Below the pieces are notes generated by a model that saw only the letters and a program-made list of their open reading frames with translations, searched no databases and was not told the origin of the DNA. From NCBI GenBank assembly GCA_937899835.1, contig CALCCE010000237.1, forward strand, positions 1 through 53,007: a stretch of 53,007 nt of DNA, written 5' to 3'. Origin of the DNA: an uncultured Flavobacteriales bacterium (lineage in GTDB: Bacteria; Bacteroidota; Bacteroidia; Flavobacteriales_G; Salibacteraceae). Shown here piece by piece: positions 1-53,007 of this stretch. The translations under genes were made by a program, and so were the position numbers. Numbering within the stretch: position 1 is the stretch's first letter; each line of letters starts with the position of its first letter.

Positions 1-686
1 GAGTTGTTGAGGACCATTCCCGGAATTTCAGGAACGATGTGTTTGACCTTGGTAGGGTCGCCTGGAGCAGGGCCCGATTTGAAGGCCACTTCAAACAGGT
101 TGTCGTAAATGCTTAGCCCACACGCACCGGCACCATAATAGTTGCCCATGTCGCCCCAAATCCAGGTAGAAGGCACCGAATAGTCAGGGAAGATACGGTC
201 ATCGGCAATGATTTGCCCCGTAATCGAATCAATGCCCAATTGCTGGACAGCCTTGACCCATTTTCTTATAAAATTACCGTAATGATCTTTGAAATAACGT
301 GAGCCAAGGGCGGGGTCGCCACCACCAATAAGCCATAAGTCACCCAGTAATACCAGGTTAGTATCACCATCGACCACCAAAGTATCGAAAGTGCCAACAT
401 ATCCGATGGTGGTCTCGAAGCAATGGTTGGGGCCTAAGGTTTCCAAAATAGCTGCGGTAGTCACCACTTTGAGGCTGGAGGCCGGTACCAAACTCAAATC
501 GGGTTGGTGCGAAGCAATCGTGGTACCACTGTCGATGTAGAGGGCCATGAACCCCAGGGAAGCCGTGCGCAGTTCGGGGTCGGCGGCCAACTTGACCACC
601 TGTTTTTGCAAGGCATTGGCAGGTTTTACTTGTGCTTGTAGCAAGCTATAGAAACCAAAACACAGCGAAAAAAGGAACCACCGCAT
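1..686 (-). CDS. dacB: D-alanyl-D-alanine carboxypeptidase/endopeptidase, PBP4 family (partial, 3' end outside window)
   Basis: Translating the minus strand from the ATG at 684-686 gives an open frame of 228 codons that runs off the left edge. It opens with a signal peptide (hydrophobic residues 3-17 ending LLQAQ), so the enzyme is exported. Near residue 70 lies P-A-S-S-L-K-V-V-T, which fits the SxxK catalytic serine motif of peptidase family S13. The following stretch (GGGDPAL, then the Y-G-A-G-A-C-G-L-S region) also resembles DacB/PBP4. The known role is trimming and cleaving peptidoglycan cross-links in the periplasm. The later SxN and KTG motifs would lie beyond the window. A CAAAAGTA box (reverse TACTTTTG) at 691-698 gives a promoter only a few bases from the start. 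The gene is divergent from paaI. Confidence 0.88.
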   Translation of the reverse strand, partial: MRWFLFSLCFGFYSLLQAQVKPANALQKQVVKLAADPELRTASLGFMALYIDSGTTIASHQPDLSLVPASSLKVVTTAAILETLGPNHCFETTIGYVGTFDTLVVDGDTNLVLLGDLWLIGGGDPALGSRYFKDHYGNFIRKWVKAVQQLGIDSITGQIIADDRIFPDYSVPSTWIWGDMGNYYGAGACGLSIYDNLFEVAFKSGPAPGDPTKVKHIVPEIPGMVLNN

Positions 687-690
687 TACC

Positions 691-753
691 CAAAAGTAAA
701 CAATGCCCTATCTGGCTTTGCGGTATGATTCAAGAGTTATTTACCTAATTTTG
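691..753. promoter_or_regulatory. Divergent promoter region between dacB and paaI
   Basis: On the minus strand TACTTTTG (plus 691-698) precedes dacB, and on the plus strand TAATTTTG (746-753) precedes paaI. Both match the Bacteroidota -7 consensus TAnnTTTG. A TTTG at 717-720 could act as the -33 element for paaI, although the spacing is a little long. Inferred from consensus only. Confidence 0.5.
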
Positions 754-767
754 AACAATCAAAATCA

Positions 768-1211
768 ATGTTCTTGGAACCTAAAGCACTCGCCACAAAG
801 GTGGTAGACCAGATGTACGAACACGATGCATTCAGCCAATGGCTGGGCATTCGAAGGGTCTCCGAAGGTCCTGGTAGTTCGGTATTGCAATTGACTGTTC
901 GGCCGGAGATGCTCAACGGCTTTCACATTTTGCACGGTGGCATCACCTATTCCCTGGCCGATTCTGCTTTGGCCTTTGCTGCCAATTCTCACGGGCGTAG
1001 GGCGGTATCGGTCGAAACTTCCATCTCTCACCTCGAACCTTGCCATGCCGGCGATGTGCTCACGGCAACTACTCAGGAGCAGAGCCGTTCCAATAAAATT
1101 GCCATTTACCACGTCACCATCACCAACCAAAAAGGCACCAAGGTGGCCCTTTTCAAAGGCACGGTCTACCGCACTGCAAAGCCTTGGTTTCCCGAAGAAA
1201 AGACTTCCTAA
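768..1211 (+). CDS. paaI: PaaI-type hotdog-fold acyl-CoA thioesterase
   Basis: A 147-residue protein, normal length for PaaI. Residues 49-74 carry the family signature: N50, H56-G57-G58 and L-A-D65, where the aspartate corresponds to the catalytic Asp of PaaI thioesterases, followed by A-A-N-S. PaaI hydrolyses ring-hydroxylated or stalled phenylacetyl-CoA intermediates in the cytoplasm, releasing CoA and protecting the phenylacetate pathway from dead ends. It is the first gene of a plus-strand run paaI-paaJ-paaY and has its own TAATTTTG promoter box 15 bases upstream. The 73-base gap to paaJ contains a second promoter box, so paaJ may also be transcribed separately. Assignment to the phenylacetate pathway rests on both the motif and the neighbours. 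Confidence 0.9.
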   Translation: MFLEPKALATKVVDQMYEHDAFSQWLGIRRVSEGPGSSVLQLTVRPEMLNGFHILHGGITYSLADSALAFAANSHGRRAVSVETSISHLEPCHAGDVLTATTQEQSRSNKIAIYHVTITNQKGTKVALFKGTVYRTAKPWFPEEKTS

Positions 1212-1245
1212 GCGGAGTGGGTTAGGCCATACTTCTACTTTGTGG

Positions 1246-1253
1246 TAATTTTG
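1246..1253 (+). promoter_or_regulatory. -7 promoter box for paaJ
   Basis: TAATTTTG, an exact match to TAnnTTTG, lies 31 bases before the paaJ ATG at 1285. No convincing -33 box was identified. Confidence 0.4.
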
Positions 1254-1284
1254 ACGCTCACCAGAACGCCTAAAAGTGGACACC

Positions 1285-2490
1285 ATGAAAGAAGCCTTTG
1301 TGATTGATGGGGTGCGGACCGCCATCGGAAAATTCACTGGAACCTTATCTCCCGTCAGAGCCGATGAACTGGCCGCCTTGCCCATCAAACACCTGATGGA
1401 GCGCTTCCCTCAAATTGACCCAAGCGAAATTGACGATGTAATTATCGGCTGTGCCAACCAGGCCGGCGAAGACAACCGAAACGTAGCCCGGATGGCCCTC
1501 TTGCTGGCCGGTTTGCCTTGGTCGGTTCCCGGTGAAACCGTTAACCGTTTGTGTGCTTCTGGCATGTCGTCGGTGATTCACGCCAACCGGGCCATTCATA
1601 CCGGCGATGGCGACCTGTTCATTGCAGGTGGAGTAGAACACATGACCCGTGGACCCTGGGTTATCTCCAAAGTATCCAAACCTTATGGTCGGGATGCCGC
1701 CATGCACGACAGCAGTTTTGGGTGGCGTTTTGTGAATCCTAAAATGAAAGAACTCTATGGCACCCACGCCATGGGTGAAACCGCTGAAAACCTGGTAGAT
1801 CAATACCACATCAGTCGGGAAGATCAGGACAAATTTGCCGCTTGGTCGCAAGCCAAAGCCCTGCAGGCCCGCGAAAGTGGTCGTTTGGCCCGTGAGATCA
1901 TTCCGGTATCCATTCCACAGCGCAAAGCCGATCCCATTATTTTCGATCAGGATGAGTTCATCCGCCCTGGCACTACAGCACAGGTATTGGCCAAGTTGCG
2001 GCCTGCCTTCCGCAAAGAAGGTACGGTCACCGCTGGCAATGCCTCCGGCCTCAACGATGGAGCTGCCGCCTTGCTGGTGGCTTCCGGTGAAGCGGTCGCC
2101 AGGCACAGCTTGCAGCCCATGGCCCGCATTGTGTCTTCTGGTGTAGTGGGTGTAGAGCCGCGCATTATGGGCATTGGCCCGGTAGGTGCTACCCGCAAAG
2201 CCCTTTCCAAGGCTGGTTTGACCCTCGACCAAATGGACGTGATCGAAATCAACGAAGCGTTTGCTGCTCAGAGCCTGGCTTGTACCCGTGAATTAGGCCT
2301 GGCCGACGACGATCCAAGAATCAATCCTAATGGTGGTGCCATCGCCATCGGACACCCCTTGGGCGTAACCGGTGCCCGGATTGTGGCCTCAGCCGCCCGC
2401 GAATTGGTGGAGCAAAACAAGCGCTACGCCCTTTGCACCATGTGCATTGGAGTAGGGCAGGGCTACGCCGTAATCTTGGAACGGGCCTAA
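1285..2490 (+). CDS. paaJ: 3-oxoadipyl-CoA / 3-oxo-5,6-dehydrosuberyl-CoA thiolase
   Basis: A 401-residue thiolase, the usual length for PaaJ/PcaF. I chose the ATG at 1285 (MKEAFVIDGVRTAIG, the canonical thiolase start) over an in-frame GTG at 1276 that adds only three residues. The acyl-accepting cysteine is Cys90 in NRLCASGM. The remaining catalytic signatures are present: NEAFAAQ, the glycine-rich GGAIAIGHPLGVTGAR with its histidine, and the C-terminal C-I-G-V-G-Q-G with the general-base cysteine. PaaJ performs the two beta-ketothiolase steps of phenylacetate catabolism, yielding acetyl-CoA and finally succinyl-CoA. The PcaF role in the beta-ketoadipate pathway is indistinguishable by sequence. 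The flanking paaI and paaY favour PaaJ. The stop codon abuts the start of paaY directly. Confidence 0.9.
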   Translation: MKEAFVIDGVRTAIGKFTGTLSPVRADELAALPIKHLMERFPQIDPSEIDDVIIGCANQAGEDNRNVARMALLLAGLPWSVPGETVNRLCASGMSSVIHANRAIHTGDGDLFIAGGVEHMTRGPWVISKVSKPYGRDAAMHDSSFGWRFVNPKMKELYGTHAMGETAENLVDQYHISREDQDKFAAWSQAKALQARESGRLAREIIPVSIPQRKADPIIFDQDEFIRPGTTAQVLAKLRPAFRKEGTVTAGNASGLNDGAAALLVASGEAVARHSLQPMARIVSSGVVGVEPRIMGIGPVGATRKALSKAGLTLDQMDVIEINEAFAAQSLACTRELGLADDDPRINPNGGAIAIGHPLGVTGARIVASAARELVEQNKRYALCTMCIGVGQGYAVILERA

Positions 2491-3087
2491 ATGATTTACC
2501 GCTACAAAGGCTTCACTCCGGTAGTGCACGAAAGTGCGTTCGTTCATCCGCAAGCTGCGGTCACTGGCAATGTTGTGATCGGAGAAAAAGTATACATCGG
2601 ACCAGGAGCCGCCATACGTGGCGATTGGGGTGGGATTGTGATCGAAAAGGGCTGCAATGTGCAGGAAAATTGCACCATCCACATGTTTCCAGGCATCACG
2701 GTAAGGTTGGAAGAAGGGGCTCATATTGGTCATGGGGCCATTATACACGGTGCTCATATTGGGCAAAACGTGTTGGTGGGCATGAATGCGGTAGTAATGG
2801 ATAACGTAAAAGTGGGTGCAGGCAGCATCATTGGAGCCTTGGCGTTTGTTCCTGCCGATACTGAGATTCCGGAGCGAAGTTTAGCCGTAGGGAACCCTGC
2901 TCGGATTGTGAAAACGGTGAGTGATAAAATGTTGGCTTGGAAAACCAAAGGCACGGCCCTGTACCAATCTTTGCCGGCTGAGATGAACGCGCATTGGGAA
3001 TCCTGCGAACCTTTGCGGGAAATTCCAGAAGATCAACCGGATCAGGAAGTGTTGTTCCAGACTTGGAACGAGATTCGCGAAACTTAA
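2491..3087 (+). CDS. paaY: PaaY-type hexapeptide-repeat (gamma-carbonic-anhydrase-like) thioesterase
   Basis: A 198-residue left-handed beta-helix protein whose ATG follows the paaJ stop without a gap, so the two are probably co-translated. Hexapeptide turns are visible through residues 10-130 (for example VTGNVVIGEKVYIGPGAAIRG and GSIIGALAFVPADTEIP). Histidines in CTIHMF, AHIGHGAIIHGAHIG fit the metal site of gamma-carbonic-anhydrase-like proteins. A C-terminal alpha-helical tail (residues 145-198) is as expected for PaaY, which acts as a CoA thioesterase on 2-hydroxycyclohepta-trienecarboxyl-CoA and related dead-end products. The context after paaI and paaJ supports this over a generic acyltransferase. 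A REP-like palindrome lies 110 bases downstream. Confidence 0.88.
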   Translation: MIYRYKGFTPVVHESAFVHPQAAVTGNVVIGEKVYIGPGAAIRGDWGGIVIEKGCNVQENCTIHMFPGITVRLEEGAHIGHGAIIHGAHIGQNVLVGMNAVVMDNVKVGAGSIIGALAFVPADTEIPERSLAVGNPARIVKTVSDKMLAWKTKGTALYQSLPAEMNAHWESCEPLREIPEDQPDQEVLFQTWNEIRET

Positions 3088-3196
3088 GGTTCTTCGTAAA
3101 AAAAACTGAGGCTTTCCTGATCCTTGAGCGGACCGTGTCAGTCTACTGGCTGAGCCGATGGGCTGGGGTATTTTGAAACTATATTTTCTTATTCAT

Positions 3197-3228
3197 CCCG
3201 GGGGGCTCGACTTCGCTCGACGACCGGG
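3197..3228. repeat. REP-like palindrome between convergent genes, possible terminator
   Basis: The segment can fold with CCCGG pairing to CCGGG at the base and TCGA to TCGA around a CTTCGC loop. Read on the minus strand its core is TCGAGCGAAGTCGA, which resembles the GAGCGAAGTCGA palindromes I recall as dispersed intergenic repeats in Bacteroidota genomes. It lies between the ends of paaY and the convergent TPR gene, where a bidirectional terminator would be expected. I saw no second copy in this window. Confidence 0.45.
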
Positions 3229-3232
3229 AGAA

Positions 3233-3958
3233 TTACGAAGCCACTCGCAGCGAACTGTCCGAATTGAAGGACTTGCCTTTACTGGCCTGACTAGTAAGTA
3301 CAGGATCAAGGCGATAAGCCATTTCAAAATCCTCTTTAGCACCTTGTGCATCATCCAACAACTTTCGAAACTTCGAGCGTTGCAAGTAAGCATTCGCCGA
3401 ATGCGGATTGATCCGTACCGCTTGATTGAGGTCCAGTAGCGCTTTCTCGTCCATGTCCAACAACGAATACAAACGGGCCCGCTGGATGTAGCCGTGTTCG
3501 TTTTGTGGTTCCAGGGCAATAGCGAGGTTGTATTCTTGCAGCGCTTCCTGGTAGCGCAACAAGCGTTGCTTTGCGAAAGCCGAATAGAACCAACCTTGAT
3601 AAGAACTACTGTTGATTTGAACCACCGCCTGGAAAAATTTCAGGGCTTTTTCGTAGTTCTTGGAGCGCAGGTAGTGAATGCCCGATTTTAAGTATTTGAT
3701 CACCCACCGACGGGTGAACACGTTGTCGATCCAACGCAGTTGTTCTTTGTTAGGTAAAATCAGTTCTTTGTCATGGTCCAGTAACATCAGGTAGAACTCC
3801 ATGCAGGGGATGTCTACCGGATCCTCCCAGAGTTGACCATCTAAATAGTCAATCCAAATGGCCAGTGCCTTTCCTTTCAAAGCGGCCCAGGCATCTTTAT
3901 CATACCCTTCAGGCCGAGGAAAAGAATTGATTTGGGTGTGCACAGCTTCTATTTTCAT
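3233..3958 (-). CDS. Tetratricopeptide-repeat protein of unknown function
   Basis: The protein has 241 residues from the ATG at 3956-3958 (MKIEAVHTQINSFPRPEGYD). An in-frame upstream start at 4015 would add 19 polar residues and looks less natural. Residues 1-90 hold an uncharacterised helical region with several tryptophans and no signal peptide, so it is probably cytoplasmic. From about residue 95 to 220 there are three to four TPR units (the A-L-x-x-F/Y, N-P-x-x-A pattern, for example YEKALKFFQAVVQINSSSYQGW and DMDEKALLDLNQAVRINPHSANAY). TPRs are protein-protein interaction scaffolds. No partner is evident: the gene is alone on its strand, convergent with paaY and divergent from a glycosyltransferase. 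The family of the N-terminal part is not recognised. Confidence 0.75.
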   Translation of the reverse strand: MKIEAVHTQINSFPRPEGYDKDAWAALKGKALAIWIDYLDGQLWEDPVDIPCMEFYLMLLDHDKELILPNKEQLRWIDNVFTRRWVIKYLKSGIHYLRSKNYEKALKFFQAVVQINSSSYQGWFYSAFAKQRLLRYQEALQEYNLAIALEPQNEHGYIQRARLYSLLDMDEKALLDLNQAVRINPHSANAYLQRSKFRKLLDDAQGAKEDFEMAYRLDPVLTSQASKGKSFNSDSSLRVAS

Positions 3959-4292
3959 ACTTGTGCTTTTTTGGTGAGTGACCCATTGTTTTTTATTAGA
4001 ATAACTTAACCTCAATACTTACTACTAAAAACCTGTTTTAGTGTTATTTAGTTTCATGCTGGGCGTTAATTTTCAGGGAGTTATCAACTAATTATAAAGC
4101 TGTTGCTAACAGGTTTTCAACCAATTGGATTAAAAAGCCAAATAAAATTTGGTTTCGGAGTCTTGGTGAGTGATTCTGATAAGGTTAGCTTAACAATCAT
4201 CTTCGTTTTAGCTGGAAGAATTTGGACAGTTGAGCACATCTACACTGAAATTGTGTGGGCCTTTCTGATTCTCTTTTACCTTCGCGGAGCGC
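3959..4292. other. AT-rich intergenic region with small inverted repeats
   Basis: About 330 bases lie between the divergent TPR and GT4 genes. No gene is seen. Two short perfect inverted repeats stand out: ACTAAAA and TTTTAGT around five bases (4024-4042), and CCAAAT and ATTTGG around three bases (4138-4152). A promoter box for the GT4 gene lies at 4277-4284. The inverted repeats could be operators, but nothing else supports that. Confidence 0.3.
4277..4284 (+). promoter_or_regulatory. -7 promoter box for the GT4 gene
   Basis: TACCTTCG is one base from TAnnTTTG and lies nine bases from the ATG at 4293. A TTG at 4251-4253 is suitably spaced to serve as the -33 element. Confidence 0.4.
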
Positions 4293-5387
4293 ATGAAAAA
4301 AAACGTTGCCAAGCTGAGAATTTGCCATTGTTTATGGACTGGCGAGGTGGGAGGCATTGAACGGGTAACTACTACCTTGGTACTCGCCCAAAAGCAAAAG
4401 CATACCGTTGGGGTACTCTTTGGCAAAGCCGGCGGACCTTTTTACCAGCAGTTGCGCACAGCGGGCGTTCCGGCCCACATCCTGGGCATGAAAAGCGGGT
4501 TCACCTTTTCGCCAAGGCTCCTTCAGCAGGCGACCTCTTTTTTTCAGCAATTTGATGTCATTCACCTGCAAGCCTTCAACTATTTGCTTTGGATTGCAGC
4601 ATTCCGCTCGGGAAAAAAGATTGTGTTCACCTTTCACAGCTTGACTTCCCTGCGAAAGAAGCCCAACTGGCGCGACCGAATCAGCAAACGCTTCATGGCC
4701 AGCAGCCTCAAAAAATCAGTGCATCAGGTCACTACCGTTTCGCAGTTTGCCCGGCAGCACCTCGAAAAAGAATTTCCGGGCATCGACATTGAGGTCGTCC
4801 CCAATTGTATTTTACCGCTTCCTCAGGGCGAGCCCTTGACCCGAAAGGCTTTGGACATTCCTGCAGATGCGCCCGTTCTGCTCACCTACGGCCGGTTGGT
4901 ATGGCACAAGCGGGTGGATTGGGTGGTGGAACGCCTCCAAACGTTACTGCCCCAATTTCCCAACCTGGTGTACATCATTGAGGGCGAAGGTCCCGAAAAA
5001 GCACGCTTGCAATCCTTGGTGCAACAACACAACCTGGAAGCACACGTAAAATTCCCAGGGTTCTCAGATCGCATTTTTGACCTATTGCCAATAGCGGATG
5101 CCTGTGTGTTTCCTTCCCATGCCGAATCCTTTGGCCTGGTTTCTCTGGAATGCCTGCAAGCGGGGAAAGCTCCTTTTGTGTTGGCCGACGGTGGTGGATT
5201 AGCGGAAGTGTTGGCTCCCTTGGAACAAGGCCGTTTCGTGGCCGAAACGCCCGACGAATTGATGCAAAAGGTGGCACAATGGCTTTTGGATCAGCCTCAA
5301 AAGCCGAATAAAGACTGGAAACGGTTGCTGCGGAATTATGATGCGAACGCCATTGCCGAACGCTACTACCAACATTACACTGCGTAA
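4293..5387 (+). CDS. GT4-family glycosyltransferase
   Basis: A 364-residue GT-B fold glycosyltransferase. The N-terminal Rossmann domain (residues 8-175) includes the G-E-V-G-G-I-E-R loop typical of GT4 enzymes. The C-terminal nucleotide-sugar domain begins near residue 190 (VLLTYGRLVWHKRVD) and holds the donor-binding E-x7-E motif at E278 and E286 (ESFGLVSLE). There is no signal peptide, so it acts at the cytoplasmic membrane face, transferring a sugar to a lipid-linked or protein-linked acceptor. Sugar and acceptor cannot be told from sequence. It has its own promoter, and its stop lies one base from the stop of the convergent formyltransferase-like gene. A role in surface polysaccharide assembly with the downstream loci is inferred. 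Confidence 0.85.
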   Translation: MKKNVAKLRICHCLWTGEVGGIERVTTTLVLAQKQKHTVGVLFGKAGGPFYQQLRTAGVPAHILGMKSGFTFSPRLLQQATSFFQQFDVIHLQAFNYLLWIAAFRSGKKIVFTFHSLTSLRKKPNWRDRISKRFMASSLKKSVHQVTTVSQFARQHLEKEFPGIDIEVVPNCILPLPQGEPLTRKALDIPADAPVLLTYGRLVWHKRVDWVVERLQTLLPQFPNLVYIIEGEGPEKARLQSLVQQHNLEAHVKFPGFSDRIFDLLPIADACVFPSHAESFGLVSLECLQAGKAPFVLADGGGLAEVLAPLEQGRFVAETPDELMQKVAQWLLDQPQKPNKDWKRLLRNYDANAIAERYYQHYTA

Positions 5388-5388
5388 A

Positions 5389-7104
5389 TTACCCTCGTTT
5401 CAATAGCCAGGATAGCCTTTGCTGGCGCAAGCTGGCATTTCCCCACACCCATTGGTAGCGCATGCTATCGATCAGGGTTACTTCGCCCACAGCCGATAAG
5501 GTGTGCAAACCATCGGGGCCCGGACCACCGGCAAGCGGATCGATGCGGGCCACTTCTGTTTCTTCGTAGTGATCGGGTGTTAAAGTGTTGATTTTGAGCA
5601 GGCGCACCCTGCCTCCGTATACTTCAGAACTGTCTTGAGCAGGGCGATACAAGTCCCCTTGCCACCAAAAGGGTGTACCCGCCGGGCGGGAAGCACGGAT
5701 GTCGATCTTCACCGGATTGCCTGGATGAGGCCTCCAAGGACCGTCCCAAGAGTCACTGTGGAACAAATGAAGTTTGTAATTGGCTCCGTCCCGGGCATCG
5801 GTAGCCCACATCCACCACCGGTCTTCAACTTTCAATACGGACGCATCGCCGGCCGGAAAATTGGGAAAAACAATGCGGGCTTCGCCTACCTCTGTTGGAA
5901 TACGGTTTATCGGATAGGCGGCCAGTTGTCCCGATTGACTGGCTTCCGGCAACACCCATTGGGTACCTTCCTGCTGTATCAAAAAGGGATAACTCAAATG
6001 GTGCCCGGGTTGCAGCACCGGGCGCGGTTGCGAAAATGTTTCTCCAAAGCGCACTGACTCGGTGATGATGCCTTCCCGACTTTGGTAATCCAATTGCTCG
6101 GCCAACACGTGCAGTTGCCCGTCGTCCCAAAAACCAAAGGGATCTGCCAGGTAGTAACGCTGGGGAGCTTCGGGCAGCCATTGAATATCTTTTGCAGGAG
6201 GCAAGCCTTGCTCCGCAATGGCTTGAATGGAGCGTGGCACCACACCCACCGTCCAATGGGGTTCGTAGTGCAACAGCCGCCAGGCTTTGCGCCATTTGCG
6301 TAGTGTTTGCCGCAGCACAAAGCCAAGCATTTGTGCGTTGGTCGGGTTGCGGTAAATGGGCGCCCGGGTCTTAGAAGGTGGTTGATCTACCCGATGGGTG
6401 ATGCCCGCCTGAAGCTCACGCACCACTTGAGCCGGCCATTGTGCACTTTCGGCATAAAGTGCTTCCCGGTTGGCCCGATAGGAAGCAAAATTGGTTTTCA
6501 AATACCCTTTTTGCAGCGGTATCCCGCCATCCAAACGGTCGGTGAGGCGTTGCAGTAAAGCGCCAGTAACCGGGTCACCGTGATAGATCTCCCAAAAACA
6601 CGCGGGTAGCCCTCGGTATTTCAATTCATCGGCGTGGTGAAACGACCAAACGCCATAGCGGGCACTTTCCAGCACCTTGCCCCGAATGATGTTGAAGCCA
6701 AACCGCAAAACAAGGTCAAGTTCATGAGCGGCAATCTGTTGTACATCGGCCTCGGTGAAGTATTGCGAAAACTTGCCCTTGCGCTGTACCACACAGGCCA
6801 TGCGCTTCACACCTTGCAGTTCGTCTCTCAAGTCTACCGCCTTTAATTGCTGCGATTTTCGATTCACTTTTTTGCTGAAGCGTTTCCACCACAGGTAGCG
6901 AACGTTTTTGAGTTTTTTGAGCAGCGGAAGTTTGGGCAAAGCCGGGGTTTCGTCCATGATGAGCAACTCTACCGATACCCCTGGCACAGCCGTGAGGTGG
7001 CGAATGCAATCGGCCTGCCAGCGTTGAAAATGGAGGCTGCGCGCCATGATCCCTACCCGAATTTTGGGTAAGGAAATAGCGGTAGCAGAAGGGCGATCCG
7101 GCAT
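5389..7104 (-). CDS. Formyltransferase-like / GINT1-type beta-propeller fusion, probable glycan-modifying protein
   Basis: A 571-residue two-part protein. Residues 15-240 resemble the formyltransferase fold. S154-F-H156 followed by LKYRG corresponds to the N-x-H...RG active-site loop, with serine in place of asparagine, and L-D192-G-G-I-P-L-Q corresponds to the catalytic aspartate region. Residues 290-560 resemble the five-bladed propeller at the N-terminus of glucosamine inositolphosphorylceramide transferase (GINT1); the Y-L-A-D-P-F-G-F-W-D-D-G motif near 318-329 is characteristic. Similar proteins occur in bacterial polysaccharide loci, so amino-sugar formylation or transfer is plausible but unproven. 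The gene is convergent with the GT4 gene and divergent from the outer-membrane protein gene. No signal peptide is seen. Confidence 0.65.
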   Translation of the reverse strand: MPDRPSATAISLPKIRVGIMARSLHFQRWQADCIRHLTAVPGVSVELLIMDETPALPKLPLLKKLKNVRYLWWKRFSKKVNRKSQQLKAVDLRDELQGVKRMACVVQRKGKFSQYFTEADVQQIAAHELDLVLRFGFNIIRGKVLESARYGVWSFHHADELKYRGLPACFWEIYHGDPVTGALLQRLTDRLDGGIPLQKGYLKTNFASYRANREALYAESAQWPAQVVRELQAGITHRVDQPPSKTRAPIYRNPTNAQMLGFVLRQTLRKWRKAWRLLHYEPHWTVGVVPRSIQAIAEQGLPPAKDIQWLPEAPQRYYLADPFGFWDDGQLHVLAEQLDYQSREGIITESVRFGETFSQPRPVLQPGHHLSYPFLIQQEGTQWVLPEASQSGQLAAYPINRIPTEVGEARIVFPNFPAGDASVLKVEDRWWMWATDARDGANYKLHLFHSDSWDGPWRPHPGNPVKIDIRASRPAGTPFWWQGDLYRPAQDSSEVYGGRVRLLKINTLTPDHYEETEVARIDPLAGGPGPDGLHTLSAVGEVTLIDSMRYQWVWGNASLRQQRLSWLLKRG

Positions 7105-7250
7105 GCGCTAAAACTACAACCTTTGCCCCGATTAGGCTGCTTTCGTGTTTTCAAACCCTATGAATCGTCGATTCTTTGGTCAAAGCAGGGCAAAGAAGCG
7201 TTGCATTTGGTAATTTTCCACTGATATTCTGTTAACGCTAAGGTTTCTCT

Positions 7251-7883
7251 ATGCAGCATTCTACCTTCGCTCCTTTCAAGCTCTTGTTTCTGTTCAGCCT
7301 TCTTTTGGTGCTGGGGTGGCACCCTGCCATGGCCCAGGACCAAGCCGAGAAGGAGGATAAAGACGAAAAAAAGAAATCGAAGAAATCCTGGACGTTGCAC
7401 CACACCCTGGATGGTGGCTATAGCTTCGGCATACAGCAGTCCAACGAGCAAGTGATTACTCAATCCGGATTGGTGGGCAGTTATACCGCTCAGCTGCGGG
7501 TTTCCAACCGGATTTACTACGGTTTGGGTTTTGGATACGAACAATTTGAATACGAAACTTTTCTTCCCATCTACCTCGATTTCAAAGGAAAACTGAGGAA
7601 AAAAGACAACTCGCCCTATCTTTCGACTCAGTTGGGCTACGCCATTGGGTCAAACGATTCTTACCTGCAATTCGTGGACTATACCTACCGCGGTGGGTTG
7701 TTTTTCAGCTCCGGTGTAGGCTATAAGTTTTCTGTGAAAGACCGCTTTTCCTGCCTGATGAGTGTGGCCTATAAGCACCAGTTTGCGCACGTGCGTTACG
7801 AAACTTTTGATGGAGAGACCTACCGGGAAGAATTGAATTTTGACCTGGTGATGTTTCGTTTCGGAATCATTTTGCCCGACTGA
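7251..7883 (+). CDS. Outer-membrane beta-barrel protein, unknown function
   Basis: A 210-residue exported protein. A signal peptide of about 29 residues (hydrophobic FKLLFLFSLLLVLGW, cleavage after PAMAQ) is followed by a strikingly charged linker of Lys, Asp and Glu at residues 30-47. After that come alternating hydrophobic and polar strands rich in Tyr and Gly, with C-terminal VMFRFGIILPD, as expected for a small outer-membrane barrel. The stop overlaps the start of the CotH-like gene by one base (TGATG), so the two are translationally coupled. That suggests a shared job at the cell surface, for example anchoring or chaperoning the secreted kinase-like protein. No specific family is recognised. 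Confidence 0.65.
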   Translation: MQHSTFAPFKLLFLFSLLLVLGWHPAMAQDQAEKEDKDEKKKSKKSWTLHHTLDGGYSFGIQQSNEQVITQSGLVGSYTAQLRVSNRIYYGLGFGYEQFEYETFLPIYLDFKGKLRKKDNSPYLSTQLGYAIGSNDSYLQFVDYTYRGGLFFSSGVGYKFSVKDRFSCLMSVAYKHQFAHVRYETFDGETYREELNFDLVMFRFGIILPD

Positions 7884-10138
7884 TGCTCCGTTTCATCCTT
7901 CTTTTCGTTGGTTTATTGCTTTTGCGAGTGAGCATGGCCCAGGAGGTGCGGCTGAGCGAAGCCATGTTTCGCAACGAGGCCACCCTGCTGGACGAAGATG
8001 GCGATGCTCCCGATTGGGTGGAGCTGGAAAATTACGGTAGTAACGCGATCGACCTTACCGGCTGGGGATTGTCTGACGATCCTAACGAACCTTTCAAATG
8101 GGTATTTCCCAATCGGGTGTTGGCTCCCGGGCAAACCTTGATTGTATTTGCTTCTGACAAGAACCGTTTCGGAGACGTGTTGCATACGAGTTTTGGCATT
8201 CGTCATCAACAAGAAGGCGTTTACCTCGCGCATCCCGACAGCACATTGATTGATTCTATTGCACCAAGTTGCACCCCACCGGGAATTTCCATCGGCAAGG
8301 TGGGAAATGGTCAGGCCCTGGTGCACTTTGACCCACCATCGCCGGGAAGTGTGAACCTGATTACGGATACGGTGCTGCTTGACCTCGATCCTGATACGGT
8401 AAGTTTTACCCATCCTCCCGGATTTTATGAAGAGGCGTTTGAGTTGCAACTCAGCGGTGCAAGAACCGATACGAGGCTCTATTATACTTTCAACGGTTCG
8501 GTGCCCGACGAAGAGGCGAACCTGTACACCGAAGCGCTGAACATTAAGTCCCGCATTCGGATTGAGAACGACCTTGCCGACATTCCAACGGCGGCTACCT
8601 GGAAAGAACCCCAAGGCGATGTATTTAAAATCAACACGATTAAGGTGGCACCTTTTCGAAGCGGTTGTCGGGTGGGCCCCGTGGAAACCAACTCTTACCT
8701 GGTGGGCAACCGTATTGCTGACCGTTATCCGGTGCCGATCGTCTCGCGCACCGTTCGCAAAAGCGATTTTTTTAGCGACAGCAGAGGCATTTACGTACAG
8801 GGCGACAACCAAAACAGCTTACAGAAAGGCCGGGACTGGGAGCGAGACGCACACATTGAATACTTTCTTCAAGGCGGAGAACTGGTGTTGGAACAAGATT
8901 GTGGGGTACGCATCCATGGTTTGGGTTCGCGCAGTTTTCCGCAAAAGTCGCTGCGGCTCTATGCGCGTGAGGACTATGGAAAAGCCACTTTCGACTACCC
9001 GTTTTTTCCGCAAACCACCATGGGTCAGTTTACCCGTTTGGTCTTGCGCACCGCGGAGTCGGACAAGATCAATTCTTTGATTACTGATCCTTTGTGCCAT
9101 GCCTTGGTACAGAATATGGACGTGCGTGGCCAGGGGTTCCAGCCGGTAGTGGTATTTCTCAATGGGGAATATTGGGGCGTGCACAACTTGCGGGAACGGC
9201 AAGACGAGTATTTCCTGGCCAGCTACACGGGCTACTCGAAGGATAGCTTCGACATTATTGAAACCACCATTTTTGATGCCTCTGAATTGTCGGCGGGTTC
9301 TGAAGACCATTACACTGATTTGCTGATCTACGCTAACAATAATGACCTGGCAGATCCGGTACACTATGCCTATGTGGGAACACAAATGGACATCGATAAT
9401 TTCATTGAGTATTATGTGGCCGAGCTTTACTTTTCCAACTACGATTGGCCGGGCAATAACAAGAAGTTTTGGCGTCCGCAAACGCAGGACGGTCGTTGGC
9501 GGTGGTTGTTTTTCGATTGCGATAACTGCCTCAACGTGCTCAATCTCGACCACTTTCGAGACTTTTTTGCTCCCGACAATGAGTTTACGGTGTACCAGCC
9601 CTGGGCCACCATTCTCATTCGAAATTTGCTGAAGAACGAAGATTTCAGGCGGCAGCTACAGGCGCGGATGTATTACCACATGAGCGAGAGTTTTACGCCA
9701 GAGCAGTTCATTCGAAAACTGCGCGCCATTCGCGACATCTACACACCATTGATGGCCGAACACATTCAGCGTTGGAATTCGCCCGAATCGTATCCCATTT
9801 GGTGGAGAAACACTGAGGAGCTGGAGTTTTTCGCCTTGCAACGGCCTGCCATCATGGCCCGGCAGATGAATACTTATTTTCAGTCGCCGGTGAAGCTCTA
9901 TCCGAACCCGGTTTCGGAAAACCTGCAGGTGCTCACCAACCTCAATTGGGAAACCGATGCCACCATCGAGGTGTATGATGCTTTGGGCAACTGCATCTAC
10001 CGCGAACGCCGTAGCGGCATGTCGGGCTTCGACGATTGGGCCCTGAACTGTTCGGAGTTGGCTCCGGGCATCTACGTATTCCGACTGGAGTATGGCAAGG
10101 TGATCTTTCGGGAGAAATTCATCGTGGCGGGGAGCTAA
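7883..10138 (+). CDS. Secreted lamin-tail / CotH-kinase-like protein with type IX sorting domain
   Basis: A 751-residue secreted protein. Domains in order are a signal peptide (residues 1-19), a lamin-tail domain (about 22-100, with D-W-V-E-L-E-N-Y-G and L-T-G-W-G-L-S-D), a chitobiase-like segment (about 165-260), a CotH kinase domain (about 280-640) and a type IX sorting module (about 675-751, starting V-K-L-Y-P-N-P). Residues expected of an active CotH-type kinase are visible: K355 in Q-K-S-L-R, E438 in Y-W-G-V-H-N-L-R-E-R, D521 and N525 in Y-D-W-P-G-N-N, and D545-x-D547 in F-F-D-C-D. Members studied elsewhere phosphorylate spore-coat proteins. Here the substrate would be extracellular or cell-surface. 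Start and stop overlap with the upstream barrel gene implies co-expression. Confidence 0.85.
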   Translation: MLRFILLFVGLLLLRVSMAQEVRLSEAMFRNEATLLDEDGDAPDWVELENYGSNAIDLTGWGLSDDPNEPFKWVFPNRVLAPGQTLIVFASDKNRFGDVLHTSFGIRHQQEGVYLAHPDSTLIDSIAPSCTPPGISIGKVGNGQALVHFDPPSPGSVNLITDTVLLDLDPDTVSFTHPPGFYEEAFELQLSGARTDTRLYYTFNGSVPDEEANLYTEALNIKSRIRIENDLADIPTAATWKEPQGDVFKINTIKVAPFRSGCRVGPVETNSYLVGNRIADRYPVPIVSRTVRKSDFFSDSRGIYVQGDNQNSLQKGRDWERDAHIEYFLQGGELVLEQDCGVRIHGLGSRSFPQKSLRLYAREDYGKATFDYPFFPQTTMGQFTRLVLRTAESDKINSLITDPLCHALVQNMDVRGQGFQPVVVFLNGEYWGVHNLRERQDEYFLASYTGYSKDSFDIIETTIFDASELSAGSEDHYTDLLIYANNNDLADPVHYAYVGTQMDIDNFIEYYVAELYFSNYDWPGNNKKFWRPQTQDGRWRWLFFDCDNCLNVLNLDHFRDFFAPDNEFTVYQPWATILIRNLLKNEDFRRQLQARMYYHMSESFTPEQFIRKLRAIRDIYTPLMAEHIQRWNSPESYPIWWRNTEELEFFALQRPAIMARQMNTYFQSPVKLYPNPVSENLQVLTNLNWETDATIEVYDALGNCIYRERRSGMSGFDDWALNCSELAPGIYVFRLEYGKVIFREKFIVAGS

Positions 10139-10627
10139 CCATTTCGTTTCCCTTGCTGGCCCGGGTGAAATCAGTTTTCGCCCTGGATAGGCACTTCAGA
10201 GCCATCCAACGCTGCAAAGCAATCCATCTATTATCCATGCTACCGACGGTTGAAACAGTCGGTAAGGCTTCTGGAAGAGGTTTTACCCGGATAGGTTGAA
10301 ACCGTTACTCCTCTACTTCTTTTGTCATTAGCTTCAGGGGATGTAGCCACGGTGCAAATACCCATAGAAATTGATGAAAATTGCCCAAAGGAAAAATGGG
10401 AATAAGGTCGGTCCTTTGTAGTGGAAGATCAAAGTAACTGACCTCCAACTCATCGTTTTAGGTTGGTGGAGCAAGAGTACCTAAAGGCGGTTTAGAGTGA
10501 ATTAAATTATACCTGACTCAAAGCTGAATAGACGCTCCAGTTACCCATTTACCCGCCATATTATCGAATAGCCCCCCCATTCGATACAGGCCCGACTCTT
10601 ATTTATTCATGCTCAAACTTAGAAGCA
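10139..10627. other. 489-base intergenic region
   Basis: No gene is supported here; short open frames lack start context and codon pattern. A 7-base inverted repeat, TACCGAC and GTCGGTA (10241-10264), encloses GGTTGAAAC, and the same nine bases recur at 10296-10304. There is no T-run after the hairpin, so it is not a convincing intrinsic terminator. No TAnnTTTG box was found close to the next start. The region may be decayed sequence left by rearrangement. Confidence 0.4.
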
Positions 10628-13315
10628 ATGTATTTAAAAAATGTGTGCTGCGGGGGCAATCGATCAGTGCTGCAAAATTTGTGCGGCTGGGGAATTTCTC
10701 TCACGCTTTTAACCTCAAATGTTGTTCAATCTCAAACCCCGTATATTCCTCCGGATTATTTCAATGAAGATTATTCAGGCGATTATGTATTCATCGCCAA
10801 CCATGGGCAACTCCGGGATACAGACAAGAATCCTGTACCACAGGTTCAATACTACTCACAGAGCAACTATCCCTTACTGTTTTTCCAAGACGACCGCATG
10901 AGCTTCGTGCAGTTGGAGCCACCAGAAACCACTCAGGGGAACTATCAATATCTCCGTGTAGATATGCTCTTTGATTGCCAACCGGAAAACGGCTGTGGTA
11001 GTCAATTAATCGCTACTGATCAAGCTGCATACCATTATAATTATTTCTTGCCTCATACCGGAAACCAAGGCATTACCAACGTTGCCAACCATAAGCGATT
11101 GGTGTATGAAGGCGCTTATCCGAATATTGATTTCCACCTATCCAGTAATGCCATGGGGCCTAAAATGGCAGTTGTTGTTCATGAAAATGCCAACCCTAAT
11201 CTGATCCACTTAAAATTTGAGGGCCAGGACAAGCTTGAAAATACGGTGGACGGAATAAAAATATTCCTGGAGGCCTGGGAGTTGGTATTGCCCCATGCAA
11301 TTGCTTATGAGGTAGATCAAAACCAGCAGATGACCTTGCTTCCCTGGGTAGCCACTTTTATGCACAATGGTAGTGGAGATGTCACAGTGAATACGGGTGC
11401 TTATGACGCCAGTAAAAAACTGGTCTTATTAATTGGAGCGCCTGAAACAGCGGGAAGATCTGGCGGACCACAAAATTGCTGGTCCACCTACATTGGTGGC
11501 TTTGGCGACTTTGATGAAGTAAACGATATGAAGGTGGACGGGAATGAGAACCTCTACATAACGGGCAGTGCAGGATCACCTGATTTTCCAACTGTCGTAG
11601 GAGCTGGTATTAGCTCTTTTAATGCTTTTACGGATGGCTATGTAAGCAAGTTCAATAATGATGGGCGCTTACTTTTTACGACTTTTATTGGAGGCAATTT
11701 AGATGACAATTGTAGGTCTATCTTCATTGATGCCTCAGAGCATATCTTCTTCACCTTAGAGGCATCATCTCATAACATTCCGATGAACTGCAACAATGCT
11801 TCAGGAGAATATTGTCAATCCTATTCACATCCTCCTAATTCGGGTTTTGTAGAGCCGTATATCGGGAAGTTGAATTCCACGGGAGATGTGTTTCTGTATG
11901 GAAGTTATCTAGGTGGTTCTGGGGAAGATCGGGTGCCAAAGGGAGGTATATACGTTGACCCTGCTGACAACTGGACTATCGTGGGTTATACCGACAGTCC
12001 CGATTTTCCGGTTCAGAACCTGACTGGGGCTTACAATCAATCGACGATTACCCGAAAAAGTGGATTTATTTTTCAGCTCGATCAAAGTTTCACAAATACA
12101 TGGTCTACCTTCTTTTCATCCAGCCGTGATGATGAAATTACCGCCCTTGCAGGAAAGCCCACCGGTGAAATATTGATTGGAGGGCTAACTACTGCCAATG
12201 AGGCCGGAGACATGAGTTGTGCACCTGCAACCAATGGAGGCCTACCCTTGTGTGATCCCTTAAGCGGTGCAGCTTATTTTCAGGACGAGCCTGCGCGTAT
12301 GTTTATCGCTGAATTTTCAGATAGTAAAACGATGGTTTGGTCCAGCTTTTTTGGAGAACCAGGTAGTTTATTGGCAAGCCTGCGCGATGTTGAATACGAC
12401 AGCCAGGGCAATATCCTGGTTCTCGGAAGTGTGAATACCAACAGTACACAATCCACTTGTAATGCTCCTACTTTGGGCAGTGGTTTTCCGCTATGCACTC
12501 GCTCTGGGGCCTACAACAGCAATGTTCCCAAAGGAAGCAACGACATTTTCTTAGGTCGATTTTCTTCTACCTATGCATACGATTGGGGCTTTTTGTGGGG
12601 CGGAAGCCAGTCCGATGATGCCAACCGGATTGCGGTAGACGCAAACGAAAATATCTACCTCACAGGAGCTACCAGTAGTAACGATTTTCCTCTAAAATAT
12701 AAATGGGACTTTTACTATCAACATGGTTTTGCGGATGGGAATTCGACCTCCCGTAGTGACCCCATTATCATGGGTTTTGATGCGGATGGCCAAGATCGAT
12801 GGGCGACTTATTATGGCGGGCCTTTTACCAGTAATCAAAGCAATCCGAATTTCAGGTTATCCGAATATTCCAATTCGGTTACCGTTGGCCCGAATGGCAG
12901 CATTTATATGGGTGGAATCACCACCAGTAGCGGCTTTCCTTATCAATGCAATCTGGCCATACAGTATTGCCGGAGTTCCCCACAAGGCAATAGCAATGAT
13001 TTGGATGAAGGCTTTATCGTACGTTTTGATGTATCGCAAATTTTGCATTTGAAAGAACATTACGATGGTGCAACTCCCTTTTCTATTGCTCCCAATCCAG
13101 CAACGGACTATCTCATCTTAAATTGGGAGCAGTTGAACACGAGTGGTTACCGCGTGCAAGTGGTTACCGCAAGTGGACAAGAAGTATTGGAGTTAAATGT
13201 TGCGGAAACAACCCCTCAGGCATTTATTCCTTTACCTGATATGGTGAAGGGGCTTTACATCGTGAACGTTTACGCAGAAGGAGCCATCTTTTCTTGTAAA
13301 TTCATACACCAGTAG
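10628..13315 (+). CDS. Secreted SBBP-repeat beta-propeller protein with type IX sorting domain
   Basis: An 895-residue protein. After a hydrophobic N-terminus (about residues 18-36), residues 45-270 match the region that precedes SBBP repeats in many Bacteroidota proteins (F-I-A-N-H-G-Q, V-Y-E-G-A-Y-P-N-I-D). From about 285 to 800 run at least six SBBP/propeller repeats of the form W-S-T-Y-I-G-G...D-x-x-G-N-x-Y-I-T-G...S-x-D-F-P. The C-terminus (about 815-895, F-S-I-A-P-N-P) is a type IX sorting module. Function is unknown; adhesion or surface binding is typical. A hand count of 11041-11100 gives 26 G+C of 60, lower than the polysaccharide operon, suggesting a different origin. The next gene starts 11 bases after its stop. 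Confidence 0.8.
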   Translation: MYLKNVCCGGNRSVLQNLCGWGISLTLLTSNVVQSQTPYIPPDYFNEDYSGDYVFIANHGQLRDTDKNPVPQVQYYSQSNYPLLFFQDDRMSFVQLEPPETTQGNYQYLRVDMLFDCQPENGCGSQLIATDQAAYHYNYFLPHTGNQGITNVANHKRLVYEGAYPNIDFHLSSNAMGPKMAVVVHENANPNLIHLKFEGQDKLENTVDGIKIFLEAWELVLPHAIAYEVDQNQQMTLLPWVATFMHNGSGDVTVNTGAYDASKKLVLLIGAPETAGRSGGPQNCWSTYIGGFGDFDEVNDMKVDGNENLYITGSAGSPDFPTVVGAGISSFNAFTDGYVSKFNNDGRLLFTTFIGGNLDDNCRSIFIDASEHIFFTLEASSHNIPMNCNNASGEYCQSYSHPPNSGFVEPYIGKLNSTGDVFLYGSYLGGSGEDRVPKGGIYVDPADNWTIVGYTDSPDFPVQNLTGAYNQSTITRKSGFIFQLDQSFTNTWSTFFSSSRDDEITALAGKPTGEILIGGLTTANEAGDMSCAPATNGGLPLCDPLSGAAYFQDEPARMFIAEFSDSKTMVWSSFFGEPGSLLASLRDVEYDSQGNILVLGSVNTNSTQSTCNAPTLGSGFPLCTRSGAYNSNVPKGSNDIFLGRFSSTYAYDWGFLWGGSQSDDANRIAVDANENIYLTGATSSNDFPLKYKWDFYYQHGFADGNSTSRSDPIIMGFDADGQDRWATYYGGPFTSNQSNPNFRLSEYSNSVTVGPNGSIYMGGITTSSGFPYQCNLAIQYCRSSPQGNSNDLDEGFIVRFDVSQILHLKEHYDGATPFSIAPNPATDYLILNWEQLNTSGYRVQVVTASGQEVLELNVAETTPQAFIPLPDMVKGLYIVNVYAEGAIFSCKFIHQ

Positions 13316-13326
13316 TCGTGAGAAAT

Positions 13327-14724
13327 ATGCATCCCCAATCACGTAGAAATCAATTGCAAGACTTTCAATTTTTGTTGGTGTTGCTGCCTTGCTTCTTGTT
13401 CTGTCAATGGGTATCTGGGCAAGACTTTCAACCACTCGGTGGTGGAGTAACCAATGGAAATGGTGGTCATTTGATCCTCGATACGGAGGTAGATCATATC
13501 AATGGTGTGCTCTATGTATCGGGAATCTTTGCTGAGATGAACAATATACCTTGCAATTGCATTGCACGGTGGGATGGGGTGCAATGGGATTCTTTGGGAA
13601 GTGGCGCAGCAGGTTGCCTGCCCGGAGGGCCACCAGTAAGGAGTATGGTGCTTTACAAGGGCGATTTGTACGCAGCAGGGAGTTTTCGCACGGGCGTAAA
13701 TTTTGCCCGATGGAACGGTGCAACTTGGGACAGTATTGCAGGATTCGCAGGAACTATCAATGGGTTTCTTGAGCATCAGGATACCCTTTGGGCACTTGGT
13801 AGCTTTGAACAAATTGCTGGCGTTACTTCACCTTTCATTATCAAATATGATGGCCAAAACTGGCACTCTTTTGTTGATAGCCACAACTTGGAGGGAACGA
13901 ACTTCGCAGCTGCCGCATTTTATAAAGGAGAGTTGTACGTTGGAGGAAATTTTTGGGACGATGATCTTGGAATTGAGGATTTGGCGAAATGGAATGGTCA
14001 GGAGTTTGAAAGGGTAGGTACTGGAATACAAGGTAGTCTCTCCAGTGTAGGCGATATGTTGATCTTCAATGATCGGTTATATGTTTCAGGCCTGTTCTCT
14101 GAAGACGACGGTAGCCCTGGAAATTCTGTCATGGCATGGGACGGCAGCAATTGGGACAATTTGCAAGGCGGTGTGGGCGAAAAGGGCAACCCCACGGTGT
14201 ATGATTTGAATGTTTTAGATGGAAAATTGTACGTGTCAGGAGTATTCCAAACTGCAGGAGATGCAAATGCCAACCACATCGCCTGGTGGGACGACCGTCA
14301 ATGGTGTGGTGTCAACGATTCTTTTGGCAATGTGATCACCAGAATAGAAAAGTTTCAAAACGAACTGGTCATTACCGGCAACTTTACTGCAATCAGTGGC
14401 CAGCCGCAAAACCGAATCGCCAGTCGTCTTTTCTCCACTCCTCCGGATAATTGCGGATCGCCGGTGGGCCTTTTTGCCTTTAACCAACAAGAAGATTGGT
14501 TTCGCATCTTTCCCAACCCTACACACAACCAGTTTCAAATCAGCACAACCGTGGGGATTACCGAGGGCATACCGATCACGGTATATGATGTCTATGGGGT
14601 AGTGGTTTATCAAAAAATATGGGAGGGGGAACCGGATTTTACCATCTCCTCTCAATCCTGGGCCTCCGGCGTGTATTTCGTGCATATCGGAACCGATGAG
14701 CCTCTTCGGTTGGTCAAAAATTAA
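13327..14724 (+). CDS. Secreted Kelch-like repeat protein with type IX sorting domain
   Basis: The protein has 465 residues from the ATG at 13327; an in-frame GTG at 13318 would add three residues. The signal peptide (hydrophobic FQFLLVLLPCFLFCQW, cleavage after VSGQ) is followed by about seven repeats of the pattern Y-V-S/G-G-x-F...I-A-R/x-W-D-G-x-x-W-D-S-L-G. This is seen in Bacteroidota galactose-oxidase or Kelch-like propellers and probably builds one propeller over residues 32-385. The type IX sorting module covers about 390-465 (F-R-I-F-P-N-P). It probably forms an operon with the preceding SBBP protein because the gap is only 11 bases. Ligand unknown; extracellular location is well supported. 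Confidence 0.8.
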   Translation: MHPQSRRNQLQDFQFLLVLLPCFLFCQWVSGQDFQPLGGGVTNGNGGHLILDTEVDHINGVLYVSGIFAEMNNIPCNCIARWDGVQWDSLGSGAAGCLPGGPPVRSMVLYKGDLYAAGSFRTGVNFARWNGATWDSIAGFAGTINGFLEHQDTLWALGSFEQIAGVTSPFIIKYDGQNWHSFVDSHNLEGTNFAAAAFYKGELYVGGNFWDDDLGIEDLAKWNGQEFERVGTGIQGSLSSVGDMLIFNDRLYVSGLFSEDDGSPGNSVMAWDGSNWDNLQGGVGEKGNPTVYDLNVLDGKLYVSGVFQTAGDANANHIAWWDDRQWCGVNDSFGNVITRIEKFQNELVITGNFTAISGQPQNRIASRLFSTPPDNCGSPVGLFAFNQQEDWFRIFPNPTHNQFQISTTVGITEGIPITVYDVYGVVVYQKIWEGEPDFTISSQSWASGVYFVHIGTDEPLRLVKN

Positions 14725-14725
14725 A

Positions 14726-14748
14726 CCTCAAGGCAGGTGCGCCTGAGG
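14726..14748 (-). terminator. Possible intrinsic terminator for the DUF2490 transcript
   Basis: CCTCA-A-GGC pairs with GCC-TGAGG around a six-base loop (8 pairs, one bulged A). On the minus strand the stem is followed by TTTAATTTTT, which fits an intrinsic terminator for the gene ending at 14856. On the plus strand no T-run follows. Confidence 0.4.
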
Positions 14749-14855
14749 AAAGGCAACAAGAAAAAGGTGAAAATCTTAGAGTAATATGGTGTGTCGCCAG
14801 GAAGCTGCGGTCCAACCTCATTTTGGGAGGCTATCAGTTTAAAGCCTGTACTGCA

Positions 14856-15536
14856 CTAATCTTCTTTCCGCAGGTCGATGCCGTAAGTGAGCGACATGCC
14901 CATAATGAAGGTGCGCTCGGGAAACCTGACGTTGGTTTCTTGCTCTACCCGAAAAAAGGATTCCAGGTCGATGCGGGGCGTGATGCGGTTGTACATTCCA
15001 AAAGTGAAACGAAACCGGCGGATTTCGTCTTTGTCGTCCATGCGGTAAAATACTTCACCGCCCACATAAGGATAGGCCTTTTTGCTGAGGTTGTAGCGGG
15101 TACTGAGTTTGGCCCGTAAAAACTGCACGGTTTGGTCTTCCAATTCTTCGGAGGAACGCTGCCAGCGGGCCCTAAACTTCCAATCGAAATTTAGTTTTTT
15201 GGGCTCTAAGCTGTAGTACAAATCCGTCGAAACCCGGTTGCGGTCGTTTCTGCCCCGGTCAGTGTACCGGTAGTTCAACTTCACTTTGAAGTCTTTGAGG
15301 AAACGCACGGCCACGCCTGGCTCAAAAAAGATGCTTTTGTAGCGGGGATAGTTCATTTCGAACCGTGCTTGCTGCTCGTATTCCAAGCTCAGCCATTGGT
15401 TCGTACGCACTTGCAAACCTGCTCCGGTCCACAATTCTTGGGCTTGTAAGGTGCTACAACCCAATACAACCAACAAAGCGAGTAGGGAAAAGCGCCAACC
15501 GAAATGAAACCGAGAATACAACAAACTGCGTGTCAC
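14856..15536 (-). CDS. DUF2490 outer-membrane beta-barrel protein
   Basis: A 226-residue exported protein with a signal peptide (hydrophobic SLLALLVVLGC, cleavage after TLQAQ), then E-L-W-T-G-A-G-L-Q-V and alternating strands to a C-terminal G-M-S-L-T-Y-G-I-D. Motifs such as Y-R-Y-T-D-R-G-R-N-D and the R-A-R-W-Q-R strand match DUF2490 proteins, predicted outer-membrane barrels of unknown function. The cysteine in the signal region (V-L-G-C-S) could instead be read as a lipobox, but the downstream A-Q-E cleavage site is the more typical reading. It lies 44 bases downstream of a 41-codon lipoprotein gene on the same strand and probably shares its transcript. Confidence 0.8.
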   Translation of the reverse strand: MTRSLLYSRFHFGWRFSLLALLVVLGCSTLQAQELWTGAGLQVRTNQWLSLEYEQQARFEMNYPRYKSIFFEPGVAVRFLKDFKVKLNYRYTDRGRNDRNRVSTDLYYSLEPKKLNFDWKFRARWQRSSEELEDQTVQFLRAKLSTRYNLSKKAYPYVGGEVFYRMDDKDEIRRFRFTFGMYNRITPRIDLESFFRVEQETNVRFPERTFIMGMSLTYGIDLRKED

Positions 15537-15580
15537 CGTGAGGTAACAAAGCTACGGTTTTCAGACTCGATTTACCGTTG

Positions 15581-15706
15581 TCAGTACATGCGTCCGTGCG
15601 CTTTGGGTGGCGGCTTACGTTGGGGTTTGCTGGAAGCGCAGGCGGAAAAGGTCCAGGCTGCCAGGGCGAGGACAGCCAACAGTAAGAAGGTACGGGTCTT
15701 GTTCAT
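15581..15706 (-). CDS. 41-residue lipoprotein
   Basis: A small minus-strand gene from the ATG at 15704-15706 to a TGA at 15581-15583. The product begins MNKTRTFLLLAVLALAAW, a classic lipoprotein signal, with the lipobox T-F-S-A-C placing the lipidated cysteine at residue 23. The mature part is only 19 residues: C-A-S-S then a basic, proline-rich S-K-P-Q-R-K-P-P-P-K ending H-G-R-M-Y. The strongly cationic mature peptide could contact lipopolysaccharide or peptidoglycan; that is inference. The downstream DUF2490 barrel gene follows after 44 bases. It has no recognised family. Confidence 0.65.
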   Translation of the reverse strand: MNKTRTFLLLAVLALAAWTFSACASSKPQRKPPPKAHGRMY

Positions 15707-15787
15707 CTATTCCCTTACGCACCAGCACGTCGGAAGTTCCGACTTTCAGGCTTTTTTTACGCCCTCGTGCAACAGGTTGGATTTGCC

Positions 15788-15795
15788 TACTTTTG
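15788..15795 (+). promoter_or_regulatory. -7 promoter box for the main polysaccharide operon
   Basis: TACTTTTG, an exact TAnnTTTG match, lies 18 bases before the GTG start at 15814. It argues against a longer upstream coding start and is the only box seen ahead of the six-gene run to 24824. Confidence 0.45.
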
Positions 15796-15813
15796 AGCCG
15801 CTATTTTTTACCG

Positions 15814-16602
15814 GTGAGCGGATTTGATGCCAAACAATTTTGGGAGCAACGGCTTCAGCGCGACTACTCTTTGAAAGGAGTCGGCTACGAAAGCCTGGGC
15901 AAAGGGTTCAATTATTGGCTCTATCGCATTCGTCGGCATTTGTTTCGCCAGGAGGTCAACGGCCTCGGCCTACAACCCGCTGCCGCTAAAGTGCTCGACA
16001 TTGGTTCGGGTACCGGGTTTTACCTCACCCAGCTGCAAAGCTTAGGCTTTCGCAATGTAACCGGTAGCGACCTTACCGAAACGGCAGTCGGGCACTTGCA
16101 ACAAAACTTTTCTGGATACCAGGTAGTACAAATGGACATCAGCTCCGGGGAGTTGCCATTGGAAGAAAGATTTGATCTTATTACTTGTTTCGACGTGCTG
16201 TTTCACATTGTAGACGATACTCGCTTTGATCAGGCCATTGCCAACGTGGCCCGATTGCTAAAGCCGGGAGGGGTGTTTTTGTTTTCAGACAACTTTGCCC
16301 ACAAAGAAGAACGCAGAACTCACCACGTAAGCCGCAGTCGGAAAGACATTGAAACCAGCTTGCGCAAAGCGGGCCTGGAACCGGGACCTACACAGGCCAT
16401 GTTTGTTTTGTTGAACGAACCTGCACGCAGCGAATCGGGCAGCATTCACAATTGGTGGAAAGGCGTAGTGTTGTTTCACCGGTATTTAAAGCCTTTGGGC
16501 TGGCTCACCGGAGCGCTGTTGTATCCATTGGAGAAATCGTTGTTGGCCCAACGAAGTGAAGGGCCTTCAACCTTAATGATGCGTTGCCGTAAAGCAACTT
16601 AA
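15814..16602 (+). CDS. Class I SAM-dependent methyltransferase
   Basis: The protein has 262 residues from the GTG at 15814 (V-S-G-F-D-A-K-Q-F-W). The open frame continues upstream, but that part overlaps the promoter box and the opposite-strand lipoprotein gene and does not look like protein. Motif I, V-L-D-I-G-S-G-T-G, lies near residues 61-69. The acidic residue after strand 2 is in G-S-D-L-T-E, and the motif L-L-K-P-G-G-V-F-L-F is present. Members near glycosyltransferases usually methylate a sugar or the lipid-linked glycan in the cytoplasm. Target atom and sugar are not predictable. First gene of a compact operon; the asparagine-synthetase-like gene starts 36 bases later. Confidence 0.8.
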   Translation: MSGFDAKQFWEQRLQRDYSLKGVGYESLGKGFNYWLYRIRRHLFRQEVNGLGLQPAAAKVLDIGSGTGFYLTQLQSLGFRNVTGSDLTETAVGHLQQNFSGYQVVQMDISSGELPLEERFDLITCFDVLFHIVDDTRFDQAIANVARLLKPGGVFLFSDNFAHKEERRTHHVSRSRKDIETSLRKAGLEPGPTQAMFVLLNEPARSESGSIHNWWKGVVLFHRYLKPLGWLTGALLYPLEKSLLAQRSEGPSTLMMRCRKAT

Positions 16603-16638
16603 TTCGGGTGGTGCAAGGCCTGGACCAAGATTAAAACC

Positions 16639-18504
16639 ATGTGTGGATTTGCCGGAATCGTTACTGCATCCTCCCTGCCCTCCGAAGCGGAGTTGCGGGC
16701 CGCTGGCGATTTGATCCGCCACCGCGGGCCCGATCATCAAGGCATTTTTCGGCAAGAGTCTCAGGGCCTTGGTTTGGTGCACCAGCGTTTGTCAATTCTC
16801 GACCTCGATCCACGATCGCACCAACCTTTCTTTTCGCCCGATGGGCGTTTTGTGTTGGTGTTCAACGGAGAGATTTACAACTACCGGGAGATTCGCGAAG
16901 GGCTGGTCAGGGATGGCGCGGTTTGTCAAACCGAAAGCGACACCGAGGTGTTGCTGCAACTGCTTATGCAGCGGGGAAAAGCCGCATTGGAAGCACTCAA
17001 TGGAATGTTTGCCTTTGCATTTTGGGACAGCCAAGAGCAACAACTACTCATCGCCCGCGACCGCTTGGGCATTAAGCCGCTTTATTATTTTCATCGGGAA
17101 GGCACCATCGCGTTTACTTCCGACCTCAAAGCTTTTCAAGCTTGGGAGTGCATCCCCAAAACCATCGACCCGCAGAGCATTTGGCAGTATCTTTTTTATG
17201 GCTACGTGCCTTTGGACCGTTCCATTTACCAATCGGTGCAGAAGCTCAAGCCCGGCCATTTGATCGAATGGCAACCCGGATCCACCTGCCAGACGGCAAG
17301 GTGGTGGAACCCTCAGGCAGCACCGAAACCGGATAGGGTAGATGCACATTCCGTGCGCGACCTGTTGGGCAATAGCATCGCGCAACGGCTCATTTCCGAT
17401 GTAAAAGTGGGTGCTTTTGCCAGTGGTGGCCTCGACTCGTCGGGCATTCTTTCTTACTTGCAAAAAGCACAGATTGAAACCTTCACCATTGGGTTTGAGC
17501 ACCAAAGCAATACGCTCGACATCCAGCGCTCCAAGGAATTGTCTGCCCGGTACAACATCCCCCAAACCCTCACCATTTTGGGGGAAGAAAGCCTCGAAGG
17601 ATTCAACCACTTTTTGGAATTGATGGACGAGCCCTTGTCGGAGGCTTCCATTTTACCCTTGTATCACAACTACCGCATTGCCAAGGCTCACGGTGCCAAA
17701 GTCATATTGTCCGGCGATGGGGCCGATGAGGTTTGGGGGGGCTATCAGTATTTTCAAGGCATTCAGCGGCAGCCCTCCTTGCGCCAATATTCGTTTTTAT
17801 ACGGCCTTGGCTATCCACTGGTGCGCGGCATGTTGGGCTTTTTAAAGGCCAACAGCAAAGCGGGTAAGTTTCGAGACCTTTACTTGTTGAATTTCTTGCA
17901 AAACCTTTCCCACGCCAGCATGGGAGCAGCCCATAGTTTTCAGGTATCGCAAAAAAACCGGGACGACCTTCAGCAGCTTAGTTCAGGAAAAATCACCTCC
18001 CTCATCGATCCGCTGATGGAGCAACTGTACCGGGAGAAAGACCTCGATTGGCAAGCCATGCTGTCGGTGGAAACCGAAACCGTATTGGTGAACAAGCACC
18101 TGGCCAAAGTGGACAAGGCTTCCATGGCCAACAGCATCGAAGCCCGGGTTCCCTACCTCGATCATCGTCTGGTGGAAGCGGCACAACACGCTACGCAGGC
18201 CGACCGCACGGGCAAGCAACTGCTTAAGCAAGCCCTTGCTCCACAACTCCCCAACAACATCATTCAAGATCGGAAGCGTGGCTTCAACTTGCCGCTGAAG
18301 GCCTGGGTGAAAGCATACATTACCAAGGCTGGTGCAAACCACCTCGACAAGCAAAGCCTGGAAGCCCTGGGCATTATTTCAATGCCGGCCCTCGACCATT
18401 TGATCCAAGTGCACCGCAACGGCTACCGCGACCACAGCCGCACCCTTTGGTCGCTGTACGTACTTTCGCGATGGCTGCAACACAATGCCTGGCAATTGTC
18501 ATGA
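16639..18504 (+). CDS. asnB: Asparagine synthase (glutamine-hydrolysing) family protein, copy 1
   Basis: A 621-residue two-domain amidotransferase. The class II glutaminase domain begins M-C2-G-F-A-G-I-V, whose Cys2 is the N-terminal nucleophile after Met removal. It includes R-H-R-G-P-D-H near residue 29 and the F-N-G-E-I-Y-N motif near 75. The synthetase domain carries the PP-loop S-G-G-L-D-S-S at 262-268 and the A-N-S-I-E-A-R-V-P-Y-L-D-H segment. The canonical reaction is aspartate + glutamine + ATP to asparagine. Paralogues in polysaccharide loci are thought to amidate sugar acids or other carboxylates, and here the glycosyltransferase and polymerase neighbours favour that. Its stop overlaps the next start (ATGA). 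Confidence 0.85.
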   Translation: MCGFAGIVTASSLPSEAELRAAGDLIRHRGPDHQGIFRQESQGLGLVHQRLSILDLDPRSHQPFFSPDGRFVLVFNGEIYNYREIREGLVRDGAVCQTESDTEVLLQLLMQRGKAALEALNGMFAFAFWDSQEQQLLIARDRLGIKPLYYFHREGTIAFTSDLKAFQAWECIPKTIDPQSIWQYLFYGYVPLDRSIYQSVQKLKPGHLIEWQPGSTCQTARWWNPQAAPKPDRVDAHSVRDLLGNSIAQRLISDVKVGAFASGGLDSSGILSYLQKAQIETFTIGFEHQSNTLDIQRSKELSARYNIPQTLTILGEESLEGFNHFLELMDEPLSEASILPLYHNYRIAKAHGAKVILSGDGADEVWGGYQYFQGIQRQPSLRQYSFLYGLGYPLVRGMLGFLKANSKAGKFRDLYLLNFLQNLSHASMGAAHSFQVSQKNRDDLQQLSSGKITSLIDPLMEQLYREKDLDWQAMLSVETETVLVNKHLAKVDKASMANSIEARVPYLDHRLVEAAQHATQADRTGKQLLKQALAPQLPNNIIQDRKRGFNLPLKAWVKAYITKAGANHLDKQSLEALGIISMPALDHLIQVHRNGYRDHSRTLWSLYVLSRWLQHNAWQLS

Positions 18505-19613
18505 AAGTAGTGTTGGTCACCGATATTCCGAATCCTTACCGCTTGCCACTGTTTAACGAGCTGAACCGGCAATTGCAAAGCAAGGGCGCGCAGTTGAAAG
18601 TGGTTTTCGGCTCTGCCCGGCAAGCCAACCGAAAGTTTGAACTCAACTTACAAGAAGCTCAATTTGATTATGTGATTCTCGACAGCCAACGCTACGACCT
18701 GGGCTACGAAGAAAATACGGTAGTCAATTATAAAGGGCTACTCAAGGTGATCAATGCCGAACGTCCGGACCGCATCATTACCATTGGTTTTACCTTGGCG
18801 ACCATGAAATTGTGGTGGCGTTCGTGGTTTCGGTCTACTCCTTATTGGATTTGGGGTGGCACCACCGAAGCCCCTGCCTCTACTTTGCGCAGGTTACAGC
18901 GCAAGTTACTGGCCCAAAAGGCACAAGGGGCCATTGCCTACGGTTCACGGGCCGCCCGCTACTTTGCCAGCCTGGGCTTTGCTCCCAAAAACATCGACAT
19001 TGCAATCAATTCTACAGACACCACTTTCTTCGCCCAAGAAACCGAAAGGTTGCGGCAGCAAGCGGAGCCGCGTTCCCAATTCAGGATTATGTATCTTAGT
19101 TATCTGACGGAACGAAAAAATCCGGGTGTGGTATTGGACGTTGCGCACCGGTTAGCTCAGCTTCGGTCGGATTTTGTGATCGACATGGTAGGGGACGGGC
19201 CTTTGAAAGAAGCCTTACAAACCCAAACCAAACAGTTGCAAATTGAAGACCGGGTCGTGTTTCACGGCTTTCGCCAAAAGCACGAATTGCCGGAGTTGCT
19301 GGCGCAATCCGATGTCTTTTTATTTCCTACCCGTTTCGACATTTGGGGACTGGTGCTGGTGGAAGCTATGGCGGCTGGTCTTCCTTGCTTTGCCTCACCA
19401 AAAGCTGGCGCTACAGAAGATTTGATCGAAACGGGAGAAACGGGATTTATCACTGATTTTGAACAACCGGAAGCGGTGGCCAAGGCCCTTCATCAATTGC
19501 TTGAACAGCCAGGTGAAACGAAGCGCATTGGTCAAAAAGCTTCCCGGTTCATTGCGGAGAACGTGTCTTTACCAGTGAGCGCCTCCGGATTTTTGCGCGC
19601 TTTGGGCCTATGA
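18501..19613 (+). CDS. GT4-family glycosyltransferase
   Basis: The protein has 370 residues from the ATG at 18501, which overlaps the asnB stop as ATGA; the frame stays open further upstream, but M-K-V-V-L-V-T-D-I-P-N-P-Y-R is the typical N-terminus. It has a GT-B fold. The donor-site motif that is normally E-x7-E reads D280-I-W-G-L-V-L-V-E288, with aspartate at the first position, a variant also seen in related GT4 proteins. G-D-G-P-L near 232 and the A-G-L-P-C segment complete the domain. It acts in the cytoplasm on a lipid-linked intermediate. The stop again overlaps the next gene (ATGATG), so asnB, this gene and the polymerase are translationally coupled. Confidence 0.85.
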   Translation: MKVVLVTDIPNPYRLPLFNELNRQLQSKGAQLKVVFGSARQANRKFELNLQEAQFDYVILDSQRYDLGYEENTVVNYKGLLKVINAERPDRIITIGFTLATMKLWWRSWFRSTPYWIWGGTTEAPASTLRRLQRKLLAQKAQGAIAYGSRAARYFASLGFAPKNIDIAINSTDTTFFAQETERLRQQAEPRSQFRIMYLSYLTERKNPGVVLDVAHRLAQLRSDFVIDMVGDGPLKEALQTQTKQLQIEDRVVFHGFRQKHELPELLAQSDVFLFPTRFDIWGLVLVEAMAAGLPCFASPKAGATEDLIETGETGFITDFEQPEAVAKALHQLLEQPGETKRIGQKASRFIAENVSLPVSASGFLRALGL

Positions 19614-20959
19614 TGAGCTTTTACGAGTGGCGAAAATGGGTGGCTAGCAAACCCTGGGAACTGCGGTGGTTCCCGCTATTGGTCTTAATTCGACCAGTGG
19701 TGGACAACTTGTATTCGCTCAAAAACATTTCTCCTTTCATTTCTCCGCCCTATATCGTGGGTGTGTTAAGTCCTTTCCTCGCGATTTATGCCTTCATCCG
19801 CATTCGGGAAACTCCTGGCTCGTCTTTGGACCGCATTTTTAAAGTGTGGAGCCTTTTGGTGTTTTTGAGTACGTTCTGCTATTTGCTGTTTGATCCCCTC
19901 AAACTCACCACTATTGAGTTCATTCTAAAGCTCACCATGCCAGTGTACCTTTATTATTTCCTGCGGAGGATGATCCGCAACAAGAAAGACCTGCACGGCA
20001 TTCTTCAGGCCTATGTTTACTCTGCCATTTTTGTAGGAGCTCTGCTACTCTACGAAGTACTGATCTCGCCCATTCGTATTGAGCATTCCCGTGGCCTGGA
20101 GCGCATCCAGGGTAACTTTGCCGACGTGACCAACTACGGGTTCTACATCAACCTCACCTTTCTGATTCTGGCCTACTTCTATTTTGCTAAGCCCCTGCGC
20201 AACAATTCTTTCAAAACCCTTTGGCCCCTGGGTACCGCGGTGTTGATGAGCATTTTGTGTTTGAGTAAAATCAACCACGTGGCCAGTCTTGGTGTATTCC
20301 TGGGGATGGTTTCGCTATTCTTTCTCTACAACCTGAAATCGAACCGTACGGGTTTGTTGGTCTTCTTTCTGATTGGGGCTACCGTAGCGGTGGTAACTTA
20401 CAGTGAACAAATTGTGAACGCCATCGAACCATTGATTGGTACTGACCTTGCCGTATATAAAGGAGAAAAGGAAAGCGAACGTTTGCTTCACGGCCGGGTA
20501 GGCCGGTGGAAATACATGTTTGAAGAGTTTAGCAACCTGCCCATCTTTTCGCAGGTATTGGGCATGCCTACCTCTTTTGAGAACTCTTATAGTTACGTGA
20601 GTAGTGGTACGCACAACGACTTTATGCGCATCTTGTTTTTTACTGGCTATGTAGGTTTCATTACTTTCATGGGCTTTTTGTGGACCATCTACCGGCAAAC
20701 CAGGTTTATGGGCCTGCCACAAAAGTTTTTGGTGATGGGCGCTCTAACCATTTTTGGCATGTATGCAGTGAGTGTAAACCCGACCATTTATGCACCTTTA
20801 CTCTATATTCTGCTGTCGATTTTTGCTTATGTAGCTTTGCCACAAAGCAAGAAATACCGATCTGAGGTGCAACCTATTGCCTCTAAACCCGTACTGGATG
20901 CGTTAGCAAAATCAACCCGCCTCGGCGATAAAGAAAAACTCCCACCACAAACCACCTGA
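19610..20959 (+). CDS. O-antigen polymerase/ligase-like membrane protein (Wzy type)
   Basis: A 449-residue (or 448 if the second ATG is used) inner-membrane protein with about ten hydrophobic segments between residues 20 and 405. A large loop between the later segments holds H-G-R-V-G-R-W-K-Y-M (294-303) and S-G-T-H335-N336-D-F-M-R-I-L-F-F-T-G-Y. This matches the H-N-x-F...G conserved loop of the Wzy_C (O-antigen ligase/polymerase) superfamily. Its role would be to polymerise flipped repeat units on the periplasmic face. No other polymerase is seen in the window, so it is probably the Wzy of this locus, but ligase function cannot be excluded. It overlaps the preceding GT4 gene and is followed after 16 bases by the GT4-methyltransferase fusion. 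Confidence 0.75.
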   Translation: MMSFYEWRKWVASKPWELRWFPLLVLIRPVVDNLYSLKNISPFISPPYIVGVLSPFLAIYAFIRIRETPGSSLDRIFKVWSLLVFLSTFCYLLFDPLKLTTIEFILKLTMPVYLYYFLRRMIRNKKDLHGILQAYVYSAIFVGALLLYEVLISPIRIEHSRGLERIQGNFADVTNYGFYINLTFLILAYFYFAKPLRNNSFKTLWPLGTAVLMSILCLSKINHVASLGVFLGMVSLFFLYNLKSNRTGLLVFFLIGATVAVVTYSEQIVNAIEPLIGTDLAVYKGEKESERLLHGRVGRWKYMFEEFSNLPIFSQVLGMPTSFENSYSYVSSGTHNDFMRILFFTGYVGFITFMGFLWTIYRQTRFMGLPQKFLVMGALTIFGMYAVSVNPTIYAPLLYILLSIFAYVALPQSKKYRSEVQPIASKPVLDALAKSTRLGDKEKLPPQTT

Positions 20960-20975
20960 ACCACCCGTTCACGGA

Positions 20976-22925
20976 ATGGAGAAACCCAAGATTCTTATTT
21001 TAGGCAAGCTGCCTCCTCCTTATATGGGTCCGGCCATTGCGACCGGCATCATCCTCAATTCCAGTTTGCAGGACGAATACGAGTTGATTCATTTGCAAAC
21101 CAAGATCAACCAAAGCATTGATGGGTTGGGTAAATGGCAATTTGCCAAGGTGCGCGCCAGCATCGGCTTGTACCGCAACATGAGGCGCTTGCTACGGCAA
21201 CACCGGCCTGAGGTGGTGTTGGTACCGATCAGCCAAACCACGATGGGTTTTCTGAAAGATGCCCCATTTATTTTCTTAGGCAAGTGGTACGGTTCCAAGG
21301 TGATTCTTCAACTGCGGGGCAGCAATTTCAAAAACTGGTTACAAAGCAGTGCGGGTTGGGTAAAATGGGTAGTAAGGCGTAGCCTGAATGGCACGGCAGG
21401 AGTGATTGTACTGGGCAGTAAATTGCGCCATCTTTTCGAAGATTTCTTTCCACCGGAGAAGATTTTTGTAGTGCCCAACGGTGCTAATTACGACATTCCG
21501 AAAAAACCGGCCAGCGATACGCTTAAGGTTTTGTACCTGGCCAATCTCATACCCTCCAAGGGTATTGAAGATGTGCTGGAAGCCATAAAACGCTTGCATG
21601 AAAAAGGCATTGTCTTTGAATTTCATGCGCTGGGAAGTTGGCAAGACCCGGATTTCAAAGCGCAATGTGAATCCTTTTTAGCCGCAAACCCGTTACCGAT
21701 CACGGTGCATCCGCCGGTTTCAGGGGCAGCTAAGTTTGAGCAATTTGCTTCGGCTGATGTGTTTGTTTTTACGCCCCGCGAACCTGAAGGGCATCCTTGG
21801 GTGATTGTGGAGGCCATGGCTTCGGGGTTGCCCATCGTGAGCACCGACCAAGGAGCCATAACCGAATCGGTGGAAGAAGGCTACAACGGCTATATCGTGC
21901 CTTCACATGAACCGCAAGCCATTGCCGATCGGTTATCTTTGCTGCTGCAAGACGCAGCATTGCGGGCAGAAATGGGAAAAAATAGCCGAATACAATACGA
22001 AACAAAGTTTAGTGAAAAACAGATGGTAGGACGGTTATCCGATACGTTTAAGACAGTGCTGGAAGGGGAGAAGAATTTAGGGCAGGTAGAATCATTCTGG
22101 GACGACAACCTGTGTGGACACCACTTTGTAGAGGAGGAATACCTTTCTCCGGCGTTTTTTCACAAATACCGCACTTTTCGGTATAAGAAAACCCACCACC
22201 TCGACACGTACATCGACTGGCCGGGTGCCAAAGGAAAAGACGTGCTCGAAATTGGTTTGGGCATCGGTTCGGATGGCTCACGTTGGGCCACTCATGCGCG
22301 TTCTTATACCGGGGTTGACCTCACCAAAGAAGCAGTAGAAGCTACTCAAAAACACCTGGCACTGCTGGGCCTAAAAGGCCGAGTGGAGCAGGGAAATGCA
22401 GAAGATTTGCACTTAGAAAGCAAAGAGTTTGACTTGGTGTATTCGCACGGTGTTATTCACCATACGCCAAGCATCGATCAGGCGCTGGCGCAGATCAACC
22501 GTGTTTCTCGTGCCAATGGCGAATTGATTTTGATGCTGTATGCCAAGGGCTCTTTCAACTACTGGGTACGGATTCAGGGCTACTTTCGGCTATTTTTTCT
22601 TTGGAACTGGCTCAAGGCCATGTTGGGCCTGAGGCTGAAAGACCCCTGGAAAAACCACTACCAAAATTGGAAGCAGAAAGGTTGGTCGTATTTCAGTTGG
22701 AACGAGTGGCCCCACCACTGCACCGACGGCCCCGACTGTGAAATTGCCAACATCTACACCCAAAAAGAGATCCGGGAAATGTTGGACCGTGCAGGATATG
22801 CAATTACTGACATGAAGAAGGCCCATTTGCCGGTGGGCATGTCTCCTCAAGCCGAACAAAGACTGGGCCGCATGATGGGCTTTCACCAATTGGTGTGGGC
22901 TAAAAAAATCCGTGAGCTAGCTTAG
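20976..22925 (+). CDS. GT4 glycosyltransferase / SAM methyltransferase fusion protein
   Basis: A 649-residue protein joining two enzymes in one frame. Residues 1-365 are a GT4 glycosyltransferase with an N-terminal P-P-P-Y-M-G-P-A loop and the donor-site motif E271-G-H-P-W-V-I-V-E279. Residues 375-649 are a class I methyltransferase: motif I V-L-E-I-G-L-G-I-G at 423-431, the acidic turn G-V-D-L-T, and Y-S-H-G-V-I-H-H-T-P. A short linker near 366-380 separates them with no internal stop or frame change. The natural reading is that a sugar is added and then methylated, or that the methyl group caps the chain. Neighbours are Wzy (16 bases upstream) and a second asparagine-synthetase-like gene (9 bases downstream). 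Confidence 0.85.
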   Translation: MEKPKILILGKLPPPYMGPAIATGIILNSSLQDEYELIHLQTKINQSIDGLGKWQFAKVRASIGLYRNMRRLLRQHRPEVVLVPISQTTMGFLKDAPFIFLGKWYGSKVILQLRGSNFKNWLQSSAGWVKWVVRRSLNGTAGVIVLGSKLRHLFEDFFPPEKIFVVPNGANYDIPKKPASDTLKVLYLANLIPSKGIEDVLEAIKRLHEKGIVFEFHALGSWQDPDFKAQCESFLAANPLPITVHPPVSGAAKFEQFASADVFVFTPREPEGHPWVIVEAMASGLPIVSTDQGAITESVEEGYNGYIVPSHEPQAIADRLSLLLQDAALRAEMGKNSRIQYETKFSEKQMVGRLSDTFKTVLEGEKNLGQVESFWDDNLCGHHFVEEEYLSPAFFHKYRTFRYKKTHHLDTYIDWPGAKGKDVLEIGLGIGSDGSRWATHARSYTGVDLTKEAVEATQKHLALLGLKGRVEQGNAEDLHLESKEFDLVYSHGVIHHTPSIDQALAQINRVSRANGELILMLYAKGSFNYWVRIQGYFRLFFLWNWLKAMLGLRLKDPWKNHYQNWKQKGWSYFSWNEWPHHCTDGPDCEIANIYTQKEIREMLDRAGYAITDMKKAHLPVGMSPQAEQRLGRMMGFHQLVWAKKIRELA

Positions 22926-22934
22926 CGACTTCCC

Positions 22935-24824
22935 ATGTGCGGCATCTGCGGCTATATCAGTGCACAAAGCTACCACGGTAAGGCCATGATTGACAGCCTG
23001 CACCACCGTGGACCGGATGGCCATGGGGCACTGGAATTTCAAACCGATAACCGAAAGGTTTTTCTGGGCCATACCCGCCTGCGCATCATTGACCTTAGTG
23101 AGAACGGCCGTCAGCCGATGACCACCGACAACGAGCAGATTTCCATCAGCTACAACGGTGAGGTGTACAATTTTCAGGAATTGCGAAAGCGATTTTTGAA
23201 CGATGAAAATTTTCACTCCACTACTGATACTGAGGTGGTGTTGAAGCTTTACCAGAAGCTGGGTATGGATTTTCTGCAACACCTCAACGGTGATTTTGCT
23301 TTTGCCCTGCTGGACCGCAAGCAAGGAAAACTGTGGCTGGTACGCGATCGGGCAGGTGTGAAGCCACTTTATTACTGGCAGCAGGGATCGGAATTGGTCT
23401 TTGGTTCAGAAATTAAAACCTTGATAGCCGGTGGCGTTCCAGCCAAACATCGGCCAGAGATTTGGCCGGCCTACTTTGCCTTCAAATACCTGCCGCAACA
23501 GCATACCCTCTACCAAGACATTCACCGCCTGCAACCGGGACATTACTTGGAATACAACTTCGACACGGGCAGCAGTCACCTGCACCGCTATTGGCAACCG
23601 GAACTCAACGAGGCCTACAGTCGCTTGAGTTACCCGGAAGCCGAGGAAGCCATTCGGGAAACCCTCGCCGATGCCATTCGCCTTCGATTGGTGGCTGACG
23701 TTCCGGTGGGGACATTTTTGTCTGGCGGTTTGGATTCCTCCATCATCGCGGCCCACCTGAAGGAAGCCAACGATATTCGCCACTATTGCGCGGTTAAAAA
23801 TGAAGCGGACTTGCGCAAAGAGGGCACAACGTCCGATTTTCGGCACGCACAGGCGCTGGCAGAGCAGTGGAAGCTCGACCTTAGCCCAATTGCTATCGGT
23901 AAGGACGAAGCCAACGAACAGCTGATTCAAAAAACCCTGTATTACAGCGATGACCTCATTGCCGATGGGTCGCAAATTCCTTCTTACCTGATTACCAAAG
24001 AAGCGGGACAGCACTCGCGGGTGATCCTCACCGGCATGGGAGCAGACGAAATATTTTTGGGTTACGCCGGCCACATGATCTCGCAACTGAGCGCTACCAT
24101 GGACCGCTTTCCTCGCGGATTAACTCATGCTGCAGCTGGTTGGATGGCTGGTTTGAATGCCGGGAAAGGCAAATTCAAGGCTTATAAACGCTATCTGGTC
24201 AAATTAGGCAAGTACTTTCCGCTGGGGCCGGCACGCTACGCACGCTACAACATTGTAGGTGACTTCGACAGTGCACTGGCCTTGTTCCAACATCCTGATG
24301 ATTCGGTAGCGGAACTGGTGCGCAGTTATTTTCCCGGTAAGGATACTTTTCAGGAAATTTTTCGCTTTGAGTGGGAAAACTTTTTGGTGAAAAACCTGCA
24401 CTACACCGACCGCATGTCGATGGCCAATTCGGTGGAAAGTCGAGTCCCTTTTCTCGATCACCGTATGGTGGAACTGGCCTATAGTTTGCCTCACCACTAC
24501 AAATTGGACCGGCAACTCACGTCTAAAAAGATTCTTAAAACCAGTTATCAAAAGGAATTGCCATCCTCTATTCTACAACGCAGGAAAGCAGGTTTTGGAA
24601 TGCCGCTGCGCAGTATTCTAAGCGATCGAAACACCTTAGAGTATTTGTTACAGCCCGACTGGTTTGCTCAATTTGATGCATTTTCCATTCCTCAGATTCG
24701 TACCACGATGGACCAACACCTAACAGGTTCGGCCGATCAGTCGGCCTTGCTTTACGCCCTGATCAGTTGGCGCTTGTGGATGAATGCTCCCTCGGGAGAA
24801 CATGGAATCGCATCGAAGCCTTGA
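22935..24824 (+). CDS. asnB: Asparagine synthase (glutamine-hydrolysing) family protein, copy 2
   Basis: A 629-residue protein with the same architecture as copy 1 but clearly diverged from it: M-C2-G-I-C-G-Y-I at the glutaminase N-terminus, H-H-R-G-P-D-G-H near residue 23, Y-N-G-E-V-Y-N near 73, the PP-loop S-G-G-L-D-S-S at 263-269 and M-A-N-S-V-E-S-R-V-P-F-L-D-H. All catalytic elements appear intact, so it should hydrolyse glutamine and adenylate a carboxylate. Two paralogues in one operon make simple asparagine supply unlikely for both; tailoring of uronic acids or an amino-acid substituent is the alternative. It is the last gene before a promoter box at 24854. Confidence 0.85.
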   Translation: MCGICGYISAQSYHGKAMIDSLHHRGPDGHGALEFQTDNRKVFLGHTRLRIIDLSENGRQPMTTDNEQISISYNGEVYNFQELRKRFLNDENFHSTTDTEVVLKLYQKLGMDFLQHLNGDFAFALLDRKQGKLWLVRDRAGVKPLYYWQQGSELVFGSEIKTLIAGGVPAKHRPEIWPAYFAFKYLPQQHTLYQDIHRLQPGHYLEYNFDTGSSHLHRYWQPELNEAYSRLSYPEAEEAIRETLADAIRLRLVADVPVGTFLSGGLDSSIIAAHLKEANDIRHYCAVKNEADLRKEGTTSDFRHAQALAEQWKLDLSPIAIGKDEANEQLIQKTLYYSDDLIADGSQIPSYLITKEAGQHSRVILTGMGADEIFLGYAGHMISQLSATMDRFPRGLTHAAAGWMAGLNAGKGKFKAYKRYLVKLGKYFPLGPARYARYNIVGDFDSALALFQHPDDSVAELVRSYFPGKDTFQEIFRFEWENFLVKNLHYTDRMSMANSVESRVPFLDHRMVELAYSLPHHYKLDRQLTSKKILKTSYQKELPSSILQRRKAGFGMPLRSILSDRNTLEYLLQPDWFAQFDAFSIPQIRTTMDQHLTGSADQSALLYALISWRLWMNAPSGEHGIASKP

Positions 24825-24853
24825 ATCACCCAACAAATTCTTTCTTCAATCCC

Positions 24854-24861
24854 TACTTTTG
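24854..24861 (+). promoter_or_regulatory. -7 promoter box for the two-domain oxidoreductase
   Basis: TACTTTTG, an exact TAnnTTTG match, lies eight bases before the ATG at 24869, giving a very short or absent leader. It indicates the gene can be transcribed independently of the upstream operon. Confidence 0.45.
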
Positions 24862-24868
24862 ACACACG

Positions 24869-27013
24869 ATGGAGCAATTGACGCAAAACCTCAAGGACGG
24901 TGCGATGCAACTGCTGGAAGTTCCCTTTCCGGCACTCGAACCGGGCCATATTTTGGTACGCAACCACTATTCGGTCATCAGTGCTGGAACGGAAGGTAAA
25001 ACCGTGAAAGATGCCCGCCTGGGCTACATTGGAAAAGCCCGGGCCCGGCAAGAAGAAGTGAAAAAGGTGATCCGCACGGCCAAAACACAAGGGGTGATGA
25101 AAACCTACCGCATGGTAATGGACCGCCTGAATGCTCCTTCTCCGCTGGGTTACAGTTGTGCGGGCGAAGTGATTGCCGTGGCGGCCGATGTGCGTGCTTT
25201 TAAGGTGGGCGATCGGGTGGCATGCGGTGGAGCCGGAGCGGTACACTCGGAAGTAGTGGCCATTCCTATCAACCTCTGTGCAAAGGTTCCCGATGGGGTG
25301 CCGATGCAAGAAGCTGCTTTCACAACCGTGGCATCCATTGCTTTGCAAGGTATTCGGCAAGCTGATTTGCGCCTGGGCGAAAATGCAGTAGTTATTGGCC
25401 TGGGTTTGATTGGGCAGCTCACCGTGCAATTGCTGCAAGCCGCCGGCGTGAAAGTTGCCGGCATCGATATCGATGATCAGCAGGTGGCACTGGCCCGTTC
25501 GCGCGGCATTGATTTGGCCCTTAACCGAAAACAAGAAGGAGTTGAAAGTGCCATTGAAGGATTTACCCACGGAGCGGGTACGGATGCGGTTATCATTACC
25601 GCGGGTACTTCTTCTACCGACCCGGTAGATTTAGCCGGGGTACTTTGCCGCCGAAAAGGCAAAGTGGTGATTGTAGGCGCGGTACCTACCGGTTTTCAAC
25701 GCAAGCCTTACTACCGCAAGGAATTGGATTTGCGCATGTCGAGCTCTTACGGTCCTGGTCGCTACGACCCGGAATACGAAGACAAAGGCCATGACTATCC
25801 GATTGGTTACGTGCGCTGGACAGAGAACCGCAACCAGCAAGCTTTCTTACAACTCTTGGGTGATCAAAAGATCGACCTGAAGGGTTTGTTGACGCATGAA
25901 TTTGATTTTGATAAGGCGCCTGATGCCTACCAATTGATTTTAGAGAAAAGTGAACCCTTCGTGGGCATCGTTTTAAAGTACGACCTCGAAAAACCTTTGC
26001 CAAGTGTGCCCAAGGTGCGCGGTGCGGCCAGCACAAGGCCCAACCAGGGTGTTGGTTTTATTGGGGCAGGGTCTTTCGCCCGCAACTTTTTGTTGCCCAA
26101 CCTCAAAGATCGGGTGCAGTTTATGGCCGTGGCCACCAGCCGCAGCAACACGGCACAAAACGTGGCCAACAAGTACGGTTTTTCTAAAGCCACCTGCGAG
26201 GCCACCGAAGTGTTAGACGCAGAAGCTACCGGAAGTATTTTCATTGCTACGCGGCACAACACCCACGCTAAATTCGTGTTGGAAGGCTTGAAGCGCAACC
26301 TGAACGTTTTTGTAGAAAAGCCCCTTTGTCTCACGGAGGAGGAGCTCGAAAACATACGGGAGACCTACAACCGGCAATCCGGGCAGCTTATAGTGGGTTT
26401 CAATCGCCGGTTTGCTCCATTGGTAGAAAATATCTTACGCGATCTTCCTGATCATGCGCCCAAGGCGCTGAACTTTCGCATCAATGCGGGGCAGTTGCCC
26501 GCCGACCATTGGGTACATGATCCCAAAGTTGGAGGCGGCCGAATTTTGGGAGAGGCCTGTCACTTTATCGATCTTGCCCGCTACATGGCCGGGGCACCGT
26601 TTCAATCGGTGTCTGCCACCGCCATGAAAGATGCCCATGACAAATGGGATTCGGTAGCGATGCAATTTCAGTTTACCAACGGCAGCACTGCTTCAATCTC
26701 TTATTTTTCCAACGGTAGCAACCTGGTGAGCAAAGAGTATTACGAAGTGTTCTGCGAAGGCCGCGTTTGGCAATTGGACGATTTCAAAACCCTTACCGTT
26801 CACGGCAAAAATTCCCAAACCACCAAGGCTTCTACTCAAGATAAAGGCCATGCTCGTGAAATGGAATTGGTGGCGGAAGGCTTTACCAAAGGTGGTTCGG
26901 AAGTCATTCCCTTTCGGGAAAGCTACGAGGCCATGCGGGCTACCTTTGCCGTTTTAGAATCCATCAGAAATGCCGGTGAGCGGGTAGTGATTCCTACGGC
27001 CGATCAGGATTGA
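24869..27013 (+). CDS. Two-domain oxidoreductase: zinc-alcohol-dehydrogenase-like plus Gfo/Idh/MocA
   Basis: A 714-residue fusion. Residues 1-370 are a medium-chain dehydrogenase: the G-E-V-I-A-V...G-D-R-V-A-C segment and the nucleotide-binding V-V-I-G-L-G-L-I-G-Q near 175. Residues 390-714 are a Gfo/Idh/MocA oxidoreductase with V-G-F-I-G-A-G-S-F-A-R near 393-403, E-K-P-L-C-L (the E-K-P motif) and G-G-G-R-I-L-G-E-A-C-H-F-I-D. Such fusions recur in bacterial polysaccharide loci and presumably oxidise or epimerise a sugar nucleotide with NAD(P). The substrate is unknown. It follows the second asnB gene after 44 bases but has its own promoter box. Its last 10 bases overlap the convergent paaZ gene. 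Confidence 0.85.
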   Translation: MEQLTQNLKDGAMQLLEVPFPALEPGHILVRNHYSVISAGTEGKTVKDARLGYIGKARARQEEVKKVIRTAKTQGVMKTYRMVMDRLNAPSPLGYSCAGEVIAVAADVRAFKVGDRVACGGAGAVHSEVVAIPINLCAKVPDGVPMQEAAFTTVASIALQGIRQADLRLGENAVVIGLGLIGQLTVQLLQAAGVKVAGIDIDDQQVALARSRGIDLALNRKQEGVESAIEGFTHGAGTDAVIITAGTSSTDPVDLAGVLCRRKGKVVIVGAVPTGFQRKPYYRKELDLRMSSSYGPGRYDPEYEDKGHDYPIGYVRWTENRNQQAFLQLLGDQKIDLKGLLTHEFDFDKAPDAYQLILEKSEPFVGIVLKYDLEKPLPSVPKVRGAASTRPNQGVGFIGAGSFARNFLLPNLKDRVQFMAVATSRSNTAQNVANKYGFSKATCEATEVLDAEATGSIFIATRHNTHAKFVLEGLKRNLNVFVEKPLCLTEEELENIRETYNRQSGQLIVGFNRRFAPLVENILRDLPDHAPKALNFRINAGQLPADHWVHDPKVGGGRILGEACHFIDLARYMAGAPFQSVSATAMKDAHDKWDSVAMQFQFTNGSTASISYFSNGSNLVSKEYYEVFCEGRVWQLDDFKTLTVHGKNSQTTKASTQDKGHAREMELVAEGFTKGGSEVIPFRESYEAMRATFAVLESIRNAGERVVIPTADQD

Positions 27014-29049
27014 TCGACCTTTTTCACCATGGTTAAAATGGTAGCAAGGGCTACTGTTTCACCGGTTTCGTCGTAAACATCTACCAGAAATTTCACAATG
27101 CCTTTGGCGATGTCTTCCTCGCTGCGTTTTTCCTGGTCGATTTTTTCCTTCACCGTAAAGCGCACCCCAATGGTAGCTCCGGGATAAACCGGTTTGGTGA
27201 ACCGACACTCGTCGATGCCATAGTTTAACAGTACTGGTCCTTTCTTCGGATCTACGAACAAACCGGCCGCTTTGGCCAATACAAAATATCCGTGGGCTAC
27301 CCGTTGTTCGAAAATGGTACCGTCCAAAGAGGTAACATCGGTGTGGGCGTAGAAATTATCTCCGCTCACGTTTGCAAAATTGAGGATGTCGGCTTCAGTG
27401 ACCGTGTGTTTGTGGGTAAAGACGGTTTCTCCAATTTCCAATTCTTCGAAATGCTTCCGGAAAACGTGCACGTCTTTTTCAGTTTGCTTGCCACCGTATT
27501 GGTATACGTTGGTTACTGCGGTGAGGGTTGTAGGCGAACCCTGAATGGCGGTTCGTTGCATGTAGTGCAATACGCCACGTTTGCCACCCATTTCTTCGCC
27601 ACCGCCGGCCCGTCCGGGCCCGCCGTGCACCAACATGGGCATGGGCGATCCGTGTCCGGTACTTTCTTTGGCGCACTCTTCGTTGAGCACCAAAATACGA
27701 CCGTGGTGCGAAGCGGCTCCCAATACAAAATCGCGAGCGGTTTTATTGTCTCCGGTTACGATGGAACATACCAACGATCCCATACCCATTTTGGCCAGTT
27801 GAATAGCATCGTCCAGGTTTTGGTAAGGCAATAAGGTGCTTACTGGTCCAAAGGCTTCAATGTCGTGCACCGCGTGGATTTTGAAGGGATCATCGTTGCG
27901 CATGAGGATAGGAGCCAGGAAGGCGCCAGCCTCTTTGTCGGCACCTACTACTTCAAAGTTGTTGAGGTCTCCGTAAACGATTTCCGAACTCTCTGCCAGC
28001 TCCAATACTTTCGAACGCACTTCTTCTACCTGGCTTTTACCCGCCAAAGCACCCATGCGCACACCTTCGGTTTGGGGGTCGCCAATGGTGGTTTTGGCCA
28101 GTTGCCTTCCCAAGGCAATTTGAACGTCTTCCAGCAGGTTCTCGGGAACCATTACCCGACGAATGGCAGTACAGCGTTGGCCGGCCTTCAAGGTCATTTC
28201 CCGGCGGACTTCCTTCACAAAAATGTCGAACTCGGGAGTTCCCGGAACGGCATCGGGTGCCAATACACAACAGTTGAGCGAATCGGCTTCCATGTTGAAA
28301 GGCACCGCTTCTTCCACAATGCGTGGGTGCGATTTCAGCATTTTACCCGTCACTGCAGAACCGGTAAAGGTCACTACGTCCTGGCTTTCTACGTGATCCA
28401 TAATGCCGGAGGCAGAACCACAAATAAGTTGGAGGGCGCCATCGGGCAGAATGCGGGAAGCTGCGATTTCTTCTACTACTTTCTGCGTGAGGAAAGAGGT
28501 GAGGGTTGCAGGTTTTACCACCGCGGGCACCCCTGCCAACCAGTTCACAGCTACTTTTTCCAACATGCCCCACACTGGAAAGTTAAAAGCATTGATGTGT
28601 ACAGCAACGCCTTCTTTGGGCACCATGATGTGGTGGCCGATAAAGTTGCCTCCTTTGGAAAGGGGAGCAGTAGCACCGTCTACGTAATAAGGTTCGTTGG
28701 GGAATTGCCGTCTCAAACTGGCGTAGGCAAACAAGTTGCCGATACCACCTTCGATGTCTACCCAGCTATCGGGGCGGGTAGCACCCGTAGCGTAGCTCAC
28801 CTCGTAAAATTGCTCTTTGCGGTCAAACAAATGCAAGGCCAGGGCTTTTAGCATTCGTCCACGTTCGTGGAAAGTCATTTTGCGCAATGCAGGACTTCCG
28901 ACTTCCCGGCCGTAGCGGAGCATGTCTCCAAAGTCGAGCCCGGCGGTGGTGGCATGAGCGATGACCTCACCGGTGATGGCATTGTACAAGGGTTTGCCCT
29001 CTCCGGAGCCTTCTTCCCATTTTCCGTGAACGTAGTTTTTGAGCTTCAT
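27004..29049 (-). CDS. paaZ: Bifunctional PaaZ: oxepin-CoA hydrolase and 3-oxo-5,6-dehydrosuberyl-CoA semialdehyde dehydrogenase
   Basis: A 681-residue protein of typical PaaZ length. Residues 1-520 form an aldehyde dehydrogenase domain with general base E254 (F-N-M-E-A-D-S) and nucleophile C293 (G-Q-R-C-T-A), near the E256 and C295 described for E. coli PaaZ. Residues 535-681 form a MaoC-like hydratase domain with D564 and H569 in S-G-D-N-F-Y-A-H-T-D, again close to the E. coli positions. The enzyme opens the oxepin-CoA ring and oxidises the resulting aldehyde to 3-oxo-5,6-dehydrosuberyl-CoA, the substrate of PaaJ. It stands alone on the minus strand, about 24 kb from paaY, with polysaccharide genes between. 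Confidence 0.95.
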   Translation of the reverse strand: MKLKNYVHGKWEEGSGEGKPLYNAITGEVIAHATTAGLDFGDMLRYGREVGSPALRKMTFHERGRMLKALALHLFDRKEQFYEVSYATGATRPDSWVDIEGGIGNLFAYASLRRQFPNEPYYVDGATAPLSKGGNFIGHHIMVPKEGVAVHINAFNFPVWGMLEKVAVNWLAGVPAVVKPATLTSFLTQKVVEEIAASRILPDGALQLICGSASGIMDHVESQDVVTFTGSAVTGKMLKSHPRIVEEAVPFNMEADSLNCCVLAPDAVPGTPEFDIFVKEVRREMTLKAGQRCTAIRRVMVPENLLEDVQIALGRQLAKTTIGDPQTEGVRMGALAGKSQVEEVRSKVLELAESSEIVYGDLNNFEVVGADKEAGAFLAPILMRNDDPFKIHAVHDIEAFGPVSTLLPYQNLDDAIQLAKMGMGSLVCSIVTGDNKTARDFVLGAASHHGRILVLNEECAKESTGHGSPMPMLVHGGPGRAGGGEEMGGKRGVLHYMQRTAIQGSPTTLTAVTNVYQYGGKQTEKDVHVFRKHFEELEIGETVFTHKHTVTEADILNFANVSGDNFYAHTDVTSLDGTIFEQRVAHGYFVLAKAAGLFVDPKKGPVLLNYGIDECRFTKPVYPGATIGVRFTVKEKIDQEKRSEEDIAKGIVKFLVDVYDETGETVALATILTMVKKVDQS

Positions 29050-29060
29050 AGCGTGCGTTT

Positions 29061-29095
29061 GATCGTTTTATAACGTGATCTTACACACAAAGTAA
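29061..29095 (-). promoter_or_regulatory. Possible promoter and operator of paaZ
   Basis: CAAAGTAA (29088-29095) reads TTACTTTG on the minus strand, one base from TAnnTTTG. Just downstream of it, before the start codon, lies CGTT-TTAT-AACG (29064-29075), flanked by GATC on both sides (29061-29080). An inverted repeat between promoter and start codon is the usual place for a repressor. Consensus-based inference only. Confidence 0.25.
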
Positions 29096-29156
29096 GGAAA
29101 AAATGCCCGCCTAAACAGGGTATTAATGCGGGTTTCAGCGGTGTAAAAGTGTAGAT

Positions 29157-29900
29157 TTAATGACGGCTCGATCCGGTTTCCAATCCGGCGGGCGAGCCAC
29201 TTTCGGAAGGAAGTATCGGGGTGATTCCCGAGTGATCTATCAGGCGATCGCCTTGAACGAGGAGGTAATACGAGATTTCGTTCTCTTCCAGGTGCATGAA
29301 GCGGGTTTCTTCCGCGTATTTGTGGTTCAGCACCTGATACAAAGCCTTGCGTGCTTCGTAGCGAAAAATCTCACTGTCTTCAATAGCATTGTGCCCAATT
29401 TGAAAGTAGGGGTGTTGACAGGACTCTGTATTGATGAAGGTAGCGATGTAGAGCCGGTTGATTTCGGGATACTTTGTCAACAACTCCTCCATCGCGCGCG
29501 CAATGGGGTGCAGTTCTGCATCGGGCAGACGTTTGAACAGCAAAGTGGTTTTGCGAATGTCTACCCAACCCGATTCCATGGCTTGAGCATCCAGCCCTAC
29601 CAACACATCGGTGGTGACATCAAGGCCTCCCTGGCGGCAGCGCCTGATCTCGCGCGCGCAATCGAACGGACCGTAAGGAAAGTACCAAAGGCCGATGAGG
29701 AGGGAGCGCCAAATGTATTTTAGGGAGTATTTCCGTTGTTCTCGATCGTTGCGGATCAACACTGCGGGAGACAAACGGTACAAACCGATGGCCAATAGCC
29801 CAATACGATAAGGGAATACCTTAAAGCGGGCACCGTTTTTCAATTCACAGTGCAGGTCCGTCAAAGACAGCCCTTTGATATTTAGCAATTGAACTCGCAT
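29157..29900 (-). CDS. Hypothetical protein, unknown function
   Basis: A 247-residue protein not matching any family I recognise. There is no signal peptide. Residues 27-48 (V-F-P-Y-R-I-G-L-L-A-I-G-L-Y) and 62-80 (Y-I-W-R-S-L-L-I-G-L-W-Y-F-P-Y-G) are hydrophobic but interrupted by charges, so membrane contact is possible. The centre (residues 120-165) is helical and charged, and the C-terminus is serine- and glycine-rich. A start at the ATG at 29898-29900 is supported by CAAAGATA (TATCTTTG on the minus strand, 29917-29924) 17 bases upstream. It is divergent from oxyR, which could mean OxyR control, but no OxyR operator was identified. Confidence 0.6.
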   Translation of the reverse strand: MRVQLLNIKGLSLTDLHCELKNGARFKVFPYRIGLLAIGLYRLSPAVLIRNDREQRKYSLKYIWRSLLIGLWYFPYGPFDCAREIRRCRQGGLDVTTDVLVGLDAQAMESGWVDIRKTTLLFKRLPDAELHPIARAMEELLTKYPEINRLYIATFINTESCQHPYFQIGHNAIEDSEIFRYEARKALYQVLNHKYAEETRFMHLEENEISYYLLVQGDRLIDHSGITPILPSESGSPAGLETGSSRH

Positions 29901-29916
29901 TGGGATGAAAGCCTCT

Positions 29917-30122
29917 CAAAGATAACGGATTGCAACGGTTATCGGTTGGGGCATGGGTACCATTATTCGATGACTATTTGAGAGCTTCCGATGAGTGGCC
30001 CAGACTTTGGGTTGGGTGGATTTGTTGGTATTTTGAATCTGCATCGCGAGCCGATGCGTCCCTTACTGGTTCAAAAAGCTATGGCATTCTCCAAAGCTAA
30101 TCTCCGTACATATTTATCTTTG
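29917..30122. promoter_or_regulatory. Divergent promoter region of the hypothetical gene and oxyR
   Basis: TATCTTTG boxes occur on both strands: minus strand at 29917-29924 for the hypothetical gene and plus strand at 30115-30122 for oxyR. A perfect 6-base inverted repeat, GCATCG and CGATGC around five bases (30041-30057), lies between them and could be an operator or a small hairpin. Confidence 0.4.
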
Positions 30123-30154
30123 CAATCTGAATCAAGACACTATTCGTTTTTGTA

Positions 30155-31087
30155 ATGACGATCCAGCAATTGAATTATGTGGTAGCCCTTGATACCCATC
30201 GGCATTTTGTAAAAGCGGCCGAAAGTTGTTTTGTGGCGCAACCAACCCTTACTCTACAAGTAAAAAAACTCGAACAAGAATTGGGGCTTACTCTGTTTGA
30301 CCGAAGCGTACAGCCTTTGGTACCTACACCCATGGGGGAGCTGTTTGTTTTGAAGGCCCGCCAGATTCTCCGGGATGTGAATTCCCTCATGGAGTTGGTG
30401 AAGTCGGAGAAGAACGACCTGGAAGGCACTTTTCGGCTGGGAGTGATCCCTACTTTGGCACCCTACTTGTTGCCCCGCTTTTTGAAAGATTTTAGCGACC
30501 AGCACCCGAAAATCCGCCTGGAGATTCGTGAATTGACCACCGAGAATATTCTGCGTGGCTTGAAGGCCGACACGCTGGATTTGGGTTTGTTGGTGACGCC
30601 GGTAGACGAAAATCAACTGCGCGAAATTCCACTTTTCTACGAGCCCTTTTGGGTGTTTGCCAGTGCGGAGAACCCATTGCTTTCCCAAGAAACCGTTGCT
30701 CCCGACAGCCTCACCACTGACGGTTTGTGGCTGTTGCAGCAGGGCCACTGCTTTCGCAATCAGGTGCTCAATCTGTGTCAGCAAAACCAGCTTTCTCCTT
30801 CGGAAAGTCGTTTTTCGTTCGAAAGCGGATCGATTGAGACCCTCAAAAACATGGTGAAAAGCAATTTGGGCTACACGCTGATTCCTGAGCTTTCGCTGCA
30901 GCAGGGCGATGACCAACAATACGTACGAAAGTTTTCAGATCCTCAACCCGCTCGTGAAGTGAGCCTGGTTGTGCATTCGGGCTTCACCAAAGAATTGCTG
31001 ATTGATCATTTGCGGGATACCATTCTGAAACACACGCCAGATCATTTTCGAAAAAACGAGCGTTTCGTGCGCATCAAGTGGCGCTGA
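30155..31087 (+). CDS. oxyR: LysR-family hydrogen-peroxide sensor/activator OxyR
   Basis: A 310-residue LysR-type regulator. The N-terminal winged helix-turn-helix (residues 1-60) reads T-I-Q-Q-L-N-Y-V-V-A-L...F-V-A-Q-P-T-L-T-L-Q-V-K-K-L-E. The C-terminal effector domain holds the pair of redox cysteines in G-H-C-F-R-N-Q-V-L-N-L-C near residues 199-208, matching Cys199 and Cys208 of E. coli OxyR in spacing and context. Oxidation by peroxide to a disulfide is the known switch that activates antioxidant genes. No catalase or peroxiredoxin gene is adjacent. Its TGA stop abuts the stop of the convergent GT2 gene with no bases between. Confidence 0.92.
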   Translation: MTIQQLNYVVALDTHRHFVKAAESCFVAQPTLTLQVKKLEQELGLTLFDRSVQPLVPTPMGELFVLKARQILRDVNSLMELVKSEKNDLEGTFRLGVIPTLAPYLLPRFLKDFSDQHPKIRLEIRELTTENILRGLKADTLDLGLLVTPVDENQLREIPLFYEPFWVFASAENPLLSQETVAPDSLTTDGLWLLQQGHCFRNQVLNLCQQNQLSPSESRFSFESGSIETLKNMVKSNLGYTLIPELSLQQGDDQQYVRKFSDPQPAREVSLVVHSGFTKELLIDHLRDTILKHTPDHFRKNERFVRIKWR

Positions 31088-31954
31088 TCAGCGGTTCCAC
31101 TTTTCCACCAGGCGTTTTTCCAGGCGTTGGGTGCCACCAAAAATTTGGGCCAATCGGTAAGTCCATTCGCGCAGCCGCGACCGCTTTTTGCATTGACGGT
31201 ATTTGTGGTCGAGGTCCAGCAAATTGTTGCCCAGGTGTTCCTGTTGAATGGCTTTGGCCTCCAGGATCGAATCGCAATTGCCCGAACTAAGTCCGCCGGC
31301 CCGATAGCCAGTGAGCATGTTGCCTTCTACATAGTGAAAGCGATGGCCGGCGACTACCGTCCGCAATAAAAAATCGTAATCTGCTGCAATTCGATAGTGC
31401 TCATTGAAACCGCCCACGGCATCGTATACCTTCCGGGTAACAAAAACTGCTGGATGAATGAGGGTCATGGTTTCCTTCATCCGATCGAGGTGGGGCACTC
31501 CGCGTTTGATGAGGCACACGTTGCTCAATTCTTGAATGTGGCACACATCGCCATACACCACATCGGCACCGCTTTCCAGGTAGGCTTGCATCACGCTTTT
31601 TAGTGCTCCCGGATAGTAGAAATCGTCGGCATTGAGCAAGGCGATCATTTCTCCTTTGGCCAGGGCCAGGCCCTTGTTCATAGCGTTGTAAATGCCCTTG
31701 TCGGGTTCCGAGATCCAGTAGGCCAGTTGGTTGTCGTACTGTTGTAGCAATTCCACCGTGCCGTCGGTAGAGCCTCCATCCACCACAATGTATTCCATCG
31801 GTGCATATGCCTGGCTCAGCACACTTTCTATGCATTGTTTGAGCAACGGTAGTCCGTTGTAAACCACCGTAACTACCGAGAGCAAAGGAAGATCACCTTC
31901 CGTTTTTGGTACCGGTTTTCTGGTGCGCCAACCGCCTTCGAGGCGCTTACTCAT
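31088..31954 (-). CDS. GT2-family glycosyltransferase
   Basis: The protein has 288 residues from the ATG at 31952-31954, which overlaps the upstream gene's stop (ATGAGTAA). A longer frame to 32017 would lie inside that gene and is less likely. It has a GT-A fold: V-V-T-V-V-Y-N-G near residues 27-34, V-D-G-G-S-T-D-G-T near 58-66, and N-A-D-D at 108-111 as the metal/nucleotide-binding acidic motif. P-A-V-F-V-T-R...G-G-F-N-E follows near 168-184. It transfers a sugar from a nucleotide donor on the cytoplasmic face, probably building the repeat unit. It forms a two-gene unit with the preceding GT-B transferase. Confidence 0.85.
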   Translation of the reverse strand: MSKRLEGGWRTRKPVPKTEGDLPLLSVVTVVYNGLPLLKQCIESVLSQAYAPMEYIVVDGGSTDGTVELLQQYDNQLAYWISEPDKGIYNAMNKGLALAKGEMIALLNADDFYYPGALKSVMQAYLESGADVVYGDVCHIQELSNVCLIKRGVPHLDRMKETMTLIHPAVFVTRKVYDAVGGFNEHYRIAADYDFLLRTVVAGHRFHYVEGNMLTGYRAGGLSSGNCDSILEAKAIQQEHLGNNLLDLDHKYRQCKKRSRLREWTYRLAQIFGGTQRLEKRLVEKWNR

Positions 31955-33032
31955 CTTGGTAAACGATAAACTTGTCAAAGCCCTTTTGGAAATCGAAATC
32001 GTCTCCTGCACGGGCACTTCGTGCCGAATAGTCGCTGTACGCTGACTTGATGGTTTCCACCGCTTCAGCGATTTTAGAAGGGATGATCTCGTCGATCAAC
32101 TTGCCGGCCTTATAATCTGAAATGGGCTTGAAACCGACGATATCGTTCCCGATAACGGGTAAACCGGCGGCAAAGTAGTTGAACATTTTCCCGGAAGGGG
32201 AGGAGAGGTAGTTGAAATTATCGCCGTGTCCAAATCGGAAATCGAACATGCAAAACCCGATGTCGAAAAAGCTCAGGTAATCCAACACCTCATCCTGGTC
32301 GGTGTAGGTGTGGTCAAATAGCAACCGGTGGCTTTCAATCAGGTCTTGATAAGCATCTTCCAACTGGGCAGTATAGTTTTCGTCTTTGATGCCTTTTAGG
32401 GTAAGCGAATAACTCAACGGCAAGTAACGCAACGACTCGATGCACTGATCGATGCCATAATAGGGCTTGATGTTGCCAAAATACACCAACCGGTGGTTGA
32501 ATTCTTTTTTGCCTTTGGGCACCCGATCGAGAATGGGCGCATTTTGGATGTAATGCACCTTGGTGGCCGAGTTGGGGCCAATCAGAAACTCTTTGCGCTC
32601 TTTCGATTGAATGATGAGTTGTCGAATACCTGCCCGGCGGGCTTGGAGCATCAGCTCATCGTTGGCTACTTCCAGGGAGAGAAAAATCACCCGTTCGAAA
32701 TAGGCCCTACAGGCGGTAAAGCCCAAAGCATCTACTCCGATTACCATGTCGTAGGGCGTTTCCTTTTCCCGTTCGAGATAGCGGTTGAGCAACAAGCCCT
32801 TGTACCAGCGGTAGCGTTTGAGGCGCCTCAACAAGAGGTAGCGAAACTTTCGAATTTTAATGCAGGTGATGTCTTCAAACTCTACCGGGTTATCGAAAAC
32901 ATCCAGTTCGAAACAAACGATGCGTACCCGGTGGGTTTTGCTCAGGCACTTGTAAAAGTTGAGAATGGTCGGCGAGTAGGCAATCCACTCGTCGGGAAAC
33001 ACGATTAGCGCGCTTGGTTTGGTATTCTCCAT
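31947..33032 (-). CDS. GT-B glycosyltransferase (GT4-like)
   Basis: A 361-residue protein with a two-domain GT-B layout. The N-terminal half has A-L-I-V-F-P-D-E-W-I-A-Y-S and a central P-Y-D-M-V-I-G-V-D-A-L-G segment. The C-terminal half starts R-L-V-Y-F-G-N-I-K-P-Y-Y-G near residue 185 and continues to S-G-K-M-F-N-Y-F-A-A-G-L-P-V-I-G near 288-303, the position where GT4 enzymes carry the donor-binding glutamate (here replaced by other residues). Sugar specificity is unknown. It probably heads a short operon with the GT2 gene, with a candidate promoter box at 33200-33207. Confidence 0.75.
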   Translation of the reverse strand: MENTKPSALIVFPDEWIAYSPTILNFYKCLSKTHRVRIVCFELDVFDNPVEFEDITCIKIRKFRYLLLRRLKRYRWYKGLLLNRYLEREKETPYDMVIGVDALGFTACRAYFERVIFLSLEVANDELMLQARRAGIRQLIIQSKERKEFLIGPNSATKVHYIQNAPILDRVPKGKKEFNHRLVYFGNIKPYYGIDQCIESLRYLPLSYSLTLKGIKDENYTAQLEDAYQDLIESHRLLFDHTYTDQDEVLDYLSFFDIGFCMFDFRFGHGDNFNYLSSPSGKMFNYFAAGLPVIGNDIVGFKPISDYKAGKLIDEIIPSKIAEAVETIKSAYSDYSARSARAGDDFDFQKGFDKFIVYQDE

Positions 33033-33199
33033 GGTTTTTGCGTGAACGGCTTTTTCTTAATTTACCAGGTTGGGCAAGGTTGAAAAAGGGGCATCACGAT
33101 CGCTGCTGCATTAAGCTTGCGCTTTCAACGGCAGTTCCTTTCTCCTTCTCTGCGATAGGGTGCTAAAGTGAGGTACAACCAAAGCGCAGAAATCGATTA

Positions 33200-33207
33200 C
33201 AAAAATA
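33200..33207 (-). promoter_or_regulatory. -7 promoter box for the GT-B/GT2 pair
   Basis: CAAAAATA on the plus strand reads TATTTTTG on the minus strand, matching TAnnTTTG. It lies about 170 bases upstream of the start at 33032, giving a longer leader than other genes here. The rest of 33033-33269 shows no gene. Confidence 0.3.
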
Positions 33208-33269
33208 GGTTTAGTAGAAACATTCACCCACAATCTGGCGATTAGTTATCCACCAAAGGCACTTGATGA

Positions 33270-34022
33270 TTACCGACTCAGGTAAAGTCCCGAATAATGG
33301 GCGATGCTGCGCTTAGGGTGGAAGGGAACGATACATCCGTCGATGCGGTCAACCCAGCGGTCTCGCAAGGTGTAGCCCAAGTCGTTGAGCCCTTGCAGAA
33401 ACTCCGTTTCATTGAATACATACTGGGGATAAAACACCTGGCCACCGTTTTGTAACGTCACAAACTGCGCCCCTGGATAGAGCGGGAGGCGGTTGATCAA
33501 CAAATGCTTGGGCAACGACTGAAAGCGCTGTAGCAGCGATTTTACATCACCAATGTATTGCAACGACCCACTGGCCAGAAAAATATCTGCTTCGAATTCC
33601 GCCTCAAAATCGGCGGTGAAGGACAGGCCTGGTTTGTTCACTTTTTGCTGCGCGGCTTCCACCATTTCGGGCAACTCAAACACCACCCACTGCGATTGCT
33701 CAATGAAAGGCACGTATTTTTTGTATTGCAGGTAATGGATGCCGATGTTTCCGCCAAAATCGAGCACTTTTGGTCCCAGGGGCAAAAGTTTTTGCAGGTG
33801 AAACATCACCGGGTAATCGAAATCCTTGATCTCGTCGTCCAGTTCTTCGAGGTACCATTGGGCCAATTCGTGGTGATCGTAACCCGTTTTTTTAGTTTTG
33901 GGAGCGGCCGCTAAGGCTTCTTCAAAGCTGGAATACACCCCACGAAAACAACCGTAGCACTCTCCTGGAAAAAGCCGATAGAGCCGCCAATGGCGCATAA
34001 AACTGTTGAGGTAGCGAATCAT
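33270..34022 (-). CDS. Putative methyltransferase, TIGR04325 family
   Basis: A 250-residue protein. The N-terminal G-C-F-R-G-V-Y-S-S-F-E-E-A-L-A motif (about 23-38) and the methyltransferase-like V-L-D-F-G-G-N-I-G-I-H-Y near 86-97 are the hallmarks I recall for TIGR04325 proteins. These are predicted SAM methyltransferases found in surface polysaccharide loci. Later segments L-A-S-G-S-L-Q-Y-I and H-L-L-I-N-R-L-P-L-Y also fit. No experimental substrate is known to me. It lies 45 bases after the flippase gene on the same strand and probably shares its transcript with wzc and wzx. Confidence 0.7.
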   Translation of the reverse strand: MIRYLNSFMRHWRLYRLFPGECYGCFRGVYSSFEEALAAAPKTKKTGYDHHELAQWYLEELDDEIKDFDYPVMFHLQKLLPLGPKVLDFGGNIGIHYLQYKKYVPFIEQSQWVVFELPEMVEAAQQKVNKPGLSFTADFEAEFEADIFLASGSLQYIGDVKSLLQRFQSLPKHLLINRLPLYPGAQFVTLQNGGQVFYPQYVFNETEFLQGLNDLGYTLRDRWVDRIDGCIVPFHPKRSIAHYSGLYLSR

Positions 34023-34067
34023 GGTTGCAAAATTGTGAAATTACACATTTCGGCGGCTACCCTTCGA

Positions 34068-35456
34068 TTATTGATTCCAAAGGCCTTTGGCGGTTCCGCG
34101 AATGATCTTGAGGTATTGTACCGGAGCCAAAATGATGTCGGGGAATATGGTGAGGCAGGTGCCCAAAATAACCCCGGCAATGCCCATCCCTCCCGGACCG
34201 GCCAACAGCACCGAAAGTGGAATGTTGATGATGCTGGCAATGAGGGAAACGTAGAGGCTGATCTTCACTTTGCTGGCCCCATACATGAGGTAGTAAAAAA
34301 TGTCGCTCCAGGTGCGCATCAACACAAACAAGGCCATGAATACCGACAGTAGGAAGGGTACTTCCACTTCATCGCCTACCCACCAGTGGAAAAAGGTTTT
34401 CGCGAAAAACAACATCACAACGGTAACAACTACCAGCAGGAGCCAGAAGCGGATGAATTTTTGCGTCACCCTTTGTATCCATTCCAACTCGCCTTTGACG
34501 TAGGCTTCAGTATAGGCCGACCACAAGGGAAGGGTCACGGTATTGAAAAAGATCATCACTAGGCTGAAGTATTTCAACGACAAGCTGTAAGGCGTTACCT
34601 TATCGGGACCCAGCAGGCGGGTGATGATGAGGTTGTCGGTAGAAAAAACAATGTTGCCGGCAAACTGCATGACAAAAAACTGGAGGCCGAGCCCCATGAG
34701 TGGTTTGGCGTATTCCAGCTTCACGTAGCGGAAGGAGGGCAGGTACTTGCGGTAGCTGGTCCCAAAAAACCAGAAGGTGGCCAAGGCTTTCACCGAAAGG
34801 TTGGAAAGGCACACCGCGAGAGCCAAAAACCAAAGCGATCCCTCGGTGAATTGAGACAGCAGGTAAACGGCACCTAAAGAGATGAGGCTGCCAATGGTAT
34901 CGAGGCTTTTGCCCACGGCAGGTTTTTGGTCGGCGGTAAGGATCACGCTGATCAGTTTGAATACCATTTGCAGCGAGAAGTACGAGAAAACCAGCAGCAC
35001 CAAACGCAGAATATCGTTGGCCATTTCGGAAGGTACTTTGAGGATGTCGGCCCAGTCCAGCAGCGGCAGTACGCCGATGGCCACCAAAAAGAGTACGGCC
35101 ACAATGCCCGTAATCAAAGCATAAGCAGTACTGATGTAGGTACGCGCCAGGCGATGGTCGCCCACGGCAACCGCCTCGGCAAATTTGTTGCGCATGCCCT
35201 GGCCGAGGCCCAATTCTACAAATCCGAAAAGACCGATGGTAGAGTTGAGGGTAACCCAAATGCCGTAGCGGGTAGGGTTGAGGTAATCCAACATGAGGGG
35301 CACCAACAGAAAAGAGACCGTCATGCCCAAGCCTTTGAGCAACACCGAAGCCAGGATGCTTTTTTTGGCCCTGACGCTGCGTTGATGCCCTTGGCTAAAA
35401 AACGATTGGAGCGTATCCGGCAGTAGTTTTTGCAGTATGTTTCTGAGTTTGCTCAA
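34068..35456 (-). CDS. wzx: Polysaccharide flippase, Wzx/MOP superfamily
   Basis: A 462-residue integral membrane protein with about twelve hydrophobic segments spread over residues 32-445. It starts with a short basic cytoplasmic N-terminus and the pattern S-V-L-L-K-G-L-G-M-T-V-S-F-L-L-V-P-L-M-L-D-Y-L-N-P-T-R-Y-G-I-W. That is the characteristic first two segments of polysaccharide exporters of the MATE/MOP superfamily. It would move lipid-linked repeat units to the periplasmic face of the inner membrane, upstream of the Wzy-like polymerase. It is preceded by the Wzc-type kinase (17-base gap) and followed by the TIGR04325 gene, all minus strand, indicating one operon. Confidence 0.85.
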   Translation of the reverse strand: MSKLRNILQKLLPDTLQSFFSQGHQRSVRAKKSILASVLLKGLGMTVSFLLVPLMLDYLNPTRYGIWVTLNSTIGLFGFVELGLGQGMRNKFAEAVAVGDHRLARTYISTAYALITGIVAVLFLVAIGVLPLLDWADILKVPSEMANDILRLVLLVFSYFSLQMVFKLISVILTADQKPAVGKSLDTIGSLISLGAVYLLSQFTEGSLWFLALAVCLSNLSVKALATFWFFGTSYRKYLPSFRYVKLEYAKPLMGLGLQFFVMQFAGNIVFSTDNLIITRLLGPDKVTPYSLSLKYFSLVMIFFNTVTLPLWSAYTEAYVKGELEWIQRVTQKFIRFWLLLVVVTVVMLFFAKTFFHWWVGDEVEVPFLLSVFMALFVLMRTWSDIFYYLMYGASKVKISLYVSLIASIINIPLSVLLAGPGGMGIAGVILGTCLTIFPDIILAPVQYLKIIRGTAKGLWNQ

Positions 35457-35473
35457 GCTGCCGAAGGTAGAGG

Positions 35474-37951
35474 TTACCTGGATGATTTTCGAGAGGGAAA
35501 CAACTTGCCAAAGAAGCCTTTGGGTTTCTTCTTGTCTTCCTCGTAATATCCGTAGCCGTATCCGTAACCATAGCCGTATCCGTATCCATAGCCATACCCA
35601 TAGCCGCCGTATCCGTATCCATAGCCGTATCCATAGCCATAACGGTAGCCGTAGCCGCTGCGTCCGATCCGCACCGCATTGAAGAGAATGGCAATGTTTT
35701 CAATTTTTCCGGCTTCGTACAGCTCGTTGATGTAGGCGAGGTGTTGTTTGCGGGTGACGTTTTGGCGCACCACATAAATGGCAGCATCTACATACTTGGT
35801 GAGCAGAAGAGCATCCGTTACCAGTCCGATAGGAGGTGTATCCACCAGCACCTGATCGAAATTTTCGCGCAGGTAGGCCATCAGGTCTTGCATCTTTTCC
35901 GTCATGATGAGCTCGGCAGGGTTGGGTGGGATGGGGCCCGAGGGAATGACAAACAAATTGTCGAGCAAGCCGGTCGGTTTGATGATCTCTTCCGGTGTTG
36001 CAGTACCCGCGAGGTAGTTGCTCACGCCAATTTCGTTGGAAACATCCAGGTCTTCCAGAATTTTCGGCTTGCGCATGTCCAGCCCTACGATCACCGTGCG
36101 TTTTCCCGAAAGGGCAATGATCGAAGCCAGGTTTCGGGTACAAAAGGTTTTACCCTCACCTCCGATGGAGGAAGTAATGAGCACCACTTGCTGGTTGCTG
36201 TCGGTACCGATGTACTTCAAGTTGGTGCGTACCGCCCGAAAAGCTTCGGAAATCAACGACTTGGGCTTTTCCAACACAATGATGGAATCGCTGTTGCGGT
36301 TGAAGCCCACCGCCCCTAAAATGGGTACCCGGGTTGCTTTTTCGAGAATGCCCCGGTGAATCACCCGGTCGTTGAGCAAGTCGCGGAGGTAAATGAAACC
36401 AATAGGTAGCACCAGCCCCAGCAGGAGCGCGATGGAGTAGTTACGGCTTTTGATGGGCTTGATGGGGTTGTAGTTCAACATCGCCCGGTCGATGATCCGG
36501 TTGTCGGATACCGTAGAAGCCAATAAAATAGACGTTTCGGCTTGCTTTTCAAGCAAGTAGGTGTACAGGCTCTCTTTGATCTTAAACTGCCGCTGTTGAC
36601 CGATCAACTCGCGCTCGGCTTTGGGAATGGATTTGATTTGCCCTTCGTATTTGGCCAACTTGCTTTTGGCTTCTTTCAAAGCGATCTCAAAACCGTTCTT
36701 CAGGGTAGAAAGGTTCTCCGCCAGGCGCATGCGCAATTGTTTGACTTGCCCTTGCAGAGCGATGGCGTTGGGGCTTTCTTTGGTGGCCCCGTAGCGCATC
36801 TGTTCGTATTCGGTTTCCAACTCCACCAGTTGGCTGATGAGGCCCATCAACACCGGTTCGTCAATGCCTACCGTACTTGGCACCACTTCACCGATCGACC
36901 GGTTGGACTGAATGTAACCGTCGAGGTAGTCGATAAAAGAGAGCTTGACGTTGATCTGCGAAATTTCCTCGTCGATTTTTTGTACTCCTTCCAGAAAAAG
37001 ATTGGCCTCCGAGCTGATGTCGGTGATGCCCCGTTCGGTTTTGAAAGTTTCAATGCCGCTCTCTACCTTTTTCAGCTCTTTGCTGATGGTGGCCAGCTGT
37101 GAGTTGATAAACTTAATGGAGTTGGTGGCCAGTTCGTTTTTTTGCTCAATGCCGTTTTGAATGTATACCTCCAACAACTTATTGATGAAATCTACCCCTT
37201 TCTCGGGCACTTCGTCGGTAAGGATCACTTCGATGATCGAGGATTTTTTCGCCTGATTCAAGACCGCCAGCCGGTTCCGGTAGCTTTCGATCATCTGCCC
37301 CGGATCGTTGAAACTAATCTTGTATTTCCGATCTTCGAAAGTAGGGCTGTCCAGTAGTGCCCGGTCGGCAGTTTTTCGCAACGACACCTGAAAAATTCCG
37401 GCATCGTTTTTCAGTGTATCTCCAAATTGGTGGACCGACTCGAACTTCTGCTCTTCCCCTAACTCGTAGTGCCACTTAAATTGCTTGGAGTTGATGATCT
37501 CCAAATAATACGAATAAATGTAAGCAGGGTATTCAAGGGTATCACAGGCAATGGTAAAAGGGGTCTTTTTGTAGCGTTCCGTGGTTTTAATATCGCCCAT
37601 CAAAAAATAGCTGACATCAAATTCCAGTTCTTCCAACGCCTTGGCGGTCAATTGCCGGCTTTGAAGAATCAGCTTTTCATTTTCGAGGTTGCGCGAACCG
37701 TTGCTAAACCCGTCCAATTTTTGAAACAAGTCTTCTGTGGCCAAGGCACTGTTGTCTACGTTGATCAGGATGGAGCTCTGCAATTGGTACACCGGGGTCG
37801 CATACCAGTTGTAGTAATAGGCAGCTACCAAACCCAGTGTGATCGAAAGGGCGAAAAAAGGCCAATAACGCAAATACTTGAAAAGGAAGTATTTCAAATT
37901 GAAATCATCGTCTTTTCGCAGTCGTTCTTCCGGTTCGTCGATTCCGCTCAT
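35474..37951 (-). CDS. wzc: Wzc-type polysaccharide co-polymerase and tyrosine autokinase with Tyr-Gly tail
   Basis: An 825-residue protein. Residues 20-60 hold the first membrane segment, and the Wzz chain-length domain with a long helical, coiled-coil-prone periplasmic part runs to about 500. A second membrane segment is near 510-530. The cytoplasmic BY-kinase domain (about 570-765) has Walker A S-S-I-G-G-E-G-K601-T, Walker A' V-G-L-D625-M-R-K-P and Walker B V-L-V-D704-T-P-P. The C-terminal tail at 766-803 is an almost pure Tyr-Gly repeat with 19 tyrosines, followed by a basic ending. E. coli Wzc has a shorter tyrosine cluster whose phosphorylation state controls assembly. It is the first gene of a wzc-wzx-TIGR04325 operon, with CAAAGTTA (TAACTTTG) at 37971-37978 as promoter box. 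Confidence 0.9.
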   Translation of the reverse strand: MSGIDEPEERLRKDDDFNLKYFLFKYLRYWPFFALSITLGLVAAYYYNWYATPVYQLQSSILINVDNSALATEDLFQKLDGFSNGSRNLENEKLILQSRQLTAKALEELEFDVSYFLMGDIKTTERYKKTPFTIACDTLEYPAYIYSYYLEIINSKQFKWHYELGEEQKFESVHQFGDTLKNDAGIFQVSLRKTADRALLDSPTFEDRKYKISFNDPGQMIESYRNRLAVLNQAKKSSIIEVILTDEVPEKGVDFINKLLEVYIQNGIEQKNELATNSIKFINSQLATISKELKKVESGIETFKTERGITDISSEANLFLEGVQKIDEEISQINVKLSFIDYLDGYIQSNRSIGEVVPSTVGIDEPVLMGLISQLVELETEYEQMRYGATKESPNAIALQGQVKQLRMRLAENLSTLKNGFEIALKEAKSKLAKYEGQIKSIPKAERELIGQQRQFKIKESLYTYLLEKQAETSILLASTVSDNRIIDRAMLNYNPIKPIKSRNYSIALLLGLVLPIGFIYLRDLLNDRVIHRGILEKATRVPILGAVGFNRNSDSIIVLEKPKSLISEAFRAVRTNLKYIGTDSNQQVVLITSSIGGEGKTFCTRNLASIIALSGKRTVIVGLDMRKPKILEDLDVSNEIGVSNYLAGTATPEEIIKPTGLLDNLFVIPSGPIPPNPAELIMTEKMQDLMAYLRENFDQVLVDTPPIGLVTDALLLTKYVDAAIYVVRQNVTRKQHLAYINELYEAGKIENIAILFNAVRIGRSGYGYRYGYGYGYGYGYGGYGYGYGYGYGYGYGYGYGYYEEDKKKPKGFFGKLFPSRKSSR
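35543..35656 (-). repeat. Tandem Tyr-Gly codon repeat in the wzc tail
   Basis: This 114-base segment of the minus strand encodes residues 766-803: three Gly/Arg-Tyr units, five Gly-Tyr, one Gly-Gly-Tyr, nine Gly-Tyr and a final Tyr. Glycine is written with GGC, GGA, GGT and GGG and tyrosine with TAC and TAT in irregular order. The DNA repeat is therefore imperfect while the protein repeat is nearly perfect. Confidence 0.95.
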
Positions 37952-37970
37952 TTAGACATGTTTGGGGTTC

Positions 37971-37978
37971 CAAAGTTA
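37971..37978 (-). promoter_or_regulatory. -7 promoter box for the wzc operon
   Basis: CAAAGTTA reads TAACTTTG on the minus strand, an exact TAnnTTTG match, 20 bases from the wzc start and downstream of the preceding methyltransferase gene's stop at 38002. Confidence 0.45.
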
Positions 37979-38001
37979 GGAATTGTTGCAGGGATGTGTC
38001 A

Positions 38002-38772
38002 TTAAATGGCGCGGCATACCAAAGTAGCATACCAGGTGCTGTCGTTTAGCGGTGCTCCGGTCATCCACTGCTCATGGTGCAATAGCTCCAGATTTGCTTG
38101 TTGGGTCAATAATTTTAGCTCTGGCAGAAAAAGGTAGCGCATGCGGTGCAATTCCTGCAATTGCTGTGAAGTCTGTTGCTTTTTATCGGTAATGTCAATG
38201 TCAAAATGAACTTCCACGGTGTTTTCGTCGAACACCATTTCGGCCCGGGTGCTGCGGTGCACCTTCAGCAAATCGTTTTCCCAGGTCTTTTCCCGGTTCC
38301 CCGGCCGATCGGTGAGTACTGCCGGTCCATACCAGCAATCGAAAACCGCAATGCCGCCAGGTACTAAATGTTGGCGAAAGGTGGTGAAGGACTGCTCCAG
38401 GTCGCTTTGAGAAGTTTGATAACTCACCACGTGAAACAGCGACATGATCCCGTCAAATTGTTGCTCGTTTCGCCAGGTGCGCATGTCTCCCTGGTGAAAA
38501 GACATTTTCTTGTGCTCCTCGAGTTCCAGGGCGGCATGTTTTTGATGGGCCAGTTCCAGCATGTTAGCGCTAACGTCTACTCCGGTAGTTTGATATCCGT
38601 TGCGCACCATTTCGAGGTCGTGCGCTCCGGTGCCACAGCCGAGGCTCAGCAGGCGCTTGCCGGGTATGCCAAAGCGCTGAAACAAGCCCTCCACATACGC
38701 GGCTTCCTCCCGGTAGTTCTTGTCGGCATACAGCAGGTCATAATAACTGGCTAAATCTCCAAATACGCTCAT
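38002..38772 (-). CDS. Class I SAM-dependent methyltransferase
   Basis: A 256-residue protein. It begins S-V-F-G-D-L-A-S-Y-Y-D-L-L-Y-A-D-K-N-Y, typical of small-molecule methyltransferases. Motif I L-L-S-L-G-C-G-T-G-A-H is near residues 41-51, the acidic turn is T-G-V-D-V-S-A-N-M-L, then come D-G-I-M-S-L-F-H-V-V-S-Y and L-V-P-G-G-I-A-V-F-D. Relatives include sugar N- or O-methyltransferases, which would fit the location between the kinase and phosphatase genes of the polysaccharide locus, but the substrate is unknown. A CAAAAATA box (minus-strand TATTTTTG, 38789-38796) lies 17 bases upstream. The gene is divergent from the CpsB-type phosphatase. Confidence 0.8.
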   Translation of the reverse strand: MSVFGDLASYYDLLYADKNYREEAAYVEGLFQRFGIPGKRLLSLGCGTGAHDLEMVRNGYQTTGVDVSANMLELAHQKHAALELEEHKKMSFHQGDMRTWRNEQQFDGIMSLFHVVSYQTSQSDLEQSFTTFRQHLVPGGIAVFDCWYGPAVLTDRPGNREKTWENDLLKVHRSTRAEMVFDENTVEVHFDIDITDKKQQTSQQLQELHRMRYLFLPELKLLTQQANLELLHHEQWMTGAPLNDSTWYATLVCRAI

Positions 38773-38788
38773 GGTGTTTGATTGTAGG

Positions 38789-38862
38789 CAAAAATATCAA
38801 CTTCGGGCACATGGACTCACCCTTAGGCAGCCACTTGCAATGGCCGACATTTGTTAGCTTTG
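38789..38862. promoter_or_regulatory. Divergent promoter region of methyltransferase and cpsB genes
   Basis: A minus-strand TATTTTTG box (38789-38796) serves the methyltransferase, and a plus-strand TAGCTTTG box (38855-38862) serves the phosphatase, 56 bases before its ATG. Both match TAnnTTTG. Confidence 0.4.
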
Positions 38863-38917
38863 CGGTCAGTTCGTAACCTGCCATATTACCTCAAATCAAC
38901 CAAAAAGTTTCGCCCTT

Positions 38918-39670
38918 ATGGGATTTTTGAATCGGCTCTTTCAGCGCAAACCTCAGCTTCCACCGGTGGATTGGTCGGTGCTACAGGTAGATGTGCATTC
39001 CCATTTCATCCCCGGCATCGATGATGGAGCGGCTACCATAGACGATTCGCTGGCCCTCATCGAACGCTTCGTTGGCATGGGCTACAAAAAGGTGATTACG
39101 ACTCCTCACGTAATGAGTGATTACTACAAGAATACTCCGGAGATCATTTTGGGAGGTTTGGAAAAAGTACGTGCCGGGGTGAAAGAAAAAGGGTGGGACA
39201 TTGCAGTAGATGCGGCCGCTGAATACTACCTCGACCCGGAGTTTGAAGAATCTATCCCCGAGAAAAAACTCCTCACCTTCGGAAACAACTACGTGTTGTT
39301 TGAATTGCCGTTCATCAGTGAGCCGCCAATGCTCAACGATGTTATCTTCAAGCTGCAAACCAACGGTTATAAACCTATTCTGGCTCATCCAGAGCGCTAC
39401 GGTTACTGGTATAAAAACTATGCGAAGTACCAGGAAATGCTCGATCGAGGGGTGTTGCTTCAGCTCAACATCAATTCACTCACGGGGCATTACAGCCCTG
39501 AAACCAAAAAAATTGCCGAGCAATTGATCAAGGATGGTTTGATTCGATTTCTCGGCTCCGATTGTCACCACATAGGACACACCGAGTTGATGCAGGTAGC
39601 GGCTACCCAGGGGGCATTGCACGAACTGATAGCCTCCGGGCGCCTCTTAAATACCCAATTGTTGGATTAG
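38918..39670 (+). CDS. cpsB: CpsB/YwqE-type PHP tyrosine-protein phosphatase
   Basis: A 250-residue metal-dependent phosphatase of the PHP superfamily. Visible ligands are H27 and H29 (D-V-H-S-H-F-I-P-G-I-D-D-G), H64 (T-T-P-H), E102, H157 (A-H-P-E-R-Y) and D215/H217 (G-S-D-C-H-H), which together form the trinuclear site known for CpsB and YwqE. The family dephosphorylates the tyrosine tail of the cognate BY-kinase, cycling capsule assembly. Its likely substrate here is the Tyr-Gly tail of the Wzc-like protein about 1 kb away on the other strand. It has its own promoter box. Its stop overlaps the stop of the convergent lipoprotein gene by three bases. Confidence 0.9.
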   Translation: MGFLNRLFQRKPQLPPVDWSVLQVDVHSHFIPGIDDGAATIDDSLALIERFVGMGYKKVITTPHVMSDYYKNTPEIILGGLEKVRAGVKEKGWDIAVDAAAEYYLDPEFEESIPEKKLLTFGNNYVLFELPFISEPPMLNDVIFKLQTNGYKPILAHPERYGYWYKNYAKYQEMLDRGVLLQLNINSLTGHYSPETKKIAEQLIKDGLIRFLGSDCHHIGHTELMQVAATQGALHELIASGRLLNTQLLD

Positions 39671-40485
39671 CGGTACTCCCATTCGTCCCGCTTTTTGCTC
39701 GTTACCACAGGGGTGGATTGCAGGTTTTCAAACTGCGAGGTAGAACGGACCAGCAGCCCCTCTTCGTATTCCAGTTCGATTTGATCGCTGTATTTCCCCG
39801 GCACCGTCGTTTGGGTGAAAATCACCAGCCCTTGATCGTCGTAGGCGTTTGAATCTGCTTTGATCAACTCCTCGTCTTTGAAAACCAGTGTGTGCGTACA
39901 ATTTTGATCTAAATAGCGATTTTCCAGGCGAACCTGTAATTCTCCTGTGCTGGCATAACCTTCGGTGCGCACCATGTTACCGTTCGCGTCCCAGATGTAT
40001 TTATAGGTAGCAATCAGGGAGTCGTCCACGAAATAAACCTTGTTGAGGTTACGACCCGAAGAGTCGTTTTGGTAAATCGACCTTGCTACCTTTCCCTTTC
40101 GCACCTTGTAGGAAGTCTCGGTTTCCAGGTGTTTGGCATCGTCAAATTCCACTTTCAGGGTAGTTTCCAGGCTACGGAGCGAATTTCCTTCCAAAGTTTC
40201 GATCAGTCGGTTTTGTGCATCGTAGCGATGGCACTCGATCGAAAGCGTATCTCCCGCGGGAAGCAAAAACACCATTTGCGATACATTGCCATGATCATCA
40301 TAGGTGGTCTCGGCAGACTGGTAGCGCTTTTGCTCATCGGTTTGTGTGTAGCAATAGCCTTTGGAAATTCCTTTTTCCACGATGATTTTCTGCTCCGGGC
40401 TGAGGTTCGAAACATCAACACCATCCCTGGAAGGACCGGTACAAGCTCCTACCAGGAGCAAAAAGAAAAAGGGGCGAAAAGACAT
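39667..40485 (-). CDS. Putative lipoprotein with YD-like repeats, unknown function
   Basis: The protein has 272 residues from the ATG at 40483-40485; a longer frame adds ten residues ahead of the signal peptide. The N-terminus M-S-F-R-P-F-F-F-L-L-L-V-G-A-C is a lipoprotein signal with the lipid-carrying cysteine at residue 15. The mature protein has short repeats of the form Y-D-x-x-G-N/L-V and Y-D-A-Q-N-R-L-I-E-T, reminiscent of the beta-strand turns of YD/RHS-like or MORN-like proteins that Bacteroidota often export. No enzyme motif is seen. Its 3' end overlaps cpsB, and no promoter box better than TATCTTGC near 40505 was found. Confidence 0.65.
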   Translation of the reverse strand: MSFRPFFFLLLVGACTGPSRDGVDVSNLSPEQKIIVEKGISKGYCYTQTDEQKRYQSAETTYDDHGNVSQMVFLLPAGDTLSIECHRYDAQNRLIETLEGNSLRSLETTLKVEFDDAKHLETETSYKVRKGKVARSIYQNDSSGRNLNKVYFVDDSLIATYKYIWDANGNMVRTEGYASTGELQVRLENRYLDQNCTHTLVFKDEELIKADSNAYDDQGLVIFTQTTVPGKYSDQIELEYEEGLLVRSTSQFENLQSTPVVTSKKRDEWEYR

Positions 40486-40540
40486 GGGCCAATTGCTTAC
40501 CGGAGCAAGATACACACAAAACAGCGCAGGACAGAAAACA

Positions 40541-40573
40541 AAAATCCCCTGCTTATTTCAAACAGGGGATTTT
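40541..40573 (-). terminator. Intrinsic terminator of the PTPS-fabD transcript
   Basis: AAAATCCCCTG and CAGGGGATTTT form a perfect 11-pair stem around an 11-base loop. On the minus strand, downstream of fabD, the stem is followed by TGTTTT, giving a good T-run. Confidence 0.85.
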
Positions 40574-40593
40574 AGATAAGGTGTTGTCAGTTT

Positions 40594-41478
40594 TTAGCTT
40601 AAAGCGGCACTTTCCGTCGGCATCTGGCGGTTTACCCGTTTCACGAGGCCTTGCAATACTTTGCCAGGACCTACTTCGGTAAACGAGGCCCCACCATCGG
40701 CAATCATGGCTTGCATGGTTTGAGTCCAGCGCACGGCACCGGTCAATTGTGCGGTAAGGTTGGCCTTGATGGTTTCCGGATCGGTTACTGCGGCTGCACT
40801 CACATTTTGATACACCGGACACTTAGGAGTAGCAAATGGAGTAGCTTGAATAGCGGCTTCCAATTCTACACGGGCGGGCTCCATCAATGGCGAGTGGAAG
40901 GCTCCCCCTACCGGCAGTACCAAAGCGCGCTTGGCTCCGGCTTCTATAAGTATTTCACAGGCTTCGTTCACCGCCTCTACGGCTCCCGAGATCACCAGTT
41001 GGCCGGGGCTGTTGTAGTTGGCCGGAACTACCACACCCGCTACTTCCGCGCAAATCGTTTCTACTTTTTCGTCGTCCAGGCCAATAATCGCGGCCATGGT
41101 GCTGGGTTCTGCTTCACACGCTTTTTGCATGGCTTGTGCTCGCTGCGATACCAATTTCACGCCATCGGCAAAGTTGAGGGTGCCATTGGCCACCAAGGCC
41201 GAAAATTCTCCCAAAGAGTGGCCAGCAACCATATCGGGTTGAAATGAATTGCCCAGTGCTTGCGCGAGAATGACCGAGTGCAGAAAAATGGCCGGTTGGG
41301 TGACTTTGGTTTGCTTCAACGCATCCGCTGTGCCTTCAAACATGATGTCGGTGATGCGAAATCCCAACAAGTCATTGGCTTCTTCAAAGCGTGCCTTGAG
41401 TTCGTCAGAGTGATTGTACAAGTCTTGGCCCATGCCGGGGAATTGCGACCCCTGGCCGGGAAATACGTATGCTTTCAT
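40594..41478 (-). CDS. fabD: Malonyl-CoA:acyl-carrier-protein transacylase
   Basis: A 294-residue protein, the usual FabD length. The N-terminal Y-V-F-P-G-Q-G-S-Q-F-P-G-M-G signature, the nucleophile S88 in G-H-S-L-G-E-F-S-A-L and the partner histidine H195 in G-G-A-F-H-S-P-L-M-E are all present. FabD loads malonyl groups onto acyl carrier protein for fatty-acid synthesis in the cytoplasm. It is preceded after 28 bases by a PTPS-family gene on the same strand and followed by a strong terminator, so the two form a small operon. No other fab genes are adjacent. Confidence 0.95.
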   Translation of the reverse strand: MKAYVFPGQGSQFPGMGQDLYNHSDELKARFEEANDLLGFRITDIMFEGTADALKQTKVTQPAIFLHSVILAQALGNSFQPDMVAGHSLGEFSALVANGTLNFADGVKLVSQRAQAMQKACEAEPSTMAAIIGLDDEKVETICAEVAGVVVPANYNSPGQLVISGAVEAVNEACEILIEAGAKRALVLPVGGAFHSPLMEPARVELEAAIQATPFATPKCPVYQNVSAAAVTDPETIKANLTAQLTGAVRWTQTMQAMIADGGASFTEVGPGKVLQGLVKRVNRQMPTESAALS

Positions 41479-41506
41479 GCTTCTTGGTTAAGTGTATTCG
41501 AGAGGA

Positions 41507-41923
41507 TCAGCTTTCGCCGAGGTATTCTACAGAGTTGTTTTCCGTTTCTGCCAGGCGCACCGAATGCAGTTGGCAGCCCAAAGCCGCCAGCGGTTCTTCG
41601 ATCTGTTGCCAAATGCCTTTGGCGAGGTTTTCAGTCGAGGCCATTTTGCCCGCCATAAACGGTACGTCAAGGTTGATGTTGCGGTGATCCAGCAATTCGA
41701 TAGCGTAGGTCTTGATCACCTTGCTCAAGTCTTTTAGATCGGCCACGAAACCGGTTTCTTCGTCCACTTCACCTTTCACCGTCACAAACAATTCAAAGTT
41801 GTGTCCGTGCCAGTTTTCATTGGCGCATTTGCCAAATACAGCTTCGTTTTGCTCCTTGCTCCACTTCGGTTGATACAGCTTGTGAGCTGCGCTAAACCGT
41901 TCTCTCCGAGTAACGTAGATCAT
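41507..41923 (-). CDS. 6-pyruvoyl-tetrahydropterin / 6-carboxytetrahydropterin synthase family protein
   Basis: The protein has 138 residues from the ATG at 41921-41923; an upstream in-frame start would overlap the promoter box. Zinc ligands are H14 (S-A-A-H), H39 and H41 (W-H-G-H-N), and the catalytic cysteine is C33. The spacing is C-x5-H-G-H. In family surveys I recall, QueD proteins have C-x3-H-G-H while C-x5-H-G-H marks pyruvoyl-tetrahydropterin synthases, so a pterin role may be more likely than queuosine synthesis. General annotation pipelines would call it QueD. A minus-strand TATCTTTG box (41946-41953) lies 22 bases upstream, and fabD follows after 28 bases. Confidence 0.85.
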   Translation of the reverse strand: MIYVTRRERFSAAHKLYQPKWSKEQNEAVFGKCANENWHGHNFELFVTVKGEVDEETGFVADLKDLSKVIKTYAIELLDHRNINLDVPFMAGKMASTENLAKGIWQQIEEPLAALGCQLHSVRLAETENNSVEYLGES

Positions 41924-41945
41924 CTTTCCAATCAAAAAAACAGCG

Positions 41946-42021
41946 CAAAGATAAGGCAATTTTCCATCTGATCGGCGACCACCGAAGGTGGCCCATGGGT
42001 GTTTTGAATGCGGTATCTTTG
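41946..42021. promoter_or_regulatory. Divergent promoters of the PTPS-fabD and mqnB-mqnD-hldD operons
   Basis: TATCTTTG appears on both strands, at 41946-41953 (minus) and 42014-42021 (plus). The plus-strand box ends five bases before the mqnB ATG at 42026, implying a nearly leaderless message. Confidence 0.5.
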
Positions 42022-42025
42022 CGCC

Positions 42026-42724
42026 ATGCGCTTTCTCCTGGTGGCCGCCACACGGCTCGAAATTGACCCCTTACTTTCTGCCCTGCGGGCAAAAGACAAA
42101 ACCGACTCCAACAAACAGTTACACTTCCTCTACGAACACCTGGAAATAGACGTGTTGATCACCGGGGTGGGCATGACGGCTACGGCCTATTGGATGGCCC
42201 GTGCGATGGCCTTGAAAAAATACGATGTAGCCGTTAACCTTGGCTTAGCCGGAACCTTTCACCGAAACCTGGAATTGGGTACCCCTGTATGGGTGGTGAA
42301 AGACCGTTTTGCCGAAATGGGGGCCGAAGCTGGCGATCAGTTTTTGCCCATTACTCAAATGAAGTTGCTCTCCTCCCAAGATCACCCCAGCACCGACAGT
42401 ACGGTAACTTTAGAAGCTCCGATCACCGCACCCATACTGGGCAAAATGCCCAAGGTATCCGGCATCACGGTCAACACAGTACACGGGAACGAGATCAGTA
42501 TTGAGCGGGTGCGCAACCAATTTCGACCGATTGTAGAAAGTATGGAGGGGGCCGCCTTTATGTATGCTTGCCTGGCTGCTGAAGTGCCAGGGTATCAACT
42601 GCGTACCATCAGCAATTACGTTGAAAAGCGGAACCGCGAAAGCTGGGATTTGGTGAAAGCCGTGAAGATGTTGAATGACCTTGGATTTACCCTGTTGACC
42701 GAATGGGGCAAACAGAAACCATGA
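42026..42724 (+). CDS. mqnB: Futalosine hydrolase
   Basis: The protein has 232 residues from the ATG at 42026 (M-R-F-L-L-V-A-A-T-R-L-E-I). An upstream ATG at 42008 would lie before the promoter box. It has the nucleoside-phosphorylase-like fold: G-V-G-M-T-A-T-A near residues 46-53, N-L-G-L-A-G-T-F, and the late V-E-S-M-E-G-A-A-F-M-Y-A segment that carries the ribose-binding glutamate. MqnB removes the base from futalosine in the second menaquinone route. The stop overlaps the mqnD start (ATGA), which strongly supports this specific assignment over a generic nucleosidase. Confidence 0.9.
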   Translation: MRFLLVAATRLEIDPLLSALRAKDKTDSNKQLHFLYEHLEIDVLITGVGMTATAYWMARAMALKKYDVAVNLGLAGTFHRNLELGTPVWVVKDRFAEMGAEAGDQFLPITQMKLLSSQDHPSTDSTVTLEAPITAPILGKMPKVSGITVNTVHGNEISIERVRNQFRPIVESMEGAAFMYACLAAEVPGYQLRTISNYVEKRNRESWDLVKAVKMLNDLGFTLLTEWGKQKP

Positions 42725-43569
42725 AAAACAATAAAATAACCCTGGGCTATTCGCCTTGCCCCAACGATACTTTCATTTTTGATGCCTTGATTCATCAGCG
42801 CATCGATACCGAGGGGCTGGAGGTAGAAGTGGTCTTGGGAGACGTGGAAGAATTGAATCAAAGGGCCTTTCGAGGCGATTTGGACGTTACCAAATTGAGT
42901 TTTCACGCCTTTGCGCATTGCACCGATCATTATCAATTGCTGGATTCGGGCAGTGCTTTGGGCAACAATTGTGGTCCGTTGCTGATCGCTCGTGAGGCCA
43001 TGCCTGCCAAAGCGGCTACCGTTGATCCTTTATCCATTGCCATTCCGGGAAAATACACCACCGCTAACTTTTTGTTGCACCTGGCTTTCCCGGGAGCACA
43101 ACATCGAAAAGAGGTACTCTTTTCTGATATCGAAGCCCAAGTCGTGAACCAGGAAGTAGACGCCGGTTTGATCATTCACGAAAACCGGTTCACCTATGCC
43201 GCGAAAGGCCTGAAAAAATTGATTGACCTGGGTGAGTTTTGGGAAACCGAGACCGGTTCGCCTATTCCACTTGGAGGAATTGTGGTGAAACGAGAACTGC
43301 CCGGGGGGCTGAAACAAAAAGTAAATCGACTCATCCGTAAAAGCGTGGAATATGCCTTTGAGCACCCCAAAGACAGCTTGCCGTACATTCGGGAACACGC
43401 CCAGGAAATGGACGAAGCGGTGATGTATGCGCACATCGATTTGTACGTGAACCGCTTTTCGGTAGATTTGGGCCCCGAAGGCAAAAAAGCCGTTCGCACC
43501 TTGTTTGATCGGGCACAGAAACTGGGCATTGTACCCGAGATTCACCCGCAGTATTTGCTAAATTCTTGA
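42721..43569 (+). CDS. mqnD: 1,4-dihydroxy-6-naphthoate synthase
   Basis: The protein has 282 residues from the ATG at 42721, which overlaps the mqnB stop. The N-terminal L-G-Y-S-P-C-P-N-D-T-F-I-F-D-A-L is a hallmark of MqnD, and the rest has the two-lobed periplasmic-binding-protein fold (D-V-T-K-L-S-F-H-A-F, G-N-N-C-G-P-L-L). The enzyme converts cyclic dehypoxanthinyl futalosine to 1,4-dihydroxy-6-naphthoate. With mqnB it shows that menaquinone is made through futalosine. The other mqn genes are not in this window. Only four bases separate it from hldD. Confidence 0.93.
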   Translation: MKNNKITLGYSPCPNDTFIFDALIHQRIDTEGLEVEVVLGDVEELNQRAFRGDLDVTKLSFHAFAHCTDHYQLLDSGSALGNNCGPLLIAREAMPAKAATVDPLSIAIPGKYTTANFLLHLAFPGAQHRKEVLFSDIEAQVVNQEVDAGLIIHENRFTYAAKGLKKLIDLGEFWETETGSPIPLGGIVVKRELPGGLKQKVNRLIRKSVEYAFEHPKDSLPYIREHAQEMDEAVMYAHIDLYVNRFSVDLGPEGKKAVRTLFDRAQKLGIVPEIHPQYLLNS

Positions 43570-43573
43570 TCCA

Positions 43574-44539
43574 ATGATAGTCGTAACCGGAGCCGCTGGT
43601 TTTATTGGGAGTTGTATGGTCGGAAAGTTAAACCGCGAGGGATACAACGACCTGGTGGTAGTTGACGATTTCTCACGGGCCGATAAAGCCCCGAACCTGG
43701 CAGGTAAAACCTTCACACACATGGTGGAGCGCGCCCAGTTTGTCGACTGGCTCGATGCCAACGAAGAACGGGTACAGTTCATCATTCACCTCGGAGCCCG
43801 AACCGATACGACTGAATCGGACGAAGCTATTTTTGATGCGCTCAACCTCAACTATTCCAAGGCCATTTGGCAGAGGTGTATTCGCTATGGTTTGCCACTG
43901 ATCTACGCTTCTTCGGCCGCTACCTATGGTTTGGGCGAACACGGCTATGACGATAACCATGAGGTGGTTTCCAAACTCACTCCGCTGAACGCTTACGGGC
44001 GTTCTAAAAACGATTTTGATACCTGGGCACTCTCACAGGAAGAGCAACCCTATTTCTGGGCGGGTTTCAAGTTTTTCAACGTATACGGCCCCAACGAGTA
44101 CCACAAGGGCCGAATGGCTTCGGTGATTTTTCATGCTTCCAGGCAAATTCGTGCTACCCATGCAATGAAGTTATTTGCCTCCCATCGGGATGATTATAAA
44201 GACGGCGAGCAGCAACGCGATTTTGTTTACATCAAAGATGTGGTAGAAGTGTTATTGCACTTCATGGAAAGCCGGAAGCAGAGCGGTTTGTACAACTTGG
44301 GTACTGGCGAAGCCCGAACATTTTATGACTTGGCCGACAATACCTTCAAAGCGCTGGGGCAGGACACCGATATCTCATTCATTCCTACTCCGGAAGACAT
44401 TCGAGACAAGTACCAATATTTCACAGAGGCCAACATGCAAAAGCTAAGGGAGGCCGGTTACGACAAGCCCTTTCATTCCTTGGAAGCCGGAATAGAAGAC
44501 TACGTGAAAAATTACCTGATTTCCGAAACGTACTATTGA
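43574..44539 (+). CDS. hldD: ADP-L-glycero-D-manno-heptose-6-epimerase
   Basis: A 321-residue extended short-chain dehydrogenase/reductase, the length expected for HldD/RfaD. The NAD(P)-binding turn is V-T-G-A-A-G-F-I-G-S near residues 4-13. The catalytic set is in Y-A-S-S-A-A-T-Y-G and Y-G-R-S-K (Tyr and Lys near 139-143), and F-K-F-F-N-V-Y-G-P-N-E-Y-H-K-G-R-M-A-S is the HldD-specific stretch. It makes the L,D-heptose precursor for lipopolysaccharide inner core. It follows mqnD after four bases, so lipopolysaccharide and menaquinone synthesis share this transcript. The convergent merR gene ends 10 bases later. Confidence 0.92.
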   Translation: MIVVTGAAGFIGSCMVGKLNREGYNDLVVVDDFSRADKAPNLAGKTFTHMVERAQFVDWLDANEERVQFIIHLGARTDTTESDEAIFDALNLNYSKAIWQRCIRYGLPLIYASSAATYGLGEHGYDDNHEVVSKLTPLNAYGRSKNDFDTWALSQEEQPYFWAGFKFFNVYGPNEYHKGRMASVIFHASRQIRATHAMKLFASHRDDYKDGEQQRDFVYIKDVVEVLLHFMESRKQSGLYNLGTGEARTFYDLADNTFKALGQDTDISFIPTPEDIRDKYQYFTEANMQKLREAGYDKPFHSLEAGIEDYVKNYLISETYY

Positions 44540-44549
44540 AAGCGAAGGT

Positions 44550-44885
44550 TTACAACTCCTTCTTAAGCTCCACCAAAAAGTTGCGCACCTTGGTCAGCGA
44601 CTTCACCATTTCAATGTTGTCCACGGTTTCGTCTTTGTTGTCGCGCAGTTTTTTCTTTGCACCTTCCAGTGTGTAGCCACGCTCTTTTACCAAATGGTAG
44701 ATGATGTAAAAATTGTCTACATCGTCTTTGGTGAAAAGCCGATTGCCCTTTTTATTCTTCTTGGGCTTAATGATGTCAAATTCCTTTTCCCAAAACCGAA
44801 TCAGCGAAGTGTTCACTTCAAACATTTTGGCGACTTCACCAATGCTGTAATACAGCTTTACGGTTTCTTTTTCTTTGTAAGGCAT
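44550..44885 (-). CDS. MerR-family transcriptional regulator
   Basis: A 111-residue regulator. The N-terminal winged helix (Y-Y-S-I-G-E-V-A-K-M-F-E-V-N-T-S-L-I-R-F-W-E) and the K-G-N-R-L-F-T-K-D-D-V wing are typical of MerR. A helix rich in Lys and Glu forms the dimerisation part (about 70-111). No cysteine-based effector site is seen, so it is not a classical metal sensor. Small MerR genes beside an M23 peptidase gene and alaS are, to my knowledge, common in Bacteroidota. It follows the peptidase gene after 37 bases on the same strand and is probably co-transcribed. Confidence 0.88.
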   Translation of the reverse strand: MPYKEKETVKLYYSIGEVAKMFEVNTSLIRFWEKEFDIIKPKKNKKGNRLFTKDDVDNFYIIYHLVKERGYTLEGAKKKLRDNKDETVDNIEMVKSLTKVRNFLVELKKEL

Positions 44886-44922
44886 TGCTGCGTACTAAGA
44901 TCGAAATTTCTTTCGAATCTTC

Positions 44923-45891
44923 TTAGTCAAACGATTGATTCGGAGCCGTAGAAAGTTGCAACACCTTGTCGTACTCCGCAGGGGTAAGATCGTTGAAGAA
45001 GAAATTTACTGGATTGATGGGATGCCCGTTTTTATGGACTTCGTAGTGCAAGTGTGGGCCGGTGGATTTACCGGTATTGCCCACATAACCGATTACATCG
45101 CCACGTTTTACCCGTTGTCCTTTCTTCACCGCGATTTTGCTCAAGTGAGCATACAAGGTGAGGTATCCGTAGCCGTGATCGATGCGTACGTGGTTTCCAA
45201 ATCCACTGATCCGATTCGCCTTATTGATGACACCATCGGCTGTTGCGTAGATTTCTGTACCGGTTTTGGCGGTGAAATCAATGCCATAATGCATTGAGGG
45301 TGTTTTGTAGTGGGGATCGATACGTTTGCCGAAGCCGGAGGCGATGCGTTTCAAATCTTTGTTGGAAACCGGCTGGATAGAAGGCAGGTGAGCCAGCATT
45401 TTTTCTTTCTCTTTGGCCATATCATACACCGCATCAAACGACTTGGACTGAATGTATAGCTGCTTGGAGAGCCGATCGAGTTGAACGTGGGTATTGATCA
45501 CCATGTCAGAGCTGGCATACCCTTTCAAAGCCTGGTATTTGGGCACACCTCCCGTACCACCCTGTCGAAGGTTGGGTGGAATGGGCTCCGCTTCGAAAAT
45601 GACCCGGTAGATGTTGTCGTCCCGCTCTTGCAGGTCTTTCAATACAACCGACATCTGGTCCATTTTCTTGCTAACCAAGTCGTATTGCAACTTCAGGTGT
45701 GCGTTTTCACGAATTAATTTTCTGTTTTCTGCGCTGTTTAGAGCAGAACGAAAAGCGAAAACCAGCAATATACCTACCACTACTCCTGCCCCTAAAATTT
45801 GGGTGAGTTGCCACAGACGGGCCCTCGTAGTCACCTTTTCCTTTTCGTAGGAAAGGGTTTTAGGATTGTAGCGGTAACGAACTTTAGACAT
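44923..45891 (-). CDS. M23-family cell-wall metallopeptidase
   Basis: The protein has 322 residues from the ATG at 45889-45891; a TTG two codons upstream is less likely. A cytoplasmic basic start is followed by one membrane segment (about residues 32-52, I-L-G-A-G-V-V-V-G-I-L-L-V-F-A-F), a coiled-coil-like region (58-95) and a C-terminal LytM domain. Zinc ligands are the H and D of M-H-Y-G-I-D-F-T and the H-x-H of G-P-H-L-H-Y-E-V. The enzyme acts on periplasmic peptidoglycan from the inner membrane. A divergent alaS start lies 108 bases away. CGAAGTTA (minus TAACTTCG, 45928-45935) is a plausible promoter box. Confidence 0.9.
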   Translation of the reverse strand: MSKVRYRYNPKTLSYEKEKVTTRARLWQLTQILGAGVVVGILLVFAFRSALNSAENRKLIRENAHLKLQYDLVSKKMDQMSVVLKDLQERDDNIYRVIFEAEPIPPNLRQGGTGGVPKYQALKGYASSDMVINTHVQLDRLSKQLYIQSKSFDAVYDMAKEKEKMLAHLPSIQPVSNKDLKRIASGFGKRIDPHYKTPSMHYGIDFTAKTGTEIYATADGVINKANRISGFGNHVRIDHGYGYLTLYAHLSKIAVKKGQRVKRGDVIGYVGNTGKSTGPHLHYEVHKNGHPINPVNFFFNDLTPAEYDKVLQLSTAPNQSFD

Positions 45892-45927
45892 AGCCAATCG
45901 GACAAAACCTGCCCGAAATTAAAGCTG

Positions 45928-45954
45928 CGAAGTTACTGAAAAAATCTAATTTTG
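45928..45954. promoter_or_regulatory. Divergent promoter region of the M23 peptidase and alaS genes
   Basis: Minus-strand TAACTTCG (45928-45935) and plus-strand TAATTTTG (45947-45954) face away from each other. The second is an exact TAnnTTTG match and lies 45 bases before the alaS ATG. Confidence 0.4.
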
Positions 45955-45999
45955 CAATGAACTGATCGCCCCCGAACCCTCGTAAATACCAGATTATCA

Positions 46000-48621
46000 A
46001 TGCTGTGGACCGCATCAAATATTCGCCAGACCTACTTGGATTTCTTTAAAAAGAAGCAGCACCAGGTGGTGCCTTCTGCACCAATGGTGGTGAAAGGGGA
46101 CCCCACTTTGATGTTTACCAATGCGGGGATGAATCAATTCAAAGACGTGTTTTTAGACATCAGTCAGCCCAAATCCAGTCGGGTAACCGACACACAAAAA
46201 TGCCTTCGGGTATCGGGCAAACACAACGACCTGGAAGAGGTAGGTGTAGATACCTATCACCACACAATGTTTGAAATGCTCGGCAATTGGTCTTTTGGTG
46301 ATTATTTCAAAGCCGAGTCCATTGAGTGGGCCTGGGAACTGCTCACAAAAGTATATGGGGTAGACCCTAATCGTATCTACGTCACGGTATTTGGGGGCGA
46401 GAAAAGTGATGGTTTGGGCCGGGATGATGAAGCTGCCTCTGAGTGGAAAAAGTGGATTTCCGAAGACCGAATTCTGAACTTTGACAAGAAAGACAACTTT
46501 TGGGAGATGGGTGAGACCGGGCCTTGTGGGCCGTGCTCAGAAATTCATGTGGACATTCGCAGTACTGAAGAGCGGGAAGCAGTAGATGGAAAAGAACTGG
46601 TCAACAAAGACCATCCCCAAGTAATTGAGGTTTGGAACCTGGTGTTCATCCAATACAACCGGATGCAAGACAAGCACCTGGTGCCACTGCCCAAGAAGCA
46701 CATCGATACGGGAATGGGATTTGAGCGGCTTTGCATGGTGTTGCAAGGCAAATCCTCGAATTACGATACCGATGTTTTTACTCCTCTTATCCAAGCCATT
46801 GCGAAACTCTCTGGTGTAACCTATAAAGGAACACAAGAGCAATCCGATGTCGCCATGCGGGTGATTGCCGATCACTTGCGCGCCATTGCCTTTTCCATAG
46901 CGGATGGCCAACTGCCTACTAACGTGAAGGCAGGCTACGTCATTCGTCGGATTCTTCGCCGGGCGGTGCGCTATGGGTATTCCTTCCTCGATATGAAGGA
47001 AGCCTTTATGTATCACTTAGTGGCGGTCTTAGTGGACCAAATGGGAGCAGCTTTCCCTGAAATTGCCTCTCAGCAAGAGCTGATTACCAAGGTCATTCGT
47101 GAAGAGGAAGAATCTTTCCTCCGTACCCTTGACAAAGGCATTCAGCGTATCAAAGAAATCGTCAACAACACCAATTACCGGGTTATCGGAGGCAAAAAAC
47201 TCTTTGAGCTTTACGATACTTTTGGTTTTCCACTCGATCTCACGGCTTTGATCCTTCGGGAGCACAAAAGAGAGATTGATCAGGCAGGTTTTGATAAAGA
47301 ACTTGAGCGACAAAAAGAGCGTTCCAGAAGTGCGGCAAAAGTAGAAACTGGAGATTGGGTAGAGGTCAATAAGGCCGTTGAAACTCGGTTCTTGGGCTAT
47401 GATTCGCTGGAAGAGCAAGCCCGAATTCTAAGGTACCGGAAGGTGAACACTAAAGGGAAAGACCGCTACCAGTTGGTGTTGGACAAAACGCCCTTTTACG
47501 CGGAGTCTGGCGGTCAGGTGGGCGATATTGGTTGGCTGGAAGGTGGATCAGAGCGCATCCGGGTCATCGACACGCAAAAAGAAAACAATCTAATTGTGCA
47601 TTTCACCGAACAGCTTCCTGAAGAGCCTGCCCAAACCTGGAGTGCCAAGGTAGATGAACAACAACGTGGACTCACAGAAAACAACCACACCGGAACCCAC
47701 CTGTTGCACGAAGCCTTACGGGAAGTTTTGGGAACCCATGTAGAGCAAAAGGGGTCTTTGGTCAATGCAGAATACTTGCGGTTCGACTTTTCACATTTCT
47801 CCAAAGTGACGGAGGAAGAGCTGAGGAAGGTTGAAGTACTCGTCAATGAACGAATTCGTGCCGATTTCCCCTTGGACGAACAGCGCAGTGTTCCGTTTGA
47901 TAAGGCCAAAGAAATGGGCGCTATGGCGCTCTTTGGCGAAAAGTATGGCGATGAAGTACGGGTAATTCGTTTCGGCAACTCGGTTGAACTCTGTGGAGGT
48001 ACGCACGTAGCTTCCACGGGCCGTATCGGTTACTTCAAACTGGTTTCCGAAAGCTCGGTAGCTGCTGGCATTCGTCGTGTCGAAGCTTATACTGCTGAAA
48101 AAGCTGCCGCCTATGTTCAACAACAAATCAATCAGCTCAATGAGTTGAAAGGGTTGCTCAAGAACCCGACCGATATACTCAAGTCGGTTTCCGATTTGCT
48201 GACCCAAAACAATCAACTTCAAAAAGAGCTGGATAAGTTCAAACGCGAAAAGGCTGGCTCGCTTAAGGGCGATTTGTTAAGTAAAGCAGACAAGTGGAAC
48301 AACACTGCGCTAATTGCGGCACAGGTAGATTTGGATGCCAAGGGAATGAAAGACCTGGCCTATCAGCTGCGCGATGCATCTGAATCGCTGTACCTGGTTT
48401 TGGCTGCTGAGGTGGGAGGTAAGGCCATGCTTACCGTGATGCTCACCGACGATTTGGTGAAAGAACAACAGCTGCACGCCGGAAACATCGTGAAGGACCT
48501 TGCCAAAGAAATTCAGGGAGGCGGAGGCGGACAAGCCTTTTTGGCAACGGCTGGAGGCAAAAACGCAGCCGGAATACCGGCTGCGTTGGCTAAAGCTAAA
48601 GATTTGATGTCGGCCCTTTAG
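46000..48621 (+). CDS. alaS: Alanine--tRNA ligase
   Basis: An 873-residue enzyme of normal length. The class II catalytic core (about 1-240) contains F-T-N-A-G-M-N-Q-F-K-D and the H-T-M-F-E-M-L-G-N-W-S-F-G-D-Y motif. The editing domain has H-T-G-T-H (H-x3-H) and C-G-G-T-H-V, which hold the zinc that clears mischarged serine and glycine. A coiled-coil linker (about 710-755) leads to the C-Ala domain ending G-G-G-G-G-Q-A-F-L-A-T-A-G-G. It charges tRNA-Ala in the cytoplasm. The last 60 bases contain a strong hairpin that appears to terminate the convergent DUF5684 gene. Confidence 0.97.
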   Translation: MLWTASNIRQTYLDFFKKKQHQVVPSAPMVVKGDPTLMFTNAGMNQFKDVFLDISQPKSSRVTDTQKCLRVSGKHNDLEEVGVDTYHHTMFEMLGNWSFGDYFKAESIEWAWELLTKVYGVDPNRIYVTVFGGEKSDGLGRDDEAASEWKKWISEDRILNFDKKDNFWEMGETGPCGPCSEIHVDIRSTEEREAVDGKELVNKDHPQVIEVWNLVFIQYNRMQDKHLVPLPKKHIDTGMGFERLCMVLQGKSSNYDTDVFTPLIQAIAKLSGVTYKGTQEQSDVAMRVIADHLRAIAFSIADGQLPTNVKAGYVIRRILRRAVRYGYSFLDMKEAFMYHLVAVLVDQMGAAFPEIASQQELITKVIREEEESFLRTLDKGIQRIKEIVNNTNYRVIGGKKLFELYDTFGFPLDLTALILREHKREIDQAGFDKELERQKERSRSAAKVETGDWVEVNKAVETRFLGYDSLEEQARILRYRKVNTKGKDRYQLVLDKTPFYAESGGQVGDIGWLEGGSERIRVIDTQKENNLIVHFTEQLPEEPAQTWSAKVDEQQRGLTENNHTGTHLLHEALREVLGTHVEQKGSLVNAEYLRFDFSHFSKVTEEELRKVEVLVNERIRADFPLDEQRSVPFDKAKEMGAMALFGEKYGDEVRVIRFGNSVELCGGTHVASTGRIGYFKLVSESSVAAGIRRVEAYTAEKAAAYVQQQINQLNELKGLLKNPTDILKSVSDLLTQNNQLQKELDKFKREKAGSLKGDLLSKADKWNNTALIAAQVDLDAKGMKDLAYQLRDASESLYLVLAAEVGGKAMLTVMLTDDLVKEQQLHAGNIVKDLAKEIQGGGGGQAFLATAGGKNAAGIPAALAKAKDLMSAL
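48557..48587 (-). terminator. Intrinsic terminator embedded in the alaS coding region
   Basis: AACGCAGCCGG and CCGGCTGCGTT (48562-48572 and 48577-48587) form a perfect 11-pair stem with a 4-base loop. Read on the minus strand the stem is followed directly by a T-run (plus-strand AAAAA from 48559), as expected for terminating the convergent DUF5684 transcript, whose stop lies 44 bases before it. Confidence 0.65.
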
Positions 48622-48630
48622 GCCATTTCA

Positions 48631-49152
48631 TTAGGCAGGCTGGTGCTTTAGTCCAGCTTCATACCCACTATTTTCGGTGGATGCTTTCTTTCCGTAAACG
48701 GGCCCTTGATACTTGGTGTTGTAGGATAGGCCCAGGTTCAACACATAAAAACCGTTGAATAAAACGATGAGCATGTACTCCGACTTGTTGTATTTCCCGA
48801 AGGAGTTGCACAGTTCAATGTACACCCGGATGGTGAACAAAGCTAATGCAAGGCTCACCAGGCCCATAGAGGCATACTGAACGATACCGGGCTCCATAAA
48901 GACAAAAAGACCGGTGAGTAATGCCATTGGCCCAACGAGGTAAAACATTTGCCACCAAGGTCGCCCCACTATTTTTAGAAAAACGATGATGTTCCAAAAG
49001 GGAACCAAACAGGCTACTCCTGGCAGTCCGCATTTGTCATAAAGGGACCATTGGCCAACAATTCCTATGAAGCCGAGGATGATGCCGACGATAAAGATCC
49101 CAGGTCCGGTCCACCCGTAGATGGTGTTCCATAATTCGATGATTGCTTCCAT
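48631..49152 (-). CDS. DUF5684 multi-pass membrane protein
   Basis: A 173-residue protein with about five hydrophobic segments: residues 13-35 (T-G-P-G-I-F-I-V-G-I-I-L-G-F-I-G-I-V-G), 48-62, 67-85, 92-110 and 127-145. The S-L-Y-D-K-C-G-L-P-G-V-A-C-L-V-P-F-W-N-I-I-V-F-L-K-I-V-G-R-P-W-W stretch matches the DUF5684 pattern of a Gly-Pro turn, a P-x-x-N motif and a W-W pair. The function of the family is unknown. The C-terminus (from about 150) is hydrophilic. It ends 9 bases from the alaS stop and is transcribed toward it. No clear promoter box was seen upstream. Confidence 0.75.
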   Translation of the reverse strand: MEAIIELWNTIYGWTGPGIFIVGIILGFIGIVGQWSLYDKCGLPGVACLVPFWNIIVFLKIVGRPWWQMFYLVGPMALLTGLFVFMEPGIVQYASMGLVSLALALFTIRVYIELCNSFGKYNKSEYMLIVLFNGFYVLNLGLSYNTKYQGPVYGKKASTENSGYEAGLKHQPA

Positions 49153-49184
49153 AAATGAGAAGGTAAAAAGAGTAAGTGTGTTAC

Positions 49185-49192
49185 TATATTTG
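49185..49192 (+). promoter_or_regulatory. Orphan plus-strand promoter box
   Basis: TATATTTG matches TAnnTTTG exactly and points into a 250-base AT-rich stretch with no plus-strand gene, ending at the hairpin at 49386-49413. It may drive a small RNA or may be a chance match in AT-rich sequence. Confidence 0.25.
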
Positions 49193-49385
49193 CGGGATTT
49201 TAATTAAAACCAAATAAAATTCGGTTGTATAATTTTTAAAGGTTACAAAAAGATATAAAATTTTTTGCAAAAAATTTGACTTCAGCGGGTGTATTGTTGT
49301 TTGTAAGGATACTAATATATGTTTAGGCGACAGTAATGGCGTTTTCGTCGAAATTTTATGTTAAAAAATAATTGTTGGAAAAAAG

Positions 49386-49413
49386 AAAAGGCGGGCCATT
49401 TGGCCCGCCTTTT
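49386..49413. terminator. Strong intrinsic terminator downstream of the adhesin gene
   Basis: AAAAGGCGGGCC and GGCCCGCCTTTT form a perfect 12-pair stem with a 4-base ATTT loop. On the minus strand it is followed by TTTTCTTTTTT, making it the terminator of the gene ending at 49442. On the plus strand TTTT also follows the GC stem, so it could work in both directions. Confidence 0.85.
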
Positions 49414-49441
49414 CACTGAAAGTTGTTTTTCAGTAATAAGG

Positions 49442-52400
49442 TCAGTTGACCGAAAGCTTCTCGACCACTTGTCGATCGTTGAAACTGAGTTTCACAAAGT
49501 AAACTCCGGTAGACACTTCGCCCAGGTCAATGTCGTGGAGCAACTCACCTGAGATGCTGCCCAGGTTTTGAGCATAAACCACACGTCCGCTAACATCGGT
49601 TACTTCGATGAGCGCACTGGTGCTTTGACTGGCGCTTAATGATAGGGAGAATTCACCACCGTTCGGGTTGGGGAACAGGTTGTAGGTGAGGCCTCCTTCA
49701 AGGTCTTCTACACTCGTAATGGTAGTGAACACTGAATCGCTGTAAGTTACCGTATCACATTCGTTGGAAACCGTCAAGGTCACAAAGTAGCCACCTGAGG
49801 TAGCATAAATGTGAATCGGGTTCTCCAAATTAGAAGTTTGACCATCTCCAAAATCCCAGGTGTAGTTGAGGCCGTTGGCACTGCTGTTTGAGAAGTTTAC
49901 GGCGGTAAACGAGGAAGTGGAGGTGAAATTTGCGGTTGGTAGCAAGATTTCGGTCAGCGTAACCTGATCAGTGCTTACACAGTTGAATTGATCCGTTACC
50001 GTTACACCATATGTTCCGGTGCTGTTCACAGTAATGGTTTGGTTGATCTCACCACCGGGAGTCCATGCATACGTACTGCCTGACAATCCAGCATCCAGGG
50101 TTATGTTGCTGCCTTGACAAAAAGTAGTATCACTGGGAAGGTCTACCGCCTGTGATACCGTTACAACGGTAGAATCAGAGCTTTGGCAACCGTTAGAATC
50201 TACTACATCCACTACATAGAGTCCGGCAGTAGAAACAGTGATCGATTGTGTCGTCAATCCACCGGTCCAGTTGTAGGTACCGTTGGTAATATCGGCCATC
50301 AGTGAACCTGAAGTGCCGAAACAAAGGTTGGTATCTGTGGGAAGGTCAACAGGGATGTTGGTCATCACCATTACGGTGTCGTCAACGGTGCCACAGTTGT
50401 TGGTTACGCTAACGCTTACCTGTCCTGTTGTGTTTACCCAAATAAAATCTGCGGTGTCAATAGTGGTAGTGGTCCAAATGTTTTGGGCACCCAATGCACC
50501 GCTCAATTGAATACTATCGCCTTGGCACAATACAGTGGGATCGTTTCCAATCGAATAGTTGCCCAACGAGGTGAACTCATCAGCTCCAATGTCAGGAGCA
50601 CCCGCATTACGTGCTTGCCCTTCAAAGTCTTCAGTGATCAGTGTGTTTACTTTACCCGTTCCGTCCAAGGTGTCATTACAAACGTGGAGGTCATTGGTTT
50701 GGTAGTTGTAGAACAATGGATCAACGCTCTGTCCGTCCAGGTCGAAGCCTGAAGCAGACTGCCAGTCGGCCAGACTGGCTTGGTTTCCGCTAAAGAAGCC
50801 AAGATTATTCCCATTGGTATACAAGTTGTTATTGTCCATCTCCGTCACCGCAAAGGAGTTATTCAGGTAGGCCGCGTAACCACTTCCGAAGTGCGCAAAA
50901 ATATTGTTGTACACTTTGTTGGCACCGCCACTTACAATGTAGAGTGACCGGCTAAAAGTTCCGGTTCCTTCCAGTGCTACACTATTGTTGTAAATGTTTT
51001 GGTAACCGGTGTTGGAAACATAAATGCCATAGTGACTGCTGCTGCTCGTAGGTGTTCCCACATGCACTGTGTTGTTGGCAATTACTCCTTGCTGAGTAGC
51101 GGTTCCGTCACAGTTCACAAAGTAAAGGCCATGGCGAGGCACCTGATTGAGGGCTTCAATACGGTTGCCGGTTACTTCAAACTCGTTGTCACAGTAGTAG
51201 AAGTAGAAACCATAAGAGGTACCAGTGTAGGTAGACAATGAACTGAATACATTGTTTCTGAATTTCATGTCATCGTGGTACCACGCCCGAATGCCGTAAA
51301 AATATTGGCGGGTAAAGAGGTTGCCGTCGATCACGGTTCCTTCTTCCAGGGTAGTGGTGTTTTGGCCATACCAGTACATACCATAACTACCTCCACGAAT
51401 TTCATTGTTTAGAAAAGTGTTGAAGTTGTCTAAGCCGGTATTACTCCAAATAACCGTTTTATTGGTAGAAGTAGTCGTTGTGGAGTTGTCACCTTGGAAA
51501 ATGTTTCCTTCGAAGGTGTTGTGGTCTGCTCCTCCGGTTACATTCATTACCCGGGAAAAAGTGGTCCCTGTATTCTCAATGGTTAGATCCTTAAAAGTAA
51601 TCCAATCCGCACCGTTCATGTTGAGGGTGTAGTTGGTCACAGAAGAGCTAGCCGCGAAAGTAATGGTAGCTAAGGTTGGGTTACCGTTCGCAGATTGGAA
51701 GGTAACGGTGTTTATCGAGCTGGCTCCTGGAATTTCAGGAATGTCCACTTGCTCATTGTAGGTGCCGTCGGCTACGTTAAAAACGATTGGTCCACAAATG
51801 CCCAGGCTATCCATGGTGAGAATAGCATCGGCAAAGGTTTGAAAGTTGGTGCCGCCAGTAGGGGAGGCGCCATCGATGGTATAAGTACCAGAGATGGAAT
51901 TCATTGGTAACAAAACAGTAGCGGTGTCATTGATGGCGGCACTGTCGGTAACTCCGTTAGGATCAAAGGTCCAAACTTTGATTTCGTCACCTACATTGAA
52001 GGTAAGCGTGTCAAGGCAGACGGAATCAGCAATATCAAATTGACCCAAAGTACCGGTCCAGGCGGTCGTACCTTGGTTAACACCATTTACTGACCAGCTA
52101 ATGCCCACTGAATCAAGGGTGTCCGATCCCCAGTTGCGAATCGATACTTTCAGTACCGAATCATAAACACATGCTGGGAAACTGGGTGAAACGATGCTGT
52201 TGACACCGGCATCATCAGCGAAAGGAGAAAGAGCTATAAACTCCACGGTCATGGTTTGCGTTGCAGCGTTGCAACCGCCCGTACCAATGCTTCCCCAGTT
52301 TGCGTTTCCGATACAAGGGCGAACAGTGAGGTTGCCACCACAAGAGCAATCCGATCCTGTATTGGCTGCGTTGAGCTCAATGTCTTGACCTGTTACGGCA

Positions 52401-52747
52401 CAACCAGTGATACAAGCATTGCCTACGGTCCAGATGATACCACCGCAAGTAAAGGATTGTTGGGTCCCTGAGTTGAGAGCAGCAGCAATCTGAGCAACAA
52501 TAGCTTGATCAGAACAAGTGGCTCCAACCGGATCGAGGGAACCGTAAATTTTACATTCGAGGTAAACGTTGTTGCTGGTTAGGGAAGCACGGAAGGTACC
52601 CCAGTTGTCGTATTGTGGGTCGCCAGGGCAATAAGAAGTTCCCTGGGTAAAATTCTCACTATAGGAGAAAACCTGTGCCTGGGTAGAAAGGCAGGTTAAA
52701 AGCACACCTATGAGTAGAAAAGAATTCCAAAGTAGATGTTTTTTCAT
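49442..52747 (-). CDS. Large secreted adhesin-like protein: beta-helix, PKD and type IX sorting domains
   Basis: An 1101-residue secreted protein. Its parts are a signal peptide (M-K-K-H-L-L-W...T-Q-A-Q, 1-25), a cysteine-rich N-terminal domain (about 30-170, a dozen or so cysteines), a CARDB-like Ig domain (about 180-280), a right-handed parallel beta-helix region (about 290-720, with repeated N-x-F-x-N and Y-N-N-x motifs), two or three Ig-like repeats with Q-x-x-T-V-x-x-x-G-x-Y (about 740-935), a PKD domain (936-1005, W-D-F-G-D-G) and a type IX sorting module (1020-1101, L-F-P-N-P). It is probably an outer-surface adhesin or carbohydrate-binding protein. There are no clear polysaccharide lyase catalytic residues that I can place. 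Confidence 0.85.
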   Translation of the reverse strand: MKKHLLWNSFLLIGVLLTCLSTQAQVFSYSENFTQGTSYCPGDPQYDNWGTFRASLTSNNVYLECKIYGSLDPVGATCSDQAIVAQIAAALNSGTQQSFTCGGIIWTVGNACITGCAVTGQDIELNAANTGSDCSCGGNLTVRPCIGNANWGSIGTGGCNAATQTMTVEFIALSPFADDAGVNSIVSPSFPACVYDSVLKVSIRNWGSDTLDSVGISWSVNGVNQGTTAWTGTLGQFDIADSVCLDTLTFNVGDEIKVWTFDPNGVTDSAAINDTATVLLPMNSISGTYTIDGASPTGGTNFQTFADAILTMDSLGICGPIVFNVADGTYNEQVDIPEIPGASSINTVTFQSANGNPTLATITFAASSSVTNYTLNMNGADWITFKDLTIENTGTTFSRVMNVTGGADHNTFEGNIFQGDNSTTTTSTNKTVIWSNTGLDNFNTFLNNEIRGGSYGMYWYGQNTTTLEEGTVIDGNLFTRQYFYGIRAWYHDDMKFRNNVFSSLSTYTGTSYGFYFYYCDNEFEVTGNRIEALNQVPRHGLYFVNCDGTATQQGVIANNTVHVGTPTSSSSHYGIYVSNTGYQNIYNNSVALEGTGTFSRSLYIVSGGANKVYNNIFAHFGSGYAAYLNNSFAVTEMDNNNLYTNGNNLGFFSGNQASLADWQSASGFDLDGQSVDPLFYNYQTNDLHVCNDTLDGTGKVNTLITEDFEGQARNAGAPDIGADEFTSLGNYSIGNDPTVLCQGDSIQLSGALGAQNIWTTTTIDTADFIWVNTTGQVSVSVTNNCGTVDDTVMVMTNIPVDLPTDTNLCFGTSGSLMADITNGTYNWTGGLTTQSITVSTAGLYVVDVVDSNGCQSSDSTVVTVSQAVDLPSDTTFCQGSNITLDAGLSGSTYAWTPGGEINQTITVNSTGTYGVTVTDQFNCVSTDQVTLTEILLPTANFTSTSSFTAVNFSNSSANGLNYTWDFGDGQTSNLENPIHIYATSGGYFVTLTVSNECDTVTYSDSVFTTITSVEDLEGGLTYNLFPNPNGGEFSLSLSASQSTSALIEVTDVSGRVVYAQNLGSISGELLHDIDLGEVSTGVYFVKLSFNDRQVVEKLSVN

Positions 52748-53007
52748 AAGGTAATTTTAGAAGTTGAACGGGTGAAATGAATTATTGATGTCAGTGCAAG
52801 GTAAAAACAAAACACTGGAAATGAAAGTTAGAATGCCTGCAATTCAACGAATTGGGAGATTTAACCTCCTAAAAATCAAAAAGCGGGCGGGCAAAAAAGA
52901 CAGGCGCATTATTAAAAAAAAATAATAAAGGAAAAAGTAAAGTAAGATTATGAAAGAAAAAAAAAACACCAGGGCAAACAATAAACAAAATAATAGAAGG
53001 AGGAAAC
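52748..53007. other. AT-rich, purine-biased region upstream of the adhesin gene
   Basis: The region reads mostly A and G on the plus strand from about 52880 to the window end. TACCTTGC on the minus strand (near 52797-52804) could be the -7 box of the adhesin gene, with a leader of about 50 bases. An ATG at 52950 opens a Lys/Asn-rich frame to the window edge, but nothing supports it as a gene. Confidence 0.35.

Follow-up and report, generated by a model that had tools for sequence, protein, structure and literature searches.

What is the role of a run of almost strictly alternating tyrosine and glycine residues at the end of a bacterial kinase? The question is raised by a contig of an uncultured Flavobacteriales bacterium, analyzed here over its whole length of 53,007 nucleotides (the window), in which a gene first read as a Wzc-like BY-kinase (here, the window kinase) ends in such a repeat. 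The features discussed are listed in Table 1.

Table 1. Positions of the kinase gene, its parts and its neighbors in the window
Feature	Position	Strand	Basis or remark
MatE-family (Wzx-like) flippase gene	34068..35456	-	Listed frame 17 bp past kinase stop
Window kinase, Wzc-like BY-kinase/PCP-2 polysaccharide co-polymerase	35474..37951	-	825 aa; translation, eps_fam, fold match
Post-rack end, residues 804-825, acidic EED then basic	35477..35542	-	Translation
Tyr-Gly tract, residues 766-803, 19 Tyr	35543..35656	-	Translation; pLDDT <50 over 764-812
Distal rack block, Tyr784-Tyr803, 11 Tyr, final Tyr-Tyr, end YGYYEED	35543..35602	-	Direct reading
Gly782-Gly783, sole register break	35603..35608	-	Direct reading
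Proximal rack block, Tyr767-Tyr781, 8 Tyr, one spacer Arg770	35609..35653	-	Direct reading
Proximal linker, Asn758 to rack, first Tyr 9 residues on	35654..35680	-	Invariant Asn758 aligned with K30 Asn696
Walker B, VLVDTPP, Asp704	35831..35851	-	Agrees with [ILVFM](3)DxxP
Walker A', GLDMR	36071..36085	-	Asp625 (second Asp) kept; first Asp replaced by Gly623
Walker A, SSIGGEGKT, Lys601	36146..36172	-	Agrees with GK[S/T]
Predicted membrane helix 2, residues 501-526	36374..36451	-	Helix in model; membrane nature inferred from letters and Wzc match
Predicted membrane helix 1, residues 30-50	37802..37864	-	Helix in model; membrane nature inferred from letters and Wzc match
Methyltransferase gene between kinase and PHP genes	38002..38772	-	Same strand as kinase
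CpsB/CapC-type PHP phosphatase gene, divergent from kinase	38918..39670	+	PF19567, E 7.5e-43

The family assignment was borne out by the NCBIfam model eps_fam (TIGR01007), which matches the window kinase with 156.2 bits against a cut-off of 108.05, by the Walker A and B motifs, and by the fold. In a domain search, GNVR and AAA_31 exceeded their cut-offs and Wzz stayed below its own, and the Wzc equivalog model of NCBIfam was not reached (257 of 1068 bits). In the AlphaFold model, residues 17 to 763 align with full-length Wzc (7nhr; Z 33.4, rmsd 8.9 over 489), a predicted match that runs from helix alpha1 to the end of the kinase, and a periplasmic domain lies between two predicted membrane helices and is fused to the kinase, as in PCP-2a (Wzc) proteins. 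BY-kinases are described by four motifs, Walker A (GK[S/T]), Walker A' (DxDxR), Walker B ([ILVFM](3)DxxP), and a C-terminal tyrosine cluster of 10 to 20 residues (PMC5260027). The window kinase carries such a cluster, longer than described (37 residues, 19 Tyr), and departs from the strict Walker A' pattern in having Gly for the first Asp. Among 211 Bacteroidia rows, this position holds Gly in 95, Asp in 80, and Glu in 26, and 205 rows retain the second Asp. The protein is a Wzc-type BY-kinase, a name justified by the family model, the fold, and the motifs other than Walker A'.

The tract agrees exactly with the original prediction, that is, near-perfect Gly/Tyr alternation over residues 766 to 803 with 19 Tyr, one Arg, and one Gly-Gly. 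From Tyr767 to Tyr803, the 37 residues comprise 19 Tyr, 17 Gly, and 1 Arg, forming 16 Tyr-x-Tyr pairs, a number reached by 0 of 20000 composition-preserving shuffles. The longest unbroken chain at spacing two has 10 tyrosines (we call such a chain a rack and its tyrosines teeth), and consecutive tyrosines at this spacing are one feature of the YxY ratchet of Wzc. The tail is read as disordered from the low confidence of the model (pLDDT <50 at 764 to 812). The C-terminus had been described as basic, which applies to its far end, with the acidic EED coming first. The tract is probably an enlarged YC cluster (the autophosphorylation tail of Wzc-type BY-kinases) that forms a long, near-unbroken Tyr-x-Tyr rack. 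That it arose through faulty assembly or annotation is scarcely credible: low-complexity DNA is error-prone, and the tail of one relative (L074) contains unread bases, but here the frame stays open through the 114-bp tract to an end motif common to relatives, and the same kind of tail was found in two partly overlapping genome collections and in a plasmid record.

Short ordinary tails in the relatives, with the repeat unique to this assembly, were not what we found. A spacing-two chain of at least five tyrosines was present in 156 of the 206 Bacteroidia kinases kept and one of at least eight in 97, the longest having 16 consecutive teeth; two Bacteroidia kinases have more Tyr than the window tail. 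These shares may be inflated, since part of the sampling went by similarity to the window kinase (one set being the best 80 of 481). Tails were read for a portion of the matches, at 30 loci and 60 regions from each of two match searches, in one of them among the matches listed. Frames running off the contig (e.g., L016 and L259) were excluded, and the count of 206 was reached after removal of two duplicates, two kinases that were only partial, and a tail containing N. The two duplicate genomes are still inside the analyses of register conservation, codon shuffles, motif and Phe columns, PHP flanks, close relatives, and tree pairs. The class set includes the named loci L188 to L267, the class of which was not confirmed individually, and L207, titled Azovibrio restrictus but found with Bacteroidota kinases, which was retained. 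Outside the Bacteroidota, we read 12 kinases in 14 chosen regions from 40 of 761 matching plasmid records, which is no survey.

The two-residue period appears as a property of the class. In 163 of its tails, a Tyr-Tyr distance of 2 occurred 1091 times versus 594 ± 15 in shuffles, while in 50 tails from other classes of the phylum, there was no such enrichment (189 versus 190). In those other classes, a rack was present in 7 of 50 kinases and many had a YYx pattern, so that the rack is not required by all BY-kinases. An acidic residue soon follows the last Tyr in 136 of the 156 racked class kinases, and the distance from the invariant Asn to the rack has a median of 9 residues, the value found in the window kinase. 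When the genome itself was searched for Tyr-Gly tracts, the matches were the window tail, another kinase tail (E 8e-4), and a poor match in a 2146-aa frame (E 2.6); this search was not exhaustive, given that it missed the rack at C28.

Which of the two residues is held more strongly? Among cluster representatives, 63 of 676 spacers were not Gly and 22 of 596 teeth were not Tyr (p = 7e-5), and when the choice of tails treated Gly and Tyr alike, the difference was modest (32/599 versus 16/579; p = 0.03). A first count (64/552 versus 10/428) was set aside because its tails had been picked by their Tyr chains, biasing it toward Tyr; repeated with no choice or a symmetric choice, the effect was smaller. 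Tooth positions with Tyr on both flanks held Tyr 1087 times, Phe 4 times, and other residues 126 times, compared with 660, 165, and 229 in the five kinase-domain columns in which Tyr is the majority. This scarcity of Phe bears on the proposal that the tract is a sticker-and-spacer or amyloid-like element through which kinase complexes would gather into clusters that phosphorylation dissolves. Its composition and the low-confidence tail of the model would suit such a role, and designed short X-Tyr peptides (X = Asn, Gly, or Ser) are reported to self-assemble (PMC11093263). Composition alone, however, does not demand a strict two-residue register, the near-exclusion of Phe is unlike the needs of a plain aromatic-sticker tract (without ruling it out), and the rack starts at a fairly constant distance from the kinase core, as for a substrate reaching an active site. 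We therefore consider self-association highly improbable, and the phase separation suggested in the original prediction finds no direct support.

The same prediction had taken the mixture of all four Gly and both Tyr codons as a sign that no recent slippage had occurred. For the window gene, this holds: between the first and last Tyr, there are 8 GGC, 7 GGA, 1 GGG, 1 GGT, 11 TAC, and 8 TAT, the longest repeated codon string has 7 codons (p = 0.10), and a lag test gave p = 0.75 (400 synonymous-codon shuffles in each case), although TRF reported periods of 33 nt (93%) and 51 nt (84%). A pattern maintained at the protein level is thus supported for the window tract. Absence of recent slippage does not hold as a general rule, since codon repetition exceeded shuffles at p < 0.05 in 18 of 115 tails by the repeated-string test, with ca. 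6 expected, and in 13 of 115 by the lag test. Whole Gly-Tyr units are gained or lost between relatives with the register kept, e.g., 12 versus 9 teeth at 98% domain identity. Such excess repetition and the different rack lengths of close relatives are also what one would see if phosphorylation reached no further than the final four or five Tyr before octamer disassembly, as in Escherichia coli, where the Wzc octamer is reported to be lost at 4pY (PMC11986026), the rest being a neutral or weakly selected slippage expansion of Gly-Tyr units. Most teeth might then never be used. Against this, whole tracts retain both their register and their Tyr residues despite the mixed codons, Phe is nearly absent, racks of at least eight teeth occur in almost half of the kinases, and a neutral surplus would be expected to decay, so that we find this explanation unlikely.

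Of 200 kinases whose catalytic residues are intact, 156 have a rack of at least five and 44 do not; among the 6 with broken residues, none has one. Five of these six form one clade (L034/L086/L089/L090/L091), a rackless group of pseudokinases, and a comparison of independent pairs on the tree, of which there were two, gave no significance, so that the test amounts to about one event. An earlier motif test (at least 6 Tyr in 70/75 "active" versus 116/134 "inactive" kinases; p = 0.17) was replaced; its Walker A' pattern required Asp-x-Asp and called most kinases inactive.

Regarding the neighborhood, the flippase gene and the kinase gene likely share an operon. The tail had also been proposed to act with the PHP phosphatase encoded ca. 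1 kb away. The starts of the two genes are indeed 967 bp apart, but they lie on opposite strands with the methyltransferase gene between them. In a search of 154 Bacteroidia kinase rows with at least 8 kb of DNA (flanks of ca. 4 to 6 kb per side; one phmmer query), a linked PHP homologue was found in 12. Of these 12 rows, 7 have a rack of at least five, as do 106 of the 142 rows with no such homologue in their flanks, and the 12 show no tendency to longer racks (p = 0.14). A tract that evolved with a neighboring phosphatase reading its phosphorylation level would fit the gene in the window, a rack of 8 beside an adjoining CpsB gene in Bacteroides xylanisolvens, and the reported ability of Porphyromonas gingivalis Php1 to dephosphorylate Ptk1 (PMC8863745), but with these flank counts, we judge it quite improbable.

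How would an enlarged autophosphorylation tail work? For Wzc of E. coli, published work describes a YxY ratchet that runs from C to N and an octamer that is lost at 4pY (PMC11986026, PMC8285477). The ratchet model was drawn from phosphorylated intermediates of a single enzyme, whose tail has five sites and is interrupted (PMC11986026). By analogy, we infer phosphorylation of the window tail, its direction, and its role as a timer of the octamer. The tail would be phosphorylated by the adjacent protomer, beginning at the distal Tyr-Tyr and proceeding toward the N terminus in two-residue steps, because the Tyr two residues upstream would always be ready for entry, and the spacer Gly would permit the strand to slide. 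If Tyr is usable from the 12th residue past the invariant Asn, as in E. coli K30 Wzc, the window tail would offer 17 usable Tyr versus 5. The number of teeth might set the count of phosphorylations before the octamer loosens, and dephosphorylation might reset the tail; tail length would thus tune polymerase time and polysaccharide length. Tentatively, the rack of Bacteroidia capsule kinases could be an adjustable molecular counter of up to 16 teeth, altered by whole Gly-Tyr units, in which the number of teeth sets the phosphorylation steps and hence the polymer made per octamer before reset. Of the graded or phase-separating module originally proposed, the multisite part appears the best reading.

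The pocket described for the E. coli ratchet (E675, P536, S679, and P645) is found in the window kinase only as P645, which is kept in 206 of 211 class rows. E675 aligns with His (MAFFT) or Gln (phmmer alignment), a position at which 69 class rows have Phe and 44 have Met; at P536, the window kinase has Gly and the rows Ser in 136 and Pro in 36; S679 also differs. The role reported for E675 in excluding phosphotyrosine is therefore not transferable as it stands, and a pocket built from other residues is conceivable.

We found no description of such tails in the titles and abstract openings of the open-access literature. The first Asp of DxDxR, held by only 80 of 211 class rows, and a tail beyond 10 to 20 residues may explain why they have attracted little notice. 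The window tail looks like a stretched E. coli tyrosine ratchet, and the Bacteroidia offer a natural series in which apparently the same device has as many as 16 teeth in a chain, and which includes the pair of 12 and 9 teeth at near-identical domains, by which the control of polymer length through phosphorylation level becomes directly testable.

Among known systems, the Staphylococcus aureus CapA-CapB chimera (2VED, 3BFV) shares the kinase fold with the model of the window kinase (2ved, Z 34.0), and insertion of its tail is reported to stabilize the octameric ring (PMC11986026). There, the kinase and the membrane part are described as separate natural proteins with a short Tyr tail, while in the window kinase they are fused and the tail is long. 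P. gingivalis Ptk1, from the same phylum, is also a BY-kinase with a Tyr cluster; six Tyr in a 16-residue region are reported to be autophosphorylated, the protein is needed for exopolysaccharide, and php1 lies immediately downstream (PMC4082711, PMC8863745). By its published description, this cluster is shorter than the window tail. The Myxococcus xanthus pseudokinase EcpK is reported to have lost catalytic motifs and Tyr tail together (PMC12004946), like the clade of broken kinases above, but it has none of the motifs and a separate PCP, whereas the clade has frames of 768 to 810 aa with the PCP part matched and GK[ST] kept. The closest parallel is E. coli K30 Wzc (7NHR; PMC8285477, PMC11986026), which shares the full-length fold, Walker A and B, two membrane helices, and a C-terminal Tyr tail with Tyr-x-Tyr steps and a distal Tyr-Tyr (Y715-x-Y717-Y718 in K30, YGYYEED in the window), after an Asn-to-rack linker of 9 to 10 residues in K30 and 9 in the window kinase. 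The window kinase differs in lacking E675, P536, and S679 and in the Gly at the first Walker A' Asp, and where K30 Wzc has 7 Tyr (705, 706, 708, 713, 715, 717, and 718) with a gap at 709 to 712, it has 19 Tyr and one Gly-Gly.

The window kinase exceeded the cutoffs of the NCBIfam polysaccharide tyrosine autokinase model and of Pfam GNVR and AAA_31, and its closest solved structures by sequence were E. coli Wzc chains. The AlphaFold model (input alignment of 34 sequences; mean pLDDT, 80.1; pTM, 0.55) aligned with full-length Wzc (7nhr) over residues 17 to 763 (Z, 33.4; 489 residues at an rmsd of 8.9). It also matched the kinase portion of CapA-CapB (2ved; Z, 34.0). Residues 764 to 812 had pLDDT values of <50 and are read as disordered in the modeled monomer. 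The kinase gene has same-strand neighbors for a methyltransferase and a Wzx-like flippase, one on either side, and a gene for a family 2 glycosyltransferase lies beyond. Elsewhere in the window, the domains of a 1,101-residue protein mark it as a probable type IX secretion substrate.

Coordinates of the window features discussed in the text
Feature	Coordinates	Strand	Description
Wzc-like kinase gene	35474-37951	minus	825-residue translation
Walker A' of the kinase	36071-36085		
1,101-residue protein	49442-52747	minus	PKD domain and Por secretion-system C-terminal sorting domain

From Tyr767 to Tyr803, the tail consists of 19 Tyr, 17 Gly, and 1 Arg with a single Gly-Gly, and its 16 Tyr-x-Tyr pairs were equaled in none of 20,000 shuffles of the same residues. 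Here, we refer to consecutive tyrosines at spacing two as a rack and to each such Tyr as a tooth; the longest chain in the window has 10 teeth. Matches came from 60 relatives, 247 genomes from the phylum, and 80 named loci (the best 80 of 481), and the tails of a subset of them were examined. The class set comprised 206 distinct Bacteroidia kinases with a near-complete kinase match, sampled partly by similarity to the window. Racks of at least 5 teeth were present in 156 of these 206 and racks of at least 8 in 97 (median, 7; maximum, 16, in L221, a Bacteroidales MAG), with named examples of the former from Flavobacteriaceae, Chitinophaga, Mucilaginibacter, Algoriphagus, Hymenobacter, and Bacteroidales. 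Among the 211 class rows before deduplication, 2 had more tyrosines than the window's 19, and 32 had an uninterrupted chain longer than 10. A third tail type (L151, L152, L154, L164, and L077, all Bacteroidia) has 11 to 20 tyrosines without Tyr-Gly register and a longest chain of 2. Two pairs of loci, L056/L263 and L082/L262, were identical in kinase domain and tail.

In other classes of the phylum, 7 of 50 kinases had racks of at least 5 teeth. Many of these tails (L098 to L127) use a repeated YYx grammar, e.g., YYKYYRYYNYYY, and in this set a Tyr-Tyr distance of three was enriched (z, 6.0), with no enrichment at distance two. Outside Bacteroidota, the sample was 12 plasmid kinases of other phyla, two of which, from Sphingomonas parapaucimobilis (L274, 7 teeth) and Leuconostoc carnosum (L272, 6 teeth), carry short Tyr-Gly racks, possibly of independent origin. 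In a FastTree phylogeny of 259 kinase domains, 33 changes in rack presence were counted, whereas each of 50 label shuffles required 72 or more; racks are for the most part inherited but have been lost or gained repeatedly. The window's own genome yielded five such kinases in a protein search. Three have long racks, one has 4 tail tyrosines, and one lacks both the catalytic Asp and the rack. The YC cluster as such is already known, its length being given as 10 to 20 residues (PMC5260027). Searches of the open-access literature yielded no paper describing Tyr-Gly racks in Bacteroidota kinases.

The original prediction that the repeat did not come from recent DNA slippage held for the window gene, where codon use was mixed and synonymous-codon shuffles (P = 0.10 and 0.75) gave no clear sign of duplication. 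When all tails were tested, 18 and 13 of 115 reached P < 0.05 in the two shuffle tests. Close-relative pairs differ by whole Gly-Tyr units, and L072 and L043, with kinase domains 98% identical, have 12 versus 9 teeth. Tail length therefore seems to have changed by expansion and contraction at the DNA level, while the pattern seems to be kept by selection on the protein. Within racks, Tyr is better kept than Gly, which is also strongly kept (replacements at 22 of 596 Tyr versus 63 of 676 Gly positions among cluster representatives; 16 of 579 versus 32 of 599 with a symmetric choice of tails). Replaced teeth became Phe in 4 cases and another residue in 126, compared with 165 and 229 at the five kinase-domain columns in which Tyr is the majority residue, an indicative comparison given that "other" takes in tract edges and the rows are related. 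Because Phe is rare at teeth yet a common Tyr substitute in the kinase domain, this points to a need for the hydroxyl group, as in a phosphate acceptor.

Racks were absent from all 6 kinases with a broken catalytic core but present in 156 of 200 others (Fisher P = 1.6e-4). However, this is close to a single event of joint loss, since five of the six group in a single clade (support, 99) and the tree holds just two independent pairs; the remaining one, L083, is a frame of 330 residues from a gene with an internal stop. The Bacteroidia clade (L034, L086, L089, L090, and L091), with Asp564 changed to Asn, Walker B Pro645 replaced, and no Tyr rack, is likely a membrane-bound pseudokinase PCP, and the window's own genome carries one copy. 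Catalytic motifs and Tyr tail were likewise lost together in EcpK (PMC12004946). In the window kinase, the first Walker A' Asp (D562 in K30) is Gly, as in 95 of 211 Bacteroidia rows, with Glu in 26. Because racks are similarly long with Gly (median, 7) or Asp (median, 8), kinase activity is likely despite this change. A strict DxDxR signature would overlook the Gly and Glu kinases, even though their racks are similarly long.

The proposed link between the tract and the nearby PHP phosphatase was weak. The CpsB/CapC gene is real, but it is divergent from the kinase, a homologue occurs in the flanking sequence of 12 of the 154 Bacteroidia rows covered by at least 8 kb of DNA (a set that excludes the window's own locus, covered by under 8 kb), and the tract stays unexplained by it. 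By analogy with Php1 of P. gingivalis, which acts on Ptk1 (PMC8863745), the phosphatase may act on the window kinase.

For E. coli Wzc, PMC11986026 and PMC8285477 describe a tail that inserts into the neighbor's active site, phosphorylation proceeding from Y717/Y718 toward the N terminus, a pocket holding the Tyr at i-2, and an octamer unstable at 4pY; N711Y, which places a Tyr at the broken YxY position, orders the tail and supports capsule in the 3YE mutant. Against a direct transfer of this scheme, the pocket is not conserved in the aligned sequences, as E675, P536, and S679 differ, with P645 retained. Other residues may form it, because CapB seemingly lacks a Glu at the E675-equivalent place (ungapped reading of the printed sequence), yet a pocket is described there (PMC11986026). 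The window tail resembles the E. coli tail at its ends, having a 9-residue linker after an invariant Asn and a distal Tyr-Tyr followed by acidic and basic residues; its middle is enlarged. Counting from the 12th residue after Asn, a threshold chosen to reproduce the five reported K30 sites, the window tail has 17 tyrosines, a number exceeded in 2 of 206 class kinases. By homology and pattern, the window tail is probably an extended version of the Wzc rack; all of its teeth might be used, and their number might set the lifetime of the octamer.
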